From positions 1 to 43,695 of the IMG/VR virus record IMGVR_UViG_3300020186_000285: a stretch of 43,695 bases of DNA. One strand, 5' to 3'. Within the stretch, counting starts at the first letter, position 1. Every line of letters starts with the position of its first letter. The position numbers and the translations under genes were made by a program. The notes under the pieces are model-generated. The model was not told the DNA's origin and did not search any database. It saw only the letters and a program-made list of their open reading frames with translations. Positions 1 to 43,695 of this stretch are shown piece by piece. The stretch is from a virus.

Positions 1-465
1 AGCGTTTGGGTCAGCGTTGGGGCCAGCGTGCGCGACAGCGTTTGGGCCAGCGTGCGCGACAGCGTTGCGGCCAGCGTGCGCGACAGCGTTGTTGACAGCG
101 TTGGGGCCAGCGTGCGCGCCAGCGTTTGGGCCAGCGTTACGGACAGCGTTTGGGCCAGCGTTGCTGCCAGCGTGCGCGACAGCGTGCACGCTGGCGTTTG
201 GGCCAGCGTTTGGGCCAGCGTTGCGGCCAGCGTTGGGGCCAGCGTGCGCGCCAGCGTTGGGGCCAGCGTTGCGGCCAGCGTTGCGGACAGCGTTGCGGAC
301 AGCGTTTGGGCCAGCGTGCGCGACAGCGTGCACGCCAGCGTTGGGGCCAGCGTTGGGGCCAGCGTTACGGCCAGCGTTTGGGCCAGCGTTTGGGCCAGCG
401 TGCACGCCAGCGTTTGGCACAGCGTTGCGGCCAGCGTGCGCGACAGCGTTGGGGACAGCGGTTAT
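1..465 (+). repeat. 15-bp tandem repeat inside coding sequence
   Basis: About 30 units of roughly (G)CCAGCGTTxGGG or GACAGCGTGCGC, 15 bp each, run from base 1 to about 465. They continue from about 43560 to the window end. Units vary mainly at codons 3 and 4 of each five (W, R, A, G, H, T, V; then A or D), while the AGC-GTx pair (Ser-Val) is nearly fixed. Because the unit is a multiple of three and lacks stop codons, all three forward frames look open; only frame 1 joins the folded domain downstream. Such arrays change length by slippage. Confidence 0.9.
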
Positions 466-1131
466 GGAGCGCACGACGCTCATTGGCTGGGCTTTTACGA
501 ATACTTTTCGGTCAACTGTGGACTGACCGAGATTGTCGCGCCGCTCCAACCGCTGATTGATCTTGCCTCACATTGCGGCTGGTGGATTCCGTATGCCAAC
601 GTTTGTATCCTCCAGCAGCGGCACAGCGAATTGCATCGCGACGCTGACGGGCGACTACACAACGCCAGTGGCGCCGCCATTGTCTACCGCGACGGCTGGG
701 GGATTCACATGTGGCACGGCACGCGTATTCCTCCTCAACAAGCCTGGATTATTGATGATCCGAATCGCATCAACGTCGCCGCGATTGACAGGGAAGGCAA
801 TGCCGAAATCCGGCGCGTCATGCTGGAGATGTTCGGCCATGACCGGTACATTCTGGAAAGCGGACTGAAGCCAATCCAGACCGACGAATATGGCGAGTTG
901 TTCCGCCGCGTGTTGGCTGGCGACGAAGCATTGTGCATGGTTCGCGTCGCCAACAGTACGCCCGAAGCCGATGGATTGTTCAGGCGCTACATGTTGCGCT
1001 TAGATCCGCAATTGCGTCCATTGTTAGCAGGCGGTGAATTTGGTAGACCGCAACCGTTCACCGCGCGCAACGCAGTAGCCTCTACATTTGGAATGTATGG
1101 AGACGAATATGCACCATCTCAGCAAAGTTAA
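1..1131 (+). CDS. SV-repeat DUF6745-like protein, C-terminal part
   Basis: This is the C-terminal part of a gene whose start is at 43398 near the other end of the window. Frame 1 is open from base 1. The first 150 or so codons are a five-residue repeat of the form S-V-x-(A/D)-(S), encoded by a 15-bp tandem repeat. A globular domain follows, with the recognisable stretches HDAHWLGFYEYF, GWWIPYANVCILQQR, ELHRDADGRLHN, DGWGIHMWHGTRIP and MVRVANSTPEADG. These match my recollection of the DUF6745 family, whose function is unknown. Joining the two ends in frame needs one base removed: the window ends in A and begins with AGC. The end is therefore either a one-base overlap of a circular contig or a break inside the repeat. 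The apparent total is about 475 residues, but the repeat number may be collapsed by assembly. Function unknown. Confidence 0.8.
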   Translation, partial: SVWVSVGASVRDSVWASVRDSVAASVRDSVVDSVGASVRASVWASVTDSVWASVAASVRDSVHAGVWASVWASVAASVGASVRASVGASVAASVADSVADSVWASVRDSVHASVGASVGASVTASVWASVWASVHASVWHSVAASVRDSVGDSGYGAHDAHWLGFYEYFSVNCGLTEIVAPLQPLIDLASHCGWWIPYANVCILQQRHSELHRDADGRLHNASGAAIVYRDGWGIHMWHGTRIPPQQAWIIDDPNRINVAAIDREGNAEIRRVMLEMFGHDRYILESGLKPIQTDEYGELFRRVLAGDEALCMVRVANSTPEADGLFRRYMLRLDPQLRPLLAGGEFGRPQPFTARNAVASTFGMYGDEYAPSQQS

Positions 1132-1149
1132 TAACACATTGGTTCATTA

Positions 1150-1383
1150 ATGAGCGACAAATTTATCGACCTAGACCGTGTACTCGATGAGGAGTCTTGG
1201 GATTGGCTTAACGACAATTATCCGGCGCTGGCAATCACCGTAGCAAAGTCGGTGCAGAATGGCATGAGCGCCGAGGACATCAAGCGGCGCGTGGTGGAAC
1301 GCGTAGGCGCGCACCGTCTGCCGCTGGCGCAACGCTGCGAGTCGGCAAGCCGCCATCTATGGGCTACGAAAGGCGATAAATAG
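1150..1383 (+). CDS. small phage protein, unknown function
   Basis: Encodes 77 residues starting MSDKFIDLDRVLDEESWDWL, acidic at the N-terminus and then basic and helical (YPALAITVAKSVQNGMSAED, RRVVERVGAHRLPLAQRCES). No catalytic motif is visible. I recall similar short phage proteins with a PALAxxVxxxVxxGxxxxxI core, but no assigned role. It begins 18 bp after the stop of the SV-repeat gene and no strong Shine-Dalgarno is visible, so translation may depend on coupling. Thirty-four bases within it (1226-1259) recur exactly, in opposite orientation, at 37217-37250 beside an IS-like hairpin. Confidence 0.6.
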   Translation: MSDKFIDLDRVLDEESWDWLNDNYPALAITVAKSVQNGMSAEDIKRRVVERVGAHRLPLAQRCESASRHLWATKGDK

Positions 1384-1499
1384 CGGCGAAGTTTGTGCAG
1401 AGCGTACAAGCCCAACGAGGCTAAAGATAACGCCCCGGCGCTGGAGCTTGCAGGCACAGCGACCGAGGCATAGAAACAGATAAGGAGATTATAGCACAT

Positions 1500-2777
1500 A
1501 TGGCACGCGGACGCATGATCAATCAGACAATCGACTATGACGCCGAATTTAATGCGCTGAGTATTGATGCTCAGTTGATGTATCTTCGCACACTAGCCTT
1601 CCTAGATAGGGATGGGCTTATCTTTGGGCATCCGCGTGCTTTACTCGCCAAAGTAGCCCCACTACTCGACTTCTCACAAGGGCAGATGCTAGACATCATT
1701 GACCAGTGGGTAGACCTGGGCTTGGTGATTCGCTACCTTGCCAAAGTGGGCCACGTGCTTTTTTTTAAGGGATTCGCCAAGAACCAATCAGGGATGCACT
1801 ACGACCGCGAATCACCGAGCCGCTTCGACCCGCCGCCGGGGTGGACGTATGGCCCTAAAGGACTTGTGCAAATTTACGCCGGAGAGCCTCCTGCAACGCC
1901 GCAGGACAGCAGCCAGAGCGAATCCGGCGAACCTCCAACAGAGCCGGATACTATCCTCCGGCAAGAGTCCGGCGAACCTCCAACAGAGCCGGATACTATC
2001 CTCCGGCAAGAGTCCGGCAAGAGTCCGGCAAGAGTCCGGCAAGAGTCCGGCGGAACTCCTACACAAATAGAAGTAGAAGTTAAAGATCAAGTACAAGATA
2101 AACTTAAACCAATAGAGGATGAGGAAGATACGCAGGCGCGCGAGCCGATTGCCCATGCTTGGCATGACTATTACGGCGAAGAGATTCCAGAAAATCTTAC
2201 AGGGCGTTTGGTGAAACTCGAAAGCGAGTGCGGCACGGATGCGGTCATTCATGGCATCCAAGTCAGTGCCGTTGCCAAGACTCGCAATTTTGGCTACTTG
2301 GCAAAGTCAGCGCGCAACTACCTTCCAGAGCCACAAGAGGAAGTGATCCACGGCAACGGCTACCATGTTGATTTTCCCGGCGTTCATGTTCTGCAACCCT
2401 CCGAAAAGACTGGCCCGCCGTCGCCGTCGCCATTGCCATTGCCTCCGCCTATGCCGCATGACGACCCCTGGGCCATCTGCCTCGCTGAACTCATGCCGTC
2501 GTTGCCGGGTGTCGCTATGGCCTACCTGAAAGGCAGCGTCATCGAGGCGGGCCAGCCATCCGGCGCAAACTTGGCGGCGTATTGGGCAGGCCTGTACTCA
2601 TTGACATTGTTGCAGCCGAAACGGAGCCAGCCCAATGACCGCCTTGTTCGAGATGGAGCCGCGCAAAGACCCGCGTATGGTAGAGCAGGCGCACAGGCTG
2701 ACGCACCCCGATTTAGAAATCTGCCGCGTCAAAATAGACGCCGCGCTTGCCAGTCGCGTGCCAACGATTCACTTTGA
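1500..2777 (+). CDS. DnaD-like phage replication organizer
   Basis: A 425-residue protein with SD AAGGAG ahead of the ATG. The N-terminal ~110 residues (MARGRMINQTIDYD, then LSIDAQLMYLRTLAFLDRDG) resemble the winged-helix domain of phage replisome organizers. Residues ~142-184 are a linker built from DNA repeats. Residues ~217-277 (HDYYGEEIPENLTGRL through NFGYLAKSARNYL) look like a DnaD/DnaB_2-type helical domain that loads host helicase. Residues ~322-365 (DPWAICLAELMPSLPG, AYLKGSVIEAG) faintly recall a DnaA N-terminal domain. A proline-rich stretch precedes it. The last ~48 residues are read out of frame with the coupled gene at 2635, so the natural C-terminus may be a frameshift artefact. 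Role in initiating phage replication is inferred from family resemblance and the internal repeats. Confidence 0.7.
   Translation: MARGRMINQTIDYDAEFNALSIDAQLMYLRTLAFLDRDGLIFGHPRALLAKVAPLLDFSQGQMLDIIDQWVDLGLVIRYLAKVGHVLFFKGFAKNQSGMHYDRESPSRFDPPPGWTYGPKGLVQIYAGEPPATPQDSSQSESGEPPTEPDTILRQESGEPPTEPDTILRQESGKSPARVRQESGGTPTQIEVEVKDQVQDKLKPIEDEEDTQAREPIAHAWHDYYGEEIPENLTGRLVKLESECGTDAVIHGIQVSAVAKTRNFGYLAKSARNYLPEPQEEVIHGNGYHVDFPGVHVLQPSEKTGPPSPSPLPLPPPMPHDDPWAICLAELMPSLPGVAMAYLKGSVIEAGQPSGANLAAYWAGLYSLTLLQPKRSQPNDRLVRDGAAQRPAYGRAGAQADAPRFRNLPRQNRRRACQSRANDSL
1923..2130 (+). other. candidate replication origin: iterons plus AT-rich stretch
   Basis: Two 45-bp direct repeats (1923-1967 and 1968-2012) are followed by four exact copies of the 11-bp unit AAGAGTCCGGC at 2008-2051, with a fifth copy at 1963-1973. 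In all there are eight TCCGGC cores (1923, 1957, 1968, 2002, 2013, 2024, 2035, 2046). An 11-bp period rotates through all three reading frames (SGK, SPA, RVR, QESG), so the repeat is kept as DNA rather than as protein. About one helical turn separates the cores. Immediately downstream (2052-2130) is an A-rich, GC-poor stretch. The arrangement of iterons and AT-rich DNA inside the initiator gene parallels the lambda origin inside gene O. Function is inferred. Confidence 0.6.
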
Positions 2778-2796
2778 AACGGAGCCAGCCCGATGA
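2635..2796 (+). CDS. small protein, unknown function
   Basis: A 53-residue protein, MTALFEMEPRKDPRMVEQAH to the C-terminal FETEPAR. It overlaps the last 143 bp of the replication gene in another frame and overlaps the next start by ATGA. Its initiation region (GAAACGGAGCCAGCCC before ATGACC, 2618-2640) is almost identical over 23 bp to that of the next gene (2776-2798). That supports real translation and suggests a local duplication. No motif recognised. Confidence 0.55.
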   Translation: MTALFEMEPRKDPRMVEQAHRLTHPDLEICRVKIDAALASRVPTIHFETEPAR

Positions 2797-2999
2797 CCAT
2801 CGAAATGACCAGAGACGGCAAACGCATCTATAGAATCAACCCTGATGACCCCTGCCAGGTTGATGTGAAGGAAAACCTGGCCAACGCGCGCTGGGGCTTC
2901 TGGTTGGTGCGCGACAGCGCTGTCCAAGCGCGTGTCGCCCTCTTTGCTCTGGAGCAGGGTCGCGAAGCTACGCCGCCGCGACAGGAGCCGCGGCCATGA
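2793..2999 (+). CDS. small protein, unknown function
   Basis: A 68-residue protein starting MTIEMTRDGKRIYRINPDDP, with a mixed charged core and a proline/arginine-rich tail. The start lies in the second copy of the duplicated GGAGCCAGCCC initiation region and overlaps the previous stop as ATGA. Its own stop overlaps the following start the same way, so it belongs to a tightly coupled operon. No family recognised. Confidence 0.6.
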   Translation: MTIEMTRDGKRIYRINPDDPCQVDVKENLANARWGFWLVRDSAVQARVALFALEQGREATPPRQEPRP

Positions 3000-3421
3000 G
3001 CGCTAAAGAGCTTATTGACCAGGCGTTCAAAAAGTGGGTGGAGCGGCTTGGGCTGATGTGGTGGGACGTGGACGTGCATTTTTACGATGACCCAGGTGAG
3101 ATTGTGCGCTTGTTTCGTCAAGCTGACAATGAGGACGTTGTCGCAGCTTTTGTTGATTCTAATTGGATGTATGCCCACGCCAAGATAAGTATTAATCTGC
3201 CCGCCTTTGATGAGATGGAGCCACGCGAAATAGAGAAAATTATCCTGCACGAGCTAATTCATATCCTTCTCAACGAAATGCGCCAAGGCGAGTTGCACCA
3301 TGAGGAACGGGTGGTGACGGGGCTGACAAAGGCTTTTTTCTGGGTGGTGGCTGCCGTAGAGGAAGAGTTAAAATCAGGGGCTGCGCCGCATCATGGCGCA
3401 AGACAGGAAGAAACGCTGTGA
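2996..3421 (+). CDS. putative zinc metallopeptidase-like phage protein
   Basis: A 141-residue protein. The HExxH zinc-binding motif is visible as HELIHILLNEM near residues 84-88, preceded by EIEKIIL, the usual hydrophobic helix. A downstream glutamate-containing helix (HHEERVVTGLTKAFFW) could give a third ligand. This compact layout resembles small phage and SprT/anti-restriction-type metalloprotease domains. Substrate unknown; it may be a protease or only a zinc-bound scaffold. It is coupled by ATGA to the preceding gene and by GTGA to the next. Confidence 0.6.
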   Translation: MSAKELIDQAFKKWVERLGLMWWDVDVHFYDDPGEIVRLFRQADNEDVVAAFVDSNWMYAHAKISINLPAFDEMEPREIEKIILHELIHILLNEMRQGELHHEERVVTGLTKAFFWVVAAVEEELKSGAAPHHGARQEETL

Positions 3422-3621
3422 ACGAGCCGCCAACCAAGACCACCCCACGCGCCGCGCGCCGCCATCACGAGCTTGGCGGCCAATGCCAGCGGCTTAGTCC
3501 CTGCGGCCTGCGCTGCATCCTCGATGCTTACGTCGAGCACAGTCTACATTGTTGCCGAGACGAGGACTGCGCGTGCCACAGCGCGGCTCGTTACCAGCGG
3601 CGAACGGCGGTTCGCGAATGA
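3418..3621 (+). CDS. Cys/His-rich microprotein, putative zinc binding
   Basis: A 67-residue protein from a GTG start overlapping the previous TGA (GTGA). The core has closely spaced cysteines and histidines: CQRLSPCGLRCIL, then HSLHCCRDEDCACHS and ARYQ. The second half matches the microprotein at 8979-9197 (HSLHVCPEPLCDCHS, RYKK), so the two are paralogues. The pattern C-x5-C-x3-C followed by H-x2-H-x-C-x4-C-x-C-H suggests a zinc knuckle. Role unknown; nucleic-acid or protein binding is plausible. Its stop overlaps the start of the sigma factor. Confidence 0.6.
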   Translation: MNEPPTKTTPRAARRHHELGGQCQRLSPCGLRCILDAYVEHSLHCCRDEDCACHSAARYQRRTAVRE

Positions 3622-4142
3622 CATCCACAGCCGCCGACATTGCCAGCATGTACACCAGCTACTACGCCAAAATCTACGCCTTCATCCGGCTGCGCGTGCA
3701 GACGTATGGCACGACGAATGAGAATGTTGAGGACATGGCGCAAGAGACGTTCCGCCGCGCGCTTGAGTCGCTCCAGTCCGGCACCGAAGTCGAGCAGCCG
3801 TTGGCGTGGCTATATCGGATTGCCAAGAATATCACGATTGACCATTTCCGCTTCAACGGCCGTCGCCAGCCTAGCATCGTCTGGGATGACGTGCGCGACG
3901 AACCCGCCAACGACCTGTCGCCCGCCGACTACGCCATGAGCGCGATTGCGTGCGATACGATTCTGGGCTGCGTGGGGCGGCTGACTGACGGGCAAGCCAA
4001 AGCCGTCGGGCTGATGGCCGACGGCTATCAGAGTTGCGACCTGGGCGATATGCTGGGCTTGTCAGACAGTGGTGGCAAGCAATTGTTGATGCGCGGGCGG
4101 CGAAGCCTGAGAGGGCTACTGAGCGCAAGGGGGTACGCATGA
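3618..4142 (+). CDS. ECF-type RNA polymerase sigma factor
   Basis: A 174-residue protein; ATG at 3618 overlaps the preceding stop. Region 2 is clear (YAKIYAFIRLRVQ, then NVEDMAQETFRRALES and PLAWLYRIAKNITIDHFR), covering core-polymerase binding and -10 recognition. Region 4 follows (LTDGQAKAVGLMADGYQSCD, then LGLSDSGGKQLLMRGRRSLR), an HTH for the -35 element. Length fits the extracytoplasmic-function group. In a phage it would redirect host RNA polymerase to phage promoters, most simply those of the late region, or act as a scavenged regulator. Its target promoter is not identifiable here. No anti-sigma gene is adjacent. Confidence 0.8.
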   Translation: MTSTAADIASMYTSYYAKIYAFIRLRVQTYGTTNENVEDMAQETFRRALESLQSGTEVEQPLAWLYRIAKNITIDHFRFNGRRQPSIVWDDVRDEPANDLSPADYAMSAIACDTILGCVGRLTDGQAKAVGLMADGYQSCDLGDMLGLSDSGGKQLLMRGRRSLRGLLSARGYA

Positions 4143-4345
4143 CTCATTGGGAGAATCTCTCCACCCAAGTCGAAGAAGACGGGCAGCGCGCTCAGTTCGA
4201 CGAGGGGCTGCTCGAAGGCTACGCGCTGCCAGCCTACCCGCTGCCCGCCATCGCCAGCAAGCCGCTGTACATGCTCACGGTACGCGAGCGCGGCGTTGTG
4301 TACGGGCGGCTAGTGCGGATGGACGAGATGATGGGGGAGCGATGA
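4139..4345 (+). CDS. small protein, unknown function
   Basis: A 68-residue protein starting MTHWENLSTQVEEDGQRAQF and ending YGRLVRMDEMMGER. It is coupled by ATGA overlaps to both the sigma factor before it and the methyltransferase after it. No recognisable motif. Because of its position it is co-translated with two DNA-directed proteins, but no function can be assigned. Confidence 0.6.
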   Translation: MTHWENLSTQVEEDGQRAQFDEGLLEGYALPAYPLPAIASKPLYMLTVRERGVVYGRLVRMDEMMGER

Positions 4346-4980
4346 GCGTAACGCTGCATTTGGGGGATTGTCTGGACGTGATGGCTACGCTTGACGCGGG
4401 GAGTGTGGATGCGGTGATTACTGACCCGCCGTATGGTATCGGGTGGGCGGGACATAACGGTTCGGATGTGCAATGGCGCACCATGGCCAATGACGACGGA
4501 GCGTTTGATTTGCGTCCAATACTGAGTATGCCTTGCCTTGTAATTGCTTTTGGAGCCAATTATTATCCTGAGCAGTTGCCCCATCGTGGACGTTGGATTT
4601 GTTGGGACAAGCGCATTGTAGAGAAGTCGGACAGGATGCTAGGCAGTCCCTTTGAGCTTGCCTGGATCAACAAAACAAGTGGATTTAACCGCATGTATAG
4701 AGTGATGCACGGGGGCATAGTCAATGCAGATGGTCACAATGCTAAAAGGGTGCATCCAACACAGAAGCCCGTGACGCTAATCAAGAGGTTGATATTGGAC
4801 TACACAAAGCCAGGGGACACCATCCTCGACCCCTTCATGGGCAGCGGCACAACAGGCGTGGCCTGTATCAAGACGGGACGCAACTTTATCGGCATCGAGC
4901 GCGACGAGAATTACCACGCCATAGCCACTAAGCGCATAGCCGAGGCGCAAATGCAGCCGATGCTGCTGGAGCTAACATGA
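4342..4980 (+). CDS. orphan DNA adenine/cytosine-N4 methyltransferase
   Basis: A 212-residue protein of the beta-class DNA methyltransferases. The catalytic DPPY is at residues 28-31, following GDCLDVM. The SAM-binding motif DPFMGSGTT is at ~163-171, followed by GIERDENY. A KPVTLIKRLIL helix precedes the SAM motif as usual. It should methylate the exocyclic amino group of adenine or cytosine in a short DNA site. No restriction endonuclease lies beside it, so it is an orphan enzyme, likely protecting phage DNA against host restriction. It is coupled by ATGA overlaps on both sides. A second methylase, fused to a ParB-like domain, is at 11412. Confidence 0.85.
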   Translation: MSVTLHLGDCLDVMATLDAGSVDAVITDPPYGIGWAGHNGSDVQWRTMANDDGAFDLRPILSMPCLVIAFGANYYPEQLPHRGRWICWDKRIVEKSDRMLGSPFELAWINKTSGFNRMYRVMHGGIVNADGHNAKRVHPTQKPVTLIKRLILDYTKPGDTILDPFMGSGTTGVACIKTGRNFIGIERDENYHAIATKRIAEAQMQPMLLELT

Positions 4981-5153
4981 CCGCCACACCACACAACTAT
5001 TACCCGCCCGATGTCACGACGCCGATTTTGGTTCAAATCGAAAACGATTGGGTGTACTCGCTGCACTTTGAGTATACCTATCACGTGAGAAAATTCCGAG
5101 GCCGCTTCGTTCGCCTCGTCGAGGTGACGGAGACCGAGCCGAGCCACAAGTGA
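4977..5153 (+). CDS. small protein, unknown function
   Basis: A 58-residue protein starting MTATPHNYYPPDVTTPILVQ with an aromatic core (DWVYSLHFEYTYHV) and a charged tail. It begins with an ATGA overlap on the methyltransferase stop. No homologue recognised. Confidence 0.5.
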   Translation: MTATPHNYYPPDVTTPILVQIENDWVYSLHFEYTYHVRKFRGRFVRLVEVTETEPSHK

Positions 5154-5197
5154 TTGACGTAACGTCGCAAATCGTGTAGGATAGGAGCAAGCGCAGG

Positions 5198-5410
5198 GTG
5201 CAGACGCCAGCCGATATTGAACAGGTGCTTGAACAAATGAGGATCGCGCTGGTGCGTTGGCACGAAGCCGATACGTTGGGCGAAATCGCAATTGTGCGCG
5301 GCGGCGTCGAGTATCAGGTCGAGGAACGTCCCAAGCGGCGGCACAAGCCCATCAAGCGCGAATCGCAGGGCATGAGCGTCATAGATAAAAGCGGGCATTG
5401 CCCGAATTGA
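5198..5410 (+). CDS. small basic protein, unknown function
   Basis: A 70-residue protein from a GTG start with AGGAG about 11 bases upstream. An N-terminal helix (ADIEQVLEQMRIALVRWHEA) is followed by a lysine/arginine-rich tail (RPKRRHKPIKRESQG). This could be a small DNA-binding or scaffold protein, but nothing specific is visible. The last codons run into a short CGGGC-ATT-GCCCG hairpin. Confidence 0.45.
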   Translation: MQTPADIEQVLEQMRIALVRWHEADTLGEIAIVRGGVEYQVEERPKRRHKPIKRESQGMSVIDKSGHCPN

Positions 5411-5576
5411 TGCGCCCCTGTTTTGGGGCTAACCCGTTGGTGGGGACAAGCGCGCATGGTGCGACGGGTGTCAGGGCCAACACTGATACCCAACAATTTC
5501 AGAGATCGCTCTCTTTGGAGGGGGTCAAGCCGGATTCGTCCGTGTTTGGCCCGCTCTTTCATTAGGAGTCTCGTGA
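5411..5576 (+). other. intergenic region before the lysis block
   Basis: 166 bases without a supported gene. It holds a GCCCC-TGTTTT-GGGGC stem-loop right after the preceding stop, with no U-tract. It ends with an SD (AGGAG at about 5564) for the next gene. I see no sigma-70 consensus promoter. It is a candidate place for an ECF-sigma-dependent late promoter, but no element can be pointed to. Confidence 0.3.
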
Positions 5577-5861
5577 ATGGAGATCGCAGAACTTTTGCAA
5601 TTGGCGGCGGGTCAGAGCGCCGGAATGGTTTTTGGCCTTGTCTTGCTCTGGGTCATGATTCGCGACCGCAAAGACCAGGTGGCACGCGACCAGGCGCAGG
5701 TTGTGCGAGACGCGGCGATGGCTTCTCTGATTTTGCATATGCAAAAAGAATCCTCGGACGATCAGAGAAAGCTGGTTGTCGCTATGCACGCGCTGGCGAT
5801 GGAGATACAGGCATTGCGTTATGCCCCCCTAGGCAAAACAACGGGAAGCAGGGCGACATGA
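5577..5861 (+). CDS. small membrane protein, lysis region
   Basis: A 94-residue protein; the ATG is preceded by AGGAG. One hydrophobic segment at residues ~15-30 (AGMVFGLVLLWVMI) is followed by a charged amphipathic helix (RDRKDQVARDQAQVVRDAAM). The topology is that of an N-anchored single-span protein with a cytoplasmic or periplasmic coiled helix. The position just before a holin and lysin suggests an accessory holin or antiholin, but no family is recognised. It is coupled by ATGA to the next gene. Confidence 0.55.
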   Translation: MEIAELLQLAAGQSAGMVFGLVLLWVMIRDRKDQVARDQAQVVRDAAMASLILHMQKESSDDQRKLVVAMHALAMEIQALRYAPLGKTTGSRAT

Positions 5862-6481
5862 ACCAAACTGAAGCTTTCTTCGAAGCACAAACTCAGCCTG
5901 AACTCAATGGACTCGTACCGACAGTCCAGCAACTTACCGATATTCTCGCCGCGCCAGAGAAGTGTATTGCGAGGCCACGTACTCCTATGGAACGTTGGTT
6001 TTGGCTGATTGTGACGGTGGGCCTGATCGGTGTTCCTCTTTTAAGTGCCGGCTTGTTGTGGGCGGTGGCAATTTTCCTGGGGCCGCAAATCGTGTTCTCG
6101 GCAAATCCACCCTTGGATGTGGGGCCGATTGTTGCGCAGGGGCAAACTCACCTTTGTCCAGGTGAGTCGTTAGATTTTTCATTTGATGTGGATGTACTGC
6201 AATCTGGGGCGTATGAATTGAATATGTCTACCTGGCGAGAGGCGCCTCCCTCCACCGTAATTTTCTCGGAGGCTGACAAGTTTGTTGTCGCGCAACCCAC
6301 AAGTTTTTTGGTAGAGAGAACGTGGAGAGTACCCGTAGAGTACATCAATCCAGCGACGAATAAGTCGGTGGATTGGGAGCCAGGACAATACGCGCGTCAT
6401 GTTTATGTGACTGCTGTCGGGCGCAATACGCTGGCCTCTATCCAGAAACTATCTTTTACGATTCGCGAGAATTGCCGCTAA
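5858..6481 (+). CDS. single-span membrane protein with extracytoplasmic domain
   Basis: A 207-residue protein. A cytoplasmic N-terminus of ~45 residues is followed by a strong transmembrane segment (WFWLIVTVGLIGVPLL, continuing to AVAIFLG, residues ~46-75). About 130 residues of beta-rich extracytoplasmic domain follow (SANPPLDVGPIVAQGQTHLC, then SLDFSFDVDV). Two cysteines in that domain could pair. The start overlaps the previous stop. The domain resembles an immunoglobulin-like fold in composition only. Location suggests a role in lysis or envelope interaction; superinfection exclusion is another possibility. Confidence 0.55.
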   Translation: MNQTEAFFEAQTQPELNGLVPTVQQLTDILAAPEKCIARPRTPMERWFWLIVTVGLIGVPLLSAGLLWAVAIFLGPQIVFSANPPLDVGPIVAQGQTHLCPGESLDFSFDVDVLQSGAYELNMSTWREAPPSTVIFSEADKFVVAQPTSFLVERTWRVPVEYINPATNKSVDWEPGQYARHVYVTAVGRNTLASIQKLSFTIRENCR

Positions 6482-6502
6482 GGCCCAGGAGGGGCGTCAC
6501 AC

Positions 6503-6895
6503 ATGGACAACGGAACAATTCTAGGCTTTGTCGCCATCGTCATCGCGGCGGGCATCGGCGTGTGGACACTCACGCGCAGCGGCAATCCTGTCACGCCCGC
6601 CGTCGTCACGAGCGCGCTGGCAACCTTGCCGACCACGGCGCACGAGATTACGACCATAGTCAACGCGGGCGTCTTTGCTGCCGAGAAATTGAAATTGACA
6701 GGGCGCTTGCCAGATAACAATGCAGCATTTAACTATGCTTTAAAGCACGCGCAAAAGCTGTTGCCAGACTTGGATAGAGAGACGTTGACGACTTTTATTG
6801 AGAGTGCCGTGATTCTGGTGAACGCATTCGCGCCCAAGCTTGTCATCCCCGACCCCCCGCCCGTCCTGCCACGTGTCAGGCGAACCGGAGATTAG
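6503..6895 (+). CDS. holin, LLH-type
   Basis: A 130-residue protein with an N-terminal membrane segment (ILGFVAIVIAAGIGVWTL, residues ~5-23). A soluble helical part follows (NAGVFAAEKLKLTGRLPDNN, KHAQKLLPDLDRETLTTFIE, SAVILVNAF). The pattern of one N-terminal span followed by VxAAEx...Kxx.A...L...L.....TxxIESAV..LN is that of LL-H-type phage holins. It would form membrane lesions that release the lysin encoded next. SD AGGAGG lies upstream (cccaggagggg). Confidence 0.75.
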   Translation: MDNGTILGFVAIVIAAGIGVWTLTRSGNPVTPAVVTSALATLPTTAHEITTIVNAGVFAAEKLKLTGRLPDNNAAFNYALKHAQKLLPDLDRETLTTFIESAVILVNAFAPKLVIPDPPPVLPRVRRTGD

Positions 6896-6903
6896 AGGCT
6901 AAT

Positions 6904-8982
6904 ATGAATCTTGCCGGCCTGCACGACCGCGAAAGTACCGCCTTGGGTATCATTGGTACGTGGGCACTGGACACGATTGCGCTGCCTGAGAACCCGACGC
7001 CTCCTATCTATGATTCTGCCTATTCTTGGATAACGCGACTCAATTGGGGCTACGGAAGCTCCGGGACGCTACCAATTCCCGCCCGCTATTCCGATTACGT
7101 CCAACGTACAGTCTCTTATGTTGCTGCATCGAAGAATTGCCGCATATGGATAGTAGGCAATGAGCCTTCGCTCCCCCGCGAATGGCCCGACGGACAACCT
7201 ATCTTTCCGTGGCAATATGCCGACGCCTATAGGATTACACGTAATGCAATTCATGCGTTGCCCGGTCACGAGCGCGACGAGGTGCTGATCGCCGTATCGG
7301 GGCCGTGGAATAACGAACTGAAATATCCTGGCAATCCCAACGGCGACTGGATTAAAAACTTTGCCGACGTGATAGGCATCCTGGGTGATGAGTGGGATGG
7401 CGCGTCTCTGCATAGCTATTGTCATGGATACAGCGTAGCATTGGTTACATCGTCTGCGCGGATGCAAGCGCCGTTTCAGAGCAGGCATTATGAATTTCGT
7501 GCCTACCAGGATTACATGGAGGCCATTCCAGCGCAGTACAGGCATAAGTCAATTTATCTGACCGAGGCTAACGGCAATGGCCCCTGGCAAGCCGTTGGGT
7601 TGATGCCTGCCATTTTGAACGAAATCGACAACTGGAATAAATCAGGCGGGCAACCTATCAAGTGCGTCATCTTTTATCGCTTTTCAAAGTATGACGACTT
7701 CTGCGTGGATGGCAAAGCCGACGTACTGAATGAGTATCGCCAAGCCGTCGCCAAAGGCTATCAGTCGCCCGCCATAGGAGAATCCACCGTGACAGAAATC
7801 GTACACTTGCCGACCGTCAGCACAGGCGCGCAAGCCGCGCAGCCGTGGCCACGGCGTGATTGGGACGAACGTCTGACCCAACGCGGCGTGACAGTGGAAA
7901 CGCCACCGCTTGCGCCAGGACAGCAGTTTTGGCGCGTAACGCGTGCGCGCTGGTACAACGAACAGGAAGCTGATTTGCTGGGGCCAGATCGTCACATCAT
8001 GGTTGATGTGCGAGATGGTAGCGGCAAGCGCGTGATAAAGCAGTCGTTGCTGCTGGAATGGCCTGGCGATCACACGCTCATCTATACCGAGCCTAAACAG
8101 GGCGAACAGTACGCGGTGGGGTATGGTATGTCTCCAAGCCTTAATGAATTTAGCATTAGTGTTGATGACGGCCTTGCCCCGTCCGAGAAGGTTAGGGGCA
8201 TCGGCATGGGCGACAAGGGCAATCCAGGCATCCACACATCAACGGGCGTGTTTTTCCAGTTGGCAACGGCGCCGCAAGCCGCTACCCCGCCGCTACCCGC
8301 TACCTTGTGGGTGCGCGTGGTGGCCGCCAATTTGCGCGGCGGCCCTGGCACCGAGTTTGGCATCGTTGATGAGATGCCAATGGGCATGGCGCTTACCGTG
8401 ACCGGCGCGACAGCCGCCCGTGACTGGGTACAGGTGCGCGTGGGAGACCTGAGCGGATGGGTATTGGCCGCGCTGTTGAGCGCGACGCCCGTTGCGGTAA
8501 TGCCCGCGCCCGCGCCAAGCGTGCCCATGCCAACGGGCGACAATTGGGCGCGCTGCATAGCCTTTGTCCTCAAGGCCGAGGGCGGCTTTGCCAACGACAA
8601 AAACGATGCGGGCGGTGCTACGATGAAGGGGATCACCATCGGCACATACACGGCTTGGCGCAAAGCGCAGGGGCAGCCACAGCCGACAGTCGAGGAGTTG
8701 CGGAACATTACCGACGCCGAGGTAGAAGCAATCTACCGCGCCTGGTACTGGCAAGCGTCGGGGGCTGACAAGCTGCCCTGGCCGCTATGCCTTGGCCATT
8801 TCGATCTCGCTGTCAATGGCGGCGTGGCGCGTGCCAAAGAAGCATTGGCGGCGGTGGGGCCGGACTTCGTGCGCTACTGCGCGTGGAGACTCAATTGGTA
8901 TACACGCCTGCCGCAATTCAATTTGTATGGCGTGGCGTGGACTCGGCGCGTAGCGAACTTGATGATGGAGGCTGCAAAGTGA
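6904..8982 (+). CDS. modular lysin: GH-like barrel, SH3, GH108
   Basis: A 692-residue protein with AGAGG ahead of the ATG. Residues ~1-290 resemble a TIM-barrel glycoside hydrolase (WIVGNEPSLP, SLHSYCHGYS, SIYLTEANGNGPW). Residues ~300-455 form a beta-rich module I recall from Chloroflexota proteins (RDWDERLTQRGVTVETPPLA, FWRVTRARWYNEQEADLLG). Residues ~468-525 are a bacterial SH3 domain (VRVVAANLRGGPGTEFGIVD, GWVLAALL). Residues ~548-690 are GH108-type lysozyme with E559 in AEGGFANDKND, then GGATMKGITIGTY and FDLAVNGG. It would cleave peptidoglycan, with SH3 binding the wall. The size and extra barrel are unusual for an endolysin. A virion-associated role is less likely given its place after the holin. 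Confidence 0.8.
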   Translation: MNLAGLHDRESTALGIIGTWALDTIALPENPTPPIYDSAYSWITRLNWGYGSSGTLPIPARYSDYVQRTVSYVAASKNCRIWIVGNEPSLPREWPDGQPIFPWQYADAYRITRNAIHALPGHERDEVLIAVSGPWNNELKYPGNPNGDWIKNFADVIGILGDEWDGASLHSYCHGYSVALVTSSARMQAPFQSRHYEFRAYQDYMEAIPAQYRHKSIYLTEANGNGPWQAVGLMPAILNEIDNWNKSGGQPIKCVIFYRFSKYDDFCVDGKADVLNEYRQAVAKGYQSPAIGESTVTEIVHLPTVSTGAQAAQPWPRRDWDERLTQRGVTVETPPLAPGQQFWRVTRARWYNEQEADLLGPDRHIMVDVRDGSGKRVIKQSLLLEWPGDHTLIYTEPKQGEQYAVGYGMSPSLNEFSISVDDGLAPSEKVRGIGMGDKGNPGIHTSTGVFFQLATAPQAATPPLPATLWVRVVAANLRGGPGTEFGIVDEMPMGMALTVTGATAARDWVQVRVGDLSGWVLAALLSATPVAVMPAPAPSVPMPTGDNWARCIAFVLKAEGGFANDKNDAGGATMKGITIGTYTAWRKAQGQPQPTVEELRNITDAEVEAIYRAWYWQASGADKLPWPLCLGHFDLAVNGGVARAKEALAAVGPDFVRYCAWRLNWYTRLPQFNLYGVAWTRRVANLMMEAAK

Positions 8983-9197
8983 CCGCAACGCGACAACGAG
9001 GAATCCCTGATGCGGCACTGTCAGCCCGACGCAATGCCAGCCTTCCGCGCGAACCCAGGGCGTGCAGTCACAGGTGTCCAGGCGGGAATTTATGTTGTCT
9101 CTGGTCGGACATCAAGCACTCGCTCCACGTTTGCCCTGAACCACTTTGTGATTGCCATAGCCGCCAACGCTATAAGAAGGTCGCATGCTATGATTGA
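8979..9197 (+). CDS. Cys/His-rich microprotein, paralogue of 3418-3621
   Basis: A 72-residue protein from a GTG start overlapping the lysin stop (GTGA). An arginine-rich N-terminus precedes CSHRCPGGNLCCLW, then KHSLHVCPEPLCDCHSRQRY. The HSLHxC-x4-CxCHS-RY core repeats that of the microprotein at 3418-3621, so the two are paralogues. Likely a zinc-binding knuckle. Function unknown. The recurrence in two operons argues for a regulatory or nucleic-acid-binding role rather than a lysis role. Confidence 0.55.
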   Translation: MTATRQRGIPDAALSARRNASLPREPRACSHRCPGGNLCCLWSDIKHSLHVCPEPLCDCHSRQRYKKVACYD

Positions 9198-9441
9198 GAC
9201 CCTCGAAATCTACGAGACCGGCAACTTGAGCCTGTCTGACCCGAACCCAACCGCCAAATTACACCTCTCGCCAGGTGGATACGTCGGCGTGAGTTTGCCA
9301 CGCTATCACCAGTGGCAGCCACAAGCCGATATAACAGCATACGAACTTGCGTTGTGTACGCCCATTATCGCCGGAAATTGGGTGTATGGCGTCCAGGGAT
9401 TGCCTGTTGAAGCGCGGAGACATTTTAGAGAGACACCATGA
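9190..9441 (+). CDS. small protein, unknown function
   Basis: An 83-residue protein starting MIETLEIYETGNLSLSDPNP, with a beta-rich look (KLHLSPGGYVGVSLPRYHQW). The ATG overlaps the previous stop by 8 bp and its own stop overlaps the next ATG. No signal peptide or membrane span. No family recognised. Confidence 0.5.
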   Translation: MIETLEIYETGNLSLSDPNPTAKLHLSPGGYVGVSLPRYHQWQPQADITAYELALCTPIIAGNWVYGVQGLPVEARRHFRETP

Positions 9442-9620
9442 CAGCCCGCCTCCTTTTCCTGCTCACCGTCACCCTAGCCGCGTGCAGCTATCCGTACCCA
9501 GCGCCGCCCGTCAACCGGCATCTTTCGCCAATCGAGCCGCGTGAGCTACTCGATGTGCATAGCTGCGAGCCGTACAAAAGTTTGCGTTGCAAGTTGGCAG
9601 AATTTTGGAGACCACTTTGA
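9438..9620 (+). CDS. small lipoprotein
   Basis: A 60-residue protein. The N-terminus MTARLLFLLTVTLAAC is a short signal peptide ending in a lipobox (L-A-A-C), so lipidation of Cys16 is expected. The mature part is proline-rich (SYPYPAPPVNRH) with two more cysteines. Small lipoproteins beside a lysin are often outer spanin subunits, but no matching inner spanin is evident and the inferred host may lack an outer membrane. A surface-exposed accessory protein is the safer description. Confidence 0.6.
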   Translation: MTARLLFLLTVTLAACSYPYPAPPVNRHLSPIEPRELLDVHSCEPYKSLRCKLAEFWRPL

Positions 9621-9832
9621 AACCAACCATCCTTGTCGCGCTGCTGCTACTCGCCTTGCTGCTGTCCGCGCCGCGTGAGGTGGCTGCCGCGCCCATAGGC
9701 AACCCCGACGTGAATTGCGAAGTGTGGGCGGTAGTGTCGCCGTGGATAGTCACGCGCTGCGAGTCGGAGGACACCGGCGAAGTCTGTTTCCAGAGTTCTA
9801 GTGGCATGTTTCAATGCCGCTTGGATTGGTGA
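9617..9832 (+). CDS. small secreted cysteine-containing protein
   Basis: A 71-residue protein from a TTG start (TTGA overlap with the previous stop) with GGAG seven bases upstream. The signal peptide is clear (ILVALLLLALLLSA, then AAA). The mature part, about 45 residues, carries four cysteines (VNCEVW, VTRCES, EVCFQ, FQCRLDW) that could form two disulfides. A start further upstream at 9587 is possible but lacks an SD. Likely acts outside the membrane; role unknown. Confidence 0.55.
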   Translation: MKPTILVALLLLALLLSAPREVAAAPIGNPDVNCEVWAVVSPWIVTRCESEDTGEVCFQSSSGMFQCRLDW

Positions 9833-9836
9833 GCCC

Positions 9837-9950
9837 TTGAACGCCGTCCTCATCACCGTCTCCGTGTTCGCGCTCGTGCTGCTGCTCTTTGGCATGGCCG
9901 TCGGCGTCGGCAAGTGGCTGGCGTGGAGGGGCAGGTACTTTAACAACTGA
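9837..9950 (+). CDS. 37-residue membrane microprotein
   Basis: A TTG-initiated frame of 37 residues, MNAVLITVSVFALVLLLFGM then KWLAWRGRYFNN. It has one transmembrane helix and a short positively charged C-terminus. It lies four bases after the previous stop in the same run of coupled lysis genes. TTG starts are used repeatedly here, which supports it. Could be an antiholin or pinholin-like peptide; this is inferred only from size and place. Confidence 0.4.
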   Translation: MNAVLITVSVFALVLLLFGMAVGVGKWLAWRGRYFNN

Positions 9951-9957
9951 ATCGGTT

Positions 9958-10335
9958 TTACTCGGCGCGCTTTTGTCGGCGTTTGAACTGTGCCAGCGGG
10001 CGCAACGCCTCGACAGTCTCGCGCTTGAATACAAAGCTAGTGCCGCGCTTGGCATCGGGCGTAAGCGTCTTGGCGACGTAGATTTGATGCTTGACCCACG
10101 CCAAGCTCACGTTGAGGCTTGCGGCCACTTCTTTGGCCGTCATCGCCTCGGACTGATAGGCCTCTTTAAAACGGTCGAGTGTGGCTTGCAGGAAGGTCAG
10201 GTCGCCGTTGAAATTGCCGTCCGCCGCCAGATGTTTCATATCGTAAATGTGGTAGGTGAGCGTGGCACGCGCCACGCCCAGATAGGCAGCGGCCTCGGCG
10301 GTACTGTAAAGATTACCTTTGTCGGTTTGTATCAT
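9958..10335 (-). CDS. double helix-turn-helix regulator, autoregulated
   Basis: A 125-residue protein starting MIQTDKGNLYSTAEAAAYLG. Two successive excisionase/MerR-like HTH units are visible: STAEAAAYLGVARATLTYHI and TAKEVAASLNVSLAWVKHQI. Each is followed by a short wing and helix. The tail is basic (LAQFKRRQKRAE). SD AAAGGAG lies 8 bases before the ATG. The promoter (TTGACA, 17 bp, TATCAT) lies directly upstream, and its -10 and the start codon sit in the two arms of a perfect 12-bp inverted repeat, so it most likely represses itself. A half-site (GTATCAT) also occurs at 11066 in the divergent late-region control DNA. Candidate switch protein of the late region. Confidence 0.75.
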   Translation of the reverse strand: MIQTDKGNLYSTAEAAAYLGVARATLTYHIYDMKHLAADGNFNGDLTFLQATLDRFKEAYQSEAMTAKEVAASLNVSLAWVKHQIYVAKTLTPDAKRGTSFVFKRETVEALRPLAQFKRRQKRAE

Positions 10336-10369
10336 GGCTGCACTCCTTTCGGATATACAGCCATGATAC
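10329..10369 (-). promoter_or_regulatory. perfect 12-bp inverted-repeat operator
   Basis: GTATCATGGCTG at 10329-10340 and its exact reverse complement CAGCCATGATAC at 10358-10369 are separated by 17 bases. One arm contains the -10 hexamer of the minus-strand promoter and the other contains the start codon of the regulator. The spacer holds its SD. A protein bound to both arms would block transcription start. The left part of the promoter-proximal arm precedes the expected start site, so an RNA hairpin is less likely than a DNA operator. Confidence 0.65.
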
Positions 10370-10391
10370 GGCATAGCGGCAAAAGTGTCAA
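10363..10391 (-). promoter_or_regulatory. sigma-70 promoter of the 9958 regulator
   Basis: On the minus strand TTGACA (10391-10386), a 17-bp spacer, and TATCAT (10368-10363). The -35 is perfect and the -10 matches 5 of 6. The transcript would start about 6-7 bases downstream, giving a ~25-nt leader with the SD. Confidence 0.75.
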
Positions 10392-10411
10392 GAGTAGTTC
10401 AGGCAGCGGCG

Positions 10412-10663
10412 TCACCTTGCGAGCTTCTTGACTTCGCTAGTTGGCGTTGGGCCAACTAGCTTGATGCAATGGCCGCTGACGGTGATGCGGCCAAGCCGCA
10501 CCAGACTATCAAGCAGCGACTGGTACGTTTCGAGGCGCATACCCGCCCCGCTGAGTGCGGCATAGACAACGCCGCTTGGCGCTCCCAGCGGCCCGGCAAT
10601 GCGGGCCGCATCCTCAATACACTCTACGGCCAAGCGAATGGCGGCAAGTTGTTGCTCATTCAT
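10412..10663 (-). CDS. small protein, unknown function
   Basis: An 83-residue protein starting MNEQQLAAIRLAVECIEDAA, continuing GAPSGVVYAALSGAG and LDSLVRLGRITVSGHCIKLV. The C-terminal half has the look of a winged-helix fragment (two helices then a beta hairpin), consistent with a small DNA-binding protein. I recall similar short phage proteins without known function. It lies between the HNH gene and the double-HTH regulator, on the same strand. Confidence 0.5.
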   Translation of the reverse strand: MNEQQLAAIRLAVECIEDAARIAGPLGAPSGVVYAALSGAGMRLETYQSLLDSLVRLGRITVSGHCIKLVGPTPTSEVKKLAR

Positions 10664-10676
10664 AATTTATATGGCC

Positions 10677-11003
10677 TCAATTTTTCTTCTGGCTGTTATG
10701 GCGGCCAGAGCGCACGCAATACTTCATGTTCTCGGCCTGCGACTCGGCCTTGAGGTGATTCGGGTTGGCGCAACTTTCGTTGTTGCACTGGTGCCCGATG
10801 ACCATGCCCGCCGCCACCGGCCCGACGAAGAGAAGATAACCGGCCTTGTGTGCGCTGATCGCCTTGCCGCCCAGCTTGAACTTGCCGTAGCCTCTACCCT
10901 GGCCGTGCTTGGCTCCCGTCCATGTCCAACAACCGTCGGCGTTGGTGGGGAAGTCAATCTTGGCGGTGAAGCGGATGCGGTCGGCGGTCGTGTAGGTGTT
11001 CAT
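10677..11003 (-). CDS. HNH endonuclease, homing type
   Basis: A 108-residue protein with the HNH_3 layout: DGCWTWTGAKHGQGRGYGKF, then AHKAGYLLF, then GHQCNNESCANPNHLKAESQ. The metal-finger histidine lies in VIGHQC, and the NPNHL motif supplies the second half. SD AAGGAC precedes the ATG. Such free-standing HNH proteins nick or cut DNA and often act as homing endonucleases. It is in reverse orientation between lysis and packaging modules. No intron is visible beside it. It could also assist packaging, as HNH proteins near terminases do, although its orientation argues against that. Confidence 0.8.
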   Translation of the reverse strand: MNTYTTADRIRFTAKIDFPTNADGCWTWTGAKHGQGRGYGKFKLGGKAISAHKAGYLLFVGPVAAGMVIGHQCNNESCANPNHLKAESQAENMKYCVRSGRHNSQKKN

Positions 11004-11155
11004 GGGTCAGGTGTCCTTTTGGGTGGTTTCGCTCTTTCAAGCTCATCATAATTATGCACTCATTGTATCATAGAGTGGCAAGAATGTATATAGTATTTAG
11101 ACGAGTATTTAGACGAGTATTGCAACGGGAGTTGCAGCTAGGAAATGGGTAAAAC
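11004..11155. promoter_or_regulatory. divergent control region with direct and inverted repeats
   Basis: An AT-rich gap between the minus HNH gene and the plus packaging operon. Visible are: a 12-bp direct repeat GTATTTAGACGA twice (11093-11104, 11105-11116) with a third partial copy; the palindrome TGCAAC-GGGA-GTTGCA (11121-11136); and GTATCAT (11066-11072), a half-site of the 10329 operator. Plausible weak promoters are TTGTAT/TATATA (11063/11087, plus) and TATACA/TACAAT (minus). It probably starts the large plus-strand operon. Confidence 0.5.
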
Positions 11156-11419
11156 ATGACAGACTGGCGTAATCGCATCATCGAAGTGAGCGCCATGCGC
11201 CCGATTGCCACCAGCGCACGGCTCGCCGCTGTGCCCTTTGCCAATGCGAAAGTGGCACTCGGCACAGTCACGCCAGGCTTTAATCGGGCGACGATGGGTA
11301 CTTTGTTTCGGATGGGTAATGATACGTCAATTGAAATGCCAAATGATGACATTTTTCAATTTTTAGGAACGGAAGATTTAGACGAACTGCTAGCATCGAT
11401 AGAGGGAAACGATGGATAA
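11156..11419 (+). CDS. small protein, unknown function
   Basis: An 87-residue protein starting MTDWRNRIIEVSAMRPIATS, ending in an acidic tail (TEDLDELLASIEGNDG). It is the first gene of the plus operon and overlaps the next start by 8 bp. The DWRNRI opening recalls phage proteins that precede ParB-methyltransferase genes. No catalytic motif. Function unknown. Confidence 0.55.
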   Translation: MTDWRNRIIEVSAMRPIATSARLAAVPFANAKVALGTVTPGFNRATMGTLFRMGNDTSIEMPNDDIFQFLGTEDLDELLASIEGNDG

Positions 11420-12599
11420 TCGAATTAGCACAATCGGCGACTTGATACACGACCGCAGCAACCCGCGCAAGCACAATCCGCGCAACATCAAGGTGATTGT
11501 GGATAGCTTGCACGATGTGGGATTTGCGCGCTCGATTGTGATTGATGAAGATAACAATATCCTGGCCGGAAACGGCGTCACCGAGGCGGCTATGCTGGCG
11601 GGCATTGAAAAGGTGATCGAGGTAGAGGCTGACGGCAATACTATCATTGCGGTGCGGCGTCGAGGCCTGACTGATGAGCAAAAGCAACGGCTCAAATACT
11701 TTGATAATCTTAGCGGGGAATTAGCCGATTGGGACACCGAGCAACTCCTAGCCGACATGCAAGCGGGGCTTGACCTGTCGGGCATGTTTCGCGAGGACGA
11801 GCTAGACGCGCTGCTGGCAGAGTTGCAGCCGGAGCCTGTGACCGACGCGGGCGCGCAGGTGGATAAGGCAGACGAGTTGCGCCAAAAGTGGGGCGTTGAG
11901 TTGGGCCAAATGTGGCAACTTGGCGAGCATCGGCTGATCTGCGGCGATTGCACCGACGCGGCGGTCGTGGCGCGGGTCATGGGCGGCGAGAGGGCATCGC
12001 TCGCATGGTTTGACCCTCCCTTTGGCATCGATTTGATACCGCAGCGCGGATTAACTAAACGCATCCAGGGCGACGGCAACGCAGATGCTCAAGCATTGTG
12101 GGCGGCGTTTCTTCCTTTGCTATACAGTAACCTAACCGAAACGGCGCATGTGTTCCTGTGCCAAGGATGGACAGAGTTTGATTGGACGCTTCCGTTAATA
12201 CGCGAGTGGTTCACGCTCAAATCAAAAGTGGTGTGGAATAAAAACGTATGGGGCATTGGCTACTACACGCGCCCCAAGCATGAGGACATTATCTATTGTT
12301 GGAAAGGCGAACCCAAGCCCATTGCCGCGCCTGTTGCGGACGTGTGGGATGTGGCAAGGGAAAGCGCACCCGACCACGCGGCAGAGAAGCCGCCTCAACT
12401 ATCTGCCAATGCTATTGACCACTTCTCGCATAAGGCCGACGTCGTGGTTGATTGGTTCAGTGGCGTAGGTGGGTCAACCATTGCCTGCGAAGGTCTGGGG
12501 CGACGGTGTAGGTCTATTGAAATTGATGCCGGATTTGTTGCGATAACTTTGCAACGCTTTGCTGACAGCACAAACAAAACGCCTGTGTTAGTGGACTAA
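11412..12599 (+). CDS. ParB-like nuclease domain fused to DNA methyltransferase
   Basis: A 395-residue protein. Residues ~1-90 are a ParB/Srx-like domain (SNPRKHNPRNIKVIVDSLHD, AGNGVTEAAMLAGIEKVIEV). Residues ~150-395 are a beta-class DNA methyltransferase with GQMWQLGEHRLICGDC, the catalytic DPPFG at 201-205, and the SAM motif near 347 reading DWFSGVGGST instead of the usual DPFxGSGTT. The fusion is common in phages and usually lies near the terminase, as here. Expected to methylate adenine or cytosine amino groups in DNA; the ParB part may recognise the site. The altered SAM loop may lower or change activity. Confidence 0.8.
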   Translation: MDNRISTIGDLIHDRSNPRKHNPRNIKVIVDSLHDVGFARSIVIDEDNNILAGNGVTEAAMLAGIEKVIEVEADGNTIIAVRRRGLTDEQKQRLKYFDNLSGELADWDTEQLLADMQAGLDLSGMFREDELDALLAELQPEPVTDAGAQVDKADELRQKWGVELGQMWQLGEHRLICGDCTDAAVVARVMGGERASLAWFDPPFGIDLIPQRGLTKRIQGDGNADAQALWAAFLPLLYSNLTETAHVFLCQGWTEFDWTLPLIREWFTLKSKVVWNKNVWGIGYYTRPKHEDIIYCWKGEPKPIAAPVADVWDVARESAPDHAAEKPPQLSANAIDHFSHKADVVVDWFSGVGGSTIACEGLGRRCRSIEIDAGFVAITLQRFADSTNKTPVLVD

Positions 12600-12619
12600 T
12601 AAATTGGATATTTTGCGCG

Positions 12620-12820
12620 ATGGTAGATGTTTATTACCAACTCAAGGCGCGTAACGGCTATACCCAAGAGCAGATACAGCGCAAGCGTTTAAGTCTGGAA
12701 GGCGTGCTAGTACCTGTAACGGCACGGTGGAATGAAGAGATGATGCAGATGGTAGGCTTTCGACAAGTTGACTGTTTCTGGCGTTGGATGAACTTCGCCG
12801 GATGGGTAGCAGTCAAGTAA
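12620..12820 (+). pseudogene. C-terminal remnant of a CmoA-like methyltransferase
   Basis: A 66-residue frame, MVDVYYQLKARNGYTQEQIQ, then SLEGVLVPVTARWN and FRQVDCFWRWMNFAGWVAVK. The arrangement of RNGYTxxxIxxKRxxLExVLxPxTxxxN and a terminal FWRWxNFAGWxAxK matches my recollection of the C-terminal end of CmoA-type SAM methyltransferases. The SAM-binding Rossmann part is missing and no SD precedes the ATG. A decayed or truncated gene is therefore likeliest; an independent short protein is possible. Confidence 0.5.
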
Positions 12821-12843
12821 TTAGAGGATGTGTCTAGCGACGA

Positions 12844-13338
12844 ATGCCAGATGAAAACCAAGCCTGGAGAAGACGCAAAACGGAGACAATCGCCGCCTTT
12901 GCAGCGTTTCAACTCTATCTTGAGCATGGCAGCATTGACGCCGCGTGGCGCGCGACAAAGCAGGGACAAACCAGCCACGCCAAACGCGCGCCCGGCCAGT
13001 GGGCAAAATGGAGCGTCAAGCACGAATGGGTCGCCCGCGCGGCTGCCTACGCCGACATGCTTGCCGAGCAAGATCGCGTTGCCTACGAAACCGAGCGACG
13101 ACAGGACAAGATTGACCGCGTTCGGTTGCTCAAGGGCTATCGCGGCAAGCTAACGCAAGCCCTGACGCGGCTTGCCCCTGAGACGGCGGACTGGCAAGCG
13201 GTCACGTCTGGGCTGAGGATGGTGATGAATGAGTTACGCAGTGAGTATGACGACCAGCCGAAAGCTAAGTTGGATGTAGAACATAGCGGCGAAATTGGTA
13301 CGCGTATAATCGAAGGGCCGAATCCAAATGTCCGTTGA
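12844..13338 (+). CDS. terminase small subunit
   Basis: A 164-residue protein. The N-terminal half is an HTH-like DNA-recognition domain: FAAFQLYLEHGSIDAAWRAT, then QWAKWSVKHEWVARAAAYAD. This is the typical small-terminase pattern, followed by a charged coiled helix (TERRQDKIDRVRLLKGYRGK). It overlaps the large subunit by 11 bp. It would recognise the packaging site and recruit the large subunit. No cos or pac site was identified. Confidence 0.75.
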   Translation: MPDENQAWRRRKTETIAAFAAFQLYLEHGSIDAAWRATKQGQTSHAKRAPGQWAKWSVKHEWVARAAAYADMLAEQDRVAYETERRQDKIDRVRLLKGYRGKLTQALTRLAPETADWQAVTSGLRMVMNELRSEYDDQPKAKLDVEHSGEIGTRIIEGPNPNVR

Positions 13339-14689
13339 AACACACGTCAAGCTGCAAGGCGCGATGATCACGATCTGGGAGTGCCTCGACCAAGAGATTT
13401 TGGCCGAAGGGCCAGCAGGCACGGCTAAGACACGCACCATCCTGGAGCTACTCGACTACATCGCGCGCAAGTACGCCGGGGCGCGTATCCTGATTGTACG
13501 CAAGACGCGCGCCAGCATGACCCATAGTGTGATGGCAACCTTTGAGCGCTTTGTGCAGCGCGCCGACGTGCATTTCCACACGACTGACCAGGCGTATCGC
13601 TATCAAAACAAAAGCATCATGGCCGTTGGCGGCATGGACAATCCAGCGAAGATGCTGTCATCGGAGTGGGACATCATCTATTGGAACGAGGCGACCGAAG
13701 GCACAGAGAACGAGTGGGAAATTCTGTCAACACGCTTGCGCGGCGGCGTCGTGCCTTACCAGCAGCAGATTGCCGATTGTAACCCAGACACAGCCAATCA
13801 CTGGCTCAACCAACGCGCCAGCACAGACAAGATGACGCGCATCGTCACCCGCCATGAGGACAACCCGCTGTACTGGAATGCAGACAAGGCCGAGTACACG
13901 CCAGAGGGCGAACGTTACGTCAAGGGCGTGCTTGATAAGCTGTCGGGCGTGCGGCTGCTGCGCTATCGCAAAGGTATTTGGGCGGCGCGTGAGGGGCTGG
14001 TGTATGACGGCTTTGACCGCGATGTGCATGTGATCCAGCGTCACCAATTGCCCGAATTTAAGACACGGCTGCGCGCGATTGACTTTGGCTTTAGCAACCC
14101 GTTTGTTTGCCAGTGGTGGGGACTCGACCACGACGGGCGCATGTATCTGTATCGGGAAATTTACTTTACACAGCGCACGGTCAAGGTTCACTCCGTGCAA
14201 ATCAAGGAGGTCAGCGGCGAGGAACGCTTCACCGCTACCGTGTGCGACCATGACGCCGAGGACAGGGCAACGTTGGCCGAAAACGGCATCACCAACATTG
14301 CCGCCAAGAAGTCAATACGGCAGGGCATTGACGCCGTGATTGAACGGCTCAAGACGCAAGGCGACGGCAAGCCGCGTCTGTTTGTGGTAGAGGATGCGCT
14401 CGTGGAGCTTGACCTGGCGTTACGTGATGGGGGGCTGCCATCGTCAACGCTTGAGGAGTTTGGTAGCTACGCATGGCCGGAGAGCAAGCCGGATCGCAAT
14501 GACAAAGAGGAACCCATTGACGCCTACAATCATTCGATGGACACAATGCGCTATATGGTGATGCACTTGGATTCGCATCTTCTGGGCGCGCAGATTGTCC
14601 CGCACGCCGCCAAGCTGTTTGGCAGCCGTGAACGCGAACGACAGACGCGCGGCAACGACCGCAGGGGGGTATATGGCAGTCGCACATAG
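13328..14689 (+). CDS. terminase large subunit
   Basis: A 453-residue protein. The ATPase part has Walker A GPAGTAKT (residues 28-35), adjacent RTILELLDYIARK, and Walker B IIYWNEAT near 115-122. The nuclease part starts at LRAIDFGFSNPF, with a second acidic site at VCDHDAEDR and a third near IDAYNHSMDTMRY. It powers DNA translocation into the prohead and cuts the concatemer. Length fits the family. It overlaps both the small subunit and the portal gene, as expected for a packaging operon. Confidence 0.9.
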   Translation: MSVETHVKLQGAMITIWECLDQEILAEGPAGTAKTRTILELLDYIARKYAGARILIVRKTRASMTHSVMATFERFVQRADVHFHTTDQAYRYQNKSIMAVGGMDNPAKMLSSEWDIIYWNEATEGTENEWEILSTRLRGGVVPYQQQIADCNPDTANHWLNQRASTDKMTRIVTRHEDNPLYWNADKAEYTPEGERYVKGVLDKLSGVRLLRYRKGIWAAREGLVYDGFDRDVHVIQRHQLPEFKTRLRAIDFGFSNPFVCQWWGLDHDGRMYLYREIYFTQRTVKVHSVQIKEVSGEERFTATVCDHDAEDRATLAENGITNIAAKKSIRQGIDAVIERLKTQGDGKPRLFVVEDALVELDLALRDGGLPSSTLEEFGSYAWPESKPDRNDKEEPIDAYNHSMDTMRYMVMHLDSHLLGAQIVPHAAKLFGSRERERQTRGNDRRGVYGSRT

Positions 14690-16247
14690 ACGACGACGCA
14701 CACCAGTACGGCGCACAGCGCACAAGGCGCAACCGACACAGCAACCCGTTGCCGAAATCATCGGGCGCGCGACCTACGGGCTGGCGCAACCGTCCGTTTT
14801 TCGCAGTCGCGGCGCGGTGGTGAGTGTAGACCAGACGATCCCCGATTATGCGTTCTACGACCTGTTGCGGCGCGGCAAGCAGCCTGGATACAAACTGGGC
14901 GCGCTCTTTGCCAAGCGTATTGAACACATATTCGCTATGTGGGTGTTAGGGCGCGGCGTGACCGTTGCGCTGACCGAATCCGGCGAGGCCGACAACGAGG
15001 ATGACCCGCGCAACTACACCGACGCAGAACTGGCAGACTTCATCAACGCCAACCATAGCACGCTCATGGAAGTGAAAGAGGATGCGCTGGGGCTGGGCGA
15101 CCAATACATCTTCGTCAACGCCGATGGCAGTCTGTCTGTGCCCAGCCCCGACACCGTGGAAGAAACACGCGACCCGCTGGACTATCGCACGGTAACGAGC
15201 GTCAAAATTACAACCAAGTATCCTGAAATAACGATAGAGGACTTGTACACCGCCGTTGACCGTGTGACGACCTGGAAGAAGGGTAACGAGGTTATCCGCA
15301 CCAAGACCTACGCAAACCTCATCGGGCGCATATCCTATGTGCATATCACGCACGGCATGTCGGGCAATGAGACGCACGGGCATAGCATCCATGAGGATTT
15401 GCTTAAATTGTACGACCAGTACGATGACGTGATCCACAAGCAGCTAGACGGGGCCAAGCTGCTCGGCAATCCCATCTTGGCCTTTACGGGGCTTGAGGAT
15501 TTACGCGCCGTCATCGACGCTAACAAGCCGCAGACGCCGGAGACGTACACCGACCAGGGCGGCAACGAGATCACGCGTCCCATGCTCAACGTAGACACCA
15601 ACAGTATCATGCTGATTGGCAAAGGCGGCGATGGCAAATTTATCAGCCCGCCCGTTGGCTTCACGGCTGACACGCAACAGGCGCTCAAGACGCTATTCCT
15701 GCTGCTGCTTGACCGCACGGGCATCCCCGAATTCATTTGGGGCAACGAATTGAGCAGCGCACGCGCCAGCGCCGATGTGCAGTTGACGCAATGGGCGCAT
15801 GACATTGAGGGTATGCAAAAAGCTGACGAACGTTGGCTGCTTGACCTATGCTTGATTTGGCTGGCGTGGCGTGCGCTGATTGACCCGCTGATTGTGCTAG
15901 ACGCACTCGCAACCGACTGGCCGCCGGTACTGGATGAAAACCAGGAGTTGAAGCTGAAAGCAATTGAGACGGCACGCGCCAACAACTTGCTCACAGACAA
16001 GACGACGTTGGAACTCTTGCAACTGGTAGACGATGCGGGCGAGGAAGTGGAGAAGGCGCAAGGCCAAGCCCAGGCCCGTGCGGCTGACGAAATGGCACGC
16101 ATGGAAGCGCAGGCCAAGATCGCCGCTGCCAATGCGCCGCGACAGGGTGCGGTGGGCGAAATGGCGGGGTATAATGGTACGGAAGCCGCTGCGATTGTGC
16201 AAGGCGCTATACGTCAGTTAGCCGGAGGTGATTACTCTCCCCGATGA
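14673..16247 (+). CDS. portal protein
   Basis: A 524-residue protein; ATG preceded by GGGGGG and overlapping terL by 17 bp. Core features are DQTIPDYAFYDLLRRGKQPG, KRIEHIFAMWVLGRGV, the clip region GDQYIFVNADGSLSVPSP and the C-terminal helix LLLLDRTGIPEFIWGNELSS. A glutamine/alanine-rich tail (EEVEKAQGQAQARAADEMAR) ends the protein. The last residues GDYSPR and the stop codon come from an inserted 38-bp palindrome (16228-16265), so the native C-terminus was changed. It forms the dodecameric channel for DNA entry and exit. Confidence 0.85.
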   Translation: MAVAHRRRRTPVRRTAHKAQPTQQPVAEIIGRATYGLAQPSVFRSRGAVVSVDQTIPDYAFYDLLRRGKQPGYKLGALFAKRIEHIFAMWVLGRGVTVALTESGEADNEDDPRNYTDAELADFINANHSTLMEVKEDALGLGDQYIFVNADGSLSVPSPDTVEETRDPLDYRTVTSVKITTKYPEITIEDLYTAVDRVTTWKKGNEVIRTKTYANLIGRISYVHITHGMSGNETHGHSIHEDLLKLYDQYDDVIHKQLDGAKLLGNPILAFTGLEDLRAVIDANKPQTPETYTDQGGNEITRPMLNVDTNSIMLIGKGGDGKFISPPVGFTADTQQALKTLFLLLLDRTGIPEFIWGNELSSARASADVQLTQWAHDIEGMQKADERWLLDLCLIWLAWRALIDPLIVLDALATDWPPVLDENQELKLKAIETARANNLLTDKTTLELLQLVDDAGEEVEKAQGQAQARAADEMARMEAQAKIAAANAPRQGAVGEMAGYNGTEAAAIVQGAIRQLAGGDYSPR

Positions 16248-16325
16248 ATCGGGGAGAGTAATCACACAGACGCATATTTGTATAGACGTTGTGCGGCTTA
16301 TACCTCCCCTTTGAAAAGGGGAGTA
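16228..16325. mobile_element. IS200/IS605-like double-hairpin element
   Basis: A perfect 18-bp inverted repeat with a two-base loop spans 16228-16265 (arm GTGATTACTCTCCCCGAT). A second hairpin, CTCCCC-TTTGAAAA-GGGGAG, follows about 40 bases later (16304-16323). It contains no ORF and neither hairpin is followed by a U-tract, so these are not ordinary terminators. The first hairpin is preceded by TTAC inside its arm, the tetranucleotide ISHp608 is known to target. It provides the portal stop codon (16245-16247). The same 38 bp occur reversed at 37342-37379. Probably a non-autonomous relic. Confidence 0.55.
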
Positions 16326-16363
16326 CTACGCCGCTTTTTATAGGCAGAAAGCATTAGAGAACA

Positions 16364-16633
16364 ATGCCAACTGACCATAGCAAATGGGCCAATCGCCAAG
16401 TAGCCGCTGCCATTGCCATCGGCATCAACCCATTGGATGCAGCCAACGCCGTCAACGCCTTTTTGGTCGTGCTGCCACCAGGAGCCGATCCAGACACGTA
16501 CATTGTACCAGTCTACGCGTTGGAGCAAGGCGCGCCGTCCGACCCTCTCGCCGATTTACGCGCGTCCTGGTACGGGGACGAGGGCATTGCGCCCCGCTAC
16601 AAAAGACTGTTGGATGCAAAGGGCGTTGAATAA
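16364..16633 (+). CDS. small head-region protein, unknown function
   Basis: An 89-residue protein, MPTDHSKWANRQVAAAIAIG, with an alanine-rich helix and a proline-containing middle (VVLPPGADPDTYIVP), ending LRASWYGDEGIAPRYKRLLD. Located between portal and the MuF-like gene and coupled to the latter (TAATGG). Likely a head-assembly accessory, by position only. Confidence 0.55.
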   Translation: MPTDHSKWANRQVAAAIAIGINPLDAANAVNAFLVVLPPGADPDTYIVPVYALEQGAPSDPLADLRASWYGDEGIAPRYKRLLDAKGVE

Positions 16634-17310
16634 TGGCAGACGTTCTCCCTGGCTTTACCTTCTCGCGCAGCGCCAGCCGCTACCGCGACACGTCCAACGG
16701 CCGTTTCGTTGCTAAGCAGCGCATCACCGGTTTGTTGGAGTACCGCGTGGATAGCGCAACCGAGCGCATCGGCAACATCATTCAGGGCGTAGCCGCTAAA
16801 GAGATTGCGCCAGGCGCGGCGCAAATGATGATGCGCGACGAGTTGCGGCGGCTGTCTCTTTCTAACGCCGCGCTGGGCAAGGGCGGCATCGAGCAATTAA
16901 ACGCACGCGACTATGGCCGCGTGGGTCAACAACTGCGCGACAGCTACGCCCGTATGAGCAATTTATTGCGTGACGTAGAATCTGGAAAAGTGTCATTGCC
17001 GCAGGCTTTGAGTCGTGTCGAGGGCTACGCGCTGGACGCACGTAGACAATTCTTCGCGGCGCAACGGGACGCCATGAGCGCGTCGGGGCGACAATTTGAG
17101 GAGCATAGATTCTTACACGCGCGCGAAAGCTGTGTTGATTGCATCGGCTATGCACAGATGGGGTGGGTAGCGGCTGGCACATTGCCACTGCCAGGGGAAC
17201 GGTCGCGCTGCAATAGCTATTGCCGCTGTACAGTGGAGACGCGCGAAGTAACGCCGGAGATGCAGCAGGAACGCAGTAGAACGCAATTAGAAAGGATGAT
17301 GGCACGATGA
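16633..17310 (+). CDS. MuF-like minor head protein
   Basis: A 225-residue protein. The N-terminal motif GFTFSRSASRYRDTSNGRFV recurs at the end of the tail protein 24650-25096. A long helical part follows. The C-terminal region (RESCVDCIGYAQMGWVAAGT, then RCNSYCRCTVETREV) is the cysteine-containing signature of phage Mu protein F-like head morphogenesis proteins. These are minor capsid proteins, sometimes injected with DNA. Position directly after portal agrees. Confidence 0.75.
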   Translation: MADVLPGFTFSRSASRYRDTSNGRFVAKQRITGLLEYRVDSATERIGNIIQGVAAKEIAPGAAQMMMRDELRRLSLSNAALGKGGIEQLNARDYGRVGQQLRDSYARMSNLLRDVESGKVSLPQALSRVEGYALDARRQFFAAQRDAMSASGRQFEEHRFLHARESCVDCIGYAQMGWVAAGTLPLPGERSRCNSYCRCTVETREVTPEMQQERSRTQLERMMAR

Positions 17311-17510
17311 ACGAAGGAATGTATATCGGCATCCGCAACTATCTTGAGGAAATCGCCAGCCAAAACAAACAGATACTAGCGGAACAAAAGCGCACCAATG
17401 AGCTATTGGCAGCACAGGCAAAGCCAGTAGCCAAGCCCGACGCGTTTATAGCGGCGGTGACGCAGGACGTGTGGAGTAAACCCAAGCCAGCGGGTAAGAA
17501 GGGCAAATGA
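17307..17510 (+). CDS. small helical protein, unknown function
   Basis: A 67-residue protein, MNEGMYIGIRNYLEEIASQN, a single charged helix (KQILAEQKRTNELLAAQAKP) and a lysine-rich tail ending KPAGKKGK. ATGA overlaps on both sides. Could be a small scaffold or structural peptide; no family recognised. Confidence 0.55.
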   Translation: MNEGMYIGIRNYLEEIASQNKQILAEQKRTNELLAAQAKPVAKPDAFIAAVTQDVWSKPKPAGKKGK

Positions 17511-18214
17511 CCCAACCGCGCGTGGTTATGTGTAGCATGTGGATGAACGACGCGCATCGCCAGTTGGCTGAACGCGCCGCGCATCTACTTGCAAAGGCCG
17601 AAAGCTACCCCAACCTGCGCTGGGTGTGGATTGTGGGTGATTCCACAGACGGCACGGCGCAAGCGTTGCGCGACCTGTCCGTTGGCTATCCTGTGACGGT
17701 GGTAGACATCGGCAGCACAGGCATTGTGGGCGACGATATGGTTAGCCGCTTGCGCCGCTTGAGCGTGACGGCCAACCATTACCTTCGCTATGCGGACGGC
17801 GCAGATTACATACTGATGTATGAGAGTGACATAACATCGCCCGCCAACTTGGTGAACTTGCTTGTGGCAAAAGCCGAGCGCGGCGTATGCCCTGTGGCAG
17901 CGTGGCCTGTCATCAACCTGACAGGCACGCCGCAATTTTATGATGTTTGGGCCTATCGCAAAGATGGCGTGCTTTTCACGGCCAATGCGCCCTATCACTC
18001 CTGCTACAAGCCTGACAAGCCGTTTGTGGTGGATAGTTTCGGCACTTGTTTCATGTTTCACGCCGAGGATGCGCCATTTGTCCACATGGACAAACGCGCT
18101 GTGCTTGACCTGTGCCAGCACTTGCGCGAGCAGGGACGCACGCTATGGGTTGACCCGTCGATTGTCGTTGAGCAGCCCATCGCGCTATGGGAGGCGAGGA
18201 TACTGCATGGTTGA
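17507..18214 (+). CDS. glycosyltransferase-like protein, GT-A fold
   Basis: A 235-residue protein. The N-terminal RVVMCSMWMNDAHRQLAERA, followed by WVWIVGDSTDGTAQALRDL and an acidic ILMYESDITSP, matches the Rossmann-like GT-A layout. ESD would be the DxD-type metal/nucleotide-sugar site. The middle has a variable acceptor part (CPVAAWPVINLTG). It lies inside the head operon with an acyltransferase next and a second glycosyltransferase after the major capsid gene. Probable role: glycosylating virion or host surface polymer. Donor and acceptor are unknown. Confidence 0.65.
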   Translation: MTQPRVVMCSMWMNDAHRQLAERAAHLLAKAESYPNLRWVWIVGDSTDGTAQALRDLSVGYPVTVVDIGSTGIVGDDMVSRLRRLSVTANHYLRYADGADYILMYESDITSPANLVNLLVAKAERGVCPVAAWPVINLTGTPQFYDVWAYRKDGVLFTANAPYHSCYKPDKPFVVDSFGTCFMFHAEDAPFVHMDKRAVLDLCQHLREQGRTLWVDPSIVVEQPIALWEARILHG

Positions 18215-18713
18215 CGAACACACTTACCTGCACCAGCCCGAACGCATTACCATAGCCGCCACCGCGCGCATTGATTGGAACGTTCGCATCAACGGCGGTG
18301 ACGGCTGCGTGATTGGCGAACACGTCCACATTGCCAGCGGCAGCGTCATCAACGCGGGCAATGGTGATGTGGAGATAGGCGACCATAGCACTTGCAGCAA
18401 CACCGTTATCATTTGCGGCGGGATGCCTGACATTGGTTACTTGCACATTTCGGCGGCTGACCCAATCGAACACCAGCACCCCGTCCACAAGCGCACGGTT
18501 ATCGGCAAGCACGTTGTCATTTTTGCTGGGGCTGTCATTTGCCCAGGGGTGACGGTGCGCGACTATGCCGTTGTCGGCGCGGGGGCTGTGGTGACAAAGG
18601 ACGTGCCAGCCTGTGCGATTGTGGCGGGCGTGCCTGCGCGTGTGATTGGTTCGCGCATGATGCAAGAGGATGGCGCATTCAGCGTGCGCTATCATGACAA
18701 GGTGAAGGCATGA
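18207..18713 (+). CDS. hexapeptide-repeat acyltransferase
   Basis: A 168-residue protein with left-handed beta-helix repeats throughout (GCVIGEHVHIASGSVINAGN, VEIGDHSTCSNTVIICGG, then TVIGKHVVIFAGAVICPGVT). It ends with the typical VVGAGAVVTKDVPACAIVAG and VPARVIGSR. The family uses acyl-CoA to O- or N-acetylate sugars. The catalytic histidine is probably in DPIEHQHPVHK. It overlaps the glycosyltransferase by 8 bp, implying both modify the same glycan. Well supported as a family; substrate unknown. Confidence 0.8.
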   Translation: MVDEHTYLHQPERITIAATARIDWNVRINGGDGCVIGEHVHIASGSVINAGNGDVEIGDHSTCSNTVIICGGMPDIGYLHISAADPIEHQHPVHKRTVIGKHVVIFAGAVICPGVTVRDYAVVGAGAVVTKDVPACAIVAGVPARVIGSRMMQEDGAFSVRYHDKVKA

Positions 18714-18916
18714 GCGAAGAGTGTGTCGTCTACGGAGTATTGAATAGCACACAGAACTGTGGTAGAGTAGATACACAAGCGCAAAGCGGCTTTGTGCGTG
18801 TGCTTGACCCCAAGACGGGACGATTCCTATTTGAGTTTCACCCACGCCGCAATCTAGTGGCTTGGACAGACAGGGGACGGCGCATAGAGGTAGACTTAAC
18901 GCCCTACGCTAAATAA
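18710..18916 (+). CDS. small protein, unknown function
   Basis: A 68-residue protein starting MSEECVVYGVLNSTQNCGRV, with an all-beta look (VRVLDPKTGRFLFEFHPRRN) and ending IEVDLTPYAK. It is coupled by ATGA to the acyltransferase and is the last gene before a terminator. Function unknown. Confidence 0.5.
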   Translation: MSEECVVYGVLNSTQNCGRVDTQAQSGFVRVLDPKTGRFLFEFHPRRNLVAWTDRGRRIEVDLTPYAK

Positions 18917-18958
18917 GTGCAGGCGTAAGCAAACAATTGCATAATTAGGCGCACACAG

Positions 18959-19011
18959 GCGCACCGACCGGAATAGACGCAACAGGCGTACCCGGAACGG
19001 TGCGCTTTTTT
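18959..19011 (+). terminator. intrinsic terminator after the sugar-modification genes
   Basis: GCGCACCG at 18959-18966 pairs with CGGTGCGC at 18998-19005. Inner pairing is CCGG with CCGG, and TTTTTT follows at once. It closes the first part of the plus-strand head operon and faces the minus gene 19037-19240. Confidence 0.7.
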
Positions 19012-19036
19012 GTTCCGAAAATTGTTCTCAGCAGAG

Positions 19037-19240
19037 TTACGGCGCGGCGTCTATCACACGCAGCATGGCGGCGACGATGGCAGTGGACATATCAGTGTCG
19101 TAACTGTCGGTAATGTTCTCGCCAGAGGCGTCGCGAAACATCGCTTGCCATTCGTGGCGGGACGCGTGCCAGTAGATGTGCAGCGAGTACCCGTTGTTTT
19201 GCAGGAAATCCTCAAGCTCGTTGAGGGATTCGGTCAACAT
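19037..19240 (-). CDS. small antisense-oriented protein
   Basis: A 67-residue protein, MLTESLNELEDFLQNNGYSL, then HASRHEWQAMFRDASGENIT and DTDMSTAIVAAMLRVIDAA. The helix-strand-strand-helix composition looks like a real small alpha/beta protein. It is opposite to its neighbours and sits between a terminator and the next plus gene, the position of a moron. Upstream (about 19260) the minus strand has TATCATGG, also found in the 10329 operator, but no convincing -35. Function unknown. Confidence 0.5.
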   Translation of the reverse strand: MLTESLNELEDFLQNNGYSLHIYWHASRHEWQAMFRDASGENITDSYDTDMSTAIVAAMLRVIDAAP

Positions 19241-19330
19241 AGATAGGTGTCCATCTCACCATGATAGCACGAACATTTATCTCGCCACTCTCACGAGACT
19301 GTCATTCGGCTCTCACTTTGGGGCAATTAC

Positions 19331-20110
19331 ATGTCTGAACTGCGCGACGCACCGCCTGAATTTAGCGACCGCCTGCAACGGCTGATTGCGGCGTACCATC
19401 CGCATTTGGCCAAGGCGCGCATCAAAGTTGAGGTGCGCGACCGAGCGCCCAGACGAGCGGAGACGATTTCGTTTGCCGAGGTGGACACGCCCGACAACGA
19501 CGGCGAGGAAAGACAGTTCGACTTTGCGATGTGGTTCTCGCTGGAGGCCTGGGCTGGCCTGGATGAGTTGCAGCGCGACGCGTTGGCCGACCATGAGCTT
19601 TGTCATTGCGTGTGGGACGAGTTGGGCAAGCCGCTGCTTGCGCTGCATGACATCGAAGAATTTTACGGCGTGATGCTGCGCTACGGGCTGTGGTGGCCTG
19701 GGGCGAGCGAGATGCTTGACGTATTGGCGCAAATGCCAGAAGGAGTCAAAGAAATGCCCTACGGGTATGGCGGATACCAACGACCGATGCAGGGATTCAC
19801 AAGTCGCGGCGGATACCAACAGCCCGCGCCAGGATTTACAAGCCGGGGCGGATACCAGCAGCCGGGGCCTGGTTTCACGAGCCGGGGCGGGTTTCAGACG
19901 GCAGGCGGTAACGCCAGCGTCGTCTGGAGCGATCCTGACTTGCAAGAGGGTGGCGACTTCTACGTGCTGCCCATCGGCGGCGGGCGCGTGATTGAAGTGT
20001 CCCCGCAGGCGTATGAGGAGCTTAAGGCCAGCATCTTGGCTGACTTACAAGGCGCGATAGGCGCAGGCAACCAGGAGCCGCAGCCAGGCTTCACCAGTCG
20101 CGGCGGGTAG
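19331..20110 (+). CDS. metallopeptidase-like protein with GFTSRGG repeats
   Basis: A 259-residue protein. Residues ~1-140 contain a HExxH-type motif, DHELCHC (H88-E89-x2-H92). A helix follows (LLALHDIEEFYGVMLRYGLW) that may supply a third ligand, as in putative phage metallopeptidases. Residues ~142-200 are low-complexity Gly/Gln/Tyr repeats, with GFTSRGG four times including the last residues of the protein. An internal ATG at 19754 with AAGGAG eight bases before it would start a 118-residue product holding only the repeat half. That resembles nested head genes. It precedes the protease/scaffold gene, so a head-assembly role is plausible. Confidence 0.6.
   Translation: MSELRDAPPEFSDRLQRLIAAYHPHLAKARIKVEVRDRAPRRAETISFAEVDTPDNDGEERQFDFAMWFSLEAWAGLDELQRDALADHELCHCVWDELGKPLLALHDIEEFYGVMLRYGLWWPGASEMLDVLAQMPEGVKEMPYGYGGYQRPMQGFTSRGGYQQPAPGFTSRGGYQQPGPGFTSRGGFQTAGGNASVVWSDPDLQEGGDFYVLPIGGGRVIEVSPQAYEELKASILADLQGAIGAGNQEPQPGFTSRGG
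19754..20110 (+). CDS. nested repeat protein from internal start
   Basis: In-frame with the gene starting at 19331. ATG at 19754 is preceded by AAGGAGTC at a normal distance, giving MPYGYGGYQRPMQGFTSRGG and 118 residues. The product would lack the metallopeptidase domain and consist of GFTSRGG repeats plus a folded segment (DFYVLPIGGGRVIEVSPQAY). Alternative is that only the full-length protein is made. Confidence 0.4.
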   Translation: MPYGYGGYQRPMQGFTSRGGYQQPAPGFTSRGGYQQPGPGFTSRGGFQTAGGNASVVWSDPDLQEGGDFYVLPIGGGRVIEVSPQAYEELKASILADLQGAIGAGNQEPQPGFTSRGG

Positions 20111-20122
20111 GAGGAGGTAGCT

Positions 20123-21220
20123 ATGACAGAAGAAATTATCAGAGAGTACACCGTGGGCCGGTTCCGAGGGGACTTTCCCGACGTGGATATAGCGCCGGGT
20201 GTCGATATGGAGGCGCTCAAGGAGCTTGACGCCGCACCATTTTTTGCCACCTTGCCGATTGTGCCGGAAGTGGGAGCCATTTCCGAGAACGGCTTGCTGT
20301 ATGACGAGGAGCTTGTCAGCAGCATTGAGAAGCAAATCAATGAGAACAAGCCGGGGGGCATCTTCGGCCATCTCAAAGACGAGGAGCGCAACACGTCATA
20401 CCCGCTGCCTTCGGGCATGTGGGTGGGCGCAAAACGCATCGCCAATACGCTATGGGGAAAGGTTTATTGCCCTCCAGGTGCGGGGCGTGAGCATATTCGC
20501 ACGCTCAAGGCGCTCGGCGGGGAAATCGCCACTAGCATTTACGGCAAAGGCAAGTTTGAAAAGGTGCGAGATGGTGTCAGACGCCTAACCAATTTCAAGC
20601 TGGAAAGCCTGGATTTTGCGCCACCCACACGCGCGGCGTTGGGCTATGGCGCGATTCCCTACGTGACAAGTGAAATGAATATGGAGACAACAATGGCAGA
20701 CAAACAAGCAGTAATCCAAGAACTACGCGACGCCACCGTACCACCTCAACGCGGGTGGACACCCAGCGACACGGCGACCGTAAGCGAAATGACATCGCAA
20801 CTGGCCGCACGCGATGACCGCATCACCGTCTTGGAAACGACCGTTCAGGAGTTCCAGCGGCGCGAGTTTGAGCGCGCTGTGGACGAAAAGGTCGCAGAGA
20901 TGACGGACTGGCCTGTAGGCGAGACAGCCCCCGACGCCAACGGCAAAACGGGCAAAGACAAGCTGGCGGCGTTGCGCGCCATGTTCCGTCGCGCCATCCT
21001 CGAAAAGATGGCGGACGACCACACGGTCGAGGGCATCGCCGAGATCACAGCCGAGGCTTGGGAGGGGATTCGCCCCATCGCCGAGATTGTGCGCGATGCG
21101 TTGGCAGGGCCAGCGGCGGTAGTGAATGGCAGGGTGCAAGCCACTGGCGCAGTTAAGTCGCTTGTGGACACACCAGAGGCGCGTAACGCAGCAATGGCCA
21201 GCATGGGCATTAACATCTAG
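20123..21220 (+). CDS. prohead protease with scaffolding C-terminus
   Basis: A 365-residue protein; SD AGGAGG precedes the ATG. The N-terminal ~180 residues form a domain with PGGIFGHLKDEERNTSYPLP, LWGKVYCPPG and KALGGEIATSIYGKGKFEKV. The spaced histidine and serines fit phage prohead serine proteases, though catalytic residues cannot be fixed by eye. From ~185 the sequence is charged and helical (LAARDDRITVLETTVQEFQR), typical of scaffold. A strong internal start at 20693 would make the scaffold alone. It lies just before the decoration and major capsid genes. Confidence 0.7.
   Translation: MTEEIIREYTVGRFRGDFPDVDIAPGVDMEALKELDAAPFFATLPIVPEVGAISENGLLYDEELVSSIEKQINENKPGGIFGHLKDEERNTSYPLPSGMWVGAKRIANTLWGKVYCPPGAGREHIRTLKALGGEIATSIYGKGKFEKVRDGVRRLTNFKLESLDFAPPTRAALGYGAIPYVTSEMNMETTMADKQAVIQELRDATVPPQRGWTPSDTATVSEMTSQLAARDDRITVLETTVQEFQRREFERAVDEKVAEMTDWPVGETAPDANGKTGKDKLAALRAMFRRAILEKMADDHTVEGIAEITAEAWEGIRPIAEIVRDALAGPAAVVNGRVQATGAVKSLVDTPEARNAAMASMGINI
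20693..21220 (+). CDS. nested scaffolding protein, internal start
   Basis: In-frame with 20123-21220. ATG at 20693 (MADKQAVIQELRDATVPPQR) has GGAG six bases before it, with weaker ATGs at 20675 and 20681. The 175-residue product would be a free scaffold, as lambda Nu3 is nested in gene C. Inference from the SD spacing and the domain boundary. Confidence 0.5.
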   Translation: MADKQAVIQELRDATVPPQRGWTPSDTATVSEMTSQLAARDDRITVLETTVQEFQRREFERAVDEKVAEMTDWPVGETAPDANGKTGKDKLAALRAMFRRAILEKMADDHTVEGIAEITAEAWEGIRPIAEIVRDALAGPAAVVNGRVQATGAVKSLVDTPEARNAAMASMGINI

Positions 21221-21231
21221 GGAGAATAGAC

Positions 21232-21660
21232 ATGGCAGAAATGACAGTAGTATCCGCCAACGTGCGGGCATTGACCAGCCACGGCGCGATTGTCGTCCCT
21301 GGTGTGGCGGGAGCGACCGTGACCATCGGCTACCTGGTCTATCAGAACAGCAGCGGCCTCTGGGAACATGCCGACGCCAACGTCAGCCTTACGCTTGCCA
21401 ACGTGACGGGCATCGCCGTCGAGAGTTATGACGGCGAGGACACCGTAACGGTGGACAACGCCCTGAGCGTGTGTATTCGCGGGCTGGTGGGGGGCTTCAC
21501 TGACCTCGACGAGAACGTCGTGTACTACGCAAGCAACACGGTGGGACGAATGAGTGACACAGCGGGCGCGTTCACGCGTATCGTCGGAACTGGGATGCTG
21601 TTTGCGGGGCAGATTGTACTCAACCTCAACATCCAAACATCCGTAGCGGCCAGCGCATAG
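21232..21660 (+). CDS. capsid decoration protein
   Basis: A 142-residue beta-rich protein, MAEMTVVSANVRALTSHGAI, then GATVTIGYLVYQNSSGLWEH, and GIAVESYDGEDTVTVDNA. The pattern matches DUF2190-like or lambda gpD-like capsid cement proteins, which trimerise on expanded heads. It stands between scaffold and major capsid protein. Its initiation region GGAGAATAGACATGGCAGAA is identical to that of the major capsid gene. Confidence 0.65.
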   Translation: MAEMTVVSANVRALTSHGAIVVPGVAGATVTIGYLVYQNSSGLWEHADANVSLTLANVTGIAVESYDGEDTVTVDNALSVCIRGLVGGFTDLDENVVYYASNTVGRMSDTAGAFTRIVGTGMLFAGQIVLNLNIQTSVAASA

Positions 21661-21677
21661 GCTAGAGGAGAATAGAC

Positions 21678-22805
21678 ATGGCAGAAGTATTAGGGCCGCT
21701 TACCCTTCAAAACAAAGCATTGCCATCCGGCGTAGACGGCGCACGCGTGGCGCAATGGATGATGCGCGATGGCATCAGTTACGGCGATTTTGTCAACCGT
21801 GTGGCGCTTGCGCTCGGCGCAGCCAACTCCGCCCTGATGGACAAGTGGGGCTTCCTGTTCAACGTCACCGACGAGATTGCAATGGAGTACCCGGACGGTG
21901 GCACGACAACGCCGATGACCGAACTCACCGACATCGAAAAACACCCGTTGGTGCATGGCTCGACCATCGGGCACATGCTGCCCTTAAAGTTTTACGGCGA
22001 GGCAGTGGGTGGCACATGGCGTTACTTCAGAGATGTTCGCAGCACGCAGATCGCCGCCGCCATTACCGCCATCGTCAACCGTGGCGTCTGGCGCTTTGAG
22101 CAAAAGCTGCTGACACGCTTTTTCAGCAATCTCGAAATTGCGGTAGGCGCGGGCGGCTACAGCGTACCCTTCGTGCGCGGCACAGGGGGCAACATCGATT
22201 TCACGCCGCCCAGCTATGACGGCGTAGACTTTGCTACCACGCATGATCACTTCAAAGGCTACAACCTATCGACGCCGCTGGCAATGGATGCGGTGTTAGA
22301 CGGCTTGGCGTTAGAACTGGCCGAACACGGACATGTCGCGCCCTTCACGGCGCTTGTTAGCCGCACCGACATTGCGCTGTTTAGCGTACTTACAAACTTC
22401 GTGACCATCGTAGACAACACGATCCAGGTCATCGATCGTGGTTCGTCTACCACTGGCAGCAACTTCTTCGCACGCGGCTCACGTGACATTGGGCGCATCG
22501 GCTGGTATCAAAGCCCGATGGGGCTGATTGAACTCGTCGCCTCTGGGCGCATCCCCACCGCCTATGTCGGCATGACCAAGAGCTATGGCGACAACGACCC
22601 GCGCAATGCGCTGGCCGTGCGCGTGCATCCTGACCAGGGCTTCGGCTTGTTTATCGTCACCAAGACCAGTGAAAACCTGGATTGGCCGATTGAACAGGTG
22701 GACGTGGGTCTTGAGTTTGGCGAAGGCGTAGGCCAAGACCGCACGAACGGCACGGTGGGCCATCTCGTCGCGGGCGGAACTTTTGTAGCTCCAACGATCA
22801 CGTAG
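21678..22805 (+). CDS. major capsid protein
   Basis: A 375-residue protein of HK97-type size. Recognisable are DGISYGDFVNRVALALGAAN, HGSTIGHMLPLKFYGEAVGG, TAIVNRGVWRFEQKLLTRFF and, near the end, SYGDNDPRNALAVRVHPDQG and FGLFIVTKTSENLDWPIEQV. Strong SD (AGAGGAG) fits high expression. Order scaffold, decoration, major capsid is classical. No cross-linking residues can be assigned. Confidence 0.8.
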   Translation: MAEVLGPLTLQNKALPSGVDGARVAQWMMRDGISYGDFVNRVALALGAANSALMDKWGFLFNVTDEIAMEYPDGGTTTPMTELTDIEKHPLVHGSTIGHMLPLKFYGEAVGGTWRYFRDVRSTQIAAAITAIVNRGVWRFEQKLLTRFFSNLEIAVGAGGYSVPFVRGTGGNIDFTPPSYDGVDFATTHDHFKGYNLSTPLAMDAVLDGLALELAEHGHVAPFTALVSRTDIALFSVLTNFVTIVDNTIQVIDRGSSTTGSNFFARGSRDIGRIGWYQSPMGLIELVASGRIPTAYVGMTKSYGDNDPRNALAVRVHPDQGFGLFIVTKTSENLDWPIEQVDVGLEFGEGVGQDRTNGTVGHLVAGGTFVAPTIT

Positions 22806-22813
22806 GGGGAGCC

Positions 22814-23899
22814 ATGCGGCTCAACTTCTTTCTGTATAACGCTCGTAACTTCGATGGCTATGGCCGCTTCTCTACGCGGATGGCGGCGGCGTTGCAACGG
22901 GCGGGTGTGGACGTTTTTCCTCACTTCGAGGAAAGCGCCAATGCGCCCGCCTGGATGCACGAACGCTGGGGTATGGCGTGGGATGGGCTTACCCTCTCGT
23001 GCCTGCCTCCCTACTACGTGCAGAAAGTGCCTGGCCGTCACTGGCTGTATACGATGACCGAGGGCAGCGAGTGTCCAAAGGGGTGGGCCAAAATTATCAA
23101 CGAGGCGGGCATTGAGCGCGTGCTTGTGCCCTGCGAGCATAACGCCGCCGTCTTTCGTGACGGCGGCATCAACTGCCCCGTCAGTGTCATTCCGGGCGGC
23201 ACAGACCCGCAAGAGTTTGCGCTGCTTACAGAGCGACCGCAGCGACCCTACACCTTTTTGACGTTAGCCGATCGCGGCGAGCGCAAAGGCTGGAGCGAAG
23301 TCTACGATGCTTTCTTCATGGACGCAGGCTTCGGCCCGCGTACGGAGGGCATCCAGGACGTGCGTCTCATCATCAAGTGTAGGCCGGGGGGCAGCGACCT
23401 TATCGATCTCATCCTCGACAAGTGCGCCGACATCGACCCGCGCATCACCTTCTTGCAGGAGGACGTAGCCGATATGCGCGACCTCTACGCGCGCGCGGAT
23501 TGCCTGGTGCTGCCCTCGCGCACCGAGGGTTGGGGGATGCCGCACCGGGAAGCGGCTATGTGCGGCTTGCCGGTCATCACGCAAGCTCACAGCGGCCTGG
23601 ATGACGGGCACACGCGCGAATGGGCGATGGTGGTAGACAAGGGGCAAATGCAGCCTATTAGCGATTTCGGTAAGCACATCAAGGGCCAATGGCGCGTGGT
23701 AGACAGGGGAGAATTGGCGGGCAAGATGCGCGCTTGTTATGAGCGTCCGTGGGTGGCGCACCAGTTGGGGCAAAACGCCGCTAGGTGGCTGCGTGCCAAC
23801 CAGACGTGGGAGATAGCAGCGGGGCGTTTGATTGCACTACTGCAACAAGAGGGCGTTCCCTCCTTTGTCGGGACAGGGCTAGAAATGGAGTACGCGTAA
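22814..23899 (+). CDS. glycosyltransferase, GT4 family (GT-B)
   Basis: A 361-residue protein. The N-terminal Rossmann half includes FDGYGRFSTRMAAALQRAGV. The C-terminal half has the GT4 donor-binding signature ADCLVLPSRTEGWGMPHREA followed by AMCGLPVITQAHSGLDD, with the catalytic E-x7-E pattern. It transfers a sugar from a nucleotide-sugar donor with retention. It sits directly after the major capsid gene, so capsid or tail glycosylation, or host surface modification, is plausible. Ends with an overlapping TAATG. Confidence 0.85.
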   Translation: MRLNFFLYNARNFDGYGRFSTRMAAALQRAGVDVFPHFEESANAPAWMHERWGMAWDGLTLSCLPPYYVQKVPGRHWLYTMTEGSECPKGWAKIINEAGIERVLVPCEHNAAVFRDGGINCPVSVIPGGTDPQEFALLTERPQRPYTFLTLADRGERKGWSEVYDAFFMDAGFGPRTEGIQDVRLIIKCRPGGSDLIDLILDKCADIDPRITFLQEDVADMRDLYARADCLVLPSRTEGWGMPHREAAMCGLPVITQAHSGLDDGHTREWAMVVDKGQMQPISDFGKHIKGQWRVVDRGELAGKMRACYERPWVAHQLGQNAARWLRANQTWEIAAGRLIALLQQEGVPSFVGTGLEMEYA

Positions 23900-24297
23900 T
23901 GGCGACATTGACCGCAGCACAGACGCTTGACTTGTTGGCAGACCTCGCCGCCGGTGCACTTGGCGTCGTGTTCAGCCAAGACGAGTTGCAACGCTTCTAT
24001 GACCGCGCGGGCAATGATTACAATCTGGCGGTGTATTACGGCTGGAGGCAAATACTCGCTGACAGCGCGGCCTGGGTGGACTACAAAGTCGCCCAGACTA
24101 GCGTTAGCCGCAGCCAAGCCTTTGAGCACATCAAGGCGATGGTGGCGCTGTGGGCGGCTGAGTCGCGTAGTGTGGCGAACCAAGTGCTATCCGTCGGACT
24201 AAACGGAGTCCCCACTAGGCACAAGCCTGTCCCTGCTGATGCTTATCAGCATAACGGCTACTTCAAGCGCGGAAGATGGTATCCAAATGCCCGTTAG
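23899..24297 (+). CDS. head-tail connector protein
   Basis: A 132-residue mostly helical protein, MATLTAAQTLDLLADLAAGA, then LQRFYDRAGNDYNLAVYYGW and FEHIKAMVALWAAESRS. The helical size and place after the capsid module suggest the adaptor (gp6/gp15-like) that extends the portal ring. Start overlaps the previous stop. Confidence 0.6.
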   Translation: MATLTAAQTLDLLADLAAGALGVVFSQDELQRFYDRAGNDYNLAVYYGWRQILADSAAWVDYKVAQTSVSRSQAFEHIKAMVALWAAESRSVANQVLSVGLNGVPTRHKPVPADAYQHNGYFKRGRWYPNAR

Positions 24298-24314
24298 CGC
24301 GTGGGAGGCATTTG

Positions 24315-24647
24315 ATGCCAACGTTTACTAATTGGTCAGGTGGCGAGGGGCAAGCCGCAGCGTTGGCTTTGCTCATCACCTACAAGAGCGTGTCAACAGG
24401 CACGATTACGCGCGGGGCGTCTACGGTCGCAGCCAAGACGGTGAGATTGGAAACGCTGGGCGCGCCGAGTCAGGTGCTAGGGCAAGGTGGCATTGTCTAC
24501 ACAATAGACGCTATGTTGCTCGCGGCGTTTGGCGCGGGCTTTCTACCAGGCGACAGATTCACGATTGCCAGCCAAGTGTTTGAAGTAGAAGGTGTACTGC
24601 CAGGGCATACCGACTGTGAGCAGGTAATGCTTCGACGTAGAGGATAG
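24315..24647 (+). CDS. putative head closure/neck protein
   Basis: A 110-residue beta-rich protein, MPTFTNWSGGEGQAAALALL, then YTIDAMLLAAFGAGFLPGDR and FEVEGVLPGHTDCEQVMLRR. SD GGGAGG lies eight bases before the ATG. Position between the adaptor and the gp10-like tail gene fits a head-closure (stopper) protein. No stronger evidence. Confidence 0.5.
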   Translation: MPTFTNWSGGEGQAAALALLITYKSVSTGTITRGASTVAAKTVRLETLGAPSQVLGQGGIVYTIDAMLLAAFGAGFLPGDRFTIASQVFEVEGVLPGHTDCEQVMLRRRG

Positions 24648-24649
24648 CG

Positions 24650-25096
24650 ATGGGCTTCAAATGGGACGTTTCGCCTGACATGACACTTCCGCAGATGACC
24701 GAAGCCTACACGCGCGCCGTTTTCCAGACGACACGGCGATTGGCAGAGCAGAACGCGCGCGAGATGGAAGAATGGGCAAAAGCCAATGCGCCGTGGCAAG
24801 ACCGCACGGGTGCGGCGCGGACGTGCCTGAATGCGTCTGTTGAGGGAGTCGGCAGCATCGTCTTAGCGCATGGTGTGGATTATGGGTTGTGGCTGGAGAT
24901 TGCCAATGGTGGGCGCTTTGCCATTATCGCCAGGGCGATTGATGTCTTTGGTGTCAAGTACATGGACAAACTGCAACGGGCGTTGGCAGGCGGAGCGCTC
25001 TCTGGCTTTACCTTTTCTGGCAGCGCATCGCGTTTCCGCAATCTGGCAACGGGCCGTTTTGTCAGTCGTTCCGACATCGCAACGAGATTAAGCTAG
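24650..25096 (+). CDS. HK97 gp10-like tail completion protein
   Basis: A 148-residue protein. RRLAEQNAREMEEWAKANAP and WQDRTGAARTCLNASVEG match the gp10-like family signature (small tail component with a WxDRTGxxR turn). HGVDYGLWLEIANGGRFAII supports it. The C-terminus carries GFTFSGSASRFRNLATGRFV, nearly the same 20-residue motif as the N-terminus of the MuF-like protein. Expected role: joining tail to neck. Confidence 0.7.
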   Translation: MGFKWDVSPDMTLPQMTEAYTRAVFQTTRRLAEQNAREMEEWAKANAPWQDRTGAARTCLNASVEGVGSIVLAHGVDYGLWLEIANGGRFAIIARAIDVFGVKYMDKLQRALAGGALSGFTFSGSASRFRNLATGRFVSRSDIATRLS

Positions 25097-25099
25097 ATA

Positions 25100-25549
25100 A
25101 TGCCAACCGCAAGCGTGAGCCTCGCCAATGCCAAGACCATCCTAGAGGCAGATGCCACTTTGTTGGCACTCGCCACAGGGGGTATCTATGACTTCGACGA
25201 AACGGGGCGCATGGGCATCAACCGCACCAACACGCCAACGGCTTTCACCAACGGCATTATCAAGCCGTGCCTCTTGCTCAAGCTGCGAACGAGCGTGCCG
25301 TTTGGCGACATTGCCGACGACGCCGCACGCACCACAGGCGCGCGGGACATGCTAGAGATTTGGGGGTACGAAGACAGCGGCTACGCCACGATTAAGAGCA
25401 TGTTGGCGCGTGTGTACACGCTCTTGCAGGGCAAGCAGCTAGGCGGCTTCGTGTGCCGCTGGGCGCTGGACATACAGCCGACACGTGACATCGAAATGGA
25501 TGCAAACGTGGAACGCAGTGACTACGCAATTTTTTGGCTTAGGAGTTAG
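25100..25549 (+). CDS. putative tail terminator protein
   Basis: A 149-residue alpha/beta protein, ANAKTILEADATLLALATGG, then KPCLLLKLRTSVPF and MLARVYTLLQGKQLGGFVCR. Size and place between gp10-like and tail tube genes fit gpU-like tail terminators. SD not obvious; three bases separate it from the previous stop. Confidence 0.55.
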   Translation: MPTASVSLANAKTILEADATLLALATGGIYDFDETGRMGINRTNTPTAFTNGIIKPCLLLKLRTSVPFGDIADDAARTTGARDMLEIWGYEDSGYATIKSMLARVYTLLQGKQLGGFVCRWALDIQPTRDIEMDANVERSDYAIFWLRS

Positions 25550-25579
25550 ACGCCGCAAGGCGAGAGGGGAATAAACAGC

Positions 25580-26143
25580 ATGCCTTTCGACCAGGGCAGT
25601 CCTCAATTTGGTTTGACGGATTGCAAAATTCAGACATGGGCTAGTGCCGGAATCTATTCCGGCACGGCTGTGGACATTATGAGCGTGCAAATGATGGGCG
25701 TCACGATCCAGTTTATACAGGCACAACTCACGGGCGACAACCGCATTACCGCCACCGCTGCATTGGCGATTGGCGGCACATGCCAGATTCGCTTTGGCGG
25801 TGTAAGTCCTGTGGCGCTGGCGATCATGTTGGGACGCGTCAATACCACCATCTCCAGCGTGATTCAACAGGGTATCAAAGGCGGCGACCGTATGCCGTAC
25901 TTTGGCATCATTGGCAAGGCTGAGGCGGCAGAGGGGTTGGGGGATACGTGGGTCTATTGTCCAAAAGTCAAGCTGATGAGCGACTTCACGCTGGCGATGC
26001 TGGAGTATGGCGCGTTTGTGATTCCCGAAGTCACATGCCAGTTGGTTGACGACGACACCTATGGCGTGGTCAATATCATCACGCATCCAACCAGCGTAGA
26101 GATTACGACCTTCCCGCCGCCCAATATCGCGGCACTGAGCTAA
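25580..26143 (+). CDS. major tail (tube) protein
   Basis: A 187-residue protein, MPFDQGSPQFGLTDCKIQTW, beta-rich with ITATAALAIGGTCQIRFGGV and YCPKVKLMSDFTLAMLEYGA. SD AGAGGGG precedes it. Location immediately before the tail chaperone pair and the tape measure is diagnostic. Forms the tail tube. The gene is followed by TAAGGAG, which would have served the next gene before an RNA element inserted. Confidence 0.75.
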   Translation: MPFDQGSPQFGLTDCKIQTWASAGIYSGTAVDIMSVQMMGVTIQFIQAQLTGDNRITATAALAIGGTCQIRFGGVSPVALAIMLGRVNTTISSVIQQGIKGGDRMPYFGIIGKAEAAEGLGDTWVYCPKVKLMSDFTLAMLEYGAFVIPEVTCQLVDDDTYGVVNIITHPTSVEITTFPPPNIAALS

Positions 26144-26156
26144 GGAGAAGTTGTCA

Positions 26157-26516
26157 GTTACTCCCCCTTAAAAGCGGGGAGCTTGTCTCTGTCACCCTAG
26201 CGATACTCTGCTAAGTACGAGACGTTTGGCGTACTGAGAGACGCCCTGCTAGACGAATCTAGCAGCGATTGCGAGAGGTAACTTACTCTCGGTTCTGAAT
26301 GTTTTACACACGGAGAATCTTAGTCCGTGCAACCCACAACATTCACTTGTTAAGGTGCGCTTGAGCCGTTACCTCTGGCGTACCAGAGTGTCTTGGCACA
26401 GATGTAGTGTACCACGTTTTGAGGTTGTTTATCGTGTCAGATTGTTGACAGATTCAGGGGATGCAGGAGCAGGGCGCAATTCCCCACCCCGATGAATCGG
26501 GGCGTACCCTTGCGCC
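26157..26516 (+). ncRNA. orphan HEARO / IscB-omega-RNA-like element
   Basis: About 360 non-coding bases interrupt the tail operon. Stems visible: CTCCCC/GGGGAG (26161-26181); GGCGT/ACGCC (26228-26245); CTGCTAGA-CGAA-TCTAGCAG (26246-26265); a long-range pair GAGGTAAC (26275-26282) with GTTACCTC (26368-26375); GAATGTT/AACATTC (26297-26344) enclosing CACGGA/TCCGTG; CTCTGG-CGTA-CCAGAG (26373-26388); and GGCGCAA/TTGCGCC (26473-26516) enclosing CCCCGAT-GA-ATCGGGG. Bases such as GTCACCC, TCTGCTAAGT, AGTCCGTGCAACCCAC and the 3' GGGGCGTACCCTTGCGCC match my memory of HEARO RNAs, the guide RNAs of IscB. No IscB gene follows. It lies between an SD (TAAGGAG, 26141) and the next ATG (26523). Confidence 0.6.
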
Positions 26517-26522
26517 AAAATT

Positions 26523-27008
26523 ATGGCAGAGGAAGAACTCAAGCCGACGTTGGGCAAACAAATGCGCCAGATGCGCGAACAGGGCGTAGTGCTGCCCTTC
26601 CCATCCGGCAATAACTACCGCGTGCGCGTGGTGGGGGCAGCGGCCTTGCTACGGCGTGGCAGTCTGCCCAACGTGCTGCTCTCCTTCGTGAACGAGGCGA
26701 TCTACGGGGGGGTGACAGCCGACAGGATTGATGCCTTTATGACCCTACGCGACAAAGAGGAACACAACATTGAATTTCTCGATAGCTTGAAAGTCTGCTG
26801 CGAGGAAGTGTTTCTGGAGCCGCGCATCGTAGACGAACCAACAACGGACGATGAAATGTCAATCGCAGATGTGCCACTGGTTGACCAAGCGTGGGCTTTT
26901 GACCTGGCCTTTGGGTTTGCAAGAGAACTGCGCCCCTTTCGTCCTGAACAGGAAGCTAATGTGGTCAGCCTACCTGTCGCTGAAAATGTACCACAGACGA
27001 CCGAGTGA
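26523..27008 (+). CDS. tail assembly chaperone
   Basis: A 161-residue protein starting MAEEELKPTLGKQMRQMREQ, then VLLSFVNEAIYGG and FLDSLKVCCEEVFLEPRIVD. The family resemblance is to phage tail chaperones encoded between tube and tape-measure genes. There is no SD in the 20 bases before the ATG. The likely original SD is 380 bases upstream, separated by the RNA element, so initiation now must rely on something else. Overlaps the next gene by 50 bp. Confidence 0.65.
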   Translation: MAEEELKPTLGKQMRQMREQGVVLPFPSGNNYRVRVVGAAALLRRGSLPNVLLSFVNEAIYGGVTADRIDAFMTLRDKEEHNIEFLDSLKVCCEEVFLEPRIVDEPTTDDEMSIADVPLVDQAWAFDLAFGFARELRPFRPEQEANVVSLPVAENVPQTTE

Positions 27009-27306
27009 TGACCTGGCGGAAACAAATAGCATTGCGGCTTACTGTGTAGACGGAGCCGTGCTGTGGTTTGGCGTCACGATTGAAAATGCGCTGGGCGAAA
27101 GAGAGAAGGTGACAGTGGGCAAAGACACGCAGTACCGGCCTTTGTACACGTTATCGCAACTCCTTGACCCAGCGTTTCGTTTGCCACGCCCGTTGCCTGA
27201 ACCGCGCAAGCGCGCACAGACGCAAGCGGGCGGTCTAGCGGCGCTGATGGCAATGGCAGGCGTCAGGCGGTATGCCTATGTAGGGCCAGAGGCCAGGCCG
27301 GTGTGA
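26959..27306 (+). CDS. second tail chaperone-region protein
   Basis: A 115-residue protein, MWSAYLSLKMYHRRPSDDLA, with SD AGGAAG before the ATG. A later ATG at 26986 is possible. Content includes YTLSQLLDPAFRLPRPLPEP and a basic tail. Its frame is +1 relative to the preceding gene with a 50-bp overlap, the arrangement used by G/GT chaperone pairs joined by ribosomal frameshifting. No clear slippery site is seen, so independent initiation is preferred. Confidence 0.55.
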   Translation: MWSAYLSLKMYHRRPSDDLAETNSIAAYCVDGAVLWFGVTIENALGEREKVTVGKDTQYRPLYTLSQLLDPAFRLPRPLPEPRKRAQTQAGGLAALMAMAGVRRYAYVGPEARPV

Positions 27307-27312
27307 GCCTAA

Positions 27313-27765
27313 TTAGGGAATTGAGCCGCTGCAACTGGCGATCACATATTGGCCTTCTGAGTAGGTTCGGTGAACGAGTTTGCCGTCAATGTGAATTTCG
27401 CAGCCAATGCGGGCGGACTGTTCATCATTCTGTACGGCGAGATAAACGAAGTCGCCGCGCTTGGCGTTGCGCTCATCCACAATAGCGGTGCGTGCGCCGT
27501 CACAGATGCTTACTGATTTTTGCGATGTGCCGCTTGGCATCTCGTAGGTGACATCGAAGCCGTAGCAGCCGCCCCAATCGCGGGCGGTGGTGACTTTGTA
27601 TACGATGCGATGCGTAGACGGGGCTGTATCGGCATAGCTTGGCATATTCAAGGCGACAACAAGCACAAGGACGAGTAGGCCAATCACGAACAGGGCAAAG
27701 ACGCCAATGGTAGCCAGGGCTTTGCCGCAGCCACTTGATTTCTTTTCGGGTTGAAGCGCGTACAT
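27313..27765 (-). CDS. MmpS-like membrane-anchored protein, moron
   Basis: A 150-residue protein; ATG at 27765 has AAGGAG six bases upstream. One N-terminal membrane span (ALATIGVFALFVIGLLVLVL, to about residue 42). It is followed by a beta-rich extracytoplasmic domain: YKVTTARDWGGCYGFDVTYE, VYLAVQNDEQSARIGCEIHI, and YVIASCSGSIP. The paired cysteines and DGKLVHRTYSEG turn resemble MmpS-type accessory domains. It lies on the opposite strand between chaperone and tape-measure genes, as host-benefit genes often do. Possible superinfection-exclusion or envelope function; unproven. Confidence 0.6.
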   Translation of the reverse strand: MYALQPEKKSSGCGKALATIGVFALFVIGLLVLVLVVALNMPSYADTAPSTHRIVYKVTTARDWGGCYGFDVTYEMPSGTSQKSVSICDGARTAIVDERNAKRGDFVYLAVQNDEQSARIGCEIHIDGKLVHRTYSEGQYVIASCSGSIP

Positions 27766-27870
27766 GAGATTCTCCTTGACAACGAATAGTTTGCTTTCAG
27801 GCTCGCGCAATGGCAACTCGGCAACAATTGACAATTGACGTAGCGCGAGACTGACAAAGGACGTAAGCGC

Positions 27871-30051
27871 ATGGCCGTAGCCTGTGGTGGCGCAAATTTA
27901 GGGGCCGCACAAGGCTCCATCACTATAAACACCACGCAGGCACAACAAGCGCCTGCGGTGATGCGTCAGGTCGCGGCTGGCATCAATTCGGCGATGGCGG
28001 GTGTCAATACCAGCACCAACAAGGCGGCGTCGAGCTTTGGCGCGTTAGCGGGCAGCGTGCGCGGGCTGGCGGGTGCATTTGGCTTGAGCTTGGGCGTAGG
28101 GGCGATTGCACAACTGGCGCGCGCCGCCGTTTCCGCCGAAGCGCTTGCAACCGCCTATGACCGTCAGGGCATCGCCGCTGCCAACCTTGCCGGTTCGCAA
28201 ACCCGCTTAAATTCTTTGCTGCAAGTCTACCAGAAGGCCACAGGTGGCATTGTCTCTGATTCCGCCGCGTTGAGCAATGTCACAAAGTTGATGGCGGTGG
28301 GTTTTGCCGACGATGCCCAGGAACTCGAAAAGTTTGCGGCGGCGATACGCGGCATCTCGATTGCAATGGGCACGACCCAGGATTATACCACCCAGAATCT
28401 TATTCTGGAGCTATTCACGCAGCGCGGCATGAGACTTGACCAACTTGGCTTGCAGTATGACAAGGTGCGCGTCCGCGCCGATGAACTAGCCGCTGCCGAC
28501 AGCAATTTGACTGACAAAATTGCTTACCAAAACGCTGTGTTGGAACAGGCCATTGAACGCTATGGCGGGCTGACTAAAAGTGGCGTAGGGGCTGCCACGG
28601 GCATGGAAAAAGCCGCCAAAGCCTGGGCAGATTTGAACCTGAAAATAGGGCAGACCGCGCAAGGGCCACTGGACATCGCGGGGAAAGCCTTCGCTAACTT
28701 TTTTGCTTTTCTTTCGTATCAGCTCGACACCGAAATTGCAAAGCTCGATTTCTTTATCAAGCAATGGCAACGACTCCAGAACATCCTGGGCAACAGCACG
28801 TACAGCCCTGACTACGCGGGTGGTAGCGGCGTCAGTGACCGCGCACGGGGCAACGCCAATAGGGGCGGTGTGGGTGTGCCTTCCATCATTGAGGGCGAAG
28901 CCGAAGCCAAACTGGATTGGGCGCGCGGCGTCAGCAATCTCAACAAGCGGCTATACGATGACATCATTTCGGCGGAGAGCGACTATGGACGCCAGCGCGC
29001 CGACACCATCCGCAGCTATCAAAAGGGTGTGGCACGCGAGGAGCGCGACTTTAACCGCAACCGCCTGCGCGCTGAACTAGAGCAGCTAGACGCCGTTGCC
29101 GATGTGTGGAAAGAAGCGGCGCGGCGCGAAGCGAAGGCATCCGAGGAGTTAGCGCGTAGTTTGGGCGATGCCAGCCGCGAGAGTGACAAGCGTATTGCCG
29201 AGTCGCGTGAGGAGAGCAACCAGCGGCTTGCCGAACTAGACGAGGATTACAACAAGGATCGCGAGAAAGCCGCCGCGAAGCACGCTATCGACCTAATGGA
29301 CGCCGCTGGCAGGCTTGACGCCCAACAGGTTTACGAGCTACAGCGCAACTTTGCCGAGCAGGAGAAGGAAGCCAAAGACGCCCACGACGAACAGCGAAAA
29401 GAGTTGCAGGAACAGTTAGCCGAGCGCGTCAAAGACGAAGAGGCGGCGCTTGCTGACAGTAACCAGCGGGCACGCGAAGCCTACGACCGCCAGTTGAGCG
29501 AAGCGCGCGCAAATGACGCCTTACGCATCGAGGAGATGAAAGCTGATTTTGAGGAGCGCAAGGCACAAGAGGATGCAGACCGCGCCCTACGCGCCCAAGA
29601 CCGCGCGCAAGACCATGTTGACCAGTTGGCGCAGATGGATACGGCGCACGGCGAGCGCATCGCCCAACTGCATAGGCACGCGGCGGCGGAACGCGCGCAA
29701 CTGGACACCGAAGCGCAAGAGGCTTTGCTGGCTTTGGGCGTGCGAAATGTAGCTTGGCAAAATGCGCTTGATGCCAAAGAGAAATGGCTAGAGGGCCTAT
29801 GGGACAAATACATGAACCACGTTGGCGGGTCGCTAATGGGGCCACAGGCGCAGAACTCCATGATTACGCCGGGAGGGTTCCCGCGCCTGACCACGCCATC
29901 CGTCGCGCCCGTAACAGCCCAGGGCTGGACACAATCACAAGGGCGCAGCGCAATCAGCGGCAACACCTTTAACATCTATCAGCAGCCAAACCAGTCGCAG
30001 CAAGCCCTGGTTGATCAGATTGCCACGTTGCTGGAGGAGATGGAACAATGA
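27871..30051 (+). CDS. tape measure protein
   Basis: A 726-residue protein, SD AAAGGAC. The N-terminal third is alanine/glycine-rich with hydrophobic helices (GALAGSVRGLAGAFGLSLGV, IAQLARAAVSAEALATAYDR). The second half is a long charged coiled coil (ESREESNQRLAELDEDYNKD, AEQEKEAKDAHDEQRKELQE) rich in Glu, Arg and Ala. This is the standard architecture. At about 1.5 angstrom per residue the tail would be close to 110 nm, consistent with a siphovirus. Overlaps the distal tail gene by ATGA. Confidence 0.85.
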   Translation: MAVACGGANLGAAQGSITINTTQAQQAPAVMRQVAAGINSAMAGVNTSTNKAASSFGALAGSVRGLAGAFGLSLGVGAIAQLARAAVSAEALATAYDRQGIAAANLAGSQTRLNSLLQVYQKATGGIVSDSAALSNVTKLMAVGFADDAQELEKFAAAIRGISIAMGTTQDYTTQNLILELFTQRGMRLDQLGLQYDKVRVRADELAAADSNLTDKIAYQNAVLEQAIERYGGLTKSGVGAATGMEKAAKAWADLNLKIGQTAQGPLDIAGKAFANFFAFLSYQLDTEIAKLDFFIKQWQRLQNILGNSTYSPDYAGGSGVSDRARGNANRGGVGVPSIIEGEAEAKLDWARGVSNLNKRLYDDIISAESDYGRQRADTIRSYQKGVAREERDFNRNRLRAELEQLDAVADVWKEAARREAKASEELARSLGDASRESDKRIAESREESNQRLAELDEDYNKDREKAAAKHAIDLMDAAGRLDAQQVYELQRNFAEQEKEAKDAHDEQRKELQEQLAERVKDEEAALADSNQRAREAYDRQLSEARANDALRIEEMKADFEERKAQEDADRALRAQDRAQDHVDQLAQMDTAHGERIAQLHRHAAAERAQLDTEAQEALLALGVRNVAWQNALDAKEKWLEGLWDKYMNHVGGSLMGPQAQNSMITPGGFPRLTTPSVAPVTAQGWTQSQGRSAISGNTFNIYQQPNQSQQALVDQIATLLEEMEQ

Positions 30052-30431
30052 CGACGTATCGCGCAGCCTTAACCCACAACGTTGTATTAGGCAGCTTGGT
30101 GGTCATCGAGCCGCAGCCGCGCACGGTAGGCTATCAGCATGGACGCCGTTCTTTTGCAGCGAGTGGTATCGTGGTGGATGAATTGCCGCATGTCGAGTTG
30201 CAATGGGACATGATCGAGACGGTGGCGCAATATCAGGCGCTACTTGCTCAATTTGGACTCACCACTGCCAGCACAGCCAACGTGTCGGTCTACGTGCAGG
30301 ATGAACGCTATAACTGGATTATCAGGAACGCCGTTGCGGTGCTGCCTCAAATTGGTACAGATGGCGAACGCTCCAACTATTTCTTTAGGAATTTCGTGAT
30401 CATCCTGAAAGATATCCGGGTGCAACCCTAA
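30048..30431 (+). CDS. distal tail-like protein
   Basis: A 127-residue protein, MTTYRAALTHNVVLGSLVVI, then VELQWDMIETVAQYQALLAQ and NYFFRNFVIILKDIRVQP. It follows the tape measure directly (ATGA) and precedes the large tip protein, the usual slot for the baseplate hub or distal tail protein. Short for that family. Confidence 0.55.
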   Translation: MTTYRAALTHNVVLGSLVVIEPQPRTVGYQHGRRSFAASGIVVDELPHVELQWDMIETVAQYQALLAQFGLTTASTANVSVYVQDERYNWIIRNAVAVLPQIGTDGERSNYFFRNFVIILKDIRVQP

Positions 30432-33400
30432 TGGCTCCACCGATTGCACCTGCTAATTTGGTCGCTACTGCAATTACCGCCTCAAGGATTGATCTTCGGT
30501 GGGACGATCTGAGCCTAAATGAGCTAAACTTTGAGCTTGAGCGTTCGCCCAATGGCACGACGGGTTGGACGCTGATCAACTCGCCAGCCGCCAATGCGAC
30601 GACGTACAGCAACACAGGTCTAGCCACCAACACAACCTATTATTACCGTATCCGCGCTGTCAATAACGATGGCAACAGCGCCTATTCCAATACCGCTTCC
30701 GCGCTCACGCTGCTCGTGGGCCGCGCGCCTATCACGCCGCGAATGTACCTACTGCAACCCGCCGTCGTCTTGGCGGCGCGTGTCAACGTGGTGGCGGCGA
30801 CGTATCCCCTTGATGTTTTGTCGGTGGATGGGGTGACGGCGGGCAGCGTCGTCGCGACCAAAGCAGGCATGACTCTGCTCTTGGGCAGCGCGGCGGGGCT
30901 GGACGATTACGGGCGCGGGCGGATACGCAGCGATGGCGCGGGGGCTTCGCTTTTTGTGGGCCGCTCGTCCTATGGTACGCATGATGGCGAACTCTCTGTC
31001 GTGGACAACGCCTATGTCACCGTTTGGAATGACCGCCGCGTTTGGGCCAAAATTCCCTACCTCACACCGGCGGGGGTGATCTTCAAGGATAGCAATTTGG
31101 CCGTCGAATGGCGCACAACCACGCCGCCGCCGGTTGCCAATTGCGGGCAGGGCTTTGCCGCCACGATTGACAGCGTGACAGGGCTGATTACCGTTCTTTT
31201 TAATGGCATAAACAGCTTTGCGGTCGCAACCGGAGCAACAATTACAGGCTATCTGTGGGACATTGCCGGGGGTACGTTAACGGTTGGCACACTGACAAGC
31301 AACAATATCACGGCCACTTTCCCCGCTGGGTTTAGGTATGTGTCGCTCACCGTCACCGACAGCAACGGCAAGACACACACCGCCTATTGCCCCGTCTACG
31401 CGCGCAACCCTGCCGCTGATACCTCGTTCAATGGATTCCAGATTGAGAGCCATCGCGTCACCGAGCAGGGGCAGACAATGAGCGTGCGCGCATTGGCGGA
31501 CATGCCGCGCGCTACTTATCCTGACGGCACACTCGCCATGATTTGGGAATTTGAGCCGACCGGCACAGCCGACCGCAACCACATGCTGATCATCGGCTGG
31601 CTGGATACCGAAAACACCACATCCGGCGCGGGCAAGTATGGTTTGCAACGTGACACGACCTTGACCATCCTCGACGTGGCGGCGCGTCTGGACACACTAC
31701 CCGGTTTTCCACAGAGCTTGGCGGATGATGCCTCGCGCGTCGTGGGCACAACACCTGCAATCACGTGGAACTACATGACCACGCCCAACCTGTACAAATA
31801 TATTCACTATCTGCTGCAATGGCACTCGACGGCCCTCGACGTGGCGGATTTTATCTTTACTGGCACGGCAACGGCGTATCCGTTTGTGTTGCTGTCCTCC
31901 GACGGCGACAGCCTGTGGAATCAGGTAGACAGGCGCGCAAGAGCGTTCGTGCCGGATAGGGTCTTGACCTGTGACCGCGCGGGGACGATTCGCATTGTGC
32001 CAGACCCGATGCTGGCGGACGTTGCCGCGCGCACGGCGATTGTGCAAGCCGCCATCGACGAGAATGAGTGGAGCGACATCCGCTTTACCTATCAGCGCGC
32101 GCCGCGCGCGCATTGGCTACGTGCAGGTGCGGTGCTGACGGGCAGCACGCAGCCGATTGGCACGGTTTTTAGCATTGCGCCTGGGGACACGCCTGGACAG
32201 GGTGTAGGCGAGATGACGCAGGGCGAGCAGTTAGCAATCAGCCAAGCCGCGCTCAACGCCGCCACCGGGCATCGCTATGCGCGCGCCAATAGCCGCCTGG
32301 GGCTGCTGACGATTACGCTCGTGCAGAATGATAGCGCGGCGGGTTCTGTGGCTCCCTGGCGTGAGCTTGAACCAGCGTGGAAAGAGTGGGTGACGATTAC
32401 CATGAGCGCGACAACGGCGGCGCAGCGCGGGCTGACCTTCACAGCCGCCAAGGGCTTGCCCAAAGAAATCAACGTCCGTTACAACCACACCAAGACGGGG
32501 CTGGCGCGCACGATTGATTTGACGCTGGAGATTGAGACGGTGGGCGTGGCGGGGCAGACAGTGGTGAAGCCGACGGTTCCTGCGGTGGGCGTGCAGCCTG
32601 CGCCTGTTGTGTGGGTTCCGCCTGTGGATGGCGACCCTGCTTACTTTTATGGCAACATCGGCGCGTATGTGCTTTGGGACGACACGGACGTTTTGCGAAC
32701 GATGGATTTGCAGGCGGCATCGCCCGTGTGGGCAAGGGTCGATACGGGAATCACCGGCAGCATCATCGACGGCCAATATGTGCATGTGGACGCCGATACT
32801 GTGGGCATGTGGCTGCTTACCTCAACGGCTGTGTTTTGGTGTGCTGACATTTTGGCGACGACGCCGAGTTGGACAAGCAAGCTGGCGATTGCGACGGTGA
32901 TTGCCGCCGAGGTAGCGCATCCTGTGGCAGCGCACGTGTTCAAGAGCATGTACAACTATGCGTCGGAGCCTGGTTATTTGATTGTCGTCACCGGCCCCAA
33001 TGTCAATGATTCGACAAGCGATACTTATGAACACGCCTATTTCTGGCATACGCACGATTATGGGCAAAACTGGACGCAGGTAGATATGAACGCCTTTATT
33101 AGTTCGCGGCTGGGGACGCTCAACGGCTTTTACCAGGCGGGTCCATACGCACTCAACATTTTCCGCTCGGCTCCTGGCACGATTTATGCACTGCGCCACG
33201 CGCCACGCGTGGGCACCACATCAACCACCGCAGTCTTTAAATCTGTCGATTTGGGCCATACCTGGACGCAGGAGTACACGATTGCCGCGCCGACGCGCGA
33301 GAGTGACGTGGGCGGCTTGCTCAATCCATTCCCCGCCGCCAATGACCCGACCTATCTGATACGCAACGCGGGCAGCACCGCCGAACTCCCCAAGCTCTAC

Positions 33401-33838
33401 AAAAGCACTGACGAGTGGGATACGGGGGCGGCATTGACCACGCCCAGCGGCTATGTAGCAGCTTCGGGAAGATGGCGGCCCAACAAGCGCACTTTTGATA
33501 ACACGCATATCCTGTGCTGGTGGAAGCGCACGGATGGCAAGTATGACCTGCTTGAATCATTTGACCAGGGAGCAAGCTGGAGCCTGTTGTACAGCAGCGG
33601 CGCGTCAGACGCGATGGCGTCAGTCTGCCCGTACAACACGCCGAACGGGTGGCCGCCGGACGTGGAGCAGTGGGTGGTGGTGCGCAGCTTTGGCGCGCTT
33701 TCGGCGACGACTATCCAACTCACGCTCGACAAGTTTGCTACGTTGCTCGACAAGCAGGGCAACTTGTCTAGCGTGCTATCGGGCGGCGCGTGGGGCAACG
33801 GGCATGGCAATGGCTTCGCGCTGCCGAAAGTGAGCTAA
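30431..33838 (+). CDS. tail tip/receptor-binding protein with FN3 and Asp-box domains
   Basis: A 1135-residue protein. Residues ~3-95 are a fibronectin type III domain (PANLVATAITASRIDLRWDD, TGLATNTTYYYRIRAVNNDG). Residues ~240-325 resemble a PKD-like beta module (ITGYLWDIAGGTLTVGTLTS, YVSLTVTDSNGKTH). The middle (~330-720) is tail-tip body with RRARAFVPDRVLTCDRAGTI. The C-terminal ~370 residues contain three Asp-boxes (S/T-x-D-x-G-x-x-W: THDYGQNW, SVDLGHTW, SFDQGASW near 873, 937 and 1042), a sialidase-type beta-propeller signature. It likely binds, and may cleave, a host surface glycan. Enzymatic residues are not assignable. Confidence 0.75.
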   Translation: MAPPIAPANLVATAITASRIDLRWDDLSLNELNFELERSPNGTTGWTLINSPAANATTYSNTGLATNTTYYYRIRAVNNDGNSAYSNTASALTLLVGRAPITPRMYLLQPAVVLAARVNVVAATYPLDVLSVDGVTAGSVVATKAGMTLLLGSAAGLDDYGRGRIRSDGAGASLFVGRSSYGTHDGELSVVDNAYVTVWNDRRVWAKIPYLTPAGVIFKDSNLAVEWRTTTPPPVANCGQGFAATIDSVTGLITVLFNGINSFAVATGATITGYLWDIAGGTLTVGTLTSNNITATFPAGFRYVSLTVTDSNGKTHTAYCPVYARNPAADTSFNGFQIESHRVTEQGQTMSVRALADMPRATYPDGTLAMIWEFEPTGTADRNHMLIIGWLDTENTTSGAGKYGLQRDTTLTILDVAARLDTLPGFPQSLADDASRVVGTTPAITWNYMTTPNLYKYIHYLLQWHSTALDVADFIFTGTATAYPFVLLSSDGDSLWNQVDRRARAFVPDRVLTCDRAGTIRIVPDPMLADVAARTAIVQAAIDENEWSDIRFTYQRAPRAHWLRAGAVLTGSTQPIGTVFSIAPGDTPGQGVGEMTQGEQLAISQAALNAATGHRYARANSRLGLLTITLVQNDSAAGSVAPWRELEPAWKEWVTITMSATTAAQRGLTFTAAKGLPKEINVRYNHTKTGLARTIDLTLEIETVGVAGQTVVKPTVPAVGVQPAPVVWVPPVDGDPAYFYGNIGAYVLWDDTDVLRTMDLQAASPVWARVDTGITGSIIDGQYVHVDADTVGMWLLTSTAVFWCADILATTPSWTSKLAIATVIAAEVAHPVAAHVFKSMYNYASEPGYLIVVTGPNVNDSTSDTYEHAYFWHTHDYGQNWTQVDMNAFISSRLGTLNGFYQAGPYALNIFRSAPGTIYALRHAPRVGTTSTTAVFKSVDLGHTWTQEYTIAAPTRESDVGGLLNPFPAANDPTYLIRNAGSTAELPKLYKSTDEWDTGAALTTPSGYVAASGRWRPNKRTFDNTHILCWWKRTDGKYDLLESFDQGASWSLLYSSGASDAMASVCPYNTPNGWPPDVEQWVVVRSFGALSATTIQLTLDKFATLLDKQGNLSSVLSGGAWGNGHGNGFALPKVS

Positions 33839-33844
33839 CCTTCC

Positions 33845-36259
33845 ATGAACAATAATCGCCTAACCAAAGCGTTATCGAGGGTAATCAAGAAAGTAAGGGA
33901 CGAGCGCATCCTGGGTACTTTAGGACGCGTCAACGCCGACGGCACAGTCACCGTCGTGTGCGAAAGTCGCCCTGCGAACGTGTGGATACGTCTCGACAGC
34001 GGAACCATCATCGACCTGCCCAACACGGGCAAGGGGCGCGTACCACTGCGCGCCAATCTGCCTGTGCAGATGATACGTTTACACAATGGCGACCTGGCTT
34101 TGGATGGGCAAGTGGACGCTTTGCTCGAAGGCGACACAGGGCAGCCCGACGAGTATGGGGTGTTGCCTCATCCCTTCACCGCGCATACTGACGTGCCAGC
34201 GACCTACACGGGCGCGGGCGGCTTCGTCTTGCGCGTCAAAGCGGCGGTTACCGGTGTGGAGTTTGCGGATGTTGGCGTGACCAACGGCAATGCTCATGAC
34301 CATCTAGGCGGTGACGGCGCACAGATCAACCACACCACGCTCAGTAACATCGGCACAAACACGCACGCGCAGGTAGACACGCACATTGCGGCGACCGCGG
34401 CGCATGGCGCGACGGGTGCGGTTGTCGGTACAACCAACGCTCAAACACTGACCAATAAAACACTCGATAGCACGAACATCAGCACGCTTACGGCCAAGGT
34501 GACACCCGTTGATGCTGACAGTTCAGTCATTGTCGATAGTGCGGCGGCGAATGTATTTAAGGCCACGACATACACTAATATCAAGGCATTTCTCAAGACC
34601 TACTTCGACACGCTTTACAACCTGTATGTCCATCCCAACCACACGGGCGACGTAACAAGTGTGGCCGACGGAGCAACCACGATTGCCGCCAATGCCGTGA
34701 CAACGGCCAAAATCCTTGATGCCAACGTGACCAACGCCAAACTTGCGAACATGGCGCAGAACACCATCAAGGGGCGCATTACGGCATCCACGGGCGTTCC
34801 TGAGGACTTGACCGCTACCAACGTGCGAACCATTATCAACGTAGCCAGTGGAGCCGACGTGACAGGCACGGCGATTACGGCGTTGGCTGCCAAAGTAACG
34901 CCTGTGGATGCCGACGCGGTGGTCATCACCGACAGCGCAGCGGCGGACGCGCCCAAGCGCACGACCCTTACGAATTTTAAGGCGTTTCTCAAGACCTATT
35001 TCGACACGCTCTATGGTTTGCTTGCCTCGGCGAATACGTGGACGGCGGTCAACACCTTCAGCAGCCGTGTAGATGCGCCGATTGTGCGCGCCAATAGCGC
35101 GGCAGGGTTGCGGATGGAGGATGACGCAGGCGTATTGGGCGTGTTTGTCCAGGATGCCCGTGGTTATGTCGGCGTCAACACGGACACACCTGCGGTGATG
35201 ACCCCGACGTTTACGCACACGTCAACAGTGTTGTCGTTGTTGCAGGTGGGCGGTAAATCATACGGGCGCATTGTGTCACGCGGCTCCGTCAATGGTGCGT
35301 TTGACATTATCGATACGGGCGCAGGGGCGGATCTAAAATGGATGCGACTGATCACTGACGGGGGCATTACCAAGTTTTACTCAGTGACCGATGCAGACAG
35401 TGTCCTTACTGACGATATCCTCGTCATGGATCATGCGTATGGTTATGTCGGTGTCAACACGGATACACCTGCGGTGATGACCCCGACGTTTACGCACACG
35501 TCAACAGTGTTGTCGTTGTTGCAGGTGGGCGGTAAATCATACGGGCGCATTGTGTCACGCGGCTCCGTCGATGCTGCGTTTGACATTATCGATACGGGCG
35601 CAGGGGCGGATCTAAAATGGATGCAACTGAACACTAACGAGGGCATTACCAAGTTTCTCTCAGTGACCGATGCAGGCGGTGTCCTTACTAACAATATCCT
35701 CGTCATGGATCATGCGACGGGCAAAGTGCTGTTTGGTGTAGCGACTGGCGGTGCGTCTGTGCTCGGCGTCAAGGCTGGCACGTCCACGAACGACGCGGCC
35801 TTAGGTGGGGTGCTGTATGTGACGACGACGGTAGCGGGCAATGTAGGGACGGGCGAAGATGACTTAGCCAGCTACACTGTGCCGGCGAATACGTTGGCGG
35901 TGAACAATCAGAGCTTGTGGGTTGAAGCAAGCGGAACGATTACATCGAATGTAAATGGCAAAGAAATTCGGCTAAAGCTGGGTAGTGAGTCAATTATTAT
36001 TTGGACTCTGCCAGTATCCGTCACTGCGTACTGGAAGATAAGGGCAAGGTGCTTGCGTACCGGAGCAGCAACGCAAATCTGGACGGTAGATTATGGATAC
36101 TCGACCACAGGTGGCACTCATGTTTCAGCAACCATAACAACCCCATCGGCTCTCACGCTATCTAGCTCCAACGTGCTAAAGGTGACAGGGACAGCCACAT
36201 CGAATAATGACATTCAAATTGGCACATTCATCGTTGGCTATGACGATACAAACACGTAA
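33845..36259 (+). CDS. tail fibre protein with repeated modules
   Basis: An 804-residue protein. The N-terminal ~110 residues ([40 protein letters not shown]) should anchor to the tail. After it come fibre repeats: [20 protein letters not shown] and [20 protein letters not shown], each followed by the [12 protein letters not shown] helix, and [12 protein letters not shown]-like collar motifs. Two tandem 93-residue modules ([20 protein letters not shown]) are near 440-625. The C-terminal part (~690-804) is beta-rich and likely host-specific. A trimeric fibre is expected. Confidence 0.75.
35162..35719 (+). repeat. 279-bp tandem duplication in the fibre gene
   Basis: Unit 1 at 35162-35440 and unit 2 at 35441-35719, each 279 bp (93 codons). 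The first ~190 bases are almost identical, with a few changes such as GGC/GGT and ACG/GAT positions. The last third has diverged more, mostly at coding positions. A recent in-frame duplication that lengthens the fibre shaft. Confidence 0.85.
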
Positions 36260-36315
36260 GGGAGCAACAGGGGCCGAGCCAGGAAACGCGATAATTGACC
36301 AAAATAGGGTACCAA

Positions 36316-36346
36316 AATAGGGTGCCAAAAATAATGGCACCCTATT
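36316..36346. terminator. bidirectional terminator between late plus and minus genes
   Basis: AATAGGGTGCC (36316-36326) and its exact complement GGCACCCTATT (36336-36346) with a 9-base loop. A-rich and T-rich ends lie on both sides. A direct repeat CCAAAATAGGGT precedes it. It ends the plus late operon at 36259 and the minus unit that ends at 36369. Confidence 0.65.
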
Positions 36347-36368
36347 ACGACCCACCCCACCAACTCGG

Positions 36369-36770
36369 CTATGACGAAATGCTATTGCTCAACTCGCTTA
36401 CGTGTTTCTTATGCGACCTGTGAAAGTCGCGAACCTCCTGAATACGAGCTTCCAGCTTGGCGATGTTGCGCTCATCCGGCTCGTCGGTCATGGTTTGTTC
36501 TTGGTTGATGAGCGTTTTCAATTCGTCCACATTGCAGATGTGGTGGCCGTACATGGCGTTGTATTCCACGCCACAGTAATTACAAATTGAACTACCTGAG
36601 TTAGCTATGCTGGTCGCTTGAGTGGTCATGGTCTTTGTCTCCTGTTGATACATTCTGTCGATAATGACAGTCAGCGTTTCGGTTTGGGTTGTACCCCATC
36701 GCCCGCCCAACTCATCTAGCTGGCGACGGGTCAAAAGACTAACACGGAGATTGAGTTGCTCTTTTGCCAT
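36369..36770 (-). CDS. ribbon-helix-helix protein with zinc finger
   Basis: A 133-residue protein. Residues ~1-45 (MAKEQLNLRVSLLTRRQLDE, TQTETLTVIIDRMYQQE) are a ribbon-helix-helix DNA-binding domain. Residues ~62-80 hold a zinc finger (CNYCGVEYNAMYGHHIC). The rest is a charged coiled helix (ERNIAKLEARIQEVRDFHRS). An internal ATG at 36629 with AGGAG nine bases before it would give a zinc-finger-only product of 86 residues. A DNA-binding regulator, likely dimeric. Confidence 0.7.
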   Translation of the reverse strand: MAKEQLNLRVSLLTRRQLDELGGRWGTTQTETLTVIIDRMYQQETKTMTTQATSIANSGSSICNYCGVEYNAMYGHHICNVDELKTLINQEQTMTDEPDERNIAKLEARIQEVRDFHRSHKKHVSELSNSISS

Positions 36771-36775
36771 GATTA

Positions 36776-37030
36776 TTAGCGAATCTGGCTTTCTGCCTTG
36801 ACAATTGCTGCCTCGTGCGTCAGGCCGTCGTTGCGTACGTCCTGATAGAATGTAAAGAGACGCACGTTGTCAAAATCCCAATCTTGCGTTTCTGGCTGTT
36901 GTGCTAGTTCGCTGCGATCCCAGGCCGCCTTGCGTTGATAAGCGGCGGGTGTTGCGGTGGCAACCATGCGGTCGTACAAGGCGGCGAATGTTTGGGCGGC
37001 GTCTGCGGTAACTTTTACTGAGGTGTTCAT
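36776..37030 (-). CDS. small protein, unknown function
   Basis: An 84-residue protein starting MNTSVKVTADAAQTFAALYD, then AWDRSELAQQPETQDWDFDN and LTHEAAIVKAESQIR. SD AAAAGGAAAC precedes the ATG, the same SD context as the gene at 38998. First gene after the 37098 promoter. No family recognised. Confidence 0.55.
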   Translation of the reverse strand: MNTSVKVTADAAQTFAALYDRMVATATPAAYQRKAAWDRSELAQQPETQDWDFDNVRLFTFYQDVRNDGLTHEAAIVKAESQIR

Positions 37031-37097
37031 GATTTGTTTCCTTTTGGCTAGTGGTGCGTTAGGCGTCTCGTGTGCGCCTGCGTTCAATTATGTTTTG

Positions 37098-37126
37098 ATT
37101 ATAGCACATTGCTATACGTTTGTCAA
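37098..37126 (-). promoter_or_regulatory. perfect sigma-70 promoter for 37030 and 36770 genes
   Basis: On the minus strand TTGACA (37126-37121), 17 bp, TATAAT (37103-37098). Downstream the leader AACATAATTGAACGCAGG and GCGCACACGAGACGCC is shared with the promoters at 39061 and 39706. This copy lacks the 18-bp palindrome of the other two. Confidence 0.85.
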
Positions 37127-37157
37127 TAGACAAACTGCCCAATTTCGTTTTCTTGAT

Positions 37158-37216
37158 AGGAGGTGACGGCTCCCCCTAATGAATCAGGGGGCTTCTAGGG
37201 ATTTGCACCCATGCCC
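37158..37216 (-). mobile_element. IS200/IS605 right-end-like fragment
   Basis: On the minus strand GGGTGCAAATCCC, then TAGAAGCCCCC, a short loop and AGGGGGAGCCGTCACC. This stem (CCCCCT/AGGGGG, plus 37171-37190) with AGAAGCCCCC on its left arm is what I recall at right ends of TnpB-bearing IS200/IS605 elements, the 3' part of the omega RNA. No tnpA or tnpB lies nearby. It abuts a 34-base stretch identical to part of gene 1150-1383. Confidence 0.5.
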
Positions 37217-37250
37217 TTCTGCACCGACTTTGCTACGGTGATTGCCAGCG
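37217..37250 (-). repeat. 34-nt copy of gene 1150-1383, inverted
   Basis: The minus strand here is identical to plus 1226-1259, starting CGCTGGCAATCACCG. Similarity continues for about 8 more bases with one mismatch (then GGCATG). Neither neighbour sequence is shared, so this is a short captured segment, not a whole-gene copy. Confidence 0.85.
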
Positions 37251-37251
37251 G

Positions 37252-37415
37252 CGGAACTGCGCGACCTGGACATTGCCGCCAATCGTCTTGGAGAGTTGGG
37301 AAGCATTGGCTCAATTGGAGAAACTGCCAGTTGGGACATTCGTGATTACTCTCCCCGATTCATCGGGGAGAGTAATCACTCCAGCGTGTGGCGAGGCTAT
37401 GGTCAACCGACACCA
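37252..37415 (+). pseudogene. coding relic interrupted by a palindromic element
   Basis: The plus strand reads PPIVLESWEALAQLEKLPVG then TFVIT up to a 38-bp palindrome, and continues after it as PACGEAMVNRHH before colliding with the minus gene 37416-37631. SWExLxxLExLPVGTxV resembles the start of small phage proteins that I recall, so this looks like the decayed N-terminal end of one. No SD or intact start. The rest of the 37031-37415 gap consists of the promoter and the two IS-like fragments described separately. Confidence 0.35.
37342..37379. mobile_element. 38-bp palindromic element, second copy
   Basis: Arms GTGATTACTCTCCCCGAT (37342-37359) and its exact complement (37362-37379) around TC. 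It is the exact reverse complement of 16228-16265. Lack of U-tract argues against a terminator. Probably the end of the same IS200/IS605-like non-autonomous element as at the portal gene. Confidence 0.6.
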
Positions 37416-37631
37416 TCAAAGCGTTTGCATTGCTTCGTCGATTAACGCTCTCACGGCGTTGGAAGCGTTTGAACTCTTGCTTTTCAGCCACTCAATTTGC
37501 GGCTGGGACAGGCGCACCGTTAGACGCACGGTGTCGCCATCCGGGTCGACCGGCTTGCGGCCAGCGCCGGGACGTGCACCGCCGGACATTGGCTTGGTGT
37601 TGACGTTTAAGATAGTGATTTTTCCGTTCAT
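37416..37631 (-). CDS. ribbon-helix-helix-like DNA-binding protein
   Basis: A 71-residue protein. GGARPGAGRKPVDPDGDTVR is the common basic leader of phage RHH/regulatory proteins. It is followed by LTVRLSQPQIEWLKSKSSNA and SNAVRALIDEAM, a ribbon-helix-helix. SD AAAGGAAAA lies upstream, directly after the repeated leader RNA (37646-37727). Likely a small repressor or partition-type DNA binder. Confidence 0.7.
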   Translation of the reverse strand: MNGKITILNVNTKPMSGGARPGAGRKPVDPDGDTVRLTVRLSQPQIEWLKSKSSNASNAVRALIDEAMQTL

Positions 37632-37645
37632 TTTCGTTTTCCTTT

Positions 37646-37727
37646 GGTGTTTCGGCCTTCTGGCCTCATTCAGCGCCGGTCAATTTCCGGTCAGACACCG
37701 GGCAGTTTTGCGACCTGCCCAAGTCGA
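37646..37727 (-). promoter_or_regulatory. repeated structured leader RNA, copy 1
   Basis: An 82-nt segment nearly identical to 38168-38249 and 38702-38783, just before the SD of gene 37631-37416. On the minus strand it can fold as GGGCAG/CTGCCC, then GGTGT/ACACC enclosing CCGG/CCGG and GGCC-AGAA-GGCC hairpins. The SD (AAAGGA) follows immediately after ACACC. Copy 1 differs at one base (GACTT for GACCT). Confidence 0.6.
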
Positions 37728-37742
37728 GTGGTGGCGACTGGT

Positions 37743-38147
37743 TCAGAGTTCGGCCTCGTTGTAAAACTGGCCGCTACTTCCGCTGGTGCGGAAGTCGTCC
37801 AGGTCGTTGATTTCTCTGTCACGGTCACCGTGACGGCTGCGGTCAAATGCGCGCATTTGGGCGTTGCCCATGTCGCGCCGCTCCTTGTAGCTTAACACCT
37901 TGCGTTGTGGCGCACCGGTGCGCCAGTCGGCATAAGCGGCGTTGACGGCGCTCATCAACTCTTCAATATCTTCGAATTGGCCGATGGCTTCAGCAAGCAA
38001 TTCTTTTGCTTTTCTATAAGCCATCGGTCGAACATTTAGTTCCTTGCTTGCCTCAACAAGGAACTTAGCAACCAGGGGATGGTTTTTACTGCGAGAGCTG
38101 GCCGCTTCGAACATAAAGTTCGTGTACTGGCAGGTGATAGTGGTCAT
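37743..38147 (-). CDS. hypothetical protein, possible ssDNA/metabolism accessory
   Basis: A 134-residue protein starting MTTITCQYTNFMFEAASSRS, then NHPLVAKFLVEASKELNVRP and KELLAEAIGQFEDIEELMSA. The charged tail (RSRHGDRDREINDLDDFRTS) is probably disordered. SD AAAGGAAAAGGA lies at its start after leader copy 2. I recall similar phage proteins without function. Its stop is 15 bases before leader copy 1. Confidence 0.5.
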   Translation of the reverse strand: MTTITCQYTNFMFEAASSRSKNHPLVAKFLVEASKELNVRPMAYRKAKELLAEAIGQFEDIEELMSAVNAAYADWRTGAPQRKVLSYKERRDMGNAQMRAFDRSRHGDRDREINDLDDFRTSGSSGQFYNEAEL

Positions 38148-38167
38148 CTTCTTTTTCCTTTTCCTTT

Positions 38168-38249
38168 GGTGTTTCGGCCTTCTGGCCTCATTCAGCGCCG
38201 GTCAATTTCCGGTCAGACACCGGGCAGTTTTGCGACCTGCCCAGGTCGG
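38168..38249 (-). promoter_or_regulatory. repeated structured leader RNA, copy 2
   Basis: The 82-nt segment preceding gene 38147-37743, differing from copy 1 by one base near its end. Two mutually exclusive hairpins are possible at its 5' side: GACC-TGGGCA-GGTC or GGGCAG-GTCGCAAAA-CTGCCC. That hints at switching. Confidence 0.6.
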
Positions 38250-38255
38250 TGTGGA

Positions 38256-38354
38256 TTAGTAGGAGCCACTCATCAACGCGCTCACTATCGCACCAACTAC
38301 CGCACCCCATGAAAAAATTAGGAACTCGTAATACAGAACTTTTTTTATTTTCAT
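38256..38354 (-). CDS. 32-residue membrane microprotein
   Basis: MKIKKVLYYEFLIFSWGAVV then GAIVSALMSGSY: a positively charged N-terminus and one hydrophobic helix with small-residue packing motif. It overlaps the end of the preceding gene by 13 nt and ends seven bases before leader copy 2. The SD (GAGAG) is weak. Plausible as a coupled membrane peptide. Confidence 0.35.
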   Translation of the reverse strand: MKIKKVLYYEFLIFSWGAVVGAIVSALMSGSY

Positions 38355-38366
38355 TTTGAGACTCTC

Positions 38367-38675
38367 TCAATCTGAATGATGAAAAAAATTATCGTACTCG
38401 TGACCGCTCTGATCATGAGCGGCGTTAGCGCGCTTCTCGGACCAAAATGCCTCGCTCTGGGCAATTGCGCCGAAAACCTGTTCGTAAGTGCCGCGTGTGC
38501 GGCCAACCGTTATATCTACAAAAGTACCGTTACCTTCGTAGAAAAAACGGCGTTCTGCGTGCGCCAGGGATAACTTCTGAGCGCCGGACTTACTCAGTTC
38601 GGCCTCGGCGGGTATACCGGCCGCCGATATCAGTTCTGCCGATATCGGAAATCGTTTGTTCATCAAAGCGATCAT
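38367..38675 (-). CDS. hypothetical protein
   Basis: A 102-residue protein, MIALMNKRFPISAELISAAG, then AELSKSGAQKLSLAHAERRF and FVDITVGRTRGTYEQVFGAI. Ends in HEYDNFFHHSD. SD GAGGAAC lies ten bases before the ATG, right after leader copy 3. No family recognised. Confidence 0.5.
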   Translation of the reverse strand: MIALMNKRFPISAELISAAGIPAEAELSKSGAQKLSLAHAERRFFYEGNGTFVDITVGRTRGTYEQVFGAIAQSEAFWSEKRANAAHDQSGHEYDNFFHHSD

Positions 38676-38701
38676 TTTCGTACGTTCCTCGTGTGCGTGT
38701 C

Positions 38702-38783
38702 GGTGTTTCGGCCTTCTGGCCTCATTCAGCGCCGGTCAATTTCCGGTCAGACACCGAGCAGTTTTGCGACCTGCCCAGGTCGG
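38702..38783 (-). promoter_or_regulatory. repeated structured leader RNA, copy 3
   Basis: The 82-nt segment preceding gene 38675-38367. One base differs from copy 2 so that the 3' arm of the first hairpin reads CTGCTC. The change turns a G-C pair into a G-U pair and keeps the stem, which supports selection on the RNA fold. It starts five bases after the stop of gene 38998-38789. Confidence 0.6.
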
Positions 38784-38788
38784 TGGGG

Positions 38789-38998
38789 CTAATCGCCACT
38801 CAGTAGCGATAGTTGAGCTATTCCGCATTGGCGGCTGTAGCATTTGCTGTAGCCCAGTTTTCCGGGCTGGCTCCAGACGAACGTAACATTTCCGCCCACT
38901 GCTGCCGAGATAACGACAGCACCATCACCCACAGCCATCTTAATCGTGGCGCCGTCTTCGATGAGAGACAAAATCTTTGTAATCTGTGTGGTGTTCAT
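38789..38998 (-). CDS. small protein, unknown function
   Basis: A 69-residue protein starting MNTTQITKILSLIEDGATIK, beta-rich with VVISAAVGGNVTFVWSQPGK and two cysteines (KCYSRQCG). SD AAAAGGAAAC before the ATG. First gene behind the 39061 promoter and the common leader. Role unknown. Confidence 0.5.
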   Translation of the reverse strand: MNTTQITKILSLIEDGATIKMAVGDGAVVISAAVGGNVTFVWSQPGKLGYSKCYSRQCGIAQLSLLSGD

Positions 38999-39060
38999 GA
39001 TTGTTTCCTTTTCTCTGTGCGTTAGGCGTCTCATGTGCGCCTGCGTTCAATTATGTTTTT

Positions 39061-39089
39061 ATTATAGCAGACAATTTCAAAATTGTCAA
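39061..39089 (-). promoter_or_regulatory. perfect sigma-70 promoter with palindromic operator
   Basis: On the minus strand TTGACA (39089-39084), 17 bp, TATAAT (39066-39061). The 18-bp palindrome GACAATTTCAAAATTGTC (39070-39087) overlaps the -35 and fills the spacer, a classic repressor site. It drives the unit 38998 to 37416. Confidence 0.85.
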
Positions 39090-39091
39090 TA

Positions 39092-39140
39092 GGTAGCATC
39101 GAAATCAAACCTTAAATTAACGCGCTAAACAAAAACGCCG
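39092..39140 (-). repeat. 49-bp intergenic cassette, copy 1
   Basis: GGTAGCATCGAAATC through AACGCCG is identical at 39092-39140 and 39737-39785. It links a promoter upstream region to the end of a terminator. With the promoter and leader the duplicated block is about 107 bp (39034-39140 and 39678-39785), with a few changes. Confidence 0.85.
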
Positions 39141-39274
39141 AGGCAGCCAGCCCCGGCGAAGATGTCAGGGCTGCGCCGCGTCATCGCCTTCCATCGCGGC
39201 AAGCCACGCCAATGCCGCTGTGCCGCGTTGCCAATCAATATCATCGGGAGCCTATGTATTCCTGATTGTCTCAT
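39125..39274 (-). pseudogene. frameshifted micro-ORF before a terminator
   Basis: An ATG with AAAAGGAAAT opens 49 codons (MRQSGIHRLPMILIGNAAQR). Another frame from within it reads DDIDWQRGTAALAWLAAMEG and DDAAQP before a TGA that lies just upstream of the terminator stem. The second frame looks more protein-like, and a stop precedes it, so a frameshifted short gene is the best guess. Confidence 0.25.
39131..39158 (-). terminator. intrinsic terminator of the 39304 gene unit
   Basis: On the minus strand CGCCGGGGC-TGGCT-GCCTCGGCG followed by TTTTT (39135-39131). The stem is nine base pairs with one G-U. Confidence 0.7.
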
Positions 39275-39303
39275 AAAAATTTCCTTTTGGTGTGGATAGT
39301 GGA

Positions 39304-39624
39304 TTAAAAAACGTTGCTGCCAGTCTTAATGTTGTGCCAGTCGCCATCATTCCAGTGAGCGGCCAAAAAATCTTCTGCGCCCATGTGGTCGAGTTCGGCT
39401 TGGTAGTTGAAGCTGGCTTCAACGAACTCAATTGTCAAACCCAATCGGCGGTAGGCTTCTAGGCGATGATGACCGTCAACCATGATGCCCGTGATGTCAA
39501 AATCAGCAAGCTCGTCACTCTCAAGAGTGGCGATTACAGCAACAAAGGATTCGCCACTCTTGATACGTTCGATGTACTGCTCTACGATTTCTTCATTGGT
39601 GGTGTGTTGGCTGCTGATAATCAC
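39304..39624 (-). CDS. ParB/Srx-like domain protein
   Basis: A 106-residue protein from a GTG start with AAAGGAA upstream. The core VIATLESDELADFDITGIMV then DGHHRLEAYRRLGLTIEFVE is the ParB/sulfiredoxin-like signature (D-G-x-H-R). A short form lacking the HTH of true ParB. May bind nucleotide or DNA; role in the phage unknown. It has its own promoter (39706) and terminator (39131). Confidence 0.7.
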   Translation of the reverse strand: MIISSQHTTNEEIVEQYIERIKSGESFVAVIATLESDELADFDITGIMVDGHHRLEAYRRLGLTIEFVEASFNYQAELDHMGAEDFLAAHWNDGDWHNIKTGSNVF

Positions 39625-39643
39625 GTTCGGTTCCTTTGGTCAA

Positions 39644-39690
39644 GTGTGCGCCTGCGTCTCGTGTGCGCCTGCGTCTCGTGTGCGCCTGCG
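39644..39690 (-). repeat. 17-bp tandem repeat in a 5' leader
   Basis: GTGTGCGCCTGCGTCTC occurs at 39644-39660 and 39661-39677, with 13 bases of a third unit at 39678-39690. It is an expansion of the leader element found once behind the promoters at 37098 and 39061. It may alter leader RNA structure. Confidence 0.85.
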
Positions 39691-39705
39691 TTCAATTATG
39701 TCTTG

Positions 39706-39734
39706 ATTATAGCAGACAATTTTGAAATTGTCTA
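39706..39734 (-). promoter_or_regulatory. sigma-70 promoter with palindromic operator
   Basis: On the minus strand TAGACA (39734-39729), 17 bp, TATAAT (39711-39706). The 18-bp palindrome GACAATTTTGAAATTGTC (39715-39732) is the same operator as at 39070 in the other orientation of its two central bases. It drives the ParB-like gene. Confidence 0.8.
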
Positions 39735-39736
39735 TA

Positions 39737-39785
39737 GGTAGCATCGAAATCAAACCTTAAATTAACGCGCTAAACAAAAACGCCG
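39737..39785 (-). repeat. 49-bp intergenic cassette, copy 2
   Basis: Identical to 39092-39140. It joins the upstream edge of the 39706 promoter to the terminator of the preceding unit. Confidence 0.85.
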
Positions 39786-39823
39786 CCGCCACCCTGTGCG
39801 AGTAGCGGCGGCGTTTTCGTTTT
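39776..39823. terminator. strong bidirectional terminator
   Basis: AAAAA-CGCCGCCGC (39776-39789) pairs with GCGGCGGCG (39805-39813) followed by TTTTCGTTTT. On the minus strand it ends the unit 42428 to 39828. Confidence 0.8.
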
Positions 39824-39827
39824 GCGG

Positions 39828-40238
39828 CTAGGCGTTGGCGGGTGGGCGTTGCAGCGCGGCGCGCAACGTCTCGCGAATGGCGACAATCTGCTCCTCTCCA
39901 AAATCGCCGCTGCTGCCGTCGAACAGGTCGGGCGGGTAGATGTCGTCAATCCAGCCAAGCGCGGCCTGTGCTGCATGTTGCAGCAGCGTATCGTTCTGTG
40001 TCTCAATCCACGCCCCCGGCACAAGTGGCGCGGCGTCCGTGAGTTGGCAGAGACGAAGATTGCCAGGGAGATAAACGCATTTCCCCTCGTCACTTTCGTC
40101 TTCGTAGCCTATACCCAATTCATCCTGATCGACATACACTTTGTGCTGCCAAAAACTGTCGTCCTCTATGCAGTCGTCGCAGGCGCAAAGATACGAATAC
40201 CCAGTTTCCACTGGTTTCCAAACCTGTTTACTTGACAT
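39828..40238 (-). CDS. hypothetical acidic protein with cysteine motif
   Basis: A 136-residue protein, MSSKQVWKPVETGYSYLCAC, with C-A-C-D-D-C near residues 18-23. Then VYVDQDELGIGYEDESDEGK and LPGNLRLCQLTDAAPLVPGA. Acidic, with a helical C-terminus (IVAIRETLRAALQRPPANA). SD GGGAGA precedes the ATG. Last gene of the long minus unit; function unknown. Confidence 0.5.
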   Translation of the reverse strand: MSSKQVWKPVETGYSYLCACDDCIEDDSFWQHKVYVDQDELGIGYEDESDEGKCVYLPGNLRLCQLTDAAPLVPGAWIETQNDTLLQHAAQAALGWIDDIYPPDLFDGSSGDFGEEQIVAIRETLRAALQRPPANA

Positions 40239-40428
40239 CGTTTATCTCCCATTCAATCGCATAAATCGGATCGGCATTGTGATGATTGGCGCATTGCCAG
40301 TAGCCGCCATCGCCGTCGCAAATGGGGCAAATCGTCCAGTAGCCGCCATCGCCGTTGCACTTGTGACAGAATTGCCACTCGCACGCTTCCGCGCACGCGG
40401 GGCAATGGGGCGCGTCACTGACTGCCAT
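40228..40428 (-). CDS. DnaJ-type zinc-ribbon microprotein
   Basis: A 66-residue protein with CPACAEACEWQFCHKCNGDG, then GYWTICPICDGDGGYWQCA. The repeated CxxCxGxGGYW units are those of DnaJ-type zinc-binding cysteine-rich domains. SD GGAGGAGG. It may act as a zinc-bound adaptor. Its function in phage is unknown. Confidence 0.65.
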   Translation of the reverse strand: MAVSDAPHCPACAEACEWQFCHKCNGDGGYWTICPICDGDGGYWQCANHHNADPIYAIEWEINDVK

Positions 40429-40630
40429 CGTTAGCCTCCTCCTCCGCCACTGTTTTCGGCCCTTCAAAAATTCGCGTAAGCGTAGCGATGTCGTCCACGA
40501 TCTCAAACTCGATGCGCCAGCCTGGTACATAGTGTACTTTTGCCATCTCCGACAAAGCACGCTGAATGTCTCCAGCATCAAACTCATATACGATCCGCTC
40601 GACGCGATTGTAGTATGTTTGCACTCTCAT
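40415..40630 (-). CDS. small protein, unknown function
   Basis: A 71-residue protein starting MRVQTYYNRVERIVYEFDAG, then VHYVPGWRIEFEIVDDIATL. Alpha/beta composition. Overlaps its neighbours (ATGA with the RecT-like gene upstream; 14 bp with the zinc-ribbon gene downstream). No family recognised. Confidence 0.55.
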   Translation of the reverse strand: MRVQTYYNRVERIVYEFDAGDIQRALSEMAKVHYVPGWRIEFEIVDDIATLTRIFEGPKTVAEEEANDGSQ

Positions 40631-41553
40631 GCGAGCACCGCCTCTCTGTTGGTGGCGGGCTGCTGCGCGCGTGCGCCGGTCGATTGCAGCATGGCGGCCT
40701 TGTGGTTGCGCCAACTGGTTTGCAGCCCCGCCAGGTTGTCGCGGATGTAATCTGCCAAAATGTCTTTCTCGTCATCGCTCAACTGCGCTGCGCTGTCGCG
40801 CGGCTCGGTCTTGGCGACCTTTTCCGTCCAATTTTGGCACAGCCACGCCCGCGCGCCCTTGTCCCAATCGGGGCCAAATGCCGACGCGCCTTGGCCAAAC
40901 ATGCGCTGGTGTGGCGGGGACTCGCGCTGCTCTGGCGTGAAGAGGGCGTCGCCCTCGTCTGCGTCGCTGGCCATAATCTCGCCGGTGCTGGGGTCGATGT
41001 GGCGCGGCATTGCACTGACAATGTTGCCGTCGCCGTCTACCTCTGCGCCAAATTCCTCTGGCACATAAACCGCGCTGCCAGAGAAAGTGTCAGGACAGAA
41101 CCATCTCACGCCGTTGGACATAGCGCGTGCAAAAAGCATGTTGCGCGCGTACTTCACCATGTTCTGCGTGCCAGCCCTTGCGGCATCCTCTCTTGTAAAT
41201 TCACTAACGCCGATGCTTTCTTTTTTATCGGCGATACGCTCAAAGAACTCGATAGAGCAGCGGTCGCTACTCATCTCGCGTACGCGATAGTCATAGCGAC
41301 CGCTGCCCTTAACTGCACTCGCCATCAAGGTTGCGGCGATGCTGGGCTTGCCCTGAATGATTTGAATTCCGTTGACGCTGGCGAAGGGGCCAAAGCCAAG
41401 TTCTGCGCCTGCCAGCATCTTGGTGGCGATTTGCGCGATTTGCGTTTCGATAGCGCCCTTGGCGTCGAAATAGCCAGAGGCAGCGAACATTCTTGCCATA
41501 CGCTGCAAATCGTCCAGGTTGGTTGTTGGGTTGCACTTTTCGATGATGTTCAT
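40627..41553 (-). CDS. RecT-like single-strand annealing protein
   Basis: A 308-residue protein starting MNIIEKCNPTTNLDDLQRMA; ATG overlaps the upstream stop. Core: QIAQIATKMLAGAELGFGPF, then GIQIIQGKPSIAATLMASAV, KGSGRYDYRVREM and, near 190-200, MVKYARNMLFARAMSNGVRW. This is a widespread phage recombination protein pattern usually annotated RecT-like. It would anneal single-stranded DNA in recombination or replication. No partner exonuclease is recognised nearby. Family assignment is by recall, not by a search. Confidence 0.6.
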   Translation of the reverse strand: MNIIEKCNPTTNLDDLQRMARMFAASGYFDAKGAIETQIAQIATKMLAGAELGFGPFASVNGIQIIQGKPSIAATLMASAVKGSGRYDYRVREMSSDRCSIEFFERIADKKESIGVSEFTREDAARAGTQNMVKYARNMLFARAMSNGVRWFCPDTFSGSAVYVPEEFGAEVDGDGNIVSAMPRHIDPSTGEIMASDADEGDALFTPEQRESPPHQRMFGQGASAFGPDWDKGARAWLCQNWTEKVAKTEPRDSAAQLSDDEKDILADYIRDNLAGLQTSWRNHKAAMLQSTGARAQQPATNREAVLA

Positions 41554-41831
41554 TCTGTTGGCTCCTGGCGCTGCTCGTCGGTCAACATGCCTTGATGTGA
41601 CCAGTTGATGGTGCATAGCGTGTTCTTGAGAGGCTGCAACTTCCAGCGTCGCTCGTCGCGTAGGGCTTGCCGCTTGCGCTCCTGTGGTGTCTGATGAACA
41701 CATTTTTTGCGATGGGTAGCGACGTTGCTGGAAAAGAAAAAGCGCGAATACGGGCCAGGTGCCTTAGTGACCGCAACCCACGTGCGGCCACAGTGAGGGC
41801 AAGCACAGGTGACTTTGTTCGGCTCTTGCAT
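41550..41831 (-). CDS. C2HC-type zinc finger protein
   Basis: A 93-residue protein with CACPHCGRTWVAVTKAPGPY, then SNVATHRKKC. The spacing C-x2-C ... H-x3-C is a single zinc finger separated by an aromatic loop (YSRFFFSS). A basic helix follows (ERKRQALRDERRWKLQPLK). Probably nucleic-acid binding; coupled by ATGA to the annealing protein after it. Confidence 0.6.
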   Translation of the reverse strand: MQEPNKVTCACPHCGRTWVAVTKAPGPYSRFFFSSNVATHRKKCVHQTPQERKRQALRDERRWKLQPLKNTLCTINWSHQGMLTDEQRQEPTE

Positions 41832-41898
41832 TATCTAGCTTTCTGCGCGTGACTGTGCGCGCCCCAGAATTGTATCAAAAAACGTTAGCAGCCGCCGT

Positions 41899-42186
41899 TT
41901 AGCAGCCGCCGTGTCGAATGAAATCGTGGTCATCTTCGATGGCTGGTTCGCGTTCGTACTCGGCAAGCGCTGCCTCGTTGCGGGTCATTTCGTCGTGCCA
42001 TCCGATACAGTACGCCTCCACGCAGCCTAGCGCAGATACCCATTTTCGCGGCTGACAGGGGTCGCCGTCGCGTGCGTCAAGCCGTCCAAGCTCGCGGCAA
42101 TCCTCTAGGATGGCGGGACACGTGACGTGGATGACGCTGCTGTCACGGTCAATGCGCCCTATGGCGAAAATGTACTTGGTGTTCAT
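41899..42186 (-). CDS. small cysteine-containing protein
   Basis: A 95-residue protein, MNTKYIFAIGRIDRDSSVIH, with cysteines in VTCPAILEDCRELG and DPCQPRKW and SALGCVEAYCIGW. An acidic C-terminus ends in HDFIRHGGC. SD GGAGGG; ATGA overlap with the upstream gene. 67 bases of unassigned DNA follow it. Function unknown. Confidence 0.5.
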   Translation of the reverse strand: MNTKYIFAIGRIDRDSSVIHVTCPAILEDCRELGRLDARDGDPCQPRKWVSALGCVEAYCIGWHDEMTRNEAALAEYEREPAIEDDHDFIRHGGC

Positions 42187-42428
42187 GAGCGATTCCCTCC
42201 ACTTAAATAGGCGTCCGTTTCGGCGTCGGCATCCGCCTTGAGCGTAGCAAAGAATCCGCGCCTTTGAACAATGTTTGCACAAGCTTCTAGCTGCTTCCCT
42301 TCTCGGAAGAGCCACGCGCCCTTTTCGGCATCCAGCACGCCGAGCATGTAGGCCGAGACATCGGCTTCGAGGGCGGCGACGATAAATTGGGGATTGCGGG
42401 TGGATGGTGCTACAATTAAGCTGTTCAT
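42183..42428 (-). CDS. small protein, first gene of minus operon
   Basis: An 81-residue protein, MNSLIVAPSTRNPQFIVAAL, with YMLGVLDAEKGAWLF and a charged tail. SD AAAGG. First gene behind the perfect promoter at 42534, in the divergent switch region with the repressor. No family recognised. Confidence 0.5.
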   Translation of the reverse strand: MNSLIVAPSTRNPQFIVAALEADVSAYMLGVLDAEKGAWLFREGKQLEACANIVQRRGFFATLKADADAETDAYLSGGNRS

Positions 42429-42467
42429 TTTCGAAACCTTTCTTGAGAGAGATGGGTTGATGACCGT

Positions 42468-42498
42468 GACCTGGGGCCGTTCTAGCGGCCGCCAGGTC
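42468..42498. promoter_or_regulatory. GC-rich hairpin in the minus 5' leader
   Basis: GACCTGGGGCCG (42468-42479) pairs with CGGCCGCCAGGTC (42486-42498) around TTCTAG, with one bulge. TCTTTTCTT follows on the plus strand. On the minus strand it is in the leader of gene 42428-42183 and may control that operon. On the plus strand it could be a terminator, but no plus gene ends here. Confidence 0.45.
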
Positions 42499-42533
42499 TT
42501 TTCTTATCCCGGAAGCACGTCCGATTAACAGGT

Positions 42534-42562
42534 ATTATAATCTAGATTGCACGAAATGTCAA
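42534..42562 (-). promoter_or_regulatory. perfect sigma-70 promoter of the minus operon
   Basis: On the minus strand TTGACA (42562-42557), 17 bp, TATAAT (42539-42534). It diverges from the plus promoter at 42593 with about 30 bases between the two -35 hexamers, as in a lambda-type PR/PRM region. Confidence 0.85.
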
Positions 42563-42592
42563 ACATTATTTATAACTGACTAAAGGTAAGTG

Positions 42593-42621
42593 TTGACAAA
42601 CTGAACAAAAAGGTTTATAGT
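42593..42621 (+). promoter_or_regulatory. sigma-70 promoter of the repressor-like gene
   Basis: TTGACA (42593-42598), 17 bp, TATAGT (42616-42621; 5 of 6). SD AAAGGGGGT and the GTG start follow within 30 bases. Confidence 0.85.
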
Positions 42622-42642
42622 GATGACGAAAGGGGGTGATAC

Positions 42643-42897
42643 GTGGCAGTAAAGCTAAATGCGAAGTTTGTTAAACATCTTCTGATCGAGAAGGACATCG
42701 ATCAGCGGGGCTTGGCGGAGCTCAGCGGCCTGTCGGAAATCACGATTTCCCGACTGATGCAGGGGAACGCGTTCAATTCGGACACTTTAGGCAGGGTGGC
42801 AACGGCGCTGCGTTGCCACCCGGTCGATCTAATCGAGGCGTCGGGGTATGACTCCCCACACGTGGACGCCCCGGTCGTTGCAACTATCCGCGCATAG
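42643..42897 (+). CDS. Cro/CI-like HTH repressor
   Basis: An 84-residue protein from a GTG start with SD AAAGGGGGTG. HTH of the XRE family: KHLLIEKDIDQRGLAELSGL, then SEITISRLMQGNAFNSDTLG and RVATALRCHPVDLIEASG. No C-terminal oligomerisation or cleavage domain, so it is more Cro-like or ribbon-type small repressor. Its own promoter diverges from the minus operon. It is a candidate for binding the GACAATTT palindromes at 39070 and 39715, but no such palindrome lies in its own promoter region. Confidence 0.75.
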   Translation: MAVKLNAKFVKHLLIEKDIDQRGLAELSGLSEITISRLMQGNAFNSDTLGRVATALRCHPVDLIEASGYDSPHVDAPVVATIRA

Positions 42898-42968
42898 CGG
42901 ACATGGCCGACTACACATACGGTCAGGCTCAAGCGACAGAAGCAGAATCATATCGAAAGGAAAAGGCT

Positions 42969-43328
42969 GTGAAAAAACAATTCGTCGTACGGCAGGGAGA
43001 TATTTTGCTGGTGCGTGTTCACTGCGCGCCGCAGGGTTTGGTGCGTCAGCCAACCAAAACGGGCAGCGTCACCGTCGGCTATGGCGAAGTAACCGGCCAC
43101 CATCACACAATTCAAGATGCCGTGTGGATGGTTGCGCCGGGGGTATTGACCTACGACCTGCACCAATTCGCGCTGGGGAACGGCACGATGCCCGTGTTCG
43201 TGGTGATCGACGAACCAACCACGCTGACGCATCAGGAGCACGCGCCTATCGCCCTGGATGCGGGTGTCTGGCAAGTTTTGCGTCAGAGGACTTACACCCC
43301 AGAGCGCGTCATTAGCGTGCGCGACTAA
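42969..43328 (+). CDS. conserved small beta-rich protein beside DUF6745 gene
   Basis: A 119-residue protein from GTG at 42969 with AAAGGAAAA upstream; an ATG at 42903 is less likely. KKQFVVRQGDILLVRVHCAP, then VGYGEVTGHHHTIQD and LTHQEHAPIALDAGVWQVLR. I recall proteins of this type adjacent to DUF6745-like genes. The GHxHxI and HQEHxPI histidine clusters suggest a cupin-like metal-binding or sensory beta-barrel, but this is speculative. A terminator and then the SV-repeat gene follow. Confidence 0.6.
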   Translation: MKKQFVVRQGDILLVRVHCAPQGLVRQPTKTGSVTVGYGEVTGHHHTIQDAVWMVAPGVLTYDLHQFALGNGTMPVFVVIDEPTTLTHQEHAPIALDAGVWQVLRQRTYTPERVISVRD

Positions 43329-43340
43329 TGCCACCGTTGC

Positions 43341-43370
43341 AAAGGGGCCTGAGGTGTAACAGGCCCCTTT
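43341..43370. terminator. bidirectional-looking terminator
   Basis: AAAGGGGCCTG (43341-43351) and CAGGCCCCTTT (43360-43370) with an eight-base loop. It sits between the 42969 gene and the SV-repeat gene; read-through or anti-termination would be needed to express the latter, as no other promoter is visible before it. Confidence 0.7.
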
Positions 43371-43397
43371 GCGCTACAGCAGTAAACAGAGGACGTC

Positions 43398-43695
43398 ATG
43401 CCAAAAAAAATTGAAAGTTTGACGCCAGAGCAAGAAGCCTTGTTGCCCGTTTGGACTAAAAAGTGGATTGAGATTGGCCTGTCGTGCGAACCATTGGATC
43501 GAGCCGCAGCCGAGGACGCCGTGTGCCGCGCTTATGCAGTAGCAAATCTGCCACCTCCCAAACACTTTGTTGTCTGCGATAGCCCGCTCAGCGGGTCAAT
43601 CGTTGGGGCCATCGTTGGGGCCAGCGTTGGGGACAGCGTTGCGGCCAGCGTGCGCGCCAGCGTTGCGGACAGCGTTGTGGCCAGCGTTACGGCCA
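43398..43695 (+). CDS. SV-repeat DUF6745-like protein, N-terminal part
   Basis: ATG at 43398 with AGAGGA upstream. MPKKIESLTPEQEALLPVWT, then KKWIEIGLSCEPLDRAAAED and PPPKHFVVCDSPLSG form the N-terminal domain I associate with DUF6745 proteins. From about residue 68 the five-residue SV repeat starts (IVGAIVGASVGDSV). The frame runs off the window end in the repeat and continues at base 1, where the array resumes. One extra base is present if the ends are joined directly. Confidence 0.8.
   Translation, partial: MPKKIESLTPEQEALLPVWTKKWIEIGLSCEPLDRAAAEDAVCRAYAVANLPPPKHFVVCDSPLSGSIVGAIVGASVGDSVAASVRASVADSVVASVTA

Follow-up and report, generated by a model that had tools for sequence, protein, structure and literature searches.

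Organization of the locus

The window analysed here is the whole 43,695-base stretch of a single IMG/VR virus record (G000), in which the gene for the major tail (tube) protein and a gene for a tail assembly chaperone-like protein are separated by 379 non-coding bases (26144-26522). The sequence TAAGGAG begins at 26141, and the chaperone ATG at 26523, a start backed by alignment with relatives, has no Shine-Dalgarno sequence immediately upstream; both observations had been made in an earlier note on this DNA and were confirmed. The features of the insert and its surroundings are as follows.

25580-26143, plus strand: major tail (tube) protein gene, upstream neighbour (phrog_4971, E 1.8e-12)
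26144-26147, plus strand: Shine-Dalgarno GGAG, read from the sequence, now 375 nt from its own start codon
26153-26522, minus strand: probable ORF-less IS200/IS605-type element with TnpB-family ends (gap absent in relatives, both end hairpins matching those of the element in record L069, no ORF)
26153 (right) and near 26519-26522 (left), minus strand: element ends
26473-26516, minus strand: left-end hairpin with the core CCCCGATTCATCGGGG at 26487-26502 (matches the L069 left end, query 18-44, 85%)
26520-26525, minus strand: left flank CATAAT, candidate TAM/target motif, equivalent to the plus-strand start codon ATG (CAT spacing in four left ends)
26523-27008, plus strand: tail assembly chaperone-like gene (DUF7391), downstream neighbour (PF24117, phrog_4336)

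The element, with limits at about 26153 and 26519/26522 (about 370 bases), extends a little beyond 26157-26516, the interval first outlined, and is present as a single copy within the record. No ORF of at least 80 aa lies wholly within 26144-26522 on either strand, and the plus-strand fold of the insert reaches -134.4 kcal/mol, compared with -112.8 kcal/mol for shuffled sequences (z -4.33; none of 100 shuffles as good), so that the description of a strongly folded non-coding stretch holds. The predicted plus-strand fold brings the ends of the insert near each other. The 8-bp long-range pair described earlier (26275-26282 with 26368-26375) is present, as part of a 12-nt pairing with 92% complementarity; however, a local hairpin competes with it, and the fold predicted for the L063 homologue contains no counterpart.

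Several other features of the record were observed. An ORF at 26851-27306 overlaps the chaperone gene in another frame, as is typical for tail chaperone pairs produced by frameshifting, and between the chaperone and tape-measure genes lies an ORF on the minus strand (27313-27834) that includes a hydrophobic, membrane-like segment. Intergenic modules of about 100 nt (37627-37726, 38149-38248, 38683-38782) and about 53 nt (37054-37106, 39017-39069, 39662-39714) recur, are 82-97% alike, and may serve small genes as repeated leaders or promoters. A 279-nt tandem duplication (94%) occurs at 35154-35711 within a large ORF (33845-36259), and 12-nt tandem repeats occupy positions 1-516, with related sequence at 43634-43661, such that the contig ends may join within one array.

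Evidence for insertion

Relatives were drawn from the tail-tube alignment, which comprised 49 IMG/VR records, the chaperone gene being recognised in about 25 of them. Since only -1 to about 60 nt separate the two genes in all of these approximately 25 relatives, and 2 nt in the closest one (L015, tube protein 63% identical), the 379-base stretch is interpreted as an insertion, in agreement with the earlier proposal of an insertion into a tail operon inside a translation-initiation region. Junctions of the form TAAGGAGACTTAAGATG or TAGGAGACGCTATG occur among the relatives, with TAAGGAG-N5-9-ATG-like junctions in L028 and L034-L036, and the notional removal of 26153-26519 or 26153-26522 places GGAG 8 or 5 nt upstream of the ATG, respectively. 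None of the tail-gene relatives carries the element, and no identical empty site was found among them.

An insert at this position could have been domesticated as a cis-regulatory leader that bridges the Shine-Dalgarno sequence to the ATG or controls translation of the chaperone in some other way. The strong fold and the proximity of its ends are compatible with such a role, and some initiation route must exist since the chaperone is presumably needed; nevertheless, no relative carries the insert, the copy in L063 does not lie before that gene, and conservation falls on a minus-strand guide RNA and on transposon ends, described below. A leader function is accordingly considered quite improbable.

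Relatives and shared ends of the element

Transposon guide RNAs normally occur together with a nuclease gene, and TnpB represents the ancestor type of CRISPR-Cas12. A pattern scan of IMG/VR using the right-end hairpin retrieved L063, a full-length ORF-less homologue in another phage, together with the shorter relatives L066, L069, L070, and L072. The L063 homologue shares 208 identical columns with the window, compared with 98-158 in shuffles, and was the sole match of a scan with an internal pattern. In L069 and L070, the right-end hairpin forms the right end of a minus-strand tnpB gene, and L069 holds a complete element consisting of a left-end hairpin, a 378-aa TnpB (PF07282, PF01385), and the right-end hairpin. 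The ends in the window match those of L069 over 27 nt at 85% on the left and 34 nt at 79% on the right, in the same order and orientation; subterminal hairpins at both ends are thus common to the element and a coding member of the family. Together with the lack of an ORF, these matches support the earlier assignment to an ORF-less guide-RNA element of the IS200/IS605 superfamily.

Family searches, in which the controls were positive, found no tnpB (PF07282) in the record and no Y1 TnpA (PF01797) in the record or in four related records, so that movement and any guide activity would have to be provided in trans. A blastn search against phages and plasmids gave no match, a strict pattern applied to genome contigs gave two chance matches only, both inside methanogen dehydrogenase ORFs, and the matches of a left-end hairpin scan were mostly unrelated hairpins.

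Reduced forms and similar palindromes were also observed. At about 10200-10355, L066 holds an internally deleted TnpB element in which the tnpB start is fused to the C-terminal/reRNA end. The short copy in L072 (about 3110-3248), near a phage gene start, is reRNA-only, scores 74 bits with the covariance model R1 introduced below, and carries a TTCG hairpin on the 5' side of its stem 1; a left-end hairpin was not seen there. A pattern match in L139 (1561-1576, minus strand) is a perfect palindrome, GTCAGTTACTCCCCGATTCATCGGGGAGTAACTGAC, of right-end-like arms near AATTATG and is perhaps a minimal relative. In the window, perfect 38-nt palindromes (GTGATTACTCTCCCCGAT..ATCGGGGAGAGTAATCAC) at 16228-16265 and 37342-37379 have a core equal to that of the L069 left-end hairpin and are possibly solo mobile palindromes or terminators.

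Guide RNA scaffold on the minus strand

In the TnpB reRNA of ISDra2, the loop of stem 1 forms a pseudoknot with the 3' end, stem 4 carries a UUUA loop, and the flank supplies the guide (PMC8612924, PMC10097598). The corresponding features on the minus strand of the window are listed below.

26153-26250: TnpB reRNA (omega-RNA) scaffold core (R1 60.9 bits; pair counts on alignment A4)
26228-26245: stem 1 (GGCGT/ACGCC) and pseudoknot loop (100% paired in 12 sequences; double changes in three of five pairs)
26153-26158: pseudoknot 3' strand ACUGAC (partner CUCAGU at 26233-26238, five of six pairs; covarying GUCAAC/GUUGAC-type pairing)
26161-26181: stem 4/right-end hairpin, CTCCCC..GGGGAG with a UUUA-type loop (sequence and R1 alignment), equivalent to stem 4 of the ISDra2 omega-RNA (PMC10097598)
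26246-26265: hairpin H5, CTGCTAGA-TTCG-TCTAGCAG, directly 5' of stem 1 (inverted repeat I7)
26153-26399: predicted full stand-alone RNA before the guide, about 247 nt, with a putative start (folds better than shuffles)
26406-26411: putative extended -10 TGGTACACT (TGGTATAAT in L063), conserved between the window and L063
26133-26152: predicted guide AACTTCTCCTTAGCTCAGTG, adjoining the reRNA scaffold on its 3' side, the arrangement of ISDra2 (PMC8612924)

The covariance model R1 was constructed from ten TnpB reRNA (omega-RNA) 3' ends (alignment A3), with the window and L063 left out. Its match at 26153-26250 on the minus strand reaches 60.9 bits (E 6.1e-19), the second-best in the 43.7 kb being 12.3 bits, and covers stem 1 and the pseudoknot as well as stem 4, UUUA loop included; L063, L072, and L066 score 41.6, 74.2, and 54.2 bits, respectively. 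Pair counts were obtained from alignment A4, which contains 12 related sequences including the window; both the inclusion of the window and the relatedness of the sequences call for caution in reading them. Across stem 1 and the pseudoknot, 97.7% of positions pair, compared with 77.7% in shuffled and 18-45% in slid alignments, and 24 cells show double changes compared with 5.3. Stem 1 includes a U-A to C-G double change. In the pseudoknot, the outermost pair of the window is broken (C-C) and the other five are retained, and two pairs fail in L063. A helix like H5 was recognised by eye in the ORF-less L072 and in TnpB-encoding elements.

The stem 1, pseudoknot, and stem 4 scaffold of TnpB reRNAs is therefore present, whereas the tnpB ORF whose 3' end a canonical reRNA overlaps is absent, there being no PF07282 match in the record and no ORF in the element. 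Judged by its sequence, the RNA is a stand-alone homologue of TnpB reRNAs and not a canonical tnpB-embedded reRNA.

The earlier note had instead read the insert as a plus-strand HEARO, that is, an omega-RNA of IscB. The 5' hairpin, GUCA..CUCCCC..UUAAAAG..GGGGAGCUUG, does look like a HEARO 5' end, and the HEARO model (RF02033) reports a score of 13.3 bits on the element; the likeness is confined to this first hairpin, the cut-off is 83 bits, and true HEAROs beside eight plasmid iscB loci, which served as a yardstick, score 59-142 bits. No Rfam family reached its gathering score anywhere in the whole stretch, and a search for iscB (PF14239, RRXRR) found no match in the record, nor in any control genome. 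The minus strand, in contrast, is matched by the TnpB model, and the related element L069 codes for TnpB and not for IscB. When R1 was applied to the iscB loci, HEARO 5' ends were matched on the opposite strand in six of eight (12-34 bits; L006, L007, L009, L010, L012, and L013, upstream of iscB), and the ends of IscB and TnpB elements thus resemble each other once one of them is reverse-complemented. The first call is understandable because HEARO 5' ends mirror TnpB reRNA 3' ends; this likeness in reverse complement also serves as a warning for similar annotations. The HEARO reading is already refuted by sequence and structure, and the chance that it is nevertheless right is negligible.

The predicted stand-alone RNA, its putative promoter, and its guide

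The predicted RNA at 26153-26399 (minus strand) folds better than shuffles (z -3.63), as does the homologous RNA of L063 (z -3.28). Upstream hairpins that differ in sequence are common to the two RNAs when matched by hand, and a MAFFT consensus fold of the window and L063 backs the reRNA core only, not the upstream helices; any function of the upstream domain is hypothetical. At the putative -10, TGGTANANT is common to the window and L063. A consensus promoter scan reported no promoter at 26406-26411 on the minus strand, where the -35 box is poor.

The predicted guide is antisense to the Shine-Dalgarno sequence and the stop region at the 3' end of the tail-tube gene. The earlier suggestion that the tail-tube gene end acts as guide thus fits the position directly 3' of the minus-strand scaffold. 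The possibility that such anti-Shine-Dalgarno guides match other ribosome-binding sites more often than shuffled guides do was tested and was not supported.

Candidate target motif and location between the Shine-Dalgarno sequence and the start codon

On the element strand, CAT occurs 21-23 nt before the left-end hairpin in the window (CCATAAT), L063 (ACATAAA), L069 (TCATAAA), and L089 (TCATAGG). In the window, L069, L089, L090, L091, and L092, a divergent ORF of 90 aa or longer has its start codon at this CAT; the left ends of L090-L092 are less certain, as they were set with the help of CAT. The adjacency fails in L088, and the corresponding ORF in L063 has just 16 codons. For comparison, 20% of CATs in 0.82 Mb of background virus-contig DNA open an ORF of at least 90 aa, and 6.3% are the first ATG of such an ORF under a stricter criterion applied to part of this background.

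A CAT-type target or TAM, which we infer from the left flanks, combined with the loss of genic insertions would explain the location: the element would lie between the Shine-Dalgarno sequence and the ATG because its target motif is CAT and insertions within genes are selected against. Alternatively, selection against genic insertions alone would yield the same pattern of start-codon adjacency.

Proposed mechanism and state of the element

The sequence evidence makes it highly probable that the element is a non-autonomous, PATE-like member of the IS200/IS605 type that bears a stand-alone guide RNA for TnpB. A trans-acting TnpA would have moved it to a target that contains CAT, which reads ATG on the opposite strand. 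A minus-strand RNA of about 250 nt would end in a flank-derived guide (AACTTCTCCTTAGCTC...), a TnpB from the host or from another element would load the predicted RNA, and the loaded TnpB would cut the empty site, where CAT adjoins the guide sequence, so that the element is retained. Activity of the RNA in trans is a realistic prospect, with chances slightly short of even.

The main rival to this mechanism is a decayed relic, in which the identity of the element is the same and its activity has been lost: a TnpB element reduced by deletion to its ends and reRNA, immobile, without a functional guide RNA, and tolerated by the phage. The single copy, the lack of a detected TnpB or TnpA in the record, the loss of the outermost pseudoknot pair, and the proof from L066 that internal deletions occur in this family are all in keeping with decay. 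However, the window and L063 are distant in sequence and yet keep the reRNA core and a similar architecture, their RNAs each fold better than shuffles, and the double change in stem 1 maintains pairing. Decay is a substantial possibility, to which we give rather less than an even chance.

Relation to known systems

Stand-alone, trans-acting omega-RNAs of IscB elements have reportedly been found in Ktedonobacter. The element in the window resembles HEARO/IscB omega-RNAs (RF02033) in having a transposon-end guide RNA, a flank-derived guide, and a terminal hairpin that is similar as its reverse complement, but it differs in strand and polarity, lacks the HEARO core, and has TnpB rather than IscB as its partner family. 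With the IS200/IS605 TnpB reRNA of ISDra2 it shares the pseudoknot between the stem 1 loop and the 3' end, a scaffold of about 100 nt, and a right-flank guide (PMC8612924, PMC10097598); unlike ISDra2, it has no overlapping tnpB ORF, and its 5' part, about 150 nt long, is non-coding and folded. Among the ends-only IS605 derivatives already described, a PATE-like one of 271 nt in Halanaerobium, which keeps the last 58 nt of tnpB, likewise has both ends and no transposase gene and is thought to be mobile in trans (PMC7290912). In the phage element, by comparison, tnpB coding sequence is not recognisable, a scorable reRNA stands alone, and a second phage holds a distant homologue that also lacks an ORF. 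The phage setting and the TnpB-type guide RNA are also reminiscent of TldR, the phage-encoded nuclease-dead relatives of TnpB, although no TldR/TnpB protein was found in the present case and the guide matches the flank of the element, not a known host gene (PMC13418256).

Implications

A CAT target, read as ATG on the other strand, would offer a simple account of insertion sites between Shine-Dalgarno sequences and start codons, and makes predictions on the TAM and on empty sites. The presence in two phage records of an ORF-less TnpB guide RNA with a folded 5' domain suggests that RNAs of this kind can spread alone and borrow TnpB. It is conceivable, although we regard it as unlikely, that the ORF-less lineage persists in phages by exporting its stand-alone guide RNA, using the TnpB of host or co-infecting elements to cut the empty tube/chaperone site of rival or sister phages; if this were true, the element would represent a protein-free, trans-acting, gene-drive-like weapon between phages.
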